In this document: piece after piece, positions 1 through 64,000 of the stretch
Position numbering within the stretch: the first letter of the stretch is position 1
Layout: each line of letters starts with the position of its first letter
Assembly (NCBI GenBank): GCA_021234155.1
Contig: JAJEKV010000016.1
Coordinates: 19,169,616 to 19,233,615, forward strand
Length of the DNA stretch: 64,000 nucleotides
DNA from: Isoetes taiwanensis
Taxonomy: Eukaryota; Streptophyta; Lycopodiopsida; Isoetales; Isoetaceae
Direction of reading: 5' to 3'
The notes under the pieces: model-generated
Told to the model about the DNA's origin: nothing
Database searches by the model: none
Seen by the model: only the letters and a program-made list of their open reading frames with translations
Translations under genes and position numbers: made by a program

Positions 1-165
1 TCCCGAGCTTGCTAAAGTGGCGAATTGGGGGAACACTTCATTTCCCCCTCGTGTCCCTCGTCGAAAAGGGGAAAATATGGGGTTTGGCACATCCTTGCGG
101 TGGATGGCCATTTTTTCTTCGGAGACGTTCTTTGGGAGATGAGCTACCGTTTGAACGGTGGGATT
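1..165. repeat. Diverged direct repeat, copy 1
   Basis: This stretch matches 677-841 in the same orientation with scattered substitutions and small indels. Shared landmarks include GGAACACTTCATTTCCCCCT, GGTTTGGCACA, GCGGTGGATGGCCATTTTTT and GGGAGATGAGCTAC. I do not recognise the repeated sequence. It may be part of a larger unit beginning before the window. Confidence 0.8.
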
Positions 166-676
166 AGCAGATGGAGCGGTATTGGTGCCCCGATACTTAA
201 ACCCTACGAAATATGTAGGGTTTAGGTGTTGGCAGCCCTCCCTGGCTCTGAAGTGGCCGAGAGCTTGCTTATAGGGTTTCATCAAGGGTTCGAAGAGGAG
301 GAGAACACACCCCCCTCCTCCTCCCCCCCCCCCAAAAGCACCGGTTCCGTACTTGCCCCATTGCAATGGATCGTAAACAAGCTAGACACTGTGCGACTGT
401 GCATGCTAGAAGGTATGAAACGATAGTTCAACTGCGTGATTGCATCCAGAAGGCTAGAGTTACCCTAGGACACATGTTTGCAGAGTAGAAGATCCATCAA
501 AAGCCCATATTGCCAACTACATGCTACCTTTAGATTGTAAGTGCATTAGGCAAGGCCGAATGCATTCAGCGAAAGGTCAGCTAGTTGCACATAGCGAGTC
601 GAGTTTGGCTCCATCCGTCATAATAGTCCTTAGAGTAAATTGATGCTACAGACTCATGCGCAAACTCAAAACCACA

Positions 677-841
677 TCTTGAGCTCGCTAGAGTGGCGAA
701 CTGGAGGAACACTTCATTTCCCCCTTGTGCCCCTACGTTGAAAAAGGGAAAATTGAGGTTTGGCACACCATGCGGTGGATGGCCATTTTTTCTTTTTGAA
801 GATGTTCCTTGGGAGATGAGCTACAGTGTGAATGGCATTGA
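677..841. repeat. Diverged direct repeat, copy 2
   Basis: Second copy of the repeat at 1-165, about 676 bp downstream in direct orientation. Whether the intervening ~510 bp belongs to a longer tandem unit cannot be decided, because copy 1 starts at the window edge. Confidence 0.8.
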
Positions 842-865
842 ATTTTAATACTTGTTACCACTGCT

Positions 866-1663
866 TCATCGATAATGTTCTTGAAAGTCGATTGTGTCGC
901 CCAATCCGACTTCCTTTGGTGCCCACAAATTGTGTTGTTGCTGCACTTGCAGCTGCATTTTAGCTTCCTCTTCCTCGTCGGAGGGAATGTCAATAATATC
1001 TTCAACGTCATCTAGCATTCCATCTTGTTGCCGTTGTTGTTATATGACATTCTCCTCATATTCAAGCAAGAGTTGCTCATCTTCTCTGGAATCTAAAGGG
1101 TTGAGTTCTATGGCTTGAATGGAGGGTTGACCCACTACGTTCTCGGCCTTATATGCTAGAAAGAGAGCCAATGCAGTAGTAAGGGTAAAATATCTGACAC
1201 CCCTATGGCTCATGGACATATAGCTAGGCATACGAGATGCCTTGTTCTGCAAAGCCTTCATGACATTTTCAACTATGTTTAAGGCTTCACCAAGAATGTC
1301 CTTTGGTATCCAAAGGCCTTCACATGGTGGGACTTGTTTAGCATGGACCTCTACCCTAGCATGAAACTCTGCCATAATATGGTGTGGCATGGAGTGTATC
1401 TTGGAGGCCAAATGAGTGCTGGAACACTTGACATACCTAATCAAGTGGTACTTCCTTGAGATGACTAGTGGGGCTGTACCAGGAAGTGAAAGTAGAGGTC
1501 GCCATAGAGGTGATGAAGAAGACTGTGTCAAATACGAAGGTGAGCACCTAAGTAGCTGAGAAGATTGCCTAACTGACAGGAGCGAGATTTGAAGGTGCTG
1601 TCTTGCAGAAATGAAGTGGTATTTATAGGAAAGAACCGTGCATAAATTTTTGGGTTGCAACAA
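866..1663 (-). pseudogene. Unrecognised ORF with one in-frame stop and an acidic C-terminus
   Basis: An open frame of 207 codons on the minus strand ends in a TAA at about 1040. The same frame then stays open for roughly 55 further codons with a Gln/Asp/Glu-rich composition (QQRQQDG, then an IPSDEEEE stretch) up to a TGA at 866. The compositional continuity suggests one longer ancestral protein with a single nonsense change. I see no catalytic motif, signal peptide or family I recognise. It lies downstream of the H3-like ORF of element A on the same strand, so it could be part of that element or a separate gene remnant. Confidence 0.3.
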
Positions 1664-1695
1664 TGTTGCCTATTTGTTGGACTTTCCAGTACAGT

Positions 1696-1947
1696 TGGGC
1701 AAAAATATGCTGGTGGGGTACAAAAGCAGGCATCTGGACACATGCTGACAGCACTCATATAGCACCCCATATGGCAGTTTGTTTAGGGTGTTAGTGGTAT
1801 TAGCACATGGTAATTAGGTAATCAATAGAAATATATAACAGCTCCAATGAATGACAAGTGGAATACTATGATAGAATAGTAGGTGCAGGGTGATGATCTA
1901 AGTGCTGGGGCCGCGTTTTTTTGTACCCCACCAGCATACTTTTGCCC
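1696..1947. mobile_element. Small TIR element (MITE-like), ~250 bp
   Basis: Terminal inverted repeats of about 30 bp bound the element: the left arm reads TGGGCAAAAATATGCTGGTG and onward, and the right arm at 1918-1947 is its reverse complement with one mismatch. The interior has no coding potential. No clean target-site duplication is visible, so the superfamily is left open. Confidence 0.65.
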
Positions 1948-2030
1948 AGTTGGTTTGACTCGTGTTGGAATGCACAATGGGTAATAGGTATTTTTGGATT
2001 AGAACTAGATTGTAAGTAGAAAAGGTTGGA

Positions 2031-2100
2031 CGACTCTCACCGTGTACGAAATAGGCTTATGAGGATCTCATAAGCGGCGTCCAAGCTAGCAGAGAGTTGT
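2031..2100. repeat. 70-bp palindromic hairpin repeat, copy 1
   Basis: A three-stem palindrome: outer GACTCTCA against GAGAGTT, a degenerate middle stem, and an inner stem CTTATGAG/CTCATAAG around a 1-3 nt centre. The inner stem differs from the other copies (CTTGTGAG/CTCACAAG) by paired changes on both arms, so base pairing is preserved. Confidence 0.85.
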
Positions 2101-2230
2101 GGAGTGTTGGTGAAATTTTTTTATATCCAAATGACATTTTCAAGTACAAAACCGTGTTCTACGTTTAATTTGAAGCTCACTATGCCTATCAATTGCTAGC
2201 TTGGGCAATTATTTTGGGACATAGGGTTGA

Positions 2231-2300
2231 TAACTCTCACTGTGCGCGAAATGGGCTTGTGAGAATCTCACAAGGGCCATTCGCGCTAGCTGAGAGTCGT
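2231..2300. repeat. 70-bp palindromic hairpin repeat, copy 2
   Basis: The best-preserved copy. Stem 1 is CTCTCA/TGAGAG. Stem 2 is GCGCGAAATGG/CCATTCGCGC with one bulged A. Stem 3 is CTTGTGAGA/TCTCACAAG around a single A. A 4x4 internal loop (CTGT/TAGC) separates stems 1 and 2. It starts exactly 200 bp after copy 1. Confidence 0.9.
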
Positions 2301-2460
2301 CGAAAATTTGAACTATACTTTTCCGACTCTTTAACATTGAAATTGTTTACAAACATTAGAAAAACCATAATTTTATTATTAGAAGTAACTTTCGACATAC
2401 ATAGTAACTACTAAAAGTTTCATTCTCGACGGCTTTTAATAGATAGATAGATAGATAGAA

Positions 2461-3372
2461 ATTTTAACGTCCCTAGACATAACGGTTACTCTGCGAACGT
2501 GCATTGTGCATATATTAGCATCATCGAGTTTTGGCTGCTTCCTAGGTCGCTATCATCATTTGTGAAGTGCCACGAAATTCTGGCTGATATTCCTGCACCA
2601 TTTCCTTTACTAATCTGCCAAAGGTAGCGTGGGGGATCAGAAAATTGGTGCTCCGCTGGAAATGGCGGATCTCTTGCAGAGACTTTGTGTAGGTTGAGAT
2701 CAGTTTCTATTTTATTGGTTTCTTAGGTGCCACTGGAGGATCTGGTGGAGGTCGGAGGGGATTTAGATCTCTTGTTGGCCTGCCAATTGCAACAAATCTT
2801 ACTCGGTGTGCGTCATAATACTCTGAGTAGGCTTTGTACATCGCCATGAGCTTCTCATACTACTTTAACTTTTCTTTGTACCTCTGTTCTGGCCCTAGAG
2901 TGTAGGATTCGATCCTCTTGTTGGGCTTCTTATTAGTGTCTGCTACTGGAAGTTTTGGATATGGCGGCGGCTCAGGTGCCTGCTCTTCATCGGTGTTCAC
3001 CTGTTCTTCATCTGGTTGATCTTGGTGCTACTGTTCCTGAACCGATTGAACTTCGGAGTTAGGGTTTGTTTCGGAAGTGCCCTCCGCTAAAAGTATACGC
3101 TCGAGTTCTCGAGTATAGTCATCTATATCTTCAGAAGAAGTAGACGGGGGTACTTCTTACCGTACTTTCTTTCGAAAGCCTTGTTCCTATGCTTCTTGGT
3201 TTGATGGGTGGGGGTGTTGGATCATAAGGTTGAGGTATTGGAGCTGATCAGGAGGCTAGTCTTCTGCATGTTTAGACCTCCTTTCTCGTCTCCTCTGATA
3301 GCGTTCACAAACTTGGGCGCTGGTGTTAGAGTCGCTCTCAGCCATCCTTGCGGTCTGCTTAGTGTGAGTCAT
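2461..3372 (-). pseudogene. Histone H3-like first ORF of LTR element A (decayed)
   Basis: One minus-strand frame runs about 280 codons without an indel. It begins MTHTKQTARMAES, which matches the H3 tail at T3-K4-Q5-T6-A7-R8. An acidic, Pro/Glu-rich spacer of ~200 residues follows. From residue ~228 comes an H3-type histone fold: SLQEIRHFQRST (alpha-N), FGRLVKEMVQEY (alpha-1 region), FRGTSQMMIAT then EAA (alpha-2). After a frameshift near 2526 come DDANICTMHVRRVTVMSRDV (loop 2 and alpha-3; H3 has [20 protein letters not shown]). Seven in-frame stops occur, at codons ~39, 62, 72, 115, 171, 222 and 277; six are TAG. The TAG at 277 sits where H3 has Gln, as expected from CAG-to-TAG decay. RHFQ and NFLIP recall CENH3, whereas FGRLV recalls canonical H3. 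The ORF starts 627 bp downstream of the PBS. Confidence 0.85.
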
Positions 3373-3559
3373 GACGAACAGCTTCTCGATCCGACCACGG
3401 GCACCTGAAAATCACCTTGTTGATGAAAACCAATTCTTTTCTGCGAACTGAGAGTTGTGGGCCCCAATATTTATAGAAAAAACCCTAAATTCTAGGTCAA
3501 ATTGTTTTTTTGCATATAACTATATCATACGACTTAGGAAAAGGGTGATACCGTCGATA

Positions 3560-3629
3560 CGACTCTCATTGTGCACGAAATGGGCTTGTGAGAGTCTCAC
3601 AAGTGCCATTCGCGCTAGCTGAGAGTCGT
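3560..3629. repeat. 70-bp palindromic hairpin repeat, copy 3
   Basis: GACTCTCA pairs with TGAGAGTC at the ends, and CTTGTGAGA with TCTCACAAG at the centre. The middle stem is GCACGAAATGG/CCATTCGCGC with one mismatch. It lies in the leader between the PBS and the H3-like ORF of element A. A partial 3' half (GCGAACTGAGAGTTGTGGG) at about 3437-3457 may be the remnant of a fifth copy. Confidence 0.9.
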
Positions 3630-3758
3630 GGGTCTAAATTACTCTATAAGTTATCAATTATTATGTTTAAGTACACAATCAAGCCTAATTAATTATTTTA
3701 AGCTATCTTGGACTATACACTTAATATTTCTAGATGCATATAACCTAAAATAGGTGGA

Positions 3759-3828
3759 CGACTCTCACCGTGCAAGAAACGAGCTTGTAAGAATCTCACA
3801 AGTGCCATTCGCACTAGTTGAGAGTCGT
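3759..3828. repeat. 70-bp palindromic hairpin repeat, copy 4
   Basis: Same architecture as copies 1-3, with CGACTCTCA/TGAGAGTCG outer stem and CTTGTAAGA/TCTCACAAG inner stem (one mismatch). It starts 199 bp after copy 3, almost the same spacing as copies 1 and 2. The hairpin therefore seems to be embedded in a ~200-bp repeated unit. Confidence 0.9.
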
Positions 3829-3985
3829 TGGGCACTGGCTCACTGATTTTTCTAATGGTTGGAAATTTGTTTTGCCAAAAACGTGATTCTTGCTTGGATT
3901 TGTTTTGCCAAGACGAGGATTTCTCTAGAAAATTAGTACTATCAAGTAATTGGCCAGTGTTCAATCTTGGTCAACTAAGATCATT

Positions 3986-3997
3986 GTTCTGATACCA
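3986..3997 (-). promoter_or_regulatory. Primer binding site (initiator Met tRNA type) of element A
   Basis: On the minus strand the sequence reads TGGTATCAGAAC, one mismatch from the TGGTATCAGAGC typical of plant LTR elements primed by initiator Met tRNA. It begins one base inside the LTR end (CGTCACA). This fixes element A as minus-strand and the LTR at 3999-5561 as its 5' LTR. Confidence 0.85.
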
Positions 3998-3998
3998 T

Positions 3999-5561
3999 TG
4001 TGACGTCCCCCAATCATATACGATGCTCCCATCATACACGAACTGGAGATTCCCCCTCTTGGCCATGCTACCATCGAGAGACCGCCCATCTGACGTGGGA
4101 TTCCTGATGGTGGGCAGGAATCCTACGTGGGAGGACTAGGCATGTCATTTACCAAGTCTCCATCGGGATCCACCTAGCAATGCAGAACCGTATACCATGA
4201 GTACATAACAACAAATAATACATATAGCCATCCCAAAGGGTGGAGATCACCATAACAACATAACAACATAGACAACAATGGCACATCCTACCCAAGGCTC
4301 AAACTCAAGGTATGACTGATGACTTGGGGTCTCCAGAGGTCAAAGCAGATGGAATTCATGGAAAATGGACTGGAATAGAACATGGTCGTTGGGTAGTCCA
4401 ATCTATCCACCCCTCCTATGCATACTTTGCAGATAGGCTGATAAGTTTTGGGACCGGATCGTAGCCTGTCGGGGGCATAGCCAAAGGGGCTATTTCTGGG
4501 TTGCATCTCCCCAGTCCTGATGAGGCAGGAGGAGATCACTCTTTCCTCTAGAGGATACATGCTAATGGCAGGCAGACTAGAGAGGCATTGCTCGTCTATG
4601 ACTTCAACCCCATTGAAGGTGGCCTCACCACCCAAAAGGTGTCAAGCCCATACCAGAGCCGCAAGCAGTGCATAAGGTATTAGACCTAGTCCGTAATGTT
4701 TCCCGATAGGCTTTACGCACCAGAGGGATCAGGTACCATCAAACAAGTTCCCCCTTGTTAGCCGGTCTGGCCCCTCCGCCCACAACGCAGGCATGCTCTT
4801 ATGCACATGCCGCTTTAATTGGGAGTTAATGAGACTAATCTAGGATCAAATCTACTAAGGCTTGGGTTGCTACCCCCTTCCCAATATACAGGAGTGCGAA
4901 CAGGTCATACATCATAGAACCATATGAATCGAATAACAGAACATCACATGAATCTAACCTAAACATACATATTTAGGGTTCATTAGTCAGTTCTTGGCAA
5001 GAACATACATAGTTAGGGCTGGACAAGAATGGCCAATGACTGATCTAAGAATCAAACAAGGGTAGGTGGCACCTACCGGATCCTTGGCTGGCGGGCATTG
5101 CTCCTCTGAAGGTGTCCATGGCCAGCGACCGAGGTGGCTGCTGGCGAGTCCGAGGTTGCTTGTAGAAGGCGACCTACTTTGATCCGACTTGTGAAGACTA
5201 CGCGCAGCTCCCAAGGCTGATGGCGACTGCTGTCTCAGACACGAATCCGAAGATGTGAACGATGATCACGAGGCCCCAAAAATGGGGCGCATTAAGGATG
5301 TGTCCCTTTTATAGAAGGTTACTTTTTAGGGTACAACTTTAGGGTTGACAATGAAAGGTCAGGTCATGGGGTTCCGCCATGTGGCAATTAGCTTAATATA
5401 CTCCCATGTTGCAACATGGGCAATATATTGGAGTCTAGGGGTTGCGCCCCCATGGGAAATCTATACCAGCTAACGTGTACATGTCGTACATACGGCATGT
5501 ACTAGTGATGTGGCGAGTATAATATACACATTTATACCATATATTATCCTTGAACTTCACA
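3999..5561 (-). repeat. 5' LTR of element A (1,563 bp)
   Basis: Read on the minus strand the LTR begins TGTGAAGTTCAAGGATAATA and ends GGGGGACGTCACA, just before the PBS. It is homologous along its length to the LTR at 60919-62500. Shared parts include the first ~90 bp, a block around AGTATGCAYAGGAGGGGYGG, and GAGCCTTGGGTAGGAT. It contains the TATA box at 5306-5313. Right of the LTR the sequence runs directly into copia reverse-transcriptase coding sequence, so element A inserted into a copia element. No partner LTR of element A is present in the window. Confidence 0.85.
5306..5313 (-). promoter_or_regulatory. TATA box of LTR A
   Basis: TATAAAAG on the minus strand, about 250 bp into the LTR. 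Two telo-box-like motifs (AACCCTAAA and ACCCTAAAA) lie in the ~40 bp just upstream of it. LTR B has CCCTAAC-type motifs in the corresponding core-promoter region. Confidence 0.6.
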
Positions 5562-6158
5562 TCATGTATTGCATGATTTGCACCGAACCTGATATTGCCT
5601 TTGTTGTTATAGCTCTCATTCAATTTTCAGTAGATCCAGGCCATAAACATTGGAAAATGATCAAGCACATTCTCAGACACTGAAAGGATGCTGTTGATTA
5701 TGACCTTATATATTGCAAGTGATGCCTTTTCATTGCTGACATACAGTGATTCATTACTTAACGATGTGAAAGATAACTCTAGGTCCACATCCGCCGTTTC
5801 TCCTATGCTTGCCAACGCTACCATTGCTTGGATTAGCAAGAAATAGGATCAAATATCTCTTTCTTCCATCGAAGCAAGTACGTTGCAGCATCTACAACAA
5901 CCCCTGAGATTATTGGATAACAAAGAAGGCATTGAGTGCTGCACTGAAGTTCGGCATCCAAAGTCTAAGCACGTTGCCAAGCATTACCATTTTGTGAAGG
6001 AGTTTATAGCTGATAAACAAATTCAGATTGAGCATATTCCTATAAGGAACAATACCGCATATGTCTTGATCAAGCGTTTGACTCGCAAGCTTTTTGAGCA
6101 ACATCGATTTGGTATGGGTATTGGTCTTGATCGATTCCAGAGCTCAGGTTGAGCATGG
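5562..6158 (+). pseudogene. Ty1/copia reverse transcriptase end and RNase H, decayed
   Basis: Conceptual translation gives MYCMICTEPDIAFVV, HWKMIKHILRH, DYDLIY, then SKK-stop-DQISLSSIEAS and LDNKEGIECC. A final frame (5883-6152) has RHPKSKHVAKHYHFVKEFIA and HIPIRNNTAYVLIKRLTRK. These match the conserved end of copia RT (CTRPDIAY, HWxAVKxILRYL) and RNase H (SLSSxEAEY, DNKSAI, SKHIDxRYHFIRE, LADxLTKPL). Several stops and at least two frameshifts make it non-functional. The upstream part of the copia gene was cut off by the insertion of element A at 5561/5562. Confidence 0.85.
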
Positions 6159-6185
6159 AGATGATAACCTCTTATCAAGGAGGAG

Positions 6186-6540
6186 TGTCAAGATATGTGA
6201 TATCGAGATCGTCATCTTCTTACTAGATGCGACGTATTAGCACTTATGACATTAAGCACATAGCTGCTAATTAAGCACTTCATCAGTATACTATCTAGCA
6301 ACGACCCACCACTTGCCATAATTAGCTACGACGTAATTAGGTGTGGCTGGTAATGGGAGCAATTAATATTGATTGCCCTTTATATATCTTGTATTCTCAC
6401 ATACATTTCAATACACCTTTGTTTTAGGAGCTTGCACTCTCGAATATCGGTGTGCATCCTCTTCTCTCTGCGGACGTTAAAAAACCTATCTATCTACCGA
6501 CCTATCTACCTGTCTATCTCTTTCTTAGTGCCTACTAGGA
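6186..6540 (+). repeat. 3' LTR of the copia element
   Basis: A purine tract AAGGAGGAG (6177-6185) directly precedes TGTCAAGATATGTGATATC, the arrangement seen at polypurine tract/3' LTR junctions of plant copia elements. A TTTATATAT box lies near 6380. The 3' boundary is not fixed because no clear CA end with target duplication is visible; 6540 is approximate. Confidence 0.7.
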
Positions 6541-9500
6541 TATGCTTAATCATCATCCAGGATGTACTTCACTCCAATGTATGATTCATAGCCTATGCAC
6601 ACCTAGCCCATTAAGGCAAGGTATTTCTTCGTTTTTCCCAAGTCCTACTCCTAAATCAATAACAATTACCATTGTAGACCTATTACGTTGGCAAATGGTT
6701 TTCTCTAGTTTTTTTTTTTTTTTGGGAGGGGAAGGGGAGGGGGAGGGGGGAAAGAAAAAAATTGAAAAAGAGGGCATTTTGTACATTGTGAACCATTAGA
6801 AAATTATTATCTTATTATGTTAGACAGTGGAAAATAGATCATGAACACATGATCACAGCCCAAAATAGTCGAAAACATGTGGAACGAACTGGATTTAGAG
6901 CCAGCCGAAAAAGAGCTGCATAACCGAAAAGATCTGGGAACGTTGGCACAGCCGAAAAAGATCTGGCACAGTCGAAAAGGTCTGGCACAAAGATCTGGAA
7001 CAGACCCAAAAGATGTGAGAGGAAATCAGATCGTCAGCAAAAAACAGAGTTCATCAGTTCTTTGTTTTTTCTGAAAGTAGCATCAGTTCTGGGTTTTTTT
7101 TCACAAAAGGTACAGCGGAAGATAATCGATTTGGTCTGTAGACATATTTCAATTTTACAATAGTCATCATCTTCCTGACTTCCTCAGTTGGCCATGCCTT
7201 AATGAAGGAAGAAATGCATCTCATATGCTTCTTTATGGAGGATGCTAAAGAGATGCATTGTCTGAATTTAAAGAACAGATGCAAGAAATTGATTGGGGAG
7301 GTTGTGTCTTTGTGAAGCATTTAAAATCTTATGTAAAGGAGTAAAGGATGAAACAAAATGGGACCATGCACAAAATTTAAGTGCTATTATGAATATATCA
7401 TGTCAAGTTCAGTTGCCCAAGCAAGGACCTTACACAATTTGATCTTGATGTGTTCTTTTCCTGAGGAAGTTAAAATTGTCTTGGAGAAGCTTTTTTGCAG
7501 AACAGAATTTCTACTTATAGCCTCCAACAAAACTAGTTCTTATGGAATAGAGTAGGCATGAAATCTGCATAAACCTGGGTACGTTGAATGTTTAACACTA
7601 ACCCTTTCCTAATCAAATCTTGTTATCGGGTCAGAAATTGTACACTCCAAGAATTAAAGACAAAAATAGTCACATGCAAATGTTGCACATTGAAAGTCAT
7701 GATGACTTTTATCCAAATTCGATGCAAATACTTGAGCCCAGTCTTCTTGATCGTCTTGGAAATGCACGGCATGATGGTAAGCAGCTCTGCCCAGAGTTTA
7801 TTGTAAATTTTTTGTATCAAGTAACATCATTTATCCCATTTTTGCAACAGTAAAGGATGCAACTAAGTAGTAGACCTTGTCACCGGCATGTTCTCTGGCC
7901 GTTTCTTCGAATGCAGAGCAGAGGGAAAATTGCAAGAGGGAAAATTGGGAAAGTTGATCCATGTTCTCATTATTTACCTTGGACTTTAAAATAGGATACA
8001 AGCGAGAGATGTGCTCTCCTGAACTTCTACATAGAAGCATATCATTATGAAGGCTATCATCAAACTCCAACAAATTCATCCCCTTATTGATAGCCAGTTT
8101 GATCTTAATATAGTTTTAAATATTTCCATACCTAAGGAATTGCATTTTTGTTCTTGCCCCTTTTTATTTCAATGTTCATAACAAGTACCTACGGTCCATT
8201 ATGTTATGTAAACAATAGTGATCTATTCCACGTTTTGCCTTTGGAAAAAAAAAAACAAATTCTAACATCTCGTAACACATAACACATGCATCGCACCCAT
8301 TATTGGCGTGCGCGTATGCACACACGCGCAAATTGAAGGATTTTTTTTTTTTTTGAAAATCTTTGTTTTAGTGTGTTATGGGATTAATTTCCTGAACTTG
8401 TCCATGGTTTCTGAATTTTTATTTTTTTTCTACACTAGAAAAACAACATCTTTTATAAAACACCAAAACTAAGATTCTCAAAATTTTCATAATGGCAAAT
8501 GTTCAAAATTGTGAGATACATCCTCACTCCATTGTATTCCCTTCAATTTCAAAGTAAAAGACTCATTGTGTAACTCAAACGTAAAAGAAAGGTCGACATG
8601 CGGAACCTCAATACAACAGAAAACATGATATGTAGTTGGGTGTAACATACAAACCTAGCTACACAAAATAAATAGACAATGATTAAAGCCAATTCTACCA
8701 TTACTCTTTTTCATTCACATGCCAATTTCGTTTCAAATTTTGCAAGTAGGGCACAACTTGTTTGCTTTTGCCATATTCAACTCAATCATAATGATATTCA
8801 ACTCAATCATAATGAAATTCTAAGTAGTGTTAAATGCTCCCTCTAAACCAAAGTTGGGCTTATACAGCTTTAACTATAACTTTTTTTTTTTTTTTTTTTT
8901 TTTAGAACTATAGCTACTATTGCTTTGACATTGCATTCATATCTATATCACAACATTTGAGGTCAAATTCATCATTTTGGCACAATGGTTTTTTACCTTT
9001 ACCAATGAATCTTAGAGAGTGGCTCTATATTATCCTTGCGTGCCCCAAAATTCTAACCAACAACGAGACAACCACCTCTTCAAATTGTTACTACTCTATA
9101 CAAATTTTAATTTAAAACCTCGGCTGTATCAATCAAAATTAAAACTATATTAAATAATGGCATTTATAATGGCACTTTTTTATAAGGGCATTGTGGTAAT
9201 TTCCCCTCGAAAGAACCTATCACCAGCTCACATCCGTGGGGCCGGGTTTCTACAATGACAATATTTACCGATGTTGTAGGCCAACCATTTTCCATGTTTG
9301 CTTCAATTGCTCAACTCCTACCATAAGAATAAAATTTGATTCCTTGGTCTTTTGGTAAGACCGAATATAATATATGTGAAATAATTTACATGCTAAGAGT
9401 CAAAATTCCATGCATGTGGACTGCTGGAAGAATTGAATCTTTTGCACATTTCCATTTCCAATTTACATGACTGTAACCGTATCCTTTACCGTAATATCCT

Positions 9501-9570
9501 TTATGGGTGTCATTTACATCCTCGTGCATGATTAAGAGGATTGATGTACATATGTAACGTTGATTTGGAA
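6541..9570. other. Intergenic sequence with no supported gene
   Basis: AT-rich sequence downstream of ATG101. It contains a short degenerate repeat around 6900-7000 (GCCGAAAAAGATCTGGCACAG-like units) and several homopolymer A/T runs, for example at 8880-8903. A dispersed repeat lies at 8385-8475, with a second copy at 15343-15430. Short ORFs here show no motif I recognise. Confidence 0.5.
8385..8475. repeat. Dispersed repeat, copy 1 (partner at 15343-15430)
   Basis: GAACTTGTCCATGGTTTCTG, a T-rich run, and ACATC..ATAAAACACCAAAA are shared in direct orientation with 15343-15430. The second copy is directly abutted on its left by the MULE at 14175-15334. Confidence 0.6.
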
Positions 9571-12104
9571 TCAGCTGAGCATTGGTGGAGGACCCGTCTG
9601 TAGCATGCGCTTCAACATGTCCATGCCAAATGAGGAATCGGCAGAGCTGCGCCACATAACAAGCCAATTATTTCTGCTAGCAAATGAGCTATCCGACCTA
9701 ATTAAGAAAATGAACCATACCTTGGAATGACTATTTCATAAGGAAAAGAAATGACTTCTTGATTGGTGACAGGTGGTATGTGATCCTTCTTCTCATTTAC
9801 ATTCTCCAGAATTTGGAGCAGCACATCCCTAAGTTCAGCTTCTAACCTAGAGTGGCGTCTTTTTCTATCTTCCACTGTGACATCTGCAAAAAGCAGCATG
9901 CATCAAAGAAGGGTGGGCATCACATTCATATGTTTACTAGATGATTACCAGAAACTTCTGAAGTTAACACTGGATCATGCCCTTTGAATCTTGATTGGGA
10001 TGGTTGAACGGTGCTAAGATAAATCCACCATTGTTCCCAATACAAGCGCTCTACTTTACTACTAAACCATGCCATTTGCTTACTTCTTGTTTCATAGAAT
10101 GAGAGGCAAACCTGCATCACTGATTAGTTCAGGCAAAAAGCAGGCCAGTATGAATTTTGCAAAAAAACAGCTAATTGCAATATAGGCATGATATACATAG
10201 CAGAAGCTACTTTCCATACAATCTTATTCTGTAAAAATTACCACATAAGCACTTTATCAACACACTCTTTCCAGTAAAATCTCGTAGATGACCTTCAGAT
10301 TACAATTCCCTTTTCTTAAGCCTCACCACCTTGGACTGTTATGTTTACCTTTTCCTTCATATATTAGCACATTTAAATGGCATCAATTTTTCATATATTA
10401 GCACATTTAAATGGCATGCAAATTGATGAAGTAGTAAATAAAATGGAGAAGAAAATCTGAATCCCTATGATGTTGGAACTCCATATTAGGCATACAATGT
10501 TAACAGTGCAAAGATCTTTGCATTATATTAATTGCCAAACTACTCTCCTTGAAAGAAACCAGGTATAAATAAAAGAGCATATCTGATAATAATCCTTTCC
10601 AATGTGTTTAGGATAGCTTTTGCCGTAAAAATGATGCTAATCCTTGTTCGTTTAAATCAGCACGGGTTTTGTAGTCAAATAATAAACTGAAATTACAATC
10701 TAAACAATGAATGGTAATGCTTACAGAAAACTGATAATTTCAATACAAACCTGAATTTTTTTATTTGGATGCTTCTCAACCCAACCAATGAGATGGTCAA
10801 TTTTTTCTTCAATCTTCTTCTCAAAACTCACATCTCCACACTGGACCTGCAGCAACTGAGACGTATTAATATAAGAAAACACATTAGTGCTTTTTGTAAT
10901 TCAATGCATTAAGCCACCCATTTTTCTGGAAAATGAACGGAACCAATTTGTCAATTATCATTTCAGGCTGTTGATGCTGACATTTTATTTTTGTTGATCA
11001 CGAACCAATTTGTCAATTATAGATCATTTCAGGTTGTTGATGCTGACATTTTATTTTTGTTCATCACATACCTTTAAGAATGTATGCATGCAAACAGTTA
11101 TATGCATTCATCAAAGCCGAACATACATAAGTAATATCAAAGAGCTCCGAGTCAATGTCCCGTGGCCTAACCAATCCTAATGCTCTATTAAACATAATCG
11201 TATGCAGAATGCCTGCAATAAAGGAAACAGTGTTAATTCTATGAATAGATACAAGCACTTTATCTTCAATTAAAAAGCTTCTGAACAGATAGAGATGATA
11301 TGAGTTGCGAGGCTCGTTCCTACCTCGATAAAGCATATGCATGACACATGGGCAGATTTAATATATCTATGTTAAGCAGGCTTTAAATATGACTGTTCAT
11401 TCAGCCATTATCATGCTTCGCTCCTGAAGCATCGGATCTTCTCCAATGTGAACATAGATGAGAAAGTAAACTTGCTTTGCTTTGCAGTTTTTCTTGTACT
11501 ACCAATTAAGGACATTTAAAATCATAATGATCAGTCAGGTATTCTCCCCAAGAGCGCAATGTAGTACTTGAAGGTTTGTATCATAGATGTCCTCTCTCAC
11601 CAAAATAAGCGTTTTATGATCCACTCTACTTGATTACCTATTTAATACAGAACATGCAGCTTGGGTTTACCGATAAAGGATCCTGTTTTTTCACCCATCA
11701 GTTTTGCTAGAAGTCTACATAACGGACGGAAAAAACGTTCCCTTTTCTTACTTTTCTTCTTACTTTTCCTGCCCTCAGTAAATGTAAGCAATGCAGATAA
11801 CCTCATCTGACAAGTTTAGATAAAGCCACGTACATCTTAAGACTTCTCGTATCTGATACGTTTCTACCTCCTGCAATATCCAGTTACCAGTAATTCACAT
11901 GTCAATCGATGGCATATTAAGGTATTCCGTCAGCTATGAAGTTATGCATTGACAAAAGCAAAAAGCGTTATTTCTCCAAGAGGATACAACAATGAGAAAT
12001 CCGACAATACGGAAATTGCGATGCATTAAGGCCATCAAGCAAGTGAAAAACAAAAATCCCACAAAACTTACGAGCTCTTTAAGATGAAAAACCTCGCAAT
12101 TCAT
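9571..12104 (-). CDS. ATG101: Autophagy-related protein 101 (ATG101), 7 exons, 217 aa
   Basis: ATG101 is the HORMA-fold subunit that pairs with ATG13 in the ATG1 kinase complex that starts autophagosome formation. Exons on the minus strand: 12072-12104, 11834-11870, 11127-11212, 10751-10846, 9949-10111, 9721-9883 and 9571-9646. All introns are GT-AG, and the spliced frame is open for 217 codons, close to the usual plant length. Conserved segments in order: MNCEVFHLKELEVE (start), CILHTIMFNRALGLVRPRD, ELFDITYVQCGD, WVEKHPNKK, QVCLSFYETR, the WF-finger region ERLYWEQW (residues 105-112), NVNEKKDHIPPV, FPYEI, and the C-terminus FGMDMLKRMLQTG ending in MLS. The first ATG gives the family-typical N-terminus. 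No disruption is seen, so it is very likely functional. Confidence 0.97.
10357..10418. repeat. 29-bp tandem duplication in ATG101 intron 4
   Basis: TTCATATATTAGCACATTTAAATGGCAT occurs twice, separated by a few bases, within the intron between exons 4 and 5 (10112-10750). The copies are identical, suggesting a recent duplication. Confidence 0.8.
10942..11068. repeat. ~62-bp tandem duplication in ATG101 intron 3
   Basis: A unit running from ACCAATTTGTCAATTAT to TTTTATTTTTGTTCATCAC occurs twice in the intron between exons 3 and 4 (10847-11126), with a short insertion (AGATC) in the second copy. It does not touch the splice sites. Confidence 0.8.
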
Positions 12105-12947
12105 GGCTGATCGCCGTGCCCTCTCTAGCCGGCCATTTGTGACCTAGTTTGAAAGATCGACAAAAGTAAGCAAATCCGGCAGACGTATTTGACGTGTATT
12201 AGAAGTGTATTTGTCGGAGTATACTTGTTCGTAACGTTTTCGCAATGTCTAGATAACTGTGATTTCTGATCAATGGTTGGACTTAACATGGAAAATGGCA
12301 TAGGGCTCCAATTAATGGTTTTTTTTAGTGGATTACAACAAATGAAAGGGTAGTAAAGTTTATTGGATTGTCCGGGGAGTTGTAGACGTTCATACAAGCC
12401 GGTTAAACAACATTCTGCTGCCTAAGTCAATCAAGCGATGCCATGTGGCAAAATTTCTTTCTCTGAAACAGCCCAAAGCTTTGACGCTGCAAGTATTCTG
12501 GTGGATTCCCATTTATCAAGCATTCTGCATGACTTATACGCATTCCACTGCATCTACCCTCCTATTCTAACGAATTTTTACCTCCACATAATATTGTTTA
12601 GCCTACCCTACATTGTCAATCACACCTCTGTGCTCCGCGTCCCGGCATGGTTTCCCCTACCGGAATGCAAGGTAGAGCTGCATTCCCTTATCCAAAATCC
12701 AATTGTCCAAAGTACAAAGGAGGAGTAAAAAAGCTTCAGGAATTTTGGAATGCTAATTATTAAAGTTAGTCTTCTATACCAAAGCCCTCAGACAAGTTGT
12801 CGCTTCGGCCAATACATTTTATATACTCAAGCAAATATCAAAAGAGCAATGTGCAGTCAACAGCAAGCACGGCCAAAAGTAGTAGTGCCTCCAATTCCTT
12901 AGCCAGCAACAAGTTCAAGAATATATGCTATAAGATGGTTTTTACAC
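12105..12947. other. ATG101 upstream region, no other gene seen
   Basis: This should hold the 5' UTR and promoter of ATG101. No TATA box could be assigned with confidence. A short open frame at 12438-12728 on the plus strand shows no recognisable protein features. Confidence 0.4.
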
Positions 12948-13905
12948 CTGGATGAAGTGTTGGACACTTCATCTAATTGCAAATGGTTTTTACTAATTTT
13001 TTGTTTGGGAAAAAAGGTTCTATTCAAAACTAAGGATGTTTCTGTGCGTGTTTTCTTTTGTCAAACCATAGTGTATACTATTTAAAGACTAAAAATAGAA
13101 CGGCAAATATGCCATAAGAAATTGAAAAGTTTTTTTTTTGTTCTTTCTCTGGTCCAGGGCCGAGCAGATGGAATAGGGCGGCGTGACCTAGGCAGAGAAG
13201 AGCTCTGGTTCCAATATAGATGCAAAAAATCAGGCTTTTGCTAATCGTCTTTGAGCTACCAGGGTTCTTGCTGATCAGTGCACTTCCATCTGTTGCAGAA
13301 GTAGAGCTCGCCATATACTTTCGATGAAGACGACCTGGCATTGAAACCATAAGGCATGAGATGGGAATTGAAACCAGAAAGCAGAACAAAACCATTTGAG
13401 ATGGTGAAGGAGTCCAGATGGGTGTGTTATGGGAGATCTTGTTCTGGCCTTCTTCACCATGTCAAATGTTTTTGTTTTGCCTTCTAGTTTCAATCCCCAT
13501 GTTTTATTCTGCCTTCTGGTTTCAATGCCAAAGAAGCTATGGCGAGCTCTCCTTCTGTAACAGATTAAGAAAGTGCACTGATCTGCGAGAACTCTGGTGG
13601 CTCAAAGAGGATTAGCAAAAGCTCGAGTTTTGCACCTGCGTTGGAACTGGAGCTCTCCTCTGCACAGGTCATGCCGTCCTATTCCATCTGGTCAGCCCTG
13701 GACCAGAGAAAGAACCAAAAAAAAAAAAATTGCAATTTCTTTTGGCATCTTTATTGTTCTATTTTTAGTGTTTAGAAATTATACACAATGGATTGACAAA
13801 AAAAAAAACACGCACAAAAAACCCCTTATTTTTTAATAAAACCTTTTCCCCCAAATAAAAAATTAGTAAAAATTATTTGCACACATAATGAGACACTTAG
13901 TACAA
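12948..13905. mobile_element. Foldback element / long inverted repeat, ~950 bp
   Basis: Two arms of about 460 bp are inverted copies of each other with almost no loop; the centre is near 13415-13440. Matching landmarks on the two arms are GACTAAAAATAGAAC/GTTCTATTTTTAGTG, CTGGTCCAGGG/CCCTGGACCAG, and AGATGGAATAGGGCGGC against GCCGTCCTATTCCATCT. Further pairs are AGAGCTCGCCATA/TATGGCGAGCTCT and, near the outer ends, TTTTTACTAATTTTTTGTTT against its complement at 13852-13872. The arms differ at roughly a tenth to a fifth of positions. It could be a foldback or MITE-type transposon or a hairpin-RNA locus; no target duplication was resolved. Confidence 0.8.
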
Positions 13906-13964
13906 CTACATGAAGAAACTTCTTACAAAATTGATTTGCATTCAAAATCTACTATGTGAATGTC

Positions 13965-13995
<31 letters not shown>

Positions 13996-14174
13996 TACTT
14001 GCATGACTTGCTTCACAAATATCTATTGGGTTTTCAATCCCACTATCGAATATGCAATCCAATATTAGTTGAACGTGTTAGACTTTTGGTATCATGATTT
14101 GTTTGCAAGTCTACTGGCCTTCAGAAGCAAACAGACAGATAGAGAGACGGACGGATGGATGGACAGATATGTTA

Positions 14175-15334
14175 AAGGAAAAAACTACAAAATACTCTGA
14201 TGTTTTGACAAATTTTGCCACATACTCTTAAGTTTTGACAAATTTACGGAATGCCCTTGGTCAACATACAATGTATTTTGTAGTTTTAAGCCTTAAGTTT
14301 TAGGTTAATTCTTCACATGCCCTTATGTTCCTTGAATGCCCCTTGCGACATATAAGGTGTGCTTTTTGAAGTTTCAAAAGTTTCAATATTTACAAAATAC
14401 CCCTAAGTTATGATAAAATATTTGAAATGTCCTTTAGGCCAACAATGTCTTCAGATGGGGCTGCTCCAAATCGTTGGATTCCAGGCAATTACAGTTTCAA
14501 AATTGAGGCAATTTTGGATTCAAGATTGAGGCAATTCCAGATTCAAGATGCCAAGCAATTTCTTCTCATCTCATTGTAAGATTATTGCAGAACGCTTGCA
14601 AATCCTTGTTAAGAATCCTTGCTCCAGAATATCATTGCTACAAATATTGTGACAGATCTTTGATCTTCATCCAAAAATCGTTGTGGGTTCTAGGTCTGTG
14701 GCAAAATTTCTTGATGTAAATAGCTCTTGAATCCTTATGGCAGAATCACAACGGAGATGGAATGGAGAATCCTATTGGCAAAAACGAAATTGGAGATGGA
14801 GATGCTATTGGCAGAACGCTGGAGATGGAGAATTCTACTGGCAAAAACGAAATTGGAGATGCTGCTGGCAAAACGCTGGCAATGGAATGGGGAATTCTTG
14901 TAACAAAAACGAATTTGGCTGCTTGTCCGAAAAACTGCTTGCCAGATGCATAAACGAATTTGTCTGATGCAAAAGCCGCTTGCTCCTATTACTGAAAACT
15001 TGGCGACTTGGAAAATTTGGCTCCGAGAAACCACTTGCCAGATGCAAAAACAAATTTGGCTGATGCAACAATCACTTGCTCCTGTTACTGAAAACTTTTC
15101 CGCTTGAAAAATTTGGCTCCTGTTACTGGAAAAGCACACGTTGCAAGGGCGGGAGCCGACGTTGTATAGGGGCATATTACTAAATACAGAAAACACAAGG
15201 GTATTTTATGACATACGTAATTTTACATAGCAAAATACGTTGACCAGGGGCATTGGCATTCCATAAATTTGTCAAAAGTCAGGGGTGTGTGGCGAAATTT
15301 GTCAAAACATAAGGGTATTTTGTAGTCTTTCGCC
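14175..15334. mobile_element. Non-autonomous MULE-type element with ~100-bp TIRs
   Basis: The right end, reverse complemented, reads GGCGAAAGACTACAAAATAC. The left end reads GGAAAAAACTACAAAATAC, and similarity continues inward for ~100 bp through ATGTTTTGACAAATTT and GCCACA to GGAATGCC and GGTCAAC. ATATGTTA at 14167-14174 and 15335-15342 is a direct target duplication of at least 8 bp (Mutator elements make 9). The interior encodes no transposase and includes a degenerate short tandem repeat. Confidence 0.85.
14735..15130. repeat. Degenerate tandem repeat inside the MULE
   Basis: Units such as GGAGATGGAGA, CTATTGGCAAAAACGAAATT and GCTTGCCAGATGCA.AAAC recur with variations. The apparent ORFs in both strands (for example 14735-15196 minus) consist of this repeat translated and show no protein family, so no gene is called. 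Confidence 0.7.
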
Positions 15335-15342
15335 ATATGTTA

Positions 15343-15430
15343 TTCATGAACTTGGCCCATGTTTTCTGAATTTCTATTTTTTTTTTCTAACCCAAAAAAA
15401 AAACATCTATAACACACCAAAATGAAAATA
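15343..15430. repeat. Dispersed repeat, copy 2 (partner at 8385-8475)
   Basis: Direct-orientation match to 8385-8475 (GAACTTG.CCATG.TTTCTGAATTT, then T-run and ACACACCAAAA). It begins right at the target duplication of the MULE, so the MULE probably inserted at the edge of this repeat. Confidence 0.6.
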
Positions 15431-15895
15431 TTTAATTTTTTTTTCGATTCAAAGCGCGGTCGCGTTTTTGTTCTTTTATTTTTTTAAAAACTCAAAAACA
15501 CATCTCCATTTTTTTCACAAAATGGAACTATGGCTATCGACATGAGAACAAAGTGCTTAGGCTCCATGCAAATCATTGCCAAGAGCTCTAACTCCAGTGC
15601 CCTGTTTGTGGTAGCTGTTTATATAAAAGGTACTCCGTTATATTAAAATGGTCCACCTTTTTCTTTTTCTTTTTTTTTTCTTTTTTTTGAAGGACGAACA
15701 AAAAAGTTATTCATCAACAAGAATATATACAAAATGAATATTTCTCATCTAGTTGTGCAAGCACAAGAGGATGCCGTTGGAACACGAGCCTGCGATACAA
15801 TGTTTATTCTATACGAGATAAGTAAAAAGAGATACGGCTCTGCTTAAGGGTCTAACTGCATTGGACTTGTAACAGAATCAAATCAGATGTGAGTA

Positions 15896-17190
15896 CTAGA
15901 ATCGCAGGAGAGTTTGAAGATGTATTCTGGACCTGCGGCAAGGCAGTATTATCTTCAGCCAAATCAGCCAACTGAAGTGGAGCAAAGCGACCATATACAA
16001 CATGAGGAGCAGAATCACGTAGAGCAAGCGTTGAGGAGATCTGAGATGCAGAGGTATTAGAACGATTAGCTGACTCTTGAGGTTGACGAAGAGCAGGTAG
16101 ATGTTTGGGTGGAGGGTGGGCACTAAATCAATGCCCATGTCCTGCCCACAAGCCTCTTCAACTTGCTCTTGCGAGCTATGAATCTCATCCAGCCTTTGCC
16201 TCTGTTCATTTAGCAGTAGAGGCATGGGACCAGCAGCTGGAATAGTTGAAGAGGAAGTCATAGGAGGTGAGAGACATCCATTAAAGAAGAAGCAGAGCTA
16301 GTAGTAGGATTTGTAGCAGAGACAACTAGAGAAGCATGCCGGCAAGACTTAAGATATTGAGTAAAGAGAAGGGCCTCAGGGAACATGAGAGCCAGCTCTG
16401 GGCCATTTAACAATCGTAGCTTATAAAGAAAGAACGTGGGCCCACTTAAACAACAATTGTCTGAGGCAGATCACGATGAATGGGCCGTGCTACACAAATC
16501 TTAGTAATGCCATTGGTTATAGCATGTTGCAAGTGAAGTCCAATCTTATTAGCAATAGCAGAAATGAATACAGAATCCTGAAACTCTAGAGGAAAGTCTT
16601 CAATAGCAATCCATAATGGGGCATGTAAGGCATCTGACTTACCTGAAAAAGAGCCAGGAACATATTGTTGATACAACAAGACATGTTTTCACAAAGGATC
16701 AACACCTCGTTCTTTAAGTTGAGCCACCGGCTCAAGAAATTCAAACATCAGGAGAAAATAACATTGATCTTTGGCCATGAGCTGATAGATTGATACGCAG
16801 GAAGCCCTAATTTGTGTAGATGCTCAGATAACCAAGATCCCACATGCGTCAAATCCAAGAAGGGGCCAGTGAAGTAACAAACAATAAATCATGCAACTAA
16901 GCGCTTCACATGATGACGGTGAACCTCATGACTGGTCTGCACTACTAGGGCTCCAAAGCGCTCAAAGGTTGACCTGCACTTCTGAACCTCATAAAAAATT
17001 TCAGCTGGTGGTAACAGGATAGCCATGGAGTCCTGCTTGGCCTGCAACTGCTAAAGATAGGATGCAACTTCTTTCTTATTATTGTCCACATGGTGGCAAC
17101 AACCTCTGAGACACGAAATGAGGTGGTTGGAGATGACACACCTTTGCATAGCCACTCAGAAAAATGAATACCTGTAACTCTTGCCACTGT
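15896..17190 (-). pseudogene. Plant L1 ORF1 (DUF4283-like) fragment
   Basis: On the minus strand the frame 16679-16446 contains PLWIAIEDFPLEF, FISAIANKIG and ICVARPIHRDLP. This is the pattern of the DUF4283 domain found in ORF1 of plant L1 LINEs (VWVxFPGLPLEFW, AIxxxIG, CVEIDLxKPLP). Flanking frames (16261-15896 and 17187-16945) look like further broken pieces of the same ORF. A T-rich run at 15660-15688 could be its poly(A) tail on the minus strand. RT and endonuclease are missing, so it is a fragment. Confidence 0.6.
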
Positions 17191-17427
17191 GTCAGAAGAT
17201 CTTCAAGGTGTAGAAGTCGAGATATGCGGCGTGGTTGAAGAAGAAGTTATCCCAGGCTTGCTCAAAGGAAGAGGAGGAAACTCCTCCTGCCTTGAGGAAC
17301 TTCCAACATACGTTAGATGTTCTATTTGTCCACAAGGGCCTCCTTCATATGAGAGACTCCCAACATGTATCGGGGGTGCAGCCTATGGCAATTCTTACGT
17401 AGGTGTGTCGTGCTACGTCTTGCTGAG

Positions 17428-17431
<4 letters not shown>

Positions 17432-17499
<68 letters not shown>
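17432..17499. repeat. (GA)n microsatellite, tract 1
   Basis: About 34 GA units on the plus strand, ending directly at the left terminus of Harbinger element H1 (TGGCCACATG). Confidence 0.98.
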
Positions 17500-17503
<4 letters not shown>

Positions 17504-17937
17504 CACATGGGGGTTGAGAGATGATTTGAGAGATGGGGAGAGATGGGAGATGGCGAGAGATGAAGGGAGAGTCAAAAATTTGGCTCTCCCTTTGAGAGAT
17601 AAAATGCCCCTAACTATTGTTAGGGCGTTCCCATTAACCCTCCCTACTGTTTTATGGTTAGGGGCATAACGGCCGGTTTTGAGTTTTGGCCCGAAAACTC
17701 TCCTAAATCGAGCCACCAATTCCGACCCTTCAAGAAATGATCCCCGTTCTTTGATCTCGCCCAAGCACCTCCTGCTCCCATTCCGCATCGTGGTGTCGAG
17801 ATCGGCCTTGCAATCCAAATTCCTCAAGCATTTGCATTAAGATTTCGGGTCGTGTTCGAATCTTTCTTGTAAATTTCGATTGAAATTGTGTTCAAGAAGT
17901 AATTTGCTATCAAATTCTATTACGCAGACTCTAAATC

Positions 17938-19129
17938 ATGACTAGAGCTTCTAGATCTGCTCTTCCCAAAGAACCAGCGAAACCCTTTGTGCCCCTAGAT
18001 CCGAGAAATTGCCTCGCTAAGAGGCCAAGAAGATGACCGGTCAAATTCACGAATCGATGCATTGCGGATCAGCTCTCACTGAAGGTGCAAAGGATTGCAA
18101 TCCGAGAAAGCGAAGAAGGCAATGGTTCCAAAGCCCGGTGAGTCGATGCCCCCGATAATTCTTTTGGCCTTGATTGTTCATGGAAGTGATGCCGATGCCA
18201 TTGAAAGCAAGAAAAGAAAGCGCCCCCCGTTGATTGGTCCGACAATGCAATTGGCACAATGCTTTCCTTGATGAAAGAATATAAAGTGCATAATAATGGG
18301 AACATTAATCTATCCGCAACGGTGGAGAGAGATCATGATAAAACTTCGACATTCGGTTGAGGGCTTAGAAGATATAAGGCAGCTTGAGAAACAAATGGGA
18401 TAAATTGCGTGATTAAATTTAGGGATGAAAAAGAAGCTTCGTGAGAGGACCGGAGCAGAACCTTCGAAATGGCCATGGTTTGAAGTCATGGAAGATTTAA
18501 AGCACCTTACGTACTAATGAGAGAGACATACCGTGGTGGTGGAGATGATGGATCTTTTGGTCCCGAGGCATTTCAAGAAGCTGATATGTTCACAAATGAA
18601 TTTATGTCTCAAGCATTCTATGAGACAATTGGCAATCAAGCTTCCTTTGTTGAAGAAGAATTTGTAAATGTTGAGAATGTGAATGTTGAGAACAATGGAG
18701 GTGTTCCCCAAATCCATACAAATCCAATTGGGAATGGCAAGAAAGACAATGCTAGTGCTCGAAAGAGACTCCAAGTGGTCGCAATATTTCCGATACAAGC
18801 CCAAGATCTGGCCGCTTGCAATAAACCCGAGTTTATGGGAAGCCAACAACCAAAAGAAGATCTCGAGTTCATATAGATGAAGATATTGCAGCGAGGCATA
18901 TCTAAAATGGCAAACAGTTTTGGGGAAAATGAAGCAAGAAAATTGGAGTTCATGAGGGAGATTCTCGTGAAGAAAGCGTAATTGATCAAAGAATTAGAGA
19001 CAATGAGATCAGCCAACAAAATTGAAAATTGCTGAATCAATGGCCACTATGACACAAAGCATTTGTCAAATGACAAAAGATACCCTCCTCGAGATTGCCA
19101 AGCTTGCTTCATCGAAATCAAGTTCCTAA
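17938..19129 (+). pseudogene. H1 ORF1, Myb/SANT-like protein (decayed)
   Basis: Starts MTRASRSALPKEPAKPFVPL, homologous to the start of H3 ORF1 (MSKATRSALP, KPFVPP). The middle part retains QLEKQMG.. and EEASSERT-like pieces only in translation across frames. The C-terminal part (18517-18876) has AFQEADMFTNEFMSQAFYET, corresponding to FEVADLHTNFSDSFFET in H3. The end contains AESMATMTQSICQMTKDTLL across a frameshift. Harbinger ORF1 proteins bind the element ends and help import the transposase; this copy is broken. Confidence 0.75.
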
Positions 19130-19489
19130 ATTGAGGTAATTCACCTCTCAATTCTATACTGCTTTTTTTCGTTATTCCGCAATACTACATTCTACGATGA
19201 TTGCTATTTTGAGATTCTAAGTTGATGTCACATGTTTGTCTCATATTGTCTCATGTGATGTAATGGTTTAGGTAATTTTCAATTCTTTAAGAATTTTTCT
19301 ATTTGCAAAATGAAGTCGCCCTCGACATAACAATGCGCTTGGTATTGGTCCGGGTAGTATTGGTCTTATTATTCCAATATATGATTTCGACCATTATAGC
19401 TTCGTCCATTGTACCATCAGCCAAAGAATACATAAATGCGCTTTCGCTTAGTGTGCCAAACATTATTTCTTCCTTTTTTTCTATTGAGG

Positions 19490-19856
19490 AGATGGCGAGG
19501 GCGAAAAACAAGTAGTGCGGAGCGCTTTCAGATTCCGCCATCGCTTGCCATCTCCAAGCTCCTCAAGCTCCTCAAGCTCGCGCAGCCATGTCCGGTTTGC
19601 CTCAAACTCGCATGCACGGTAGAGGAGAATGAAGTTTCCATACTTCAAACAAGGAAGATCCATTATTCCATTACTGCACAAGCTTTTGTGCAGTATCTGG
19701 ATATGGGGACCGTAAGAATAGAGGAAGAGTTGTTCCAGTGGGCTATGAATGCACCTGTGCGACAGAAGGTGCATGTGGAGTTCACGTTTGTCAAGGTTTC
19801 TGGTCAAGGGGTGCTCATGGAGATCGGAACTCCGGACAAACAACATGTAGCTTGTT
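19490..19856 (+). pseudogene. H1 third ORF (conserved Harbinger accessory protein)
   Basis: The frame 19436-19858 contains KIHYSITAQAFVQYLDMG, IEEELFQWAM and APVRQKVHVEFTFV. These align with the C-terminal domain of the third ORF in H3 (KVIHCSLSQRAVMNFMDMG, IEAEVLTWVE, APLKQKAHVECVYI). The ATG at 19490 (MARAKNK) precedes a stop, so the N-terminal part is broken. The ORF sits between ORF1 and the convergent transposase, as in the other two elements. Function unknown. Confidence 0.7.
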
Positions 19857-20988
19857 GAAGACGCCTCGCTATGTTTTTTTTTTTTTGGTTGTCAAATCAA
19901 ACCCCATGCAGGAAGATGATCCTTCCTTTTTTTTTTTTTTGTACTTATGTTGTTTTAAGTCGATTACAGCCCTTCTGGATTCTCTCTACTCTCAACTAAA
20001 GATATCCTCTAGTATAACCTCCCCAGAAAACGCCTTGTCTTTCTTCACTGCTAACCCTCGTGCTTTTTGGTAGCACACCTTTTGTATATTACGGCACTTA
20101 CATAAATAAAAGTAATTTAAGTACAATGTTCTACCGGGTTTTCAGTTTTATGTTTCAGACTATTGAGTTGTTTCGGTTTTTGTTCACGATTGTCTTGCAA
20201 GTCATTGTCTTGCACTCTTCTAACGGTTTGACAGGATCCTTGAGTTTCAAAGAATGTTGCTTTACATTTGTAATGTAAAAAAGCAAATGTAAAAGCATGT
20301 TACTTTAGGTTTGATAATCAAGTTTCTCGTAAAAGCCGTAAATGTAAACCTTTACTTTTGAGTTCATTTAGTACAAAGTTCACTAGTTGTGAAATTGTTT
20401 GTGCAATGATTTAAGTTTGTAGTTGTGTTATTAATGTGGATCTTTAAGTGTGTCCAACTCAATGCTTTCAACATAACATGGAAATAGAACTCTACATAGA
20501 CATAATCAAGTTTACAAAATGAGTTCACAAACAAAGTATTGTGTGTTTAAGTTTGCATCATTTGTCAATGTCATGTTATCTCAATAGTAGCAAATGTTAC
20601 TTTAGGTTTCTCGTAAAAGCAAGAAAACGTAAACAAAAATACACATTTCAATGCCACAAAGCACATTGCTTAATTCACAATCCACAATTCACAAAACACA
20701 ATTCACAATACACAATATGTCCAACTCAATTGTATCTCATTACATGGAAATAGAACTCTACATAACTATTTAAGTTTGCATCATTTGGTTGAAAAGAGCA
20801 ATTATTGTCTTGTCAAGTTACACGGCCAGAAAACCGAAACCAAAAACATTTAGAATTATGTACCAAGAGTTCAGTAACAAGAATTATGTAACAATAATTT
20901 GGCAGCATTCAATCTCCATTCACTTGTTCCAAATTTTGGAATATGACATGTCTAATTTGATCCCCTTCTTTCTTCATCCTTTTGTTCA

Positions 20989-22250
20989 TTACCTCTGTCT
21001 CATAATATTCAATTTCAGAATATCGTGTTGCAATGGCAAGTAATCCAAATGAAGGTCCCGCATGATACGTAAATTCCACAAGACACAAGTAGCATGGATT
21101 ATTTTGGTCGCTTTACCAACATGGATAGGCAATGCCTTTAAAATTCTGAATTTTTCCTTAACGATACCAAAACCATTTTCTACACAAACTCTACCTCTGC
21201 AAATCCTTTTATTAAATCTGCCATAGGCTCCCTTTCCATCAGGGAATACTTTAATCAGAAATCTTCGAGAGGGATATGTCAATCCCCAAGCAAAGATTTG
21301 TGGAATTGTAATGACCACCTCGATCACCATTTGACCCCGACTAATCTTTTTACCTCGTCATCCTAATAGTAGGCTCTTGCATTATCTCGCTTGGTACCAA
21401 CCTCTTGTACAACAAACTTTTCTTAAATTGATTTGCATCATGCACAGAACCAGTCCTATTCACACAAACATTAATAAAAAATTCTTTGGTGAGTAACCAC
21501 ACCTTGCATAAGGCGTGAATGTCTTTTGTGCCCGAATAATAGTCATCACCCTTGTCTTTGCTCCATGGTTTTCTCAGACAAATATATATGAGATCCATCA
21601 ACAAACAAATATATTTGGTATACCGTTGCATCTTCAAAATCTTTGTTTATGTCCAACAATCTTTGACCTCGTTGGTAAAGCAATGAACCTCTTAGAAAGC
21701 ATAGTCTTGGATGCCAAGACAAGAGTTATTTTTTCGCGTATTTCTCGCACGAGCTTTACCTACATAAAATCTTTTGACCTACATGCAAGGGTTTCTCGCC
21801 ATGAGCTAAAAAATAAAGCACCATGGCCAATTGCTTTCGATCAACAGTACCGACCTTCATTCCAGCCTCCGATTAAGTAAGGCACAATCACCGAACTAAA
21901 TTCTCAAATGCACCTCTTCATCCGATAGAACTGGTGCCACATATCGCCCTCAAAAAGAGGGGAGGCAATTCCAAGCGTGATTATCAATGTTGTCCCAATC
22001 GTTTGTCTCCGCCTTTGGACATACCCAAAATCTTCTGGGGAGGCCTCCTTAATCTCGAACAAGTCGCTAGGAAGAGTGTGGATGCCGCACACATGTGATG
22101 AATATTATCTTCCACCTCCATTCTCGCTTAAAAATATCCATTGACCCTTCTCGCTCATTCTCCTCAGATCAAATGTAGATGAGCTTTGGAAAGCCAAGCC
22201 GAGTTGAATAGCCCTCAAAAGCATGGCAATCATGCCCAAAATGACCTGGA
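20989..22250 (-). pseudogene. H1 Harbinger transposase (DDE), decayed
   Basis: Minus-strand pieces in several frames show PEDFGYVQRRRQTIG, DKGDDYYSG, FINVCVNRTGSVHDANQFKK, FNKRICRGRVCVENGFGIVK and HVGKATKIIHATCVLWN. They are collinear with the transposases of H2 and H3. The first catalytic block (AVDGSH) and the GDSAY block are damaged, so it is a pseudogene. Start assigned by homology to the Met-Asp-Pro start of H3. Confidence 0.85.
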
Positions 22251-23047
22251 TCCATCAAACAATGCAAATCCGGGGTCCAAGTCCGATTGTAGAGCCGAGA
22301 TTGAACAAAAATGGCTCTTGAACACAAAAATGGGACAAATGTAAACCGAAAAACAATGATATGGGATATTTCGATATCACCGGGAGGCAAAATCTTGCCC
22401 GTGGGATAATTCGAGCTTGCAGATGGCGCCAAGGAAGAGGCGGGAAGAAAAATCCCTGGACTCCCTCCCTTTCCTGGATCTCCTCCTAATCGGGCTGTTA
22501 GTGGATCTAGAGAGACATTTGTCTCGCCCATCTCTCAAGGCATATCAGATAATTTTTATCTCGTCAGATACGATGAGAGAGATAAAAAATTTCGTGCATG
22601 TGGCTAACGTAAGAGACATGCTGACTTAGAGATTACGAGAGACAATACGAGAGAATATGAGAGATGAGAGATGGGGGAGAGATGAGAGAGATGGGTCAGA
22701 GTGGGAAAACTCAACTCTCAACTTGAGAGATGATTCGCCCCTAACAGCCGTTAGGGGCGTTTTCATTGCCCACTAACCATACAATTAGACTTAATTTTCA
22801 TCACCAAAAAACTGCCCGAAATGTTTCCTCAGACCGAAACCGGGGCCATTTCCCAAGCTTGATCTTCAAGGCCGCCTAATTCTTGCAAAAGTATCCAATT
22901 TCTCGAAGCAATTAGCCGATTACGATCCAGGTATTCGTCAGATTTTGCACCCATTTGCATTCTGTTTTTTGAGCATTCATACATTAAGTTTTGAACCTCA
23001 ATTTTGTTTTAAGTCTTCCTTATTCCCCTACAATTATTTGGATTTAG

Positions 23048-24190
23048 ATGTCTAAGGCCTCTCGATCTACTTACCAGCAAGCAGCAAGCCTTTCGTGCCT
23101 CCTCGGGTTGAAAAAATGGCACCAAGAAGGACCCGGAAAATGACAGGCCAGATCTCCATGGATGTGCATTTGGAGACAAATTCTGAGCCTATTCCATCTC
23201 CAAGACTGCCAAAGGAAAGAAGATCCAAACGAGTATTGAGCGAAATTCAGGCATCCTCTGATATTGTGAGTGAATCTTTTGAATCCGAATCTGCCTTGGC
23301 TCTTGTTGTGCACGAAACGGAAAATTCAAAAGTGATAGACACAAAGAATATCTCCTGTGCAATGGACAGATCAAGGTGTCTCCACTTTCCTCCTCTCTAA
23401 CACACAATGGAGGGAAATTATGATCAAATTGCAGCCTATAGTTGGGGGTTTAGTGGAGCTGAGACAACTAAAGAACAAATGGGATAAGCTCCAAGCTAAA
23501 TTCAAAGATGAGAAGGAGGCTTGTAGCCAGACGGGTTCTGAACCTTCAACTTGGCAGTGGTATGACAGAATGGAAGAGGTGAAGTATGGTGTGACCTCAG
23601 GTAATCCAATTCCAGGGGCTGGTGATGATGGCGAATTTGGGAATGAAGCTTTTGAGGCTGCAGACTTGCGTACAAATTTCTCAGAATCATTCATGAATGA
23701 CACTTTCTTTAAAACTGTTGGAACAGACGCAACATTTGAGGACCACTTCGAAAGCATTCCACCCAATTCAAATAATAATGTAAACACGGGAAATCCGAGC
23801 AGTCCAGTCATGCCCGACATTCCAAGCAATAGGACACCAACAGGAAACTAGACAGATTCTTCAAGTCCTAGATCAGCTGCATGTAACCAGCCTGGAGTTT
23901 GTAGAAAACCTACGAGTAGAAAGAAGTCCAGGTTGCAGATAGATGAGGACATTGCAATGGGAATATCACAGATGGCAAGCACATTTGGGGACACTGAGGT
24001 GAAGAAATTGGATTTCCTGAAAGAAGAAAGTGCAAGAAACATTGAGTTGGTTAGGGAATTGGAAACAATAAGGTCTGCCAACAGTTTGAAAATTGTTGAG
24101 TCCATGGCTGCAATGACTCAAAGCATTTGTGAAATGACAAAGGAGACATTGCTCGAAATTGATAAACTGGCTGCCAAGAACAAGGACTAA
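23048..24190 (+). pseudogene. H2 ORF1, Myb/SANT-like DNA-binding protein
   Basis: After a start like that of H3 (ATGTCTAAGGC at 23048) a frameshift leads into the frame at 23095 (MAPRRTRKMTGQISM). The Myb/SANT-like region follows: QWTDQGVSTF, a deletion of ~16 residues, SNTQWREI, VELRQLKNKWDKLQAKFKDE. The C-terminal part contains KKSRLQIDEDIAMGISQMAS, a charged coiled-coil-like segment, and AAMTQSICEMTKETLLEI. One in-frame TAG lies at ~23849. It is the partner of the convergent transposase. Damage is modest: two frameshifts and one stop. Confidence 0.85.
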
Positions 24191-24386
24191 AGGTTCGTTT
24201 TCAGTTTTCTACTTTTTAGAAATTCTATTTTGGAACGGTCTCAAACCCACTAGTATTCCTAATTATTGAATGACTTGTACCGGCCTATTTCTTTAGTATT
24301 AATTATTGTCTTCTAGTCGCAATCACCCAAATTCGTAAAGGCTATTTAAGCTTTCTGAATTCCTTGCATGCAAGCCGCTCCAAAAC

Positions 24387-24923
24387 ATGGAGAGAATCGT
24401 GAACCGTAAGCGCCCTCATTCTCCAAGCTCATCTTCGTCTTCCTCCAAGACCTCTTCCTCTTTCTTGACTCCGGATTCTACTGCTTCTTCTTCAAGTGAG
24501 GTTTCTTATTACTCTGAATATTCCTCATGGCCTACTACTAGTGAGGAAATTCTTCCTGATAGTAGTGCGGAAGAGCAACAGTTCAGTGATCATCCAGTGA
24601 GCTTAGAAAACATTTTTCAGGAGAACCAGGTTTCGGATGAAGACTCTTCTGCCGAGCTAGAAGAAAGCCAATAGTCCTCCCCCTCAGTCCAGGTTGCAAA
24701 CCCTGAAGTGGAAATCATCTCTCATAAGGTTATCCATTGCAGCTTCTCCAAGAAGACCATTACAGCTTTTTTGGAAATGGAGGTGAGTATAGAAGCTGAG
24801 GTTTTAGAATGGGCCGCACGGACAGGCCATATGGAATGTGTCTACATTAGGCATGAAGAAAAATGGTGCCTCCATGAAATACGAAGTGTAACCTTTCAGT
24901 GCGAGCTATGTCCCCGGCTTTGA
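24387..24923 (+). pseudogene. H2 third ORF (Ser-rich/acidic plus conserved C-terminal domain)
   Basis: MERIVNRKRPHSPSSSSSSS begins a Ser/Glu-rich region to residue ~95, where a TAG interrupts. The frame then continues with EVEIISHKVIHCSFSKKTI, FLEMEVSIEAEVLEWAA and HMECVYIRHEEKW. It is the homologue of 33228-33845 in H3 and 19490-19856 in H1. It lies between ORF1 and the transposase 3' end, on the same strand as ORF1. I do not recognise the domain. Confidence 0.75.
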
Positions 24924-25567
24924 GAGAAAAAAATAATAATTTGTCTCACTTTTTTTTTTTTGTCCATTTTCTTTTTGTAACAGGCTTTTGGTATCTATAA
25001 AATGGCATGCATGCCATTTTTTTGCTGATGTGATTGCTCGGGATCTGACAAATGATAAAAAATATGTCCACTATTCATGCAGATTACCTATGATCATTGG
25101 AAGGTGTGCAATTTTTTTGTTTTGTATAGTGAAGTCATTTGACTCACTCAAATTGTAACAGGCTCACTCAGATTGACTCAGATTGCTGAACTGTTTTGAA
25201 CAGGGCATTATATGCCCATGTACTGAAATCTTATGAATACAAACTTGGTTTATCCTACTTGTACCTGTACTCTTGATTTCTTTTAGTCTTCTTTGTTCTT
25301 TAATGTGAAGTCATTTGACTCACAATGTCTGTAACAGGCTGCTCAGTATTTTTAATGAAAGGTTTTGAGCTCTAAACTATATGTTGGAAACTAAGCTCTA
25401 AACTTATTTATTTTTTCATCATTCTGTAAAAATGCATGACAAAGAATTAAAGAGGTCAAATCGAATAGAATTGAAATATGGATTTCATTTTTATTGTCTA
25501 CAAAAACCATTCAGGGGATCACATGTCCATCCAGATTCTCAAATAACACGTGCCTCATTTGATCACC

Positions 25568-26865
25568 TTATTTTTTCAAGGACCTGTTCATGGCTTCTGT
25601 TTCATGGTAATATATTGGTGGAGGATCGTCTTCAATTGGCAGCATGTTCCAGCCCTTGTCTTCCATTATACAAAAGTTCCAAAGAACACAACATGCATGT
25701 ATGATCTTGGAGGCTTTGGCAACATGTACGGGCAAGTGTTCCAGAATTCTGAATTTTTCCTTGACAATGCCAAATCCATTTTCTACACACACTCTGCCCC
25801 TACAAATCCTTTTGTTAAACTTACCATAAGCACCCTGATTTTGAGAAAAGACTTTAAGGAGAAAGGGCCTGCTAGAATATGCTGAATCACCTAGTAGTAG
25901 TGGTGGAATAGTTACCTGAACCTCTTGGTCAGTAGGATGCCCCTTCTTCAGTTTTCTGCCACTCAAAGTCACCATTGGTTCTTGCAAAATTTGTTTGGAA
26001 GCAATTTTATTATAGATGGAGCTCTTCTTAAACTGGTTGGAATCATGGACTGAACCTATTCTTGTTACACAAACATTTATAAACAATCTGCTATGTGTCA
26101 CAATTCCTTGCATGAGACATGAGTGCCTCTTATGTCTGCTATAATAGTCATCCCCATTATCCTTTTTTTTGGGTTTCCTCCATAAAAAGATGTGGGAACC
26201 GTCAACTGCACCATATATATTGGGAAACCCAGTTGCATCATGGAATTCCTTAATACACTGAGTTAATCTTGCTCCTGTAGGCATAGCAACAAACCGTTTG
26301 TACAACATTGTCTTCGAGGCCAATACAAGCGTGACTTTCTTGGTATATTTTTGCACTGTTGCTTTCCCAACATAAAATCTATGTCCCACATGTAAGGGCA
26401 TATCCTCGTGTGCTTAAAAATACAGAACCATAGCAACTGCTTTCCTTGGATCAACAGGGGGCCTTACTTTAATCCCGGGCCTGACGAGATAAGGCACAAT
26501 TAAACCTACCAATCTCTCAAATGTGGCCCTTTTCATCCTGTAAAATTGGTGCCACATATCGTCTTCAAAGGATGGTAGACAATTCCAAGCATGGTTATCG
26601 ATATTATCCCACTGTGTTCTCTGCCTTGGAGCAATCCAGAATCTTCTTGGTGGTCTTCTCGCCCTACTGGAACCCGCTATCATTAAAGCTGCAGATGCGC
26701 AAAAAAACAAACCATTGTTATCTTCTAAAACTTCATCATCGAACAGGGTCATTGGGTCTTCGAGCTCATTGAGCGCAAGTAGCTGCAAACAGTATCTCTG
26801 GAATGCAAATCCGAGTGTCAAAACCGAAAAAGCATGGCAATCATGCCAAGAATGACCGGATCCAT
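25568..26865 (-). pseudogene. H2 Harbinger transposase, one frameshift near the middle
   Basis: Start set at the Met-Asp-Pro codon (26865) conserved with H3. Blocks in order: PRRFWIAPRQRTQWDN, DDMWHQFYRMKRATFERLVG, HVGHRFYVGKATVQKYTKK, GFPNIYGAVDGSHIFLWRK (first catalytic Asp), GDDYYSRHKRHSC, GSVHDSNQFKKS, LLLGDSAY (second Asp), KRICRGRVCVENGFGIVKEK (Glu). This is the DDE_Tnp_4 nuclease type of PIF/Harbinger. Small frameshifts near the start and at ~26405 separate otherwise open frames, so the copy is fairly young. Confidence 0.9.
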
Positions 26866-27192
26866 GGTTTAGCAGCCGGAATTGAAAGCGTAGAGAGGCA
26901 AAACTAGAAATGAAATATCCCACATAGGCTGCCGAACCAAGAAAAAAACAGACTTGAATATCCCACAATTTGGTGCCCGAATGGAACGTTTCAGTCGAAT
27001 TATCCCACAAAGAACTCGTCGGCCGGAATGGATGCACGATCGAAAATCCGACGAACAGCAAAAATTGTGCCCATAACCGAGGCTGTTAAACTTCGAGAGA
27101 CAATTGTCTCTCCTCTCCTCCCAAAAAAATACGTACATTTAGGGGAGGAGCCGTATGTGACGAGAGATGGGTTTTTTTACAAGCATGTGGCC

Positions 27193-27194
<2 letters not shown>

Positions 27195-27285
<91 letters not shown>
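27195..27285. repeat. (GA)n microsatellite, tract 2
   Basis: About 45 GA units between the right end of H2 and the 3' end of LINE1. The LINE tail (three GTGAA units on this strand) begins directly after the tract. Confidence 0.98.

Positions 27286-31362
<4,077 letters not shown>

Positions 31363-31404
<42 letters not shown>
31363..31404. repeat. (GA)n microsatellite, tract 4
   Basis: About 21 GA units between the 5' end of LINE2 and the left terminus of H3. Confidence 0.98.
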
Positions 31405-31408
<4 letters not shown>

Positions 31409-31857
31409 TTGGCCACATGCGAACTTAGAGTAGGTGAGAGAGAATACGAGAGAATACGAGAGGCGAGAGAGAATGAGAGATGGGTGAGAGAGGAGAGAGA
31501 GGAGAGGAGAGGAGAGAGAGAGGATTTGCCCCTAACAGCCGTTAGGGGCGTTTCCATTATCCACTAACCAAACAACCCCCTAAAATTATGTCGCCTGAAT
31601 TTCATGACCGAAAAATTTCATGCATCGAAATCCCGGGGCGCCATTTTCCCCTGTTTCTTGGTCTTCAACACCGCGCAATTCCTTGAATTCCCCCCAAATT
31701 CTTCCATCAGCGCTATTGATTTTCGGTCTACAGGTATTTCTCAGCCCATTCGATCATTGTAAATTCATTTCAATTCGATCTTACATTATTCTCTTGTCGA
31801 ATTCTAGTCCGGCAGGTATTGTTTCTTGGTTGATTAGCTTGATTTCTATAGACTCGG

Positions 31858-33028
31858 ATGTCTAAGGCAACCAGATCTGCTCTGCCATCAAGCAGCAAAC
31901 CCTTTGTGCCTCCTCGCATTGAAAAAATGGCTCCAAGGAAGACGCGGAAGATGACAGGGCAAATTTCAATGAACGTGAGCTTGGAGTCAAATTCCGAGCC
32001 TATTGTTACTGCTCCTCCACCAAAGGAAAAGAGATGAAAATGAGTTCTCAGCGAAATCCAAGCACCTCCCAGCACTGTGAGTGATTCTCATCAGCCCAAT
32101 AATTCAATGGCTATTGTTGTTCTTGAAAAAGAAAATCCCAAACAAATAGACACAAAGAATAGGAAGACTCCAGTCCAATGGACAGATCAGGGTGTTTCCA
32201 CTTTCCTGAATCTTCTAAATGAAATGAAGCTGGTTACCAATGGCAGTCTGAATCTTTCTAATTCACAATGGAGAGAAATTCTTGTGAAATTGCAACCAAT
32301 TGTAGATGGATTAGTCGAAGTGAGGCAATTGAAGAACAAATGGGATAAGCTACAGGCAAAATTCAAGGATGAGAAGGAGGCTTCCAGTCAAACGGGTTCA
32401 GAACCTTCAAGTTGGCAATGGTTTGATAGAATGGAAATATGGAGTGACTTCTGATAACCCCATTCGAGGGGCTGGTGATGAGGGGGAATTTGGGAATGAA
32501 GCCTTTGAGGTTGCTGATTTGCACACTAATTTTTCTGACAGTTTCTTTGAGACAGTTGGTTCTGATGCTGCTTTTGATGAGCCTTTTGAGAGTAATGAAG
32601 AGATTCCCAATGTCAATATCAACATTGACAATTCAGCTAGCCCAAGGGTTCATGAAATGCCAAACAATCGAACTCCCACAGGAAACAACACAGATTCCTC
32701 CTCCCCTAGATCTGCAGCATGCAATCAACCTGGAGTTTGTGGAAAACCAACAGGCAGAAAGAAGTCTAGATTGCAGATTGATGAAGATATTGCTATTGGA
32801 ATCTCACAAATGGCAAGCACCTTTGGAGATACAGAAGTGAAAAAACTGGATTTCATGAAGGAAGAATTTGCAAAGAAGATGGAATTGGTTAGAGAATTGG
32901 AGACAATTAGATATGCCAATTCTTTGAAGATTGCTGAATCTATGGCAGCAATGACCCAGAGCATATGTCAGATGACAAAGGACACACTTCTCGAAATTGC
33001 CAAATTGGCAGCCAAAAACAAAGAATAA
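31858..33028 (+). pseudogene. H3 ORF1, Myb/SANT-like DNA-binding protein
   Basis: Start MSKATRSALPSSSKPFVPP. Two stops lie close together near 32036 (AGA TGA AAA TGA). The Myb/SANT-like domain follows (32160-32440): PVQWTDQGVSTFLNLLNE, LSNSQWREILVKLQP, EVRQLKNKWDKLQAKFKDE, SSWQWFDRME. After a frameshift at ~32440 comes an acidic region, then GRKKSRLQIDEDIAIGISQM, KKLDFMKEEFAKKMELVREL (coiled coil) and AAMTQSICQMTKDTLLEIAK to a TAA at 33028. It is the most complete ORF1 of the three Harbingers. Role by family: binds element ends and partners the transposase. Confidence 0.9.
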
Positions 33029-33227
33029 AGGTATGTTCACTTTCATACATTCTGTTATACTTCACTTTTTGTTTCTTTTTGAACTGTCTCAAATTGGATA
33101 ATTGTCTTATTATTCAATGATTGGTACGTTCATGTAGGCATGTAGATTTCGTAGCATAAAGCATTAAATGGCAGTCTTATCAAGTTGCCCCATTTAAACA
33201 TCCCCTCCACCCTCAAGAATTCACGCT

Positions 33228-33845
33228 ATGGCGCCCAAGCTACCTCGCTCCTCTCTCAGCCCTCCGACCTCCTCATCTTCCTCTTCTTCTTCTTCAGAAT
33301 ACTCCAGAGAGGAGTATTATGGCCCAATTGATTCATCCAAAGTCTCCCACGAGACTTCGGATGAATCTAACTACTACTCCGACCATGATTCATGGTCGGA
33401 GAGTTCAAGGGAAGAAGTTGAAGAGGATTCTTCAGCTTCAATGTTTTCGGCCCCTTCTCCTCCTCGTTCCCCTATTGCAGGTGAAGTGGAAGAATCTTTT
33501 TCAGATCCTCCTCCTCCTCCACCTCAGGCAGACGAGGAACAAGATTCTTCCCCAACAATCGTAGCAGAAGTTGATGAGGTGGAAGTTATCCCTCACAAGG
33601 TCATCCACTGCAGTCTTTCACAGCGGGCAGTCATGAATTTTATGGATATGGGTGTGCACATTGAAGCCGAGGTCCTGACTTGGGTAGAAGCAGCCCCTCT
33701 GAAGCAAAAGGCCCATGTGGAGTGTGTCTACATCCAGCATGCAGGTAAATGGGCCAGACTATTACAGAAACCTGTGAGCTGTGCGCGTGAAGATCACCTC
33801 CACCTGAAGCCTTTTTTTTTGTTTGTCTTTTTTATAAATCTGTAG
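33228..33845 (+). CDS. H3 third ORF, 205 aa, open; unknown conserved Harbinger protein
   Basis: An intact frame: MAPKLPRSSLSPPTSSSSSS, then a Ser/Glu/Tyr-rich and Pro-rich acidic region to residue ~115. A compact domain follows: EVIPHKVIHCSLSQRAVMNF, MDMGVHIEAEVLTWVEAAP, KQKAHVECVYIQHAGKW. The last ~40 residues (from QKPVSCARED) are poorly supported and end in a Phe-rich stretch. The domain is collinear in all three elements and conserved better than the Ser-rich part. That points to selection on a protein, yet a third gene is not standard for PIF/Harbinger. The function is unknown. It lies downstream of ORF1 and converges with the transposase. Confidence 0.75.
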   Translation: MAPKLPRSSLSPPTSSSSSSSSSEYSREEYYGPIDSSKVSHETSDESNYYSDHDSWSESSREEVEEDSSASMFSAPSPPRSPIAGEVEESFSDPPPPPPQADEEQDSSPTIVAEVDEVEVIPHKVIHCSLSQRAVMNFMDMGVHIEAEVLTWVEAAPLKQKAHVECVYIQHAGKWARLLQKPVSCAREDHLHLKPFFLFVFFINL

Positions 33846-34348
33846 TGTTTTTTTTTTTCAAAGAAAAGATTTCAGTTATGAAAAGCCACTGGCATCCCCT
33901 GCAGCATCTATCTGCAAGAAAAATATTTTGTTCAGGATGTAAACTTTTTCAAGGAATACAAGACCTTTACTTTGTGACAGATATGGATAATTAAATATCT
34001 TACATGTTTTATAGATTTTGTGTTCACTTTCTGGTTTTGTCAGTTATTGCAGATCTTTAGTTCAGGGCTGGAGAAGACCATGTTTCAACTTGAACCTGAA
34101 TTGTTTTTAGGCTATATAAAGCAGGCCCATATTTTGTGGCCAATTTCATTTGTATGCACTTTACTTGTATTCAGTTGTATGACAGTAACAATTTGAATAG
34201 AATTTCATTTACCTTATCCGACTTGTTCAAGTTTTTGGTATTTAAGACTCATTCGAGTTCCAAAAAAAATGAAATCAATAACATTTCAGGAGTTAAAAAA
34301 AAAGGAACAACTTATGAAAAAAAGTCTGCTGGCAGAACAATCAAATGA

Positions 34349-36003
34349 TCACAGCAGAACATGACCATCTAAGTTTTCAAATAAGACATGCCTCATCTGG
34401 TCTCCCTGTTTCTTAAGACTCCTGTTCATAGCTTCAGTCTCGTAGTAGTAAACTGGATCAGGCTCTTCTTCGAGAGGCAGCATGTCCCATCCCATGTCTT
34501 CCATAATACAAAAGTTCCAAAGCACACAAGCAACATGTATAATTTTGGAGGCCTTGCCAACATGCACGGGTAGATGTTTTAGAATTCTGAATTTCTCCTT
34601 CACAATCCCGAACCCATTTTCCACACAAACTCTACCCCTGCAAATCCGTTTATTAAATTTGCCATAAGGACCATGATTCTGTGGAAAAACTTTCAAGAGG
34701 AAGGGTCTGGCAGCATAGGCAGAATCACCAAGCAAAAGTGGAGGAATGTTAACCTAGATTTGGGGGTAAAAGCATGTTAGGGTGTCCCTTAAAAAGTATT
34801 ATTTAGTGACAAAAAAAGTACCTAAAAAGGTACCCATGACTGGGTACTGGGTACGTATGTAATATCTCAATAAAAGGTACACTCTAGAACTTTTATACAT
34901 ATTTTGGTCTCCAGTAGCATTATCTTTATCTTAACTTTGAATATTAATGCGTCCTTGACTTTTATTTTGGACTTTTGTACTAGTTTTAATGAAAATAAAA
35001 ATGAGAAAGTACCCAGTTCTGAAGTACCTAGTGTATGTACTTTTGCAGGTTCCAAAAGTGGTACACCCTAACATGCTTTTACCCTTGGTCTTCAGTGGGT
35101 TGACCTTTCTTCAATTTTCTGCCACTCAACGTTACAACTGGTTCGTTCAAGATTAGTTTGGATGCAATTTTGCTGTAAATGGAACTCTTCTTGAACTTTG
35201 TACACACATACATTTATAAAAAGCCTGTTGTGTGTGACAATACCCTGCAGCAGACATGAGTGCCTTTTGTGTCGACTGTAATAGTCATCACCTTTGTCAC
35301 TCTTCTTGGGTTTCCTCCATAAAAAAATATGAGACCCATCAACAGCACCATACACATTTGGCAATCCTGTTGCATCATGAAATTCTTTTATACATTGAGT
35401 CAATCTTGCTCCAGAAGGCATGGCTACAAAACTTTTGTAAAGCATTGTCTTGGAGGCCAACACTAGTGTAATTTTTTTAGTATATTTCTGCACTGTAGCT
35501 TTTCCAACATAGAATCTCTGACCCACATGCAAAGGCATATCACCGTGTGACAGAAAGTAAAGAACCATGGCTACAGCTTTCCTGGGATCAACTGGGGCCC
35601 TAACCTTAAACCCTGGCCTAATCAAATAAGGGACAACGAGCCCGACTAATCTCTCAAAGCTGGCCCTCTTCATTCTATAAAATTGATGCCACATATCATC
35701 TTCAAAAGAAGCTATACAATTCCATGTGTGATTATCTATATTATCCCATTGGGTCCTTTGCCTTGGAGCAATCCAAAATCTTCTAGGTGGCCTTCTAACC
35801 CGGCATGTTCCGGCTAACATCAAAGATGAGGCAGCACAGAAGAACAGACTGTCGTTTTCTGGCAAGGCATCGTCATCGAATAGATTCATTGGGTCTTCAA
35901 GCTCGTTTAGTTCCAGAAGCTGCAAACAGAACCTTTGGAATACGATTCCGATTGTAAGAGCACGCAATAGCATGGCAATCATTCCGAGAATCAATGGATC
36001 CAT
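34349..36003 (-). pseudogene. H3 Harbinger transposase, interrupted by a MITE
   Basis: Start at the Met-Asp-Pro codon (36003). Blocks: PRRFWIAPRQRTQWDN, DDMWHQFYRMKRASFERLVG, HVGQRFYVGKATVQKYTKK, GLPNVYGAVDGSHIFLWRK (first Asp), KGDDYYSRHKRHSC. A ~24-bp deletion with frameshift near 35200 removes the GSVHDSNQ block. The 321-bp MITE at 34764-35084 then splits the gene just before LLLGDSAY-type sequence (34735: LGDSAYAARPFLLKVFP) and KRICRGRVCVENGFGIVK. Apart from these two events the frame is open, so the element is not old. Confidence 0.9.
34764..35084. mobile_element. MITE in the H3 transposase, 321 bp
   Basis: The TIRs are GGGTAAAAGCATGTTAGGGT (left) and its reverse complement at the right end (ending ...GCTTTTACCC). 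TTGG at 34760-34763 and 35085-35088 is a candidate 4-bp target duplication. The transposase reading (PTED.. on one side, VNIPPLLLGDSAY on the other) can be joined across it, which confirms an insertion. No coding capacity. Confidence 0.85.
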
Positions 36004-36333
36004 GATAGAACGGCCGGGAAATGGAACCCTACACAAAGAACACAACAAAAGAATTATCCCACAAAGCTTACCTACCAGCAGGAACAGGGGAAGAAATATC
36101 CCATATTTTGGAGGCCGATTCAAAATTGGAGGGGAATTATCCCACAAAAACTTGACCTACCGGAATGATTCGATGGAGTAGTTCTCCGGCGGAAAGGCAA
36201 AAATTGAGGTCTAACGGCCGCTGTTAGAGCTCGAGAGATGGCCTTCTCTCCTCTCCTCCCAAAGAAATACGTACAATTCTGAGAGGAGTCGTATGTCACG
36301 AGAGACGGGTATTTTGGCAAGCATGTGGCCAAC

Positions 36334-36334
<1 letters not shown>

Positions 36335-36419
<85 letters not shown>

Positions 36420-36423
36420 GAGA
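36335..36423. repeat. (GA)n microsatellite, tract 5
   Basis: About 44 GA units with one GGGA interruption, between the right end of H3 and the 3' end of LINE3. Confidence 0.98.
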
Positions 36424-36476
36424 AAGTTTATTATGTCCATTAGGAGGCCTCAAAGGCCTATTAGACAATCAGTTTA

Positions 36477-39400
36477 AATATCTTCATAAAACAATAGATG
36501 AGTTTCCATGTCCTCATCTAGCTCATCACTCTCACTCCAATTAGCTGAATCATCCTCGTCAATATTTTGTCGTGATTCTAAACATATATCTCTATGTCGC
36601 AAAAGTTCAATCAAATAACTCCCCAGCATGTCACTATCACCTGAGAAGAGAGTCGGGAGATCTATATGGTCTATCCCATATTTAACCCTTAATGCATCAT
36701 ATGCCACACATCGAAGTAATGTATGGTCCTCGTCCTCAACCTGATTTGTGTTACAGACTTTACAATACCTTTGATCTCTCGGTATGATATGCCCCCATCT
36801 GCCTGTTTCCACCCCCAAGTGATGTGAGCTAAGACGGCTCCTGCTAATAGTGTGTCTTTTCTGCATTGAAATATTTGCTTGCAAATGTTTTGCTGCCTCC
36901 AAGTCCGGATTTATATTTTATTTATGTAGTATCATCTTAGTCTTAGGCTGCATCCATAGCTTCCTGTGTATCCGGCTAGAAAGCCATTGCCTTAAATTCA
37001 AATTGACTGATAATATTTCATCCAGTTCAATGCATCTGGCCAGCCATTTTGCAGTATCATACCAAATCCCCTTTCCGTTACTAGATTTCAAGGCCCTGTG
37101 TGCAAGCCGTGATTCATCCTGGGCTAATACTTTCTGGAAATATGTAACACATCTCAAAATTGCTTCTCCTTCAAGTGGCATGAGGCCACTTTCTACTAAC
37201 ATCATCGGGTATGGTGTTTGGGTCTTGACCCCTAGCTCTAGTCTTAAAAACTTTTTCAAAACTTGCTCTATATCGTCCCATAGACATTGAGGCAAGCTTG
37301 GCCCCCAGACTTCGCATCCATACAAGAGCACGCTCTGCACCAGGGATTGATACAATTTCACCTTAAGAGTCCAAGACCATAAATGTATTCTTCGACACAT
37401 GCTCTGCAATGCATATAGTGCTCTTTGCCCTCCGACCACTTTCGTTGTGTAATGCATGCATTCCACACAATAATTCTAACGAAAGTAAGACCCAAGTATT
37501 TGTTGGAATCGCACATAGTTACAGAATTTCCCTTATAGCTGAAAATTGGCTCTTGTCTAAGGGCCCCAACGACCATGATGTTTGTTTTGTCTAAATTTAC
37601 ACGCATACCGGTCGATCCGCGAGAAAAGCCCAATCCGTTTAAGTGTTCTGCATATGCTCTTTTGTCCGTGCAAAGATGACCACATCGTCCGCGTACATGA
37701 GTAACTGAAGAATATATCCGTGCAATTCCATTCCTCCTGGGCAATTAGTGTTAAGCCAGGCTTCAAGGCTATCAATAAACAGGCCAAACAATGTGGGCGA
37801 CAGCGGGCATCCCTGTTTCACCCCAATATTGCTCTCTACTTGTGCTGAAATTTCAGATGAGAAGGGTTGTGACGACTCTACGGTACTTTTTCATAATGCA
37901 TTTGCACAGCTCCCCTGAGTTCCAGTGGTACATTAAGTGTTTCCATTCTCTCCCATAGTTTCATCCGAGGAACCTTATCAAAAGCTTTTTTAAAATCAAC
38001 AAAAGCTATGTATACTGGTCTTTTTGTTCCCTTAACCTGGTCAAAAATTGTTTTCAGTACCAACAAATGGTCTAATGTGGATCTGCCATGTCTAAATCCT
38101 GCCTGTGTTTCAGCCCTCTTTTGGTTAACTTCTGCCCAAGTGCTCAATGTCTTTTCCAAAATGCATGCAAAGAGCTTTGAGAATAAGTTACTTACAAGAA
38201 TTGTCCTGTAGTTGTTTGCTTCATGACGAGATCCTCCTTTATGGATCGGGACTATCCTGTTTCTGCTCCAATCAGGTGGTAGACCGTGTTCCAACGCTCG
38301 GTTAAACATGAGTGTCAATGTAGGGATGATACTTGGCCCTGCCCATTTGATGTGTTCTGCGCTAAGACCATTCAGGTCAGCTGCTTTGCCATTTGACAAA
38401 GAGATAATCCCATCTGTGACCTCTTCTTCTTTGAATAACAAGGTCAATCTGGTGCCTTCTATGTGAGCTATGTCATCGTTATGGTATAAAGCTACCACAT
38501 GCTGCCATAATTCTTGCGCTTCCAATGGGATATCAGCCTTGGTATGTTTCTTTAGTTCCTTCCAAAACAGAAATAGGCTCCTCCAAGTATCTTGAGCATA
38601 GGGCTTGCTGCTTGTTCTTGAGGTATTGTCTCTTCTTAGACCTCGTAACTTGTTTGTATTTCTGTTTATAATATGTCTTAACAGATTGATCACAAGTTTT
38701 CCACTGCTTTTTGGCATCTCGGCATGCTTGGTCGAACCATGCCTTGCATGGTAAACCCTTACGTGCTCTATGTGATGCAAAGATTTCATGGGACGCAGCC
38801 CCTAAGATATGCACTAGTTGCTGATTCATGGTGGATATATCCTCTCCCCATTGTGTATGAGTTAGCTTGTCTGCAACACAATCTCTGTATTGAACACGCA
38901 AGTAAGGTTTCAGAAGGTATCTCCCTTTCTTATGCTGTATTTTTGGAGCAGGCTGCTGCGTAACATTGAGCTGAAAATGCAATGGAGTATGATCGGACTC
39001 TAATTCTTCATCTCCTATTATGAAATCAGCAAGATCATGGGTTGTTTCTTCCGACATGGCTAAATAGTCAACCGTGTTACGAGATCTACAAGTGTTTTTC
39101 ATGGTATGTGGAAATCTGTCAAGTCCGTTGCAGATTATGAGCCCTGCGCTGCTACATAAAGAAAGGAATTTCCTGCCACTTCTGGTTATAATTGGATCTC
39201 TGGATTGTCTTCTTTTTCCCAACATTTGCATTCCTCGTTCATCTACTTCCTCTAACCAGATCGGATCTTTATCCAGTGTGTATGTGGTGGCCTGTAAATT
39301 ACCAATCCGTCCGTTAAAATCCCCTACTAAGATGATCTTGCCCTGCTCCTGGAAGTGTATCAGATCTTGTTCTAATGTGAAAAACAAGTCCTCATTTGAG

Positions 39401-39780
39401 GCATCAGTCTCCGAATATGTTTTTGTATGCCTGGATGCAAAGTAACATACAGCCATATAATAAGGAATATGTAATCCCTTGATTTCTATCCAAATGTACT
39501 GACAGTTCTTGTCTTTTTTTATACCAGTTACCATCTCCTTGTACTCTGGTCGTACAAAGCATGCTATCCCTCCATTTCCCATGTCTTTATCATTGAATCT
39601 TGCATTATGTACTGAGTATATCATCTCAAACCCCTCAATATCTGGAAGTGCATATAAGTCGTGCTCTTTTGTTTCTACAAAGCATATGACATCTACTTTC
39701 TCTAGTATATCATACATGCTGATCACCTTGTCAATAGTCGGTCTATTGATGTTCCAGGTATCTATCTGAAGGCCTCCTGC
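36477..39780 (-). pseudogene. LINE3 ORF2 (endonuclease, RT, zinc finger), several frameshifts
   Basis: Endonuclease frame 39726-38533: DVICFVETKEHD, GNGGIACFVRPEY, QYIWIEIKG, ILVGDFNGRIG, NTVDYLAMSE, ESDHTPLHF. RT frames 38789-37878 and 37821-37639: LSNGKAADLNG, NRIVPIHKGGS, QAGFRHGRSTLDHLLVL, YIAFVDFKKAFDKVPR, MKQGCPLSPTLFGLFID, LLMYADDVVIFAR. C-terminal frames 37466-36477: LVQSVLLYGCEVWGP, LSSHHLGVETGRWG, and YCKVCNTNQVEDEDHTLLRC. Frameshifts occur near 38560, 37880, 37640, 37450 and 36910. All domains are present but the gene is dead. Confidence 0.9.
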
Positions 39781-39789
39781 GTCTCCCTA

Positions 39790-40480
39790 TTAAGAACGGC
39801 TTTCCCTTTGACCCATTTCACGTTACGGTGATTTGCCTTTGCTTCCTTAAACTTTGTCATCTCGATTTTCTTTTCTTGCGGTTTTGTTCTTTTGTGAGAG
39901 GTCGTCATTGACCCATATAAATTTCCCTTTCAGATTATGTCTATGTTTCAAGACTTTAAATCTGTCTTCTCGGTTTACAAATTTCACAAGGACATAATAG
40001 GTGTGCCATGTTCTTTCTTGCCAATTCTAAAAGCTTCCAAACACCACAGCTTCAACTTGCATTTCCTCTGTAAAGAACTTCTAGCAATTTGCCTTTGTAT
40101 CTTCTTTTTCTTTCTCGGGAAGGCCCTACGATCCGAGAAGATTCAATGCTTTCGTTGTTTTCTTTTCACGGGTCTCCATAATTTTCAAATGCTGTTTATT
40201 TCGGATAGATTTGCATCACGGTCGAACTCTTCCTCTTGTGTCTCCTTTAGAATCACAATATCGATTTGACTTTCTTTGCATTTCCTCTTTATTTCTGGAA
40301 ATTCTTCTGAGTAGTTCATTCTCTGTTCTTAGATTTATTATCTCGCCATGAGTTTGTCTTCTCCGACTTCTTTGCCTCTTTCCTAAAAGTTATTATTTCC
40401 CTCGGATCGTGGGCCAGTGAAATCCGCTTGTATCCCCTTGTTGAATATTTCATCCTCGATTAGTCATCCACGCCCTTTGT
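39790..40480 (-). pseudogene. LINE3 ORF1 (L1 ORF1p-like), decayed
   Basis: On the minus strand, MAKPKHKRDKGRG appears at ~40506, followed in mixed frames by coiled-coil-like NLRTENELLRRISRNKEEMQ. Next come GLPEKEKEDTK and then VKFVNREDRFKVLKHR and LKGKFIWVNDDLS. This order (coiled coil, RRM-like GLPE block, C-terminal FINxDLT-like block) is that of L1 ORF1 nucleic-acid chaperones. Multiple frameshifts and stops. Confidence 0.6.
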
Positions 40481-40552
40481 CTCGCTTATGCTTTGGTTTT
40501 GCCATTCCCTAAAGATAGAGAAGTACCCAAAGCGCCAAGGAGAAGCGTAAGC

Positions 40553-40580
40553 AGAGAGAGAGAGAGAGAGAAGAGAGAGA
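40553..40580. repeat. (GA)n microsatellite, tract 6
   Basis: A short tract (28 bp, one AA interruption) between the 5' end of LINE3 and the (ATGAA)n-type tail of LINE4. Confidence 0.95.
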
Positions 40581-40639
40581 AAATGAAATGAAATGAAATT
40601 TATTATTACGTCTTGAGACCGCCCGGTCTATGAGGCGAT

Positions 40640-43600
40640 TACATTACACTCAAAATTATAAAATAAGTCATCCGGTCGTCCTCGAGAGAACAACACCCAG
40701 GCTCCTCTACCTCAATCTGTCACCCTTTGTTGCTTCATCGGGGACCTCTCTATGGTTAAGAATGTCCATAATACAACCTCAATGCATGAGCACACTTTTG
40801 TCGAAAAGAAATCAACAAAGCGAAATAGCACTAGACCCCCATGCTTGACGGGATATCGAATAAAGCGCGACAAAAAGCGGGACATGGGCCTCATCTTCTA
40901 CTACTCCCGCATCACATAGCTGACAATGTCTAAGATCATGCGCCAATGTGCGCCCATCTCCCAATCTCCACACCAAGTCGGTGTGAGCTCAACCGTATTC
41001 TTGCGATTGCATGCCTAAGTTTCAGCGATATGGGTTCCCTAAGATCTTTGTGCTTCTTGCGAGAGATGGATTTATGTGAGCCTTATAATACTCTTTCTTC
41101 ACGGTGGCACGCTCCATGACTTACTCAAGAAACTATCTCGAACCCAACCACTAATGTCCTCTTTGTGCATCTCCAAATCCTGTATGTTCATCCCCATTTC
41201 ATAAGCCATCGTCTATATCGCACACCGGCCTTTACTTACGGTTTCCTCTAAAAGCAAGTCTAGGCAAGCTATTATTGACATATCATATAGGACTTTGCAC
41301 ATATAGCGCAGTGGTCGCAAAGAGCCTCGACTTCGGTGGCATCATTCCACTTTCAACTAGCATCATGTCATATGGTGTTTTGCATCTTTGTGCCCAACTC
41401 AGGTATGAAAAAATTTCTTCGTATCTTTTTTCCACTTTTTGCCCGCTATCATTAGCAAGGCTGGTCCCCGGACTTCCAGACCATATAGCACAACCGTCAC
41501 GGACAAGCACCTTGTAGAGCATACGCTTCATCTCAAAATTCCATATCTCTGCATTCACACACTTCCTTTGCATGGCATACAACGGCTTTTAGACCGCATT
41601 CACCCTATGTTCCACTTTGCTTGATTCCAATTAGGGACTCTTATCTACGGTTAGGCCCAAATATTTGTAATTCTCTACCACTTCCACTTGCCTATCCTTA
41701 TAGTAGAATCGAACATGTTAGTCTTTTTTGCCCCAAACACCACTTTGCCTTGGTCTTATCTAGATTCACCCGCATGCCCTTATCCTCGCAAAAATGCTTC
41801 AAGCACATCCAAATGCTTTTGCATCCCTTGTATGCTCCGGGACAGCAATACTACATCATCGACATATAATAGAAGCATGAATACATACTCTCTCGGGCGG
41901 TACCATCTCCCCATGTGCTCGTTACCCACCCTTCAAGTTGGTCTATGAATAAGCGAAAAAGAGTAGGTGACGATTGGACATCCTTGCTTTACTCCCATAT
42001 TGCTTTCTACCATCTCATCACATAACTCCACAAAGGGGAATGACGGCTGCACTAGAACCTTGCCATAAAAGCACACCTACCGCATATCAGGCTCAATCGG
42101 GATGTTCAGGTCTACCATTCTCTGCCACAAATTCCGCCTATTAACCATGTCAAAAGCTTTGCTAAAGTCTACAAAAGTAGCATATAGTGGTTTCTTCTTG
42201 CCGACTACTGAGCTAAGTTCAAAAGCATCTTAAGAGAGATCGTCGGATCATTTTATCGAAAAGCATCTAAAACATCGAAGCATCTAAGTTTTAAGATCAC
42301 GGTTAAGATCGTTGAAAAAAAAATAAATTGTCAAAAAATACCTTCACTCCATTGGAGCCTTAAATACCTTTGATCTATAGAGACTTTTAGAATTAAAGTA
42401 CGGAATATTTATGAATAATAGAAGAAAAGCGTTACGGATCTTCTTTATTCACCGGTTTCTTCTTCTGCCGAATCCTTTTGCGTTGTTGCGGGGTCTCTGA
42501 TGGGTTGCGGCATACCCTTTTCTCTATTGCTGACCTCTCAATCCGGATGCAAACTTCGGCCCAACTCTCCGACCTCCTTATAGACCCTACATACCCGGTT
42601 TGTGCGCTTGCCCCATCGTCAACAAAAGAGCTTTGAAGAAAATAGTTCTGAAGGCCAAAGAGGCAACAAAGCGCACCTATTTTAGGGTCATCGATACCCG
42701 AGCAACCTAATCCAAGTGTTTTGGCAAAAAAAAAAATTTTGAAAAAATAAGGTGAAGCATCTATGTCGGATCTTGCGGTGTCGATCTTGCACACATCTAC
42801 ATCTAAGCATCTTATTTTAAGATCGCACATCTTCTTACTTAACTTAGCTCTTGAGTCCATCATAGCGGAGAGTAATCAAGTGGTCAATTGTGGACTTTTT
42901 GGGTCTAAAGCCCGCTTGTCCAATGGCTCTAGCATTGTTATCCTCTGCCCAAGCACTTATCTTTAGCTCAAGGATAGAAGCGAATAATTTTGCATATAGG
43001 CGCCAACCATAATAGTCGCGGTAGTTACTCGGATTGGATACTTCCACGATTTATGTAGCGGTACCACCCTATTCACTGCCCGGGATGTTGGAAAGCCATC
43101 TCTCCGGTGCCATATTAAACATATCTACCAGCTTAATTGCTACTTCTTCTCTGCCCATTTAAGCATTTCAGCCATAAGACCACAAGCGTCTGCCCGGCTT
43201 TGCCATTGGCAAGCCTTTTAAGCCCATCTTGCACATCGGCTAGAGTGAAAGCAAGTGTATCCGATATAGCATATGTGTCTTCATTTGCCTCCATCATAGC
43301 TTCCGCCTCGGGGAACATTATACGACTTTACGTTACATGTGCCATAAGTGCCTCTACATGTAATCCATCCGTTCTATATTTCATGGGTTTGAGTCTTCTC
43401 GAACTTCTTCGGATCTACCAAAGAATTCCTCCATCATTTTCTTATGTTTCTTGTATAGGTATGCCTTCTTTTTATTTTTAATCAGCCTAATGTATATCCT
43501 CCGTTCACATGCTTTCTCGCCCCTTAAGCGCTCTAAATTTTGCCCTCGATGCTTGCACTGCGCATCGAACCAGCTATTGCAAGGCAGCCCCATCCTTTGA

Positions 43601-44549
43601 TATGATACAAAGCAACTATCCGTGATTGCAACAAAATCTCGGACAATGCATCACTTTTTCCTTGTAATGTGTCGGGCCATACAATAGAAGTCACTTTACG
43701 TTCACATATATCACCATATTTATCTGCTTTGTCGTATTTCAAATATATTCGTTTGCTTTTATGTATGGCTTCACCCTTACAGCTCCATTGCACCTTAATC
43801 TTTATAGAGATGGGCACATGATCTGAATTTTCATTTTCATCTCCAATTGACATACCAACAAGCTGTTCGGCAAAAGAGGGTTTGGCAATGACATAATCTA
43901 CTACACTGGCATTTCTCGCAGTGCGTTTGCACGATCCGGGTATCTAGCGGTGCCATTAAAGATTACCATCTCAAAGCCACTACACAAATGCAAAGACATG
44001 ACGCCCTGCGGTGTTGGCCATTTCACACCATCATCGATAACTTTGTTCGGCCTGATTTTTTTAGTTCGTCATTATCCATCATCTCCAACCACTCTGTTTC
44101 TCCATCCGGACTAACCATAGCTGCCTGTTGGTTTCCCGTTCGTCCATTAAAATCCCCTAACAATACTACTTCCCCTGTCATGCTCAATGTTAGTATATCC
44201 TGCTCCAGATGAAAAAATGGGTCATCTTTATCCAAATCTCCTTTGTTATATATAGGCGACTCTCTTGGTGGAAAATAACACCCGGCCACGTAGATCTTAC
44301 CAATTCTACCTGGTAGCTCAATCCAAATGTACTGTGCTGATGCTTTCTGTTCCAACACACAAACTGCATGGGCAATTTCATTCCTAGCATAACATGCAAT
44401 CCCTCCGAACCCTTAAGATTCCACCCTTTATTATTCCATACCGAATGCGGCATTGTGAATCCAAAATATCCGGAGACCTTTCTCTTCATGCTCACATGTT
44501 TCCAAGAAAAAATTACATCTACATCATCTAACGATCTGCCATAGTGCAT
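40640..44549 (-). pseudogene. LINE4 ORF2 fragments (endonuclease to RT C-terminus)
   Basis: Pieces in order: QYIWIELPGRIGKIYVAGCY, VVLLGDFNGRTGNQQAAM, ENSDHVPISIKI, GLPCNSWFDAQCKHRGQN, LKRLANGKAGQT, LFASILELKISAWAED, QAGFRPKKSTIDHLITL. After the insertion the RT continues with PLYATFVDFSKAFDMV (42200-42150) and pieces of YVDDVVLLSRSIQG-like RT sequence near 41850, then the C-terminal RCKTPYDMMLVESGMMPPKS. More than ten frameshifts or stops. Confidence 0.8.
42210..42851. mobile_element. Non-coding TIR element inserted in LINE4 RT, ~640 bp
   Basis: GAGCTAAGTT at the left end and AACTTAGCTC at the right end are inverted repeats. Subterminal AGCATCTAAG-type motifs recur at both ends. TGAG occurs on both sides (42209-42212 and 42852-42855). 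The RT reading of LINE4 can be rejoined across it (STIDHLITLR, then GKKKPLYATFVDFSKAF), which proves an insertion. The superfamily is not resolved. Confidence 0.7.
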
Positions 44550-44599
44550 ACTTTGCTATGTTTTAAGGTATTTATATTCCAACATACTAACTTTGGCGG

Positions 44600-45400
44600 T
44601 CGCTATTTCCTATGCATCTTCTATCACGGCTTTTCCTCCTCTCCATGAAGTACGCCTTTCCGCTGCCCTAGCCTCCTTCATTTTTCACAATGTCTTCTTT
44701 CCTCTCTGAAATTGCATCCCGGTTAAATCGTCGTTAATCCGGATAAATTGGCCCTTAAAGCCGGCCGGTTTACGCATCACTCTCGCTTTAGCTTCTTTGC
44801 TTGCACATTTGACCCGAATGCTTGCGTGTCCCCTCACCTTTCTTGCCAATTCGATATGCCTCCGTAATATGCACCTGCTTGGATTTGCATTCTTTACGCA
44901 AGGAAGGTATGAGCAGCGACCCGGTGTCCTCATTCTCCTTTTCTGGTAGGCCAGCAATTCTGAAATTATTAGCCTTCGATTCCCTTTCATGCATATCAGC
45001 CAAGTGCTCCATTTTCTCATTCAAAGCATCAATTGCTCCTTGAAAACCATCATTTGAGCCCCTATTCGAAGTCTCAGCTTGATCCATGACCCCTTTGTCT
45101 CGATCGGCTTGCTAGCTGCGCCTTTTTGAGCTCTACATTTTCACTCTTTAAAGAACACAAAGACTCATTCATACCTTGCAAAAGCTTAAGCATTTGTGCC
45201 TGATGGGCTGCCACCTCCTTCCTTGCACCTTTCTGCTTCCTTCTGGATCGCTCCATGGATTCTAGTAGCTTCATCATCACCGTAAGCAATTGACCCATTA
45301 GCATCTCTCCTCCCAAGAATCCAGAAGGCGCCATAGCTCGCTGCAAATCAGCCCCAAAGACAGGCCCAAGCCCTCCTGATATGTCGCCCTTCAGCCCCAA
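44600..45400 (-). pseudogene. LINE4 ORF1 (L1 ORF1p-like: coiled coil, RRM-like, CTD)
   Basis: Frame 45400-45074 has a leucine/glutamine-rich coiled-coil region (QMLKLLQGMNESLCSLKSEN). Frame 45087-44788 has EKMEHLADMHERESK, NNFRIAGLPEKENEDT and VHITEAYRIGKKGEGT. Frame 45020-44685 has KPAGFKGQFIRINDDLTGMQ. This matches L1-type ORF1 proteins (NLRIxGLPE, ITxAHRIG, FINxDLT). Two frameshifts separate the parts. ORF1 binds the LINE RNA. Confidence 0.75.
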
Positions 45401-45588
45401 ATCGCTTGCCTCTGCCTCCGGAGATTCCGCTAAGTACCAGAGTCCCCATCCGAGGTGTCATCCGATATGTCTTCTGTAAGAACTTCCTTGCCCTGCCTTT
45501 TACATTCATTTTTTACCTTCTTGACATTGCCTACCACAGATTTATTTGCCCCCAGGGAGCCGGAATCAGCCTTTGGAGCCCACCTCCT

Positions 45589-45590
<2 letters not shown>

Positions 45591-45669
<79 letters not shown>
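45591..45669. repeat. (GA)n microsatellite, tract 7, followed by (AGA)n
   Basis: About 40 GA units at the 5' end of LINE4, continuing into (AGA)7 to ~45692. This is the right border of the (GA)n nest; unrelated AT-rich sequence follows. Confidence 0.98.
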
Positions 45670-45673
<4 letters not shown>

Positions 45674-45725
45674 AGAAGAAGAAGAAGAAGAGATTTTAAC
45701 GGTCTTTTCTTGAACTTTAGATAGA

Positions 45726-46063
45726 CGAACGTATGATTAGTCGTGGTCTACAATGATCTTTGAATATTGAATAACTCAAGAGCAGGAGATCAAAAATATA
45801 AAAGATGTATTGTGAACATGCTTTATCAAACAACCTGATATAATTCCTTGTTCAACTCTCATGTGAATGCTTTATCAAACAACCTGCATATTCCTTGTTC
45901 AACTCTCATGGAAATTGAAAAAGCTTCATGATTAGTCGTGGTCTACAATGATCTTTGAATATTGAATAACTCAAGAGTAGGAGATCAAAAATATAAAAGA
46001 TGTATTGTGAACATGCTTTATCAAACAACCTGATATAATTCCTTGTTCAACTCTCATGTGAAC
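45726..46063. repeat. Recent tandem duplication, ~196-bp offset
   Basis: TGATTAGTCGTGGTCTACAA through CTTGTTCAACTCTCATG recurs at about 45731 and 45927 with one or two differences over ~130 bp. A shorter internal repeat (GCTTTATCAAACAACCTG) is also present. Confidence 0.85.
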
Positions 46064-48081
46064 TGTTGGATATTGTGGAAATTGAAAAAGCTTTATATTG
46101 TGCGCATGGGCATTGTCTCCGATCATTCCATGAGATCATGTGAAGGAGAGACATGTAATAAAGACAATAGTCACATTATTCTAGAGTGCCTTGCCTAGCG
46201 TTAGGACATCAAACCATTCAAAAGCATTTTTATGTTTGTGGCCTACCTTAGTCTGTGCCCTGCAAGGATTTCAACTGTCTAATTTAATAACTCGAAAACA
46301 AATGTGACCACATCATTTATCATGTTCATTACACCTAGATAAAGGTCAAGCAATTTTTTGAAGGGGTTTGTAGATCCTTACATACAACATCATCAGATCC
46401 TTTCATGCACGTGGTCGCTAAGCATTTTATTGGCAAGGAGTTTGAATAAACTAAGAAGATCAAGACCTTTACTAATGCTCATGCTATTATATTAAAAATT
46501 TGGCTGTGCCTCTAAATTGTTTTTTGAACATTACTTGGTTCTAGCCATTTTGCAAATGGATATATGTTGCATATAGTTCTATTATATTACCAATTAAACT
46601 GTTGATTCTTAGATTGTTCATTCATTAAGTATTTCAACTGCTTCAAGTTTTTTTCAACTTGTTTCCTCACAAGCCACTAATTGCCAATGAAAGTGCACTT
46701 AATGAAAAACATAATTAGATAGTTAAATTTATAACTACATTTGGATACCCCTCTTTTTCTTAAGGCAAAAGTCATGCAAAGAATACTCCATATTGCACCA
46801 CGTAATGTTTCTTTAAAGTTCATCATGTTATCATTTGTTCATTTCTTTAATTGGCGTATGAGCATTCCGATGAAGTTCATGATGTTATGATTTCTTTCAT
46901 TGAGATAAAAGACAGAAGAATGAGGTTTCTTGGCGCAGGCGCCTGCAGCTAGGGCGGTGGCAGTAGGGGAGGCTGCCCCTCTTTCTTGCCTTTCTGGCAC
47001 TGCTGCAACACCTTTGGATCTGGTCAGAAGCAAGCCAGCGGCTAGCAAGGACATGGCAAATAGATTCTTGGGTCTGCGTTGTTCACACAGGCTGAAATTT
47101 TTGTGGTTTTGGAAGCATCTTCAGGGCAGTTTCCTGATCTCAGGTAAACCACTAATGTGGTATTTCGTTCTAATGCTCTTTGGCATTATAATCTCTTTCA
47201 AAGATTGCACTGAAACACCACGGATGCTTATAAGATGGAACGGAATTTTGTGAGCTCTTGAGAGATGTTTTTTAGCCTTGTGAAAATTTGCAGTCCTTGT
47301 TTTTATACAGAGTCTAGAAAATCTTTGGCTATTTCCTTCATTTCATTCTCTGTTTCGTTCTTACTAGCAAGAAAGGAACAAATTTCACAAGATTTGATCA
47401 AATTTTTTCTTTCAAATCAGAAAGTTTGTTGTGAGAATTCTGGATGTATTGAGGTTTGAATCGAAGTGGTATAATATTGCATGGCAGGGCAGAAAATAGC
47501 TTGTTCAAGATCTGAATCTTGATTTAAACTTCAAGAATCCCCATGCTATCTCAAGTATTTCATGCTTAAATAGCCGCTCAAGTACTAAGGCTTGAGTGTA
47601 GATTTTGGTAATGATAAGCCAAACTACAAGTTTACATTCTAAATAATGTTAAGCTTGGAATAGGATCACTCGATAGTGATATGTCAAGTTGCTTGAAATC
47701 TAATGTTACACTATGCAGTTGTAATAGAATTTTGGCGTTCAGCATCGAGCAAGACCATGTAACTTCCTCCACTTCTCATTATACCTTTGCTATGATTCTT
47801 TAGAAATTGAAAGATTTTTTCGGGAGCGTTCTTTCCTAGCATCATCTTGGCTACTCTGATTACCATAGGGGAGGATTCTATGTGCTTAATATATATCTTC
47901 TATGTTCAGATCACTCCTATATATGTTTCTAAAACATTGTACTTCTTATTCCAATATAACATAAAAATTTCTCACGCTCTCAGAAAAAAAACTAGCAAAA
48001 AGGCACGCCAAAGACCAAATAAAATAAAGTTGCAGGACTTCTTTATATCTAACGCGGCTCCTTTTTTGCTTTTTCTCATAT
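46064..48081. other. No supported gene
   Basis: AT-rich sequence. A GC-richer patch at 46930-47060 gives an open frame (46930-47253) without any recognisable domain; it may be a retro-fragment. A T-run near 48091 belongs to the L1 that follows. Confidence 0.4.
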
Positions 48082-48092
48082 ATTTCTCCATT
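48082..48092. repeat. Target-site duplication of the L1, left copy
   Basis: ATTTCTCCATT, identical to 51941-51951, directly before the T-run that is the poly(A) tail of the minus-strand L1. Confidence 0.8.
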
Positions 48093-51000
48093 TTTTTTTT
48101 TTTGAGGGTAAGGTTATATGTGATATTTTATATAGGAAAATCATGTACAATGTGTGTAGAGAAGTAGTTACAGGGGTCACAACACATGTACTAAAGGGAG
48201 CTTCTACTCGTCTTTCCCACCTTGGGTACTATAAGGGGAGTCACCTATCTTCACCAAAAGGCGGGTACTATGGAGAGGGGCAACCTCGTTCCACTGCTGG
48301 ATCCTCAGCTGATATCCTTAGTTCAGAATATATAGAGTACCTGTTTGATTATTTGTAGTTCCTTCTGCTCTGCTTTTATCAGTATCAACCCAATGACACT
48401 TGAAGTAGGAGTAGAGCCCCTGCAAGGTCCCTAATCTATCAAGCTCTTTGTTATAGCTTGTGCCATACTTTCTGTGATGGGATAGTGCCATGAGCGCAAC
48501 CGCTGATGGATATCCCTTGACCACCCAAGGCCACATCACAATGGTGTTTCCATATGACCCACATTGCAAGGTTCACTAGGGAGGCCTCTATACAACACCT
48601 GTCTGCGATCAATAGTCCTGGCCAAACCAATTGCTGTACCGTTAGCCCAACAATGGGACTGACCCATTGCCAATATTCTGTGATCATAGGACAGAAAAAG
48701 AGGTGCCCCACAGATTCAGTGACATGACAACCAAGTGGACACCTATCGTCAACCACAATACCGCTTTCCTTTGTACTTAGTCCCCCTTGCAGAGCTGTCC
48801 ATCTGAAGAACTGTATCTTCCTAGAGCACATAGATTTCCAGGAGTTAGCCAAAGCAATTTTGGCAACTGCACTGCTCACCCCGAGCCTAGCCTCAGTTAT
48901 CAAGGGAGTGACCTCACATAGCGCACAATAGATCCTAGCCACACTATATTCTGTTGCCCTTCGAATAGCAATTGCTCACACGGACCAACGATTCCTGATT
49001 GGTTGGTGACGTTTGCTAAAATCTCCCTTAGTACTTTGCGATCTCCTTCGCCAGGGGCCTGAATTTTACGCTTGAATGTGGTCCAACAAACCCACCTACC
49101 ATTTACCCAGAGATGTTGCAAGCTTATTATTCCACAACCCCTCCATTTGATGAAGATACATGGATGAGAGAGTGCCAATGGGAGACCCCCTCTCTCCCAT
49201 ATCTTGGTATTCCAAAAAAGGCTGAATCCACCTGCCTCCCTTGGAGGCTTCATGGCGGTGAACAAATGTTGCACATCTCTCCAAGCTTGGAGGATCTTTC
49301 TCATTACAGGAGATGTTCTAGGGGCCACCTTGAAGCTATAATACAAAGCGCCCAGTTCATCCTTGGGAAGAGCTGGCTTTCCCAGGAGCTTACCTTGCTT
49401 CAACCAAAAGGATACAAATTTAAGAGCAGGAGAAAACTCAGAAGAAGTATCCTCCAGATGAATTTAACTGCCAGAGCTTGAGCTTGAATCAGAGGGTCTT
49501 TGCATCCTAGTCCACCATCTTTTTTATCACGACAAAGCTCCCCCCAGGCCACTTTAGCCATACCCCCCCAGATGAATTTTCTTATGATAACTTGCATTTA
49601 ATTGTAGACCCCTTTCTGGGCAACCATGACTGATGAATAGTAGATATGAGAGGCAGCTAGTACGGCATTAACCACTGTCACATGCCCAGATGTTGCCAAA
49701 GTCTTTGCAGACCACAAACCTACTTTCTTTCTGAGTTTGTCCAGTATGGGGGCCCAAAGACCCTTGAGACTGTAAGAAAGCACAAGGGGAAGACCAAGAA
49801 GTTTGACTGATTCCCCGGCCGTCACAACTGGAAAGCCCAGCCCTCTGGCCCGGGGATCGATGGCACTATCAGAAGCCCATAGAACTGCGCATTTATTTGC
49901 ATTAAGACCAATTCCAGATATGACCTCAAAGGCTAACAGGATCTCCCGAAATGAGTGAAAACTAGTATCATCATGTCTGAGAAACATAAAGGTATCATCA
50001 GCGTACTGCATGATTGTTAGCTTTTCAGTACCTTCAGGGAAAGTAAGCCCCTCTAGATTTCCTTCTAACATCTTTAGTTGAACCATTCTTGTTAAAAGAT
50101 TAGCCATGATGAGAAACAAGTAAGGTGCCAGAGGGCAACCTTGTCTTATCCCCTTCTTGAGATTAAAAAGACCAGATGGCTGGCCATAGCACTGAAGCAG
50201 ATGCTAAGTTGTTCATTCCCAAGGCCAATCGGATAAATTGCGACTCAAATCCCAGACAGCTCATGACAGACCGCAACCCTTCCCACCTGAGGGAGTCGTA
50301 GGCCTTTCTAAAATCCATTTTGACCATTACACACTTTTGTTTTGAGGTCTGGCACCAATGTAGCCCTTCCCTTGCTGCAAGATAGTTATCTAGTATATAC
50401 CTGCCTGGCAGAAAGCAGATTGCTCATTTCCGATGATCCTATTGAGAATTGGTTTCAACCGGTTGGCAATAGCCTTCATGATCACTTTATATATGGCATT
50501 GGTGAGCACAATGGGTCGCCATTCACCAAGGCATTGAGGCCTAGGAATCTTTGGAACAAGAGTGATAAAGCCTGCTGCTAATGTCGGGTGTAGAGAATAT
50601 GAAGCCCAGGCACCACGTACAACTCTGATAAAGTCATGACCAAGCATGTCCCAAAACTCGACAAAGAATTCTGGAGGGAAGCCATCTGGGTCTGGAGGTT
50701 TTCCGACTGCTAGAGAGCAAAGGGTCTGTAGATCTCTACCCCATCAATACTTCGCAGCAGAGACTGGTTTTCTTCTGGGGTAACCTTCCTTCCCCAATCA
50801 ACTTTGGTCATCCAAGAAGCTATCTGAGAATGGTAAGAGGAGGGTAAGGGGTCTTCCATAAATAGATTCTCAAAGCTTTCCCTTATATAGGATCTGATTT
50901 CCTGTGGATCTTCTAGTATGTTTGAATTATCATCCTTAATTGATAGGATACTATTATCTGCTAACCTTGCCCCAGCCATTCTAAAAAAGCATTTAGAGTT

Positions 51001-51940
51001 TTCATGGTCTAGTACAACATACCATTTGGTTTTTGATCGAACTGCCGCACCTCTAGCTTCCTCCTCTTCAATTGCCCTTGGTTTTCCTTTCAAGTCAGCC
51101 TCAATATTTTGTTTATCAACATTATGGGGGTCAGATAGTAGTTCTTGTTTGACCATTTTCAGCAAAGTGTATACCTCAACCTTTTCTTTTTTAAATGCCT
51201 CAGCTCTGCTTTTACCCCAATTTTTTACCCAGCTCTTCATGAGACTGAGCTTCTGCACCCAAGCTTTCATACTAAGAGGGCTGAGGCCATAGCAAAGAGA
51301 GGATACAAATATCCTAAACGGCTTGCAAAATGCCTCCTTCCCCAGCCAGGATGTATTAAATTTAAATGGAATATTTTCACCTTTCCCAGCTATGGATATA
51401 TCCTCCAGAATAAGACTCTGGGGGACATGATCAGAGTGAGAGAAGGCCAAATCCCCCTCTACATAACACTTGTCCATGAAACGTGCTTATTGGCCATGTA
51501 GAATCTGTCCAACAGATAATATACTCTGTCTTGGCCCTTCTGTTTATTTGACCAAGAAAATGCAGCATTGGAGGGCGGAATCAGATTAAATCCAACATTA
51601 TTAAGCAAGGAGTTCCATGAAGTATCCTCGTCTTCTGATAGATTTCTATGCAGCCCAATCTTCTGGTCCCACACGTCAGTCATATTGAAATCCCCCCCTA
51701 AAATCCAAGTTCTATGACATCCCCTGAATGATTTATCCAGTTTTCAATTTCCTTCCACATAACCGCCCTTTTAACAGGCTTATTTGAGGCGTAGACATAC
51801 CCCATTGACATTCGTTAGATTCAAAGATCACAACTTGCCACCGACCATTCCTGGCAGCATAATAAGATTTTTGAGTAAGGCCTTTCCAGAGTATGCTGCA
51901 CAGCTAAGAGAGGAATAATTACTGCCTACCATTCTTGCAA
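48093..51940 (-). mobile_element. Plant L1 LINE, 3.85 kb, with 11-bp TSD
   Basis: Minus-strand element with an A-tail at 48093-48103 (T-run on plus) and ATTTCTCCATT target duplications at both ends (48082-48092 and 51941-51951). It starts within the endonuclease region, so it is 5'-truncated. Its RT type and poly(A) tail distinguish it from the LINEs in the (GA)n nest. Confidence 0.9.
48318..51683 (-). pseudogene. L1 ORF2 (endonuclease, RT, zf-RVT), decayed
   Basis: Pieces in order on the minus strand: FNMTDVWDQKIG and DRFYMANKH (endonuclease), HSDHVPQSLILED, WYVVLDHENSKCFFRMAGAR, SLHPTLAAGFITLVPKI with WRPIVLTNAIYKVIMKAIAN (RT), then LTIMQYADDTFMFLRHDD (catalytic block). The end has FIWGGMAKVAWGELCRDKK and the zinc-binding domain WTALQGGLSTKES with CPLGCHVTESVGHLFFC. 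The order and sequence are those of plant L1 elements. Several frameshifts and stops (near 50650, 50120, 49590, 49400 and 48940) inactivate it. Confidence 0.9.
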
Positions 51941-51951
51941 ATTTCTCCATT
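51941..51951. repeat. Target-site duplication of the L1, right copy
   Basis: ATTTCTCCATT, matching 48082-48092; marks the 5' end of the L1 insertion. Confidence 0.8.
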
Positions 51952-53040
51952 CTTGCAAATTTCATAGGTCTGGTACTCATCACTACAATTTCTAGCTATA
52001 ATTTTCACATATGAACAATTGTTTTTGCAAATTTGTTTCTCAAATTAAGTTTCTTGGAAATTAAGTTCTAAACATCAAGAATGGATAAATGCTCCTATCT
52101 GGCTATAAATTGAGAAACTGGACGATATAAAAATATCTTTCTTCGAATCCGGAAAGAATTTAAAGCTTTTGCTTCGATGATCTTCATATAAGAGCTTTCT
52201 GTACTTCGAAGACGAGATATTTACTTACCTTAGTTTGGCGACATCAGAGCGAAGCCAAAATTGGTATCTTGAGAAGCACACAACAAGCCCCTCCCCTACC
52301 TGGTGTCAAAAAAGAGAGTCAAGGGAACTGCTGAGAGAGGAGAAAATGCCGATGAAAACCTGCAAGAAATAGCGATCCCCAAACGAACCAGAGCCCCAAA
52401 AAATACATGCAATGCATGCATGCATGGGAGAGATGCATGCTCCTCCTATTCGAGAATACCAATCCGATGGCTCAAATCAATGGCATTTTAAGCAAAATAA
52501 AAAGCTTCAACATACAGTAACTGCCTTCCAGATCTTGTGCGACAAAGAAGCTAATTCTGACCTCAGAAAGAATTATTATTATTTTTTTTTTTTTTTTTTA
52601 GGTAGGCTCTTAAAGAGTCCATTTTCGATGATCAAGACATGAAATCTACAATCGAAGCTTTCTGTGCCTTCAAAGCGAGCTGGATCCAGAAAAATTAGTG
52701 CAATTTCAGACCGCAAAAGCATAGGCAAAAATATAAATGGAAAATATTTGTGCATTTAGAAGAAAGAAGCATGGCTACATTTAATGCAAGGCAGCCAGAA
52801 AATAGCCTAAATAGGCATCCGTCGGTCTCCAAGAAAAGGGGGAAAATAGCTTAAAACGCTCGAAAATGCGCCCGTCTGAATAGAAGTATAGTCGGAGCCT
52901 CATCTACAAGGCAATGACATCATAAAAAAAAGCTTCACCCAAGACGCAAACTGAAGGCAAAATCCAAATGCAGAAGTTTATGAGGGCAAACATGGAAAGA
53001 TGGAGAATGCAGCGCAGATGGTCTTCACTAAGCGTGAATT
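51952..53040. other. No supported gene
   Basis: AT-rich sequence with a T-run at 52579-52599. A 62-codon frame at 52303-52491 starts MSKKRVKGTAERGENADENL, which is hydrophilic but unlike any family I know. No splice-consistent extension was found. Confidence 0.4.
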
Positions 53041-53279
53041 TTATAGGTGATTGGCTCTCAAGGTTTTCTCCTTGTTTGGGGAAATTCCAAAGGAAGTTCA
53101 ATCTTTGCCAATAACAAAATTTGGGAGTTAGTAACAATGCACATTCCATTGCATGCAAGGCATATGGTTCGCAATTTTCTGGCATCTCATCTAGATCGAT
53201 CAGAAGGACACTTTATTCTCACTTGTTACAACTTCCTTCATCATAACGAAGTTGTACAATTGCTAAGGCAATGAAATTT

Positions 53280-53800
53280 TTAAGATGACGGATGGAAGTA
53301 TGTTTGGAAGAATTGCTTTCTTCCAAAAGTCCAAACTTTACTCTGGCAAGTTATCCATGGGTGCCAAGAGTAAATCATATGTTCAATAAATATAATCCAG
53401 ACATAGAGTCTAGATGCCTTATATATAATCATGCAAATGAGACAATTGATCATTGTTTCATAGAGTGCTTGAATGTTCAACCTGCTTGGAACTAGATGCT
53501 AGAAGTGTTTGAACATGTTGACTTTGTTAAGGACATCCTATGATGGTTATATCTGCAAGGTGGAATTCATTGAAAAGTTTAGTGATTCATGTATGGAAAG
53601 TATGGCAATTATGGATTGTATGGAAAAGAAAAAGATTAAGGGTTCTTTACGGAATACTTGCATCCTTTATTCGTCTTGGTTTTTTTAAGGCCGAAGCTTG
53701 GATTAAGCTTTCTCCCAGAACTACTTGCATCCTTTTTTTATCTTGGTTTTTATGGCCGAAGCTTAGGACTAGATGTACAATTCTCATTCTAGTTTAGTTT
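53280..53800 (+). pseudogene. zf-RVT (LINE RT zinc-binding) fragment
   Basis: In two plus-strand frames: NKYNPDIESRCLIYNHANET, IDHCFIECLNVQPAWN, then SLVIHVWKVWQLWIVWKRKR. This matches the end of plant L1 ORF2 (CxxCxxxxETxxHxFxxCPxxxxxW, followed by WxIWxxRNxxIF). No RT catalytic part is present. Stops and a frameshift near 53520 show decay. Confidence 0.6.
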
Positions 53801-54560
53801 TTTGAAGATCATTGCCAAGTACATAACGTGGCTTGAACTTGCGGCATTAAGTTGAGTACCCAATGCTCTACCAGAAGGAAGGACTACCAACTATCACCAA
53901 ATTGGAAGCGAATGAGATCGGTAAAGTGGAGCAAATGCTAGCAATGTCTTTGCTCACTTCTGAAGTTGTAAAACAACAATTTGCTACATGATTACCTTTG
54001 CACTTTTGAGTCAATAGAGTCTGTCTTCCAACCAAAACAAAAGGGTTCTCTAGAAGCCCAAAAACCTAGGAAAAGTACCATAATCGTTTCGCTCCAAAGA
54101 ACAAAAAATAGCAACACTAACAAATTATACGCTCTAAACTGTTGGAAAACCTAGTTTGATTCCAACTTCTCCAAATTATTGCGAATGGCCACCATAGTCC
54201 AATGGTCGTCCAGAATGATAGAAACTATTATGCCAGAATATATCTCGTAAAACCCGATGTGATACCATGATATATTGCAGTTTTCTTCAATACATTATTG
54301 CCAGACATCCTTGGATATTAACCTACCAAGTTTAGTCTTGAGAATCGAGTCGATAACCTACTTTATACACAACCAATGGAGTGGCGTTATATATTTTAGC
54401 TTTCTTTTCCAAAATTTGAGGTAATAAATAAGTCAACAAAAGAGGAGGAAAGTATTCAATGCCATTGCTCTCCAAGTGGCTTCAAGTGGGATGCAATTGC
54501 TATCCAAGTGGGAAGTGAGATCGGTGGGACAACATTGCTAGCTGTAAATATGACTAGAAT
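53801..54560. other. No supported gene
   Basis: AT-rich sequence with no coding motif or RNA gene recognised. Confidence 0.4.
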
Positions 54561-55100
54561 AAGATTGCTTAATAGAATAGAATAGAATATGATTTTATCG
54601 TCCACGGAGACCAACTAGCCTATGGGACCCAAGTACAAAGAGAGAGCAGCAGGTGTATTACTACCAGGATTAAAAAACCCCCGCCCCGAAGGGTTTTCGG
54701 GGGAAAAACCTTAGTAGCAATAAGGATGCTGACATACTGCACAGTTATATACATAATCACAAGTACAGCTGAGGTTAATGTCGGACAGGGGGGCATAACT
54801 GAGTCCGCGTATCTATTACCTCCCGGAGGTACGATCCCAACAAGCCTACAGAGGCCGTGCTCAGTAGCTCATGCAAGGCCTGATGGGGCACAACTAACCG
54901 AGCATACCGAGCCCGGATATGCTCGTATGACGATGTAGATTTGGCAAACGAGGTGGTCAGGGATGCATATCTATCAAACTCAAATAACATTTTCCCTAAA
55001 CTTATGTGCATATGTCCAATAACTTTTTGACGATCTCCTACAAGAAAAGGAGTATGTAGTAAAAGAACGCACTCTAGCCAATGCAAAACAATCTCAAATT
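54561..55100 (-). mobile_element. LINE6: 5'-truncated LINE with (TTCTA)-type tail, minus strand
   Basis: The 3' end on the minus strand reads CCATAGGCTAGTTGGTCTCC, GTGGACGATAAAA, then (TTCTA)n; on the plus strand this is the AATAG repeat at 54567-54588. Upstream is the end of an ORF2 (VGLLGSYLREVIDTRTQL), then a CCCCCG/CGGGGG hairpin in the 3' UTR. The 3' module resembles LINE1, 2 and 4 but with a different pentamer tail. Confidence 0.7.
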
Positions 55101-55579
55101 ATGCTTATGATAGAAAATGGGTCTAAGAAAGAAATGACTCGAGTCAATAGTTTTTGCCTGAAGAATAGGTCAATTCCATTCTGAACTGTTGTTTGACAAA
55201 TATTATATATGTTTATTTGAGATCTAGATTTGATTTTTGATCACAATATACGATCCGGGCCATAGGATGGGCGGATCCAAGGTAATCCAGATGAATAATC
55301 GTTTAAAATGCCTGTAGCTCAATGCTATATAATACTCTGTCTAAATTTGTGAAGATATTTACTTGACCTAATTTGCATTTAATTCCTATATGGCACTAAT
55401 GCCAATTTTGCAGAGAGGTGTATCATCATGTGTTAATCTGCAATATGACATGTTTACACTCATCTATTTTATAGTTACTTTTTATGACACAAATTGCATA
55501 CATTTTCTCCCACACCACAAAAATTGCTTGTTTGATGTTTAAAAAATAATTTGCTGATTAATTCATCTTCCTAGGCTAA

Positions 55580-56460
55580 ATTTTATTAAAAAAAACGGTC
55601 TAAGACCTTATTACAAAGGCTCCACAATAGGCCTGATAAGAGATTTTAAGCACCTGGTCACCAGATATACGTTAATCATGTCTCAATCGCCCAGGATCAA
55701 GAGCAGGGTTCAGGCTGCTACTTCCCATTCTAGAATGGCCATAAGAGATCTTAGTAAGAAGGAGCCACTTGAAGCATTCTCCAAAGAATATCCCAGCATC
55801 CAAGGCGAGGCTCATACGCATTAACTCGACCTGATTCCATTACTGCAGTACTACAGGTATAACCTTCTTCCAAGCAATAAGAAACGAAGACAGGCCTGCT
55901 GAACTTCATCCCATCGTGCAAAGAATATGGGCTTCATTCCCACAATGCCCGAGCCTCCCTAGTCTCCCGCCCAGGGAATCCCATGGCAAACCACCTGTAG
56001 CTTATTCCAGAATGATCGGAGCAGCCATCATCTGCTCATAATCCTCCCCTTGCTGGGACAGGGAGGGCCTCTACTGTTCAGACCAAGAAGTAGCTACAAC
56101 TAACAGCAAGATATACACAGGATGCAGATGAAAAAAAGCCCTTTAGCACCTGGAGTGCCTTTCATGAGCATGGCAGCCCGCAATGGGTGCGGGCTTTCCC
56201 AGCCGATTCTCAGAGACTTACTCATCTAACAACCTGCATTAATAGAGCTGAAAACCAAGTTGGAGTTACCTCTTGCTGTGATTTGCTGCTGGTTCTTAGG
56301 AACTTCTGAAAAGAGACGAAGCCTACAGCCACTGATCAGAAAACAAATCAAGAGAGGGGCAGCAGCAGATCTGGCCGAGAATCCAGGCCCTTCCAGCATC
56401 GACCTGGTCGTAGTTCTGCACGAAGAACAGGGCCGCCGCCAAGGGCGGAAGCCCTAGCCG
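55580..56460 (-). mobile_element. Possible non-autonomous retroelement, minus strand
   Basis: The left end reads, on the minus strand, TGTAATAAGGTCTTAGACCG followed by a T-run and AATAAAAT. The GGTCTTAGACC hairpin plus simple tail resembles LINE/SINE 3' ends. The right part (56250-56460) is GC-rich like a 5' UTR. No RT is encoded and the limits are not proven. Confidence 0.3.
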
Positions 56461-56879
56461 CAAACCCTAGCCGCCATCGATCCAATGTGTTCCAACTTCG
56501 AAATTGTCTCCATGTTTAAAATGGCTTGAAATGGCTAATGAATGGAGCATCCATTCAGAATACAAAATGCAAAAAGGAGCAATACTATGGATTAATCCTC
56601 AATTAATAACAATCAATAAAAAGGTGCACCTTGGACTCCCTGAATCGCCGAATCTGTCCATCCTATGGCCCAGATCATATGTTGGAGCGTCTGGGTGCCT
56701 CTTGTTTCAATTATGGTCATTTATGAATGGGGGTGCCTATGATTTTGAAATATGGAATAGAGGTTTGCCACATTGGAATGAGGCCCCTAACGCTACCTGC
56801 ATACCATCCGCCTCAAAAATGATATAGACACATTGTCTCTCTTCACATAGATGCACACAAGGGTTGAGATCGACAGTTA

Positions 56880-57395
56880 AATTGGGAGGCCATGCCAGGA
56901 CTGGCTTTGTCGATGCTGCCAAATTGCAGCCATTGAGGATGAATGCCATACTCTAGAGTTGTCTAGCATATGACAAGATCTGGACATGCCATGCTAAGTT
57001 GGTTAGGCCTGGACAGCCGCTATATATGATATTGAGCACAACTTCAGTACGGCAGCTGGGATCATACCTTCAGGAGGTCGTGGATGTGCAGGGTCAGCTA
57101 TGTCTTCGGACACTTACCTGACTTGTATATATATGTTTCATGGTATATTTATATTTGGACAAATTGACAGCACCCTTATTATTACCATAATTTCTTCCTC
57201 AAAAATCCTTCGGGGTGGGGTTTTTTTTAATACGAAACAGTAATAAGCCTGCTACACTCTTTCATTAGATTCCATAGGTCGATTGGTCTCCATGGATGAT
57301 AAAAACCATTCTATTCTATTCTATTCTATTCTATTCTATTCTATTCTATTCTATTCTATTCTATTCTATTCTATTCTATTCTATTCTATTCTATG
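56880..57395 (+). mobile_element. LINE7: 5'-truncated LINE of the LINE6 family, plus strand, (TTCTA)17 tail
   Basis: Contains VRQLGSYLQEVVDVQGQL (57045-57100), matching LINE6. It then has the ATCCTTCGGGGTGGGGTTT hairpin region and the 3' module CCATAGGTCGATTGGTCTCC, ATGGATGATAAAAACC. An expanded (TTCTA)n tail follows at 57305-57394. LINE6 and LINE7 point away from each other. Confidence 0.7.
57305..57394. repeat. (TTCTA)n tract, ~17 units
   Basis: A perfect pentanucleotide tract forming the tail of LINE7. It appears in LINE6 as only about four units (inverse orientation), so the tail has expanded here. Confidence 0.95.
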
Positions 57396-57419
57396 CTTCA
57401 ATAAATCCCAATTGGCAAC

Positions 57420-57930
57420 AGTCACAATTAAAAAACCCCTGCCTCGAAAGGTTTTCAAGGAAAAAACCTTTGCAGTAATGATGATACTAGACAATCGGAG
57501 ATAATGACTACTGAGGGCTCAGTAATTGAAGATGTTCATCTAGAACCTCAAGTATGTATAATGCCAAGTCATGCACATATGGTGCTCTGAGAAGGGAGAA
57601 GTGTATGGGAATTGATGTTGTCATATACTTTTGCAAAATGAAGCTTAAGGTACTATGGGGAGATATTCCTAACACCCTAATAAATTCCCTTGTTAAGAAT
57701 GCACCTCCTAAGAAGAAATCATGTCTCACTCAACCAACCAATGGAACGACCTTCAAGCAAAATTCTTTTTGTATGAATGGGATGTATCATGGTGGGAGAA
57801 GGCGACAGAGAATTTTGAGACCGTATATCATGCAGAGGATGCCATGGAGTTGCCACGACATGTACGAAGATGCAAGCTCTTTGTAAATTCTATATATCGC
57901 CTCCTCTTTAGGCCTTTCCACTACTAGTGA
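57420..57930 (-). mobile_element. LINE6-family fragment, minus strand
   Basis: ATTAAAAAACCCCTGCCTCG to AAACCTTTGCAGTAATGATG matches the 3' UTR block at 54669-54726 in the same orientation. The minus frame 57729-57508 ends LALYILEVLDEHLQLLSPQ, aligning with the ORF2 end of LINE6 (LLGSYLREVIDTRTQL). The 3' module itself is missing; LINE7's tail abuts it. Confidence 0.5.
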
Positions 57931-58241
57931 TATTGCAGGCCTTTCCAATACTAATAGGGTGTCAGTTACGGATTTAATAACTAGATTGGACTAACATGTG
58001 CCATTATTTATGGGATAAATTGCTCCATCCTAAGTCCCTGTGCTTTGGGGGCAAATTCTTTTCACAGAAGCCTTCGTATTAATGCCTTCACCATGTCGTG
58101 ATATATGCTTATCTAATACCCACTCTGTCTTTTAGACATAGAGACTCTCAAGCACTATCTTTTTTCACTTACAGGGTCCAAATGCGAGTGCTTTGGAAAT
58201 CGATGCATGCTTTGGATATAGTCAACGCATTTTGTTGGCAT

Positions 58242-58353
58242 CCTACCTAAGCAACACGAGCTTCAGTTAAGCAAAGGGCATTCCATTTTGGCTCTCTTCC
58301 TACCTAAGCAAAACGAGCTTCAGTTAAGCAAAGGGCATTCCATTTTGGCTCTT
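58242..58353. repeat. 57-bp tandem duplication upstream of element B ORF
   Basis: CCTACCTAAGCAACACGAGC to CCATTTTGGCTCT occurs twice back to back (58242-58298 and 58299-58353) with few differences. It lies ~80 bp upstream of the H3-tail-like start codon, where the element B leader is expected. Confidence 0.85.
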
Positions 58354-58433
58354 GCAAGCTCTATGGCATTCATTTAATTCATTTATGGCTGCGAATCTTC
58401 TATGCCCAACCTAAAGTTATGATGGAGTAAGAC

Positions 58434-59018
58434 ATGGCGCAAACCAAACAGACTGCCCAGAAATATCGACCAGGTGAAACGCCTAGCGCCCAAGATACGA
58501 GGCGCATACAGCAGCTACTTAGGGAGCGACTTCTCGCAGGGGGAGACCAATCTTCATCAAGCGAGCAGAGCACTTCAGGGGAGCTGCAGGAGGAGGGATC
58601 CGAGCACAGATCACTAGATGAGCTGGTTGACGGCATCAACCAGCAGGGGAACGAAGGAGCAGACATTGGATCGGAAGACGACAAAATTCAAAGAGTATTC
58701 GAGCAAATGGAAAAGGAGAAACAGGAACGGGAGCAGGCGGCCAAGGCACGGGAGGAGCAGAGGGAGCCAACTCCCGAGCCAACCGAAGAAGAACAGCTCG
58801 AGGCCTGGATTCGAATGCATGAGGCGAAGTCACGGCGTCGCGAGAAGAAAAAGGCCGAGAAGAAGAGGAAAAGAGAAGAAAATGAGGCCGAAGAAAAGAA
58901 GAAACTCAAGGGCAAAAACGTGGAGGAGCCCAAGAGGAAGAGGAAGACGACACCAAGGACCAAGATCGTCATCGAGGAACGGGCTGCCCAGAATAGCAAG
59001 AGGAAAGGATGCCCTGAT
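58434..59018 (+). CDS. Element B first ORF: histone H3-tail-like N-terminus, charged protein
   Basis: MAQTKQTAQKYRPGETPSAQ aligns with the H3 tail without gaps: A1, T3, K4, Q5, T6, A7, K9, G13, P16 and Q19 are identical. R2 and R8 are both Gln here (codons CAA and CAG), as expected from CGx-to-CAx decay. After it come an acidic Ser/Glu region, a heptad-like KIQRVFEQMEKEKQEREQ stretch, EPTPEPTEEEQLEAWIR, and a long Lys/Arg/Glu-rich tail (residues ~140-190). The frame is open for 195 codons and then runs into the integrase in another frame at a deletion junction near 59005-59018. The H3 fold found in element A is absent here, probably lost in that deletion. Confidence 0.75.
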
Positions 59019-60050
59019 GGTTGTGGTCGACAAGCTGTCGAAGATGGCACACTTTGTGCCTTGCAGGACCACCGATACAGCCTTGGATACAGTGGCTCTC
59101 TTCACCAAGGAAATCTTCAGGCTCCATGGCATACCGAGAGAGATCATCTCCGACAGAGACTCGAAGTTCCTGAGTGCCTTTTGGCAGGATCTTTTTGCAA
59201 CGATCCAGATGAAGCTGTCCATGAGCACGGCCTATCATCCTCAGATGGATGGGCAAACAGAACGGACCAACATAATTTTGGAAGATATGCTAAGAAACTA
59301 TGTCTGGAACAAGCAGAGTAAGTGGGAAGATTATATTCACTTGGTTGAGTTCGCTTATAATAGCACCAAGCAGGAATCATCCCAGATGTCGCCGTTCATG
59401 ATCAACTACGGCTACCAATGTCTAACTCCAGATACTTGGCACAATCCTGTGTCAAAGGTAGAGGTTTCGCAGCAAATGTTGGCCGACATGCAGCAGCTGG
59501 TAGAAGAAGTCCGAGGGTATCTTCTTGCAGCAAGGAGTCGACAAAAGAGCGTCGCCGACAAGCACCAGACGGTCAGAGAATTCGAGGTTGACGACAATGT
59601 TTGGCTCAAGATCAAAGTGAAGCAGGCAAAGCTCTGCATCAATTGTAAGAAGCTTGCTCCAAGATGGGCTTGCCCCTTCAGGATAGCCAAGAGAGTAGGT
59701 AACCAATCCTACAAGTTAGAGCTGCCAGCACATCTAAAAATTCATAAAGTCTTCCACGTGAGTTTGTTGAAGAAGCATACTCCAAATCCAGAAGAAATCT
59801 TGGACACACCAACATTGTTGAAAATGACAGAAGAGCAGCTAGAGATAGTCCCAGACTTGATCCTTGATAAGGCGCTCAAGAAGACAAGGAGATAAGAGTT
59901 TCTCCAATATTTGGTCAAGTGGAAACACTTGCCGGTGGAAGACGTGACATGGGTGCTTAAGAAGGACCTGATAGTACCCGCAGTTCATGGAGCAATGGGA
60001 CGACAAGGTCATCTCCGAAGTAATCGGCTCAGGCATGTCGATCTTTGTTT
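59005..60050 (+). pseudogene. Element B integrase (partial) with C-terminal chromodomain
   Basis: The integrase core starts at DALMVVVDKLSKMAHFVPC; the zinc finger and the first catalytic Asp are lost. IISDRDSKFLSAFW carries the second Asp and HPQMDGQTERTN the Glu. The GPF-type module follows (APRWACPFRIAKRVGNQSYK, HKVFHVSLLKKH). After a TAA at 59893 the frame continues EFLQYLVKWKHLPVEDVTWV, a chromodomain (LVKWKGxPxxxxTWE type) that by family binds methylated H3 tails and guides insertion. The frame is otherwise open from 59005 to 59895. Confidence 0.9.
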
Positions 60051-60918
60051 AGATTAATGTCATGTGTAGTTAAGATTAATCTACGCATGCAACCTATGCT
60101 AGATAGGGGTTGCATGTGTATGTACCGATGATGGGACCACTACGGTGATCTCTAGGACGTGGTGTAATGTCATTGTAGACATGACCGCGGTTTTGCTTGA
60201 ATTAGTTGTAAGGTAGATTAAAAAGTCCACTTCTGTCTCATGGAAGTAGATAACCTCGAGAGATAAGAGGTCATTCAGGCATGCATTAATAGGAAAGCAC
60301 CTCTAGTCAATGCCTACGGGAAGGACGCCACCCTTCACGCCAAGGGCAACTAAGGGTGTAGGCATGAGTGTCATCCTAGGCATTATAGGGCGCTGTCTCC
60401 ACGGCCACGATGGAAGAAGCATCCTCTTCCTACGCCGGGAGATTAGTCATGCATCCATTTAGTTAATTAGATAGGTGGTTACCTTATAACCATAATTCTA
60501 TTAATAATTAAAATGGTACTAACGTAGTGTCAACCTGCAGGCGAATAGAGCGCTCCAGAGGGCAAGGAGGTCGAGCTACGAAGACTTGCAACACAAGTTT
60601 TGTTGGAATGTGTTGCAAGGAATGAAGAGTACCTCGAAGAATAATTGTATATGAAATTGTTGAGTTTTGATAAACTTAAATGTTGTATTAAGTGAGGCTA
60701 ATAAGTACCTTACTTTAATGGAGTTATATATTGATAAGTTATTTGGATAATGTAATGTCGTAGTAATATTTTAAAAATATTACCTCAGATTAATTCTAAT
60801 AAATTGTGTAAGTATAATAATAATAAATTGTATGCATCAAGTTGGTTGCAGGACAAGAAGATCCCAAGGTGGGGAGACCCACGATGCTGCGGACATCATC
60901 ATTTCAAGGTGGGGAGAA
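60051..60918 (+). other. Element B non-coding region before the 3' LTR
   Basis: No ORF of note. It ends in a purine-rich stretch (TTCAAGGTGGGGAGAA at 60903-60918) that serves as polypurine tract. A similar AAGGTGGGGAGACCC copy at ~60866-60880 suggests a duplicated polypurine tract. Confidence 0.6.
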
Positions 60919-62500
60919 TGTGACGTTCCAGCACAATATACGGTCCCAGGACGTATACTGTACTGTCTCGTCACGCGTACACGCCATCCGATTGACATGT
61001 ACGCCGACGTGTAGCTAAACAAGTAGCACCCTAGGGGGGGCAACTTGCAAGTGTGTGCACATTTATTCATATGTACATTTATTCATGTGTACACATTTAT
61101 CCATGTGTACACTTTAGCCCACTTAATTAATATAGGCAAGTGGGCCACACCCATTTGTCCCACATGCTCAAGGGTTAATGGAAGCCCTAGCCCTAACTTA
61201 TAGTCTATATAAGGCAACCCTAACCCTAACTTTCCATTTTCGTCCACAGCCTTCCAGAACTCCGTTTTGCTTGCTCCAAGAACCAATCTCACCTCCCGAA
61301 GTCTGTCTGAGCAGCCTAGCCCATCAGCTTCCCTTTCTAGTTTCATCTTCAAGTAGTTCAGCAGCATGGAAGCATTCAGAGCAGGAGGAGCAAGCCAGGG
61401 ATCAGGTATTTTGCCAATTCAATAGGCTAAACCGCCTCCCAGACATAGAGTAAGTAGGTTTAGCCTATTGATCTGCCCATAGCAACCATCTAGACCTCTA
61501 GATATCAAGCCATAACTAAAGAACCTAACTCTGTGATTTAGATTAAAACTTATTCTTTAGTTCTTCTATGATGTGTATGTGATGATGATCTCTGTGGAAT
61601 CATTGTATTGGGAAGGGGGGTAGAGACCTTAAAAGCCTAGTAGTCTGATGCTCCTAGCTAACCCTCTTTAATGCACTATTAAATTCGGCATGTGTACAAG
61701 ATCCACACCTGGTTGTGGATGGAGGGACTAGACTGGCTTACAAGGAGGTTCATGTCCTGACTCATGATCACGTCCCTCTGGTAGTAAAGCCTATCGGGAA
61801 CTACAGTGTACTAGACCTAATGCTCTGCCACTGCGTGCGGGCTTTGCATGGGTTCGACACTCTTGGGGTGGTGTACACCTTCCATGGAGTTCAGTCGAGT
61901 ACGGGCAGTGGCCCTCTAGTCACCTTGAGTCAGCATGCTAGCCTCTGCTGGGAGCAATCCCGACCTGCCTCATCGGAACTGGGGAGATGCAACCCAGGAG
62001 TAGCCCCTCTGGCTATGCATCCGGCAGGCTACAGTCAAGTCCCAACACTTTTCAACCTACTCTGCAAAGTATGCACAGGAGGGGCGGATGGAGTGGACTA
62101 CCCTAAGCCATGTTCTTATGCCAGCCAAATCCATTGCCATGAATTCTGTCTGCAATGACTTCTGGAGGTCCAAGCCGTCAGTCCTCTCCCGTGAGTCTGA
62201 GCCTTGGGTAGGATCTCCATATGTGATGTACTGATCTCTGTCTATGCAGGTATGTGGTGAACCATCCTTCGTGATGGTCATGTGATGTTGATGTATATGC
62301 TACTGACATGTATGTTACGCCTCCGCAGCTAGGTAGGCCCTGAGGGAGACGGGGTAAAATGACCCCTTCATTCTTCCCACTGGAACTCTTCAAGGTTGCA
62401 GTGATACGTGGAGGGCCCTGTATTAGCATGGCGCTGGTATGGGGGATGAACTCCTGTTTGTATATGGTGGGTGCACCGTATATGAGTAGGGGACGTCACA
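60919..62500 (+). repeat. 3' LTR of element B (1,582 bp)
   Basis: Begins TGTGACGTTCCAGCACAATA and ends GGGGACGTCACA, giving an inverted TGTGACGT/ACGTCACA terminal pair. It aligns with LTR A (3999-5561) along its length. The TATA box is at 61206-61214. The 62158-61715 and similar open frames inside it are not genes. Confidence 0.9.
61206..61214 (+). promoter_or_regulatory. TATA box of LTR B with adjacent telo-box-like repeats
   Basis: TATATAAGG, followed at once by AACCCTAACCCTAAC and preceded by GCCCTAGCCCTAAC. In plants, telo-box motifs near the start site often mark promoters active in dividing cells; here this is inference. Confidence 0.55.
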
Positions 62501-62593
62501 AAGGCGCCGGCCTTTTGTTGGTCCCCTTGGCCTTGCTCATTGAAGTGTTAGGGCAATTGGATACTGATAACTTCTTCGTGTGATAGAACTTAC

Positions 62594-62990
62594 CCTTCAG
62601 GCAATCTTCCACATACAATGTCAGATGTTTCGAATCTGGCGTAGAAACGGAGAGCACAACACCGACCTTCTTGCACTTGTCCCCCGAGCTCTTCTTATCC
62701 CTTTGCCACAGGAACAGATCTTTCTCCTTCCCACTTGTTGAAACTTCGACATACCACCAAGAATCTGCAGTTGTTTCAAGTAGCTCTGTCTCCAATCCCT
62801 CGATAACGAAGAATGGAGTTCTGCCAGTGATCACTAGCGTCTCCCCAATGAATGTTGCAAGACACAAGGATGAATCAGAAAAGGTGGATGAGTCGAACAC
62901 AAAATTGAGAGCTCACCTGGAGTCCCTATCTTTCTTTTCTTGGTGCCGAGCATCCGCTCCGGCGGCTCGCTTCTTCGATGGAGTCGCCAT
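62594..62990 (-). CDS. Unrecognised host-like gene, first two exons; interrupted by element B
   Basis: Exon 1 (62917-62990) encodes MATPSKKRAAGADARHQEKK and four more residues, with donor AG/GTGAGC. Exon 2 (62594-62820) follows acceptor GGCAG and encodes TPFFVIEGLETELLET, DSWWYVEVSTSGKEKDLFLW, KCKKVGVVLSVSTPDS and LTLYVEDCLK, with donor GG/GTAAGT. The spliced frame is open for 100 codons. Codon usage and composition look like a cellular gene rather than a transposon, but I do not recognise the family. The 3' LTR of element B begins 94 bp past the second donor, so any further exons lie beyond the insertion. The ORF is also open upstream of the chosen Met. Confidence 0.5.
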
Positions 62991-63321
62991 TTCTGTATGC
63001 CCCCACATCCTCTTGCTGCTCGAATTCCCTTGTAAATTGAGCCTCTTCCGCGCCTTGGAGGTTTTAGGACTGCACGTAAAAAAGGTTGGGCGTGTTCTTA
63101 AATTTGAAATTAAGGACATACAATCATTCAAGGCAAAAAAGCGGGCTATGGGTATAGCACGATCAACTTTAGCCCGTCCAAACACCAATTCGAAATTCAT
63201 TCATTTCCAGGGACTTAGTGAGCGCAGTGGAGATTTTTCGGCGCTTAATTTTACTGGGGCATTGGCGACTTTGGGGTGCACAGCAACCGGAGGCGGAGAT
63301 CGATTGTGGGCGAGTTCACGG

Positions 63322-63590
63322 ATGGCGCCACGACACTGTAAGCTCCTAACAACAATTTACTCTCTGTCTAGTTCTAACTGCGTATCTTTTTGCAAATAGT
63401 TGATTTGATCGATGTGCATGGGGCTAAGGTAGCAAGCGGAGATGAGCTGCAAGACACAGGAACTCTTCACTGTAGCGCCATGGAAGAGGGATACACGAGA
63501 ATCGCTTTGATACAAGTATTTGATGCGGATGCATTGTTGATGAGGCCAACAGATGAAGGAAGACTCTCCGTGAGGCTGCAGGATCTGTGA
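63322..63590 (+). CDS. Possible short two-exon gene, divergent from the previous one
   Basis: Exon 1 63322-63337 (MAPRH) with donor GTAAGC, exon 2 63400-63590 after acceptor AAATAG. Splicing gives an open frame of 68 codons (FDLIDVHGAKVASGDELQDT and so on) ending in TGA. It starts ~330 bp from the divergent minus-strand gene, so a shared promoter is possible. No family recognised; it might be a 5' UTR or a non-coding transcript instead. Confidence 0.3.
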
Positions 63591-63678
63591 TACAATGGCC
63601 CAAGGAGTTCTTGCGAGAAGAGGTGAGTTTCAGAGATGCCTGTTTCATTATGTGTGTAGAACATGCCAGATGTGTATA

Positions 63679-63955
63679 GAACATGGAACTGCTCGAAAGC
63701 TCGACGGATTTATTGTTTGCTTGTCGAGCATATTTCAGCGTCGAGAGATGAAATATACTCTCTGGGTTGAGAGATGCTCAGCACAAAACAATGGATCGGA
63801 GTAAGACGCGAACAGCTCCCTGTTTTGATCATGGAACTGTTCGACAGCTCGCCAGATTTATGATTTCCTTGTTGAGCATATTTCAGCATCGAGATACTCT
63901 CTGGGCTGAGAGATGCTCAGCAAGGGAACTATAAATCGGAGCAAGTCGCGAACAG
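63679..63955. repeat. Tandem duplication, two diverged ~130-140-bp units
   Basis: ACATGGAACTGCTCGA to GACGCGAACAG (63679-63815) recurs as ATCATGGAACTGTTCGA to GTCGCGAACAG (63828-63955). Each unit contains inverted GAGCAT/ATGCTC-type motifs (TCGAGCATATTTCAGC, GAGAGATGCTCAGCA). The window ends shortly after, so further units may follow. Confidence 0.8.
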
Positions 63956-64000
63956 TTTCATGTGTCTGTATTTTTACTTGGAATGTCTTCCCTTCTGTTT

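Follow-up and report, generated by a model that had tools for sequence, protein, structure and literature searches.

A histone H3-like first open reading frame conserved in a family of LTR retrotransposons of the quillwort Isoetes taiwanensis

Introduction

Core histones are familiar as products of host genes, and some DNA viruses encode them too. The available text of a review of viral histones describes single viral H3s from the Manila clam xenomavirus, the Dishui Lake phycodnavirus, a sylvanvirus and three metagenomic sources; they are host-like, with folds 73-87% identical to that of the possible host, three of the six have extended tails, and at least three carry I89 at the chaperone site (PMC9145170). 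In the same text, a bracovirus histone H4 (CvBV-H4), encoded by a parasitoid-wasp polydnavirus, is a captured core histone with an extended tail and a fold ~87% identical to its counterpart, which is incorporated into host nucleosomes and changes gene expression (PMC9145170). By term count, "retrotransposon" is absent from this review.

The closest described retrotransposons are the plant chromoviruses with group II chromodomains (Tekay, Galadriel and Reina), which have Ty3/gypsy gene order, LTRs, a tRNA-Met type primer binding site (PBS) and a chromodomain at the integrase C terminus that keeps W45 and has lost Y24 and Y48 (PMC3350952, PMC6317226). Extra ORFs are common in plant elements, and those of the Ogre/Tat/Athila type are heterogeneous, the most prominent being a plant mobile domain, Transposase_28 and Athila ORF1 (PMC6317226). 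The main text of that work uses the word "histone" once, about chromodomains, and a review of host factors of plant LTR retrotransposons, in its available text, names histones only as host chromatin (PMC12786077). Among the papers listed in our searches of the openly licensed PMC literature, outside which most subscription papers lie, we found no retrotransposon-encoded histone.

Here we describe a family of LTR retrotransposons whose first ORF (ORF1) ends in a histone H3 fold and, in one branch, begins with an H3 tail.

Results

A decayed H3-bearing element and a second family member

The window, meaning the whole 64,000-nt stretch analysed here, comes from the genome of Isoetes taiwanensis, a quillwort (lycophyte), where it occupies positions 19169616-19233615 of its contig. 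On its minus strand lies a decayed LTR retrotransposon whose ORF1 has an H3 tail and a broken H3 fold. The 5′ LTR (3999-5561, minus strand) is 1,563 bp long, with boundaries read from the sequence as TGTGAAG...GTCACA (TG..CA), and adjoins the PBS TGGTATCAGAAC (3980-3997, minus strand), which we take to be of the initiator tRNA-Met (tRNA-iMet) type; the predicted LTR of about 1.56 kb with its neighbouring PBS is thus in place. The word TGGTATCAGA is present in 8 of the 17 element loci scanned, and in one copy of subfamily A (L010; subfamilies are described below) it lies beside the LTR.

The original prediction had read a minus-strand frame as opening with the H3 tail motif and continuing into an H3 fold past a frameshift, and both readings held up. 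The frame runs downward from 3372 as MTHTKQTARMAESD... and opens in register with the tail MTHTKQTAR (3346-3372, minus strand), where relatives keep MARTKQTARK. The window holds 2,022 Met-started stop-free 9-mers in its six frames. Two of them share 7 of 9 positions with MARTKQTAR, and the next best, 13 in number, share 4, with no 9-mer at 5 or 6; the best two come from two different elements of the H3 family. A charged, acidic spacer with six in-frame stops follows (2689-3345, minus strand), and then the first fold piece (LQEIRHFQRST ... MMIAT; 2533-2688, minus strand), which passed the Pfam Histone cut-off of 26.4 bits with a score of 27.9 (E 3.1e-6). The second piece, DDANICTMHVRRVTVMSRDVK, lies past the frameshift (2457-2528, minus strand) and scored 22.7 bits (E 1.2e-4), below the same cut-off. 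By tblastn, which supports both pieces, host H3 is 44% identical to the window fold across residues 46-97, and the end of the spacer together with the fold matches ORF1 of subfamily D (3147-2533, E 9e-30, 39%). The nine loop-2/alpha-3 residues listed as kept (D106, N108, C110, H113, R116, V117, T118, M120 and D123) are all present. An ORF2 remnant lies 3′ of the H3 ORF (893-1508, minus strand; tblastn with D ORF2, E 5.6e-36), and no matching 3′ LTR was found within the window. Because of the six in-frame stops before MMIAT and the frameshift after it, this copy is dead.

Two pairs of 68-nt imperfect palindromes surround the H3 ORF, one on its 3′ side (2031-2300, consisting of 2031-2100 and 2231-2300, 200 bp apart) and a second pair of the same palindromes on its 5′ side (3559-3828, consisting of 3559-3629 and 3758-3828, 199 bp apart). 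Folded as single-stranded DNA, the four gave z values of -1.3, -7.2, -5.7 and -3.2 against shuffles, and one exact palindrome pattern had no match in 25 loci checked. A small foldback element could account for them, or they may belong to the retrotransposon itself. Nearby, 1696-1725 and 1919-1948 form MITE-like 30-nt inverted arms, 97% complementary and 193 nt apart.

A second, internally deleted family member lies on the plus strand. Its open frame (58434-59321) runs from MAQTKQTAQK, an H3 tail in which Q replaces R2 and R8, through a charged spacer and an NLS-like PKRKRK; it is without a fold, gave no match in a Pfam search and is overlapped in another frame by the integrase part of pol (58978-59970, plus strand; 83% identical to the pol of the D locus L063). 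The ORF at 58618-59895 matched Pfam rve and SH3_Tf2-1. The 3′ LTR (60918-62498, plus strand), preceded by the polypurine tract GGTGGGGAGAA, is 71.5% identical to the first LTR over 935 aligned positions. By eye, we also read a chromodomain-like remnant in this element (58434-62498), whose deletion runs into the integrase.

Elsewhere on the minus strand, the window holds a DDE_Tnp_4 transposase ORF (25568-26401, 87.6 bits), an 826-aa reverse transcriptase ORF with RVT_1 (28304-30784) and an Exo_endo_phos endonuclease ORF (38533-39717), the latter two probably from non-LTR elements, and an ORF at 35092-36003 with a weak partial match only (17.9 bits, below cut-off).

Subfamilies A and B carry an H3 fold without the tail

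A search of the genome (1,658,258,908 bases in 1,110 contigs) with Pfam Histone gave 150 scored matches; the 8,704 loose candidates behind them are not a copy count, and our copy number for the family is a lower bound. Fifteen of the 150 span the profile from position 2; eight of these were extracted, and all are normal host H3 genes of 136 aa. The remaining 135 matches start at profile positions 4 to 25, many of them in frames of 400-490 aa. From these 135 we fetched 15 loci, picked for long frames and chosen by their histone match, so that a fold is present by construction. In all 15 the fold forms the C terminus of ORF1, and the loci fall into subfamilies A (8 loci) and B (7 loci). ORF1 is ~450 aa long where unbroken (it is split in L010), with an N-terminal domain of ~300 aa in place of the tail, basic stretches just before the fold, and a fold 84-89% identical to host H3. 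The aligned A and B copies have a basic linker and no ARTKQTARK tail with its K4 and K9. Profile searches with the N-terminal domain gave nothing credible against PDB, nor against Pfam, where it was searched within whole ORF1s.

Between compared representatives of A and B the folds are 85% identical and the N-terminal domains 31%, with synonymous sites saturated (pS 0.86). Synonymous differences to the eight host H3 genes are saturated as well (pS 0.93), and we therefore reject a recent re-capture from host H3 for A and B. A fold tree, built on few columns (84), separates A, B, host plus PDB H3s, and C plus D; A and B folds have V89I, T107A and I124L in common.

In a search of 9 kb per locus for frames of at least 150 aa, ORF2 was found in 13 of the 15 A/B loci (not L012 or L020) and gag or pol in 10 (not L012, L015, L016, L019 or L021). 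One locus, L021 (C101:620000-629000), reads LTR, ORF1(H3), ORF2, polypurine tract, LTR and then leader-like sequence again; no gag-pol frame was found between its LTRs, and it is possibly a tandem, non-autonomous or deleted form.

Subfamilies C and D combine the tail with the fold

Using the window ORF as a DNA query, we found 10 places in the genome, namely the window copy and a few relatives, mostly decayed, which we call subfamily C; some of these start MARTKQTARI or MTRTKQTARI. One of the 10 places, L035, belongs to a larger subfamily, D, and has an unbroken ORF of 394 aa. This ORF opens MARTKHTARKPKKDD...; past the tail come a long helix-like stretch rich in Lys, Arg and Glu, the NLS-like PKKRK, an acidic region and the H3 fold.

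With D ORF1 as the query we obtained 108 matches in 105 scored candidates, of which 67 start at residue 1 and 30 run from residue 1 to at least 388 without a stop. We took 27 full-span loci, 25 of them analysable (in L060 and L062 no frame passed the motif filter). MARTKQTARK is exact in 21 of these 25 ORF1s (~394 aa), and the four others have H for Q5 (one), R for T3 (one) or P for R8 (two). Fifteen different nucleotide spellings encode the tail among the 25 copies, and it is the best-kept part of the D ORF1 protein. The residue after K9 is P in 19 copies and V in 6, in place of S10, and an NLS-like PKKR[KR] is present in 19 of 25. About 290 residues of charged spacer set the tail apart from the fold.

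Tested for ARTKQTARK, the subfamilies divide, with D exact in 21 of 25 copies, C nearly so, and the aligned A and B copies without it. The proposed architecture of tail, spacer and fold thus stands for the C/D branch; A and B have the fold without an ARTKQTAR tail. A chance match is ruled out by the occurrence of tail and fold at the same place in many copies.

The H3 ORF1 belongs to a chromovirus-type element

One A copy has a pair of 1.65-kb LTRs that are 95.7% identical (K 0.043), spans ~12.3 kb, is flanked on both sides by the 5-bp target duplication TTTGT, and has a PBS and a polypurine tract (TGGTATCAGAGC, AAGGAGGGGAGAA). The genome search for intact copies thus yielded relatives with open frames and this one A copy with both LTRs. 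The gag and pol of the A/B loci are of Ty3/gypsy type, with gag, PR, RT, RH and INT seen; the B element L020 matched Pfam Retrotrans_gag and Ty3_capsid, and a zinc knuckle of gag matched below cut-off.

We read the context of the D copy from L037 together with L063 and L064. The pol of L063 is a single 1,207-aa frame with Pfam RVP_2, RVT_1, RT_RNaseH, Integrase_H2C2 and rve, in the order PR-RT-RNaseH-INT, and D pol is 64% (PR-RT) and 82% (RH-INT) identical to that of L020. The D copy LTRs are 89% identical over the part covered (K 0.12), and LTR ends in D copies are related to the window LTR (68-73% identity). At the integrase C terminus is a chromodomain (PF00385, 34.8 bits, cut-off 25.1); in a broken A copy in L025 the same profile gave 20.2 bits, below that cut-off. 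The D chromodomain reads EIVLEFLLDR...QYLVKWTHLPVEDATW, in which, as we read it, W45 remains and the first and third positions of the aromatic cage, Y24 and Y48, are lost. This combination defines group II chromodomains (PMC3350952), and by these domain features the D element is read as a chromovirus with a group-II-like chromodomain. That the integrase chromodomain reads the element's own methylated tail through a classical aromatic cage is unsupported, since two of the three cage positions, the first and third, are lost.

ORF2 is common to A, B, D and the window copy (for example, L010:3055-4581:- in A). Profile searches of A, B and D ORF2 against Pfam and PDB gave no credible relative, and D ORF2 is a distant match to B ORF2 (24% identity, E 5e-9). 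The similarity of D and B pol, together with this distant ORF2 relation, leads us to conclude that the order ORF1 - ORF2 - gag-pol is common to the three; the window copy is tied to D by LTR, ORF1 and ORF2. The layout of the family is LTR - PBS - ORF1 - ORF2, followed by gag-pol where seen.

Copies picked by ORF2 also carry the fold

We used ORF2 as an anchor so that copies would be picked without regard to the histone. A ORF2 as the query gave 90 matches in 85 scored candidates, of which 67 rows were taken as reaching the N-terminal part of ORF2 (query start at or before 39). By coordinates only, 17 of the 67 have a scored histone match 141-233 bp upstream. We checked the first 10 of the remaining 50 by sequence, over 650 bp upstream, and found the fold in nine, of which five are unbroken, one has a stop and three have frameshifts. 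Among the 27 copies tested in all, 26 therefore have a fold or a histone match directly upstream. The other, C1084, has an open ORF2 and no fold within 650 bp; 6.8 kb upstream, in the same orientation, lies a histone match, an arrangement compatible with an insertion between histone and ORF2. The original prediction held that intact members lacking the fold would speak against it; none was clearly found, with C1084 the one copy that has no fold within 650 bp. A solitary retrocopy in the leader of a single element is excluded by the H3 ORF1 at the same place in many copies.

Tail and fold are the most constrained parts of ORF1

We calculated w, the Nei-Gojobori dN/dS averaged over pairs that are not independent of each other. 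The fold gave 0.017 in A (seven copies; L010 left out) and 0.046 in B (seven copies), set beside 0.014 for eight host H3 genes, and the ORF1 N-terminal domain gave 0.133 in both A and B. Across 25 D copies, w was 0.021 for the tail, 0.080 for the charged helix, 0.271 for the spacer, 0.104 for the pre-fold region and 0.052 for the fold. The A, B and D values are lowered because those copies were picked by histone or ORF1 score; only the six ORF2-anchored A folds escape this bias, and these, our least biased set, gave 0.039 (the three frameshifted ones left out). The robust part of the data is the contrast between regions of the same proteins. The comparison of dN/dS among copies that had been proposed thus gave 0.02 for the tail, 0.02-0.05 for folds and 0.08-0.27 for the rest of ORF1.

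The sequences show that the family conserves its H3 part, across several deep subfamilies and under strong purifying selection. A fold found across the family and purifying selection upon it together argue for a maintained element-encoded histone and not a retrocopy accident. Selection of this kind indicates that tail and fold matter to the element, not what they do.

Histone contacts are kept in A and B and partly lost in D

As proposed, histone profiles recognize the translations; in addition to the window pieces, Pfam Histone matched the folds of A (143.6 bits), B (148.8) and D (78.7), and the PDB profile matches were H3s by name among the best 60 of 176 (A) and the best 60 of 174 (D). CENH3 has a longer loop 1 than H3, and CENH3 identity is ruled out because the A, B and D folds align gaplessly with host H3 and have a loop 1 of H3 length. 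C110, H113, R116, D123, L126, R49 and R83, which we take to be H3-H3′ and DNA contacts, do not vary in any of the 40 A, B and D folds. We compared 22 positions that presumably make or adjoin H3-H3′ or DNA contacts; the only departures from the host in A and B there are K64R in B and one K53N in A. The changes from host in A and B are mostly at 60, 62, 86, 87, 89, 102, 105, 107, 121 and 124.

Residues 87-90 are the chaperone recognition site, where viral single H3s read TAIL or SAIL and so also have I89 (PMC9145170). Here the site is HAIL in A, FAIL in B and DMLL in D, with TAVL or SAVL in the host. For A and B, this site and the kept contacts fit assembly by host chaperones. The D fold is identical to host H3 at 42-45 of 84 residues (24 copies) and has lost R63 (P in 25 of 25), F84 (V in 25 of 25) and R129 (Y or S in 24 of 24). 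Given these losses and DMLL at 87-90, D may lie outside canonical nucleosomes, with a fold that may serve H4 binding instead.

Discussion

The original prediction that an LTR element captured an H3 gene is borne out at the level of the family, in that the fold, and in C and D the tail too, lies at the same place in many copies. We think it probable, at about 0.6, that a chromovirus-type Ty3/gypsy family captured a host H3 long ago and kept it as ORF1, and that the protein acts as an H3. Unlike Tekay, Galadriel and Reina, this family places two additional ORFs ahead of gag, of which the first encodes a histone H3; set beside them, its length is ~12.3 kb (from one A copy), and its assignment to the chromoviruses is by domain features. 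As in Ogre/Tat/Athila elements, the extra ORF lies outside gag-pol, here upstream of gag. A chromovirus with an extra ORF is a known kind of element, and a selected H3 with a tail as its content is new to us. The viral single H3s belong to DNA viruses, whereas this is a high-copy LTR retrotransposon family, so its H3 is not a viral histone; unlike them, it has a ~300-aa foreign N-terminal domain (A/B) or a tail and fold split by ~290 residues (D). CvBV-H4 differs in being an H4 and a polydnavirus gene, and for it nucleosome incorporation has been described.

The kept histone surfaces suggest that the element interferes with or joins host chromatin. Anatomy, distribution and selection can be read from the copies, and from them we infer all binding and effect, including the earlier idea of a decoy or of entry into nucleosomes. 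Most likely, the A/B protein would pair with host H4, be handled by host H3 chaperones and enter nucleosomes, formed either on host DNA or on newly made copies of the element. Such nucleosomes would lack a methylatable K9/K27 tail and display the element's own domain, and this would either weaken silencing or mark the targets of insertion. The D/C protein, nuclear through its NLS-like motif, could act as substrate or bait for writers and readers of the H3 tail by offering them K4 and K9; in D, because P or V replaces S10, a bound reader would not be releasable by S10 phosphorylation. Since A and B are without such a tail, tail mimicry cannot be the common function. The contacts kept in A and B, with the tail as the best-kept part of D, lead us to favour a family whose protein works as an H3, with a tail-mimic function added or retained in C and D.

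The strength of selection also bears on other accounts. A soluble protein that stays outside nucleosomes could blunt silencing of the element by titrating H3 chaperones (A/B) or the writers and readers of H3K4/K9 (C/D). The D tail is under the strongest constraint in its protein, most D copies have the NLS-like motif, the spacer is acidic, and the chaperone-site region is altered in A and B, with V89I in both, all of which would suit a decoy; the low w of the whole A/B fold, including what we take to be DNA and H3-H3′ contacts, seems beyond the needs of chaperone binding, and we rate this account as rather unlikely. It is more doubtful still that ORF1 encodes a histone-like nucleoprotein condensing the element's RNA or cDNA in the particle or at nuclear import. 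Viral histones package giant-virus genomes, and marseillevirus histones are virion proteins with a suggested packaging role in the available text (PMC9145170); ORF1 lies 5′ of ORF2 and gag and has basic stretches before the fold. Against such a role, gag seems to have its own zinc knuckle, a histone encoded without H4 would have to rely on the host, and generic condensation would make the kept H3-specific alpha-3/loop-2 surface and the register-exact tail superfluous. Least credible is a functionless passenger, an H3 gene that is carried along and decays, which may be the state of many extra ORFs in plant elements. Broken copies, the window copy among them, are indeed numerous, but the dN/dS values contradict decay, with purifying selection on fold and tail where synonymous change is high or saturated, and H3-derived ORF1s are present in A, B, C and D.

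Going further than the favoured reading of a protein that works as an H3, we suggest tentatively, as somewhat against the odds, that this retrotransposon lineage makes its own histone to build chromatin of the element's choosing, the C/D tail on its charged rod being bait for silencing enzymes. Because A/B nucleosomes would carry a transposon domain instead of an H3 tail, the host could not place K9 or K27 marks on them. If so, host and element would compete directly over the histone code. A retrotransposon-kept H3, with an exact tail under selection in one branch, would directly connect transposons, at the molecular level, with the chromatin system that silences them, and makes it possible to test whether a transposon can write chromatin of its own.
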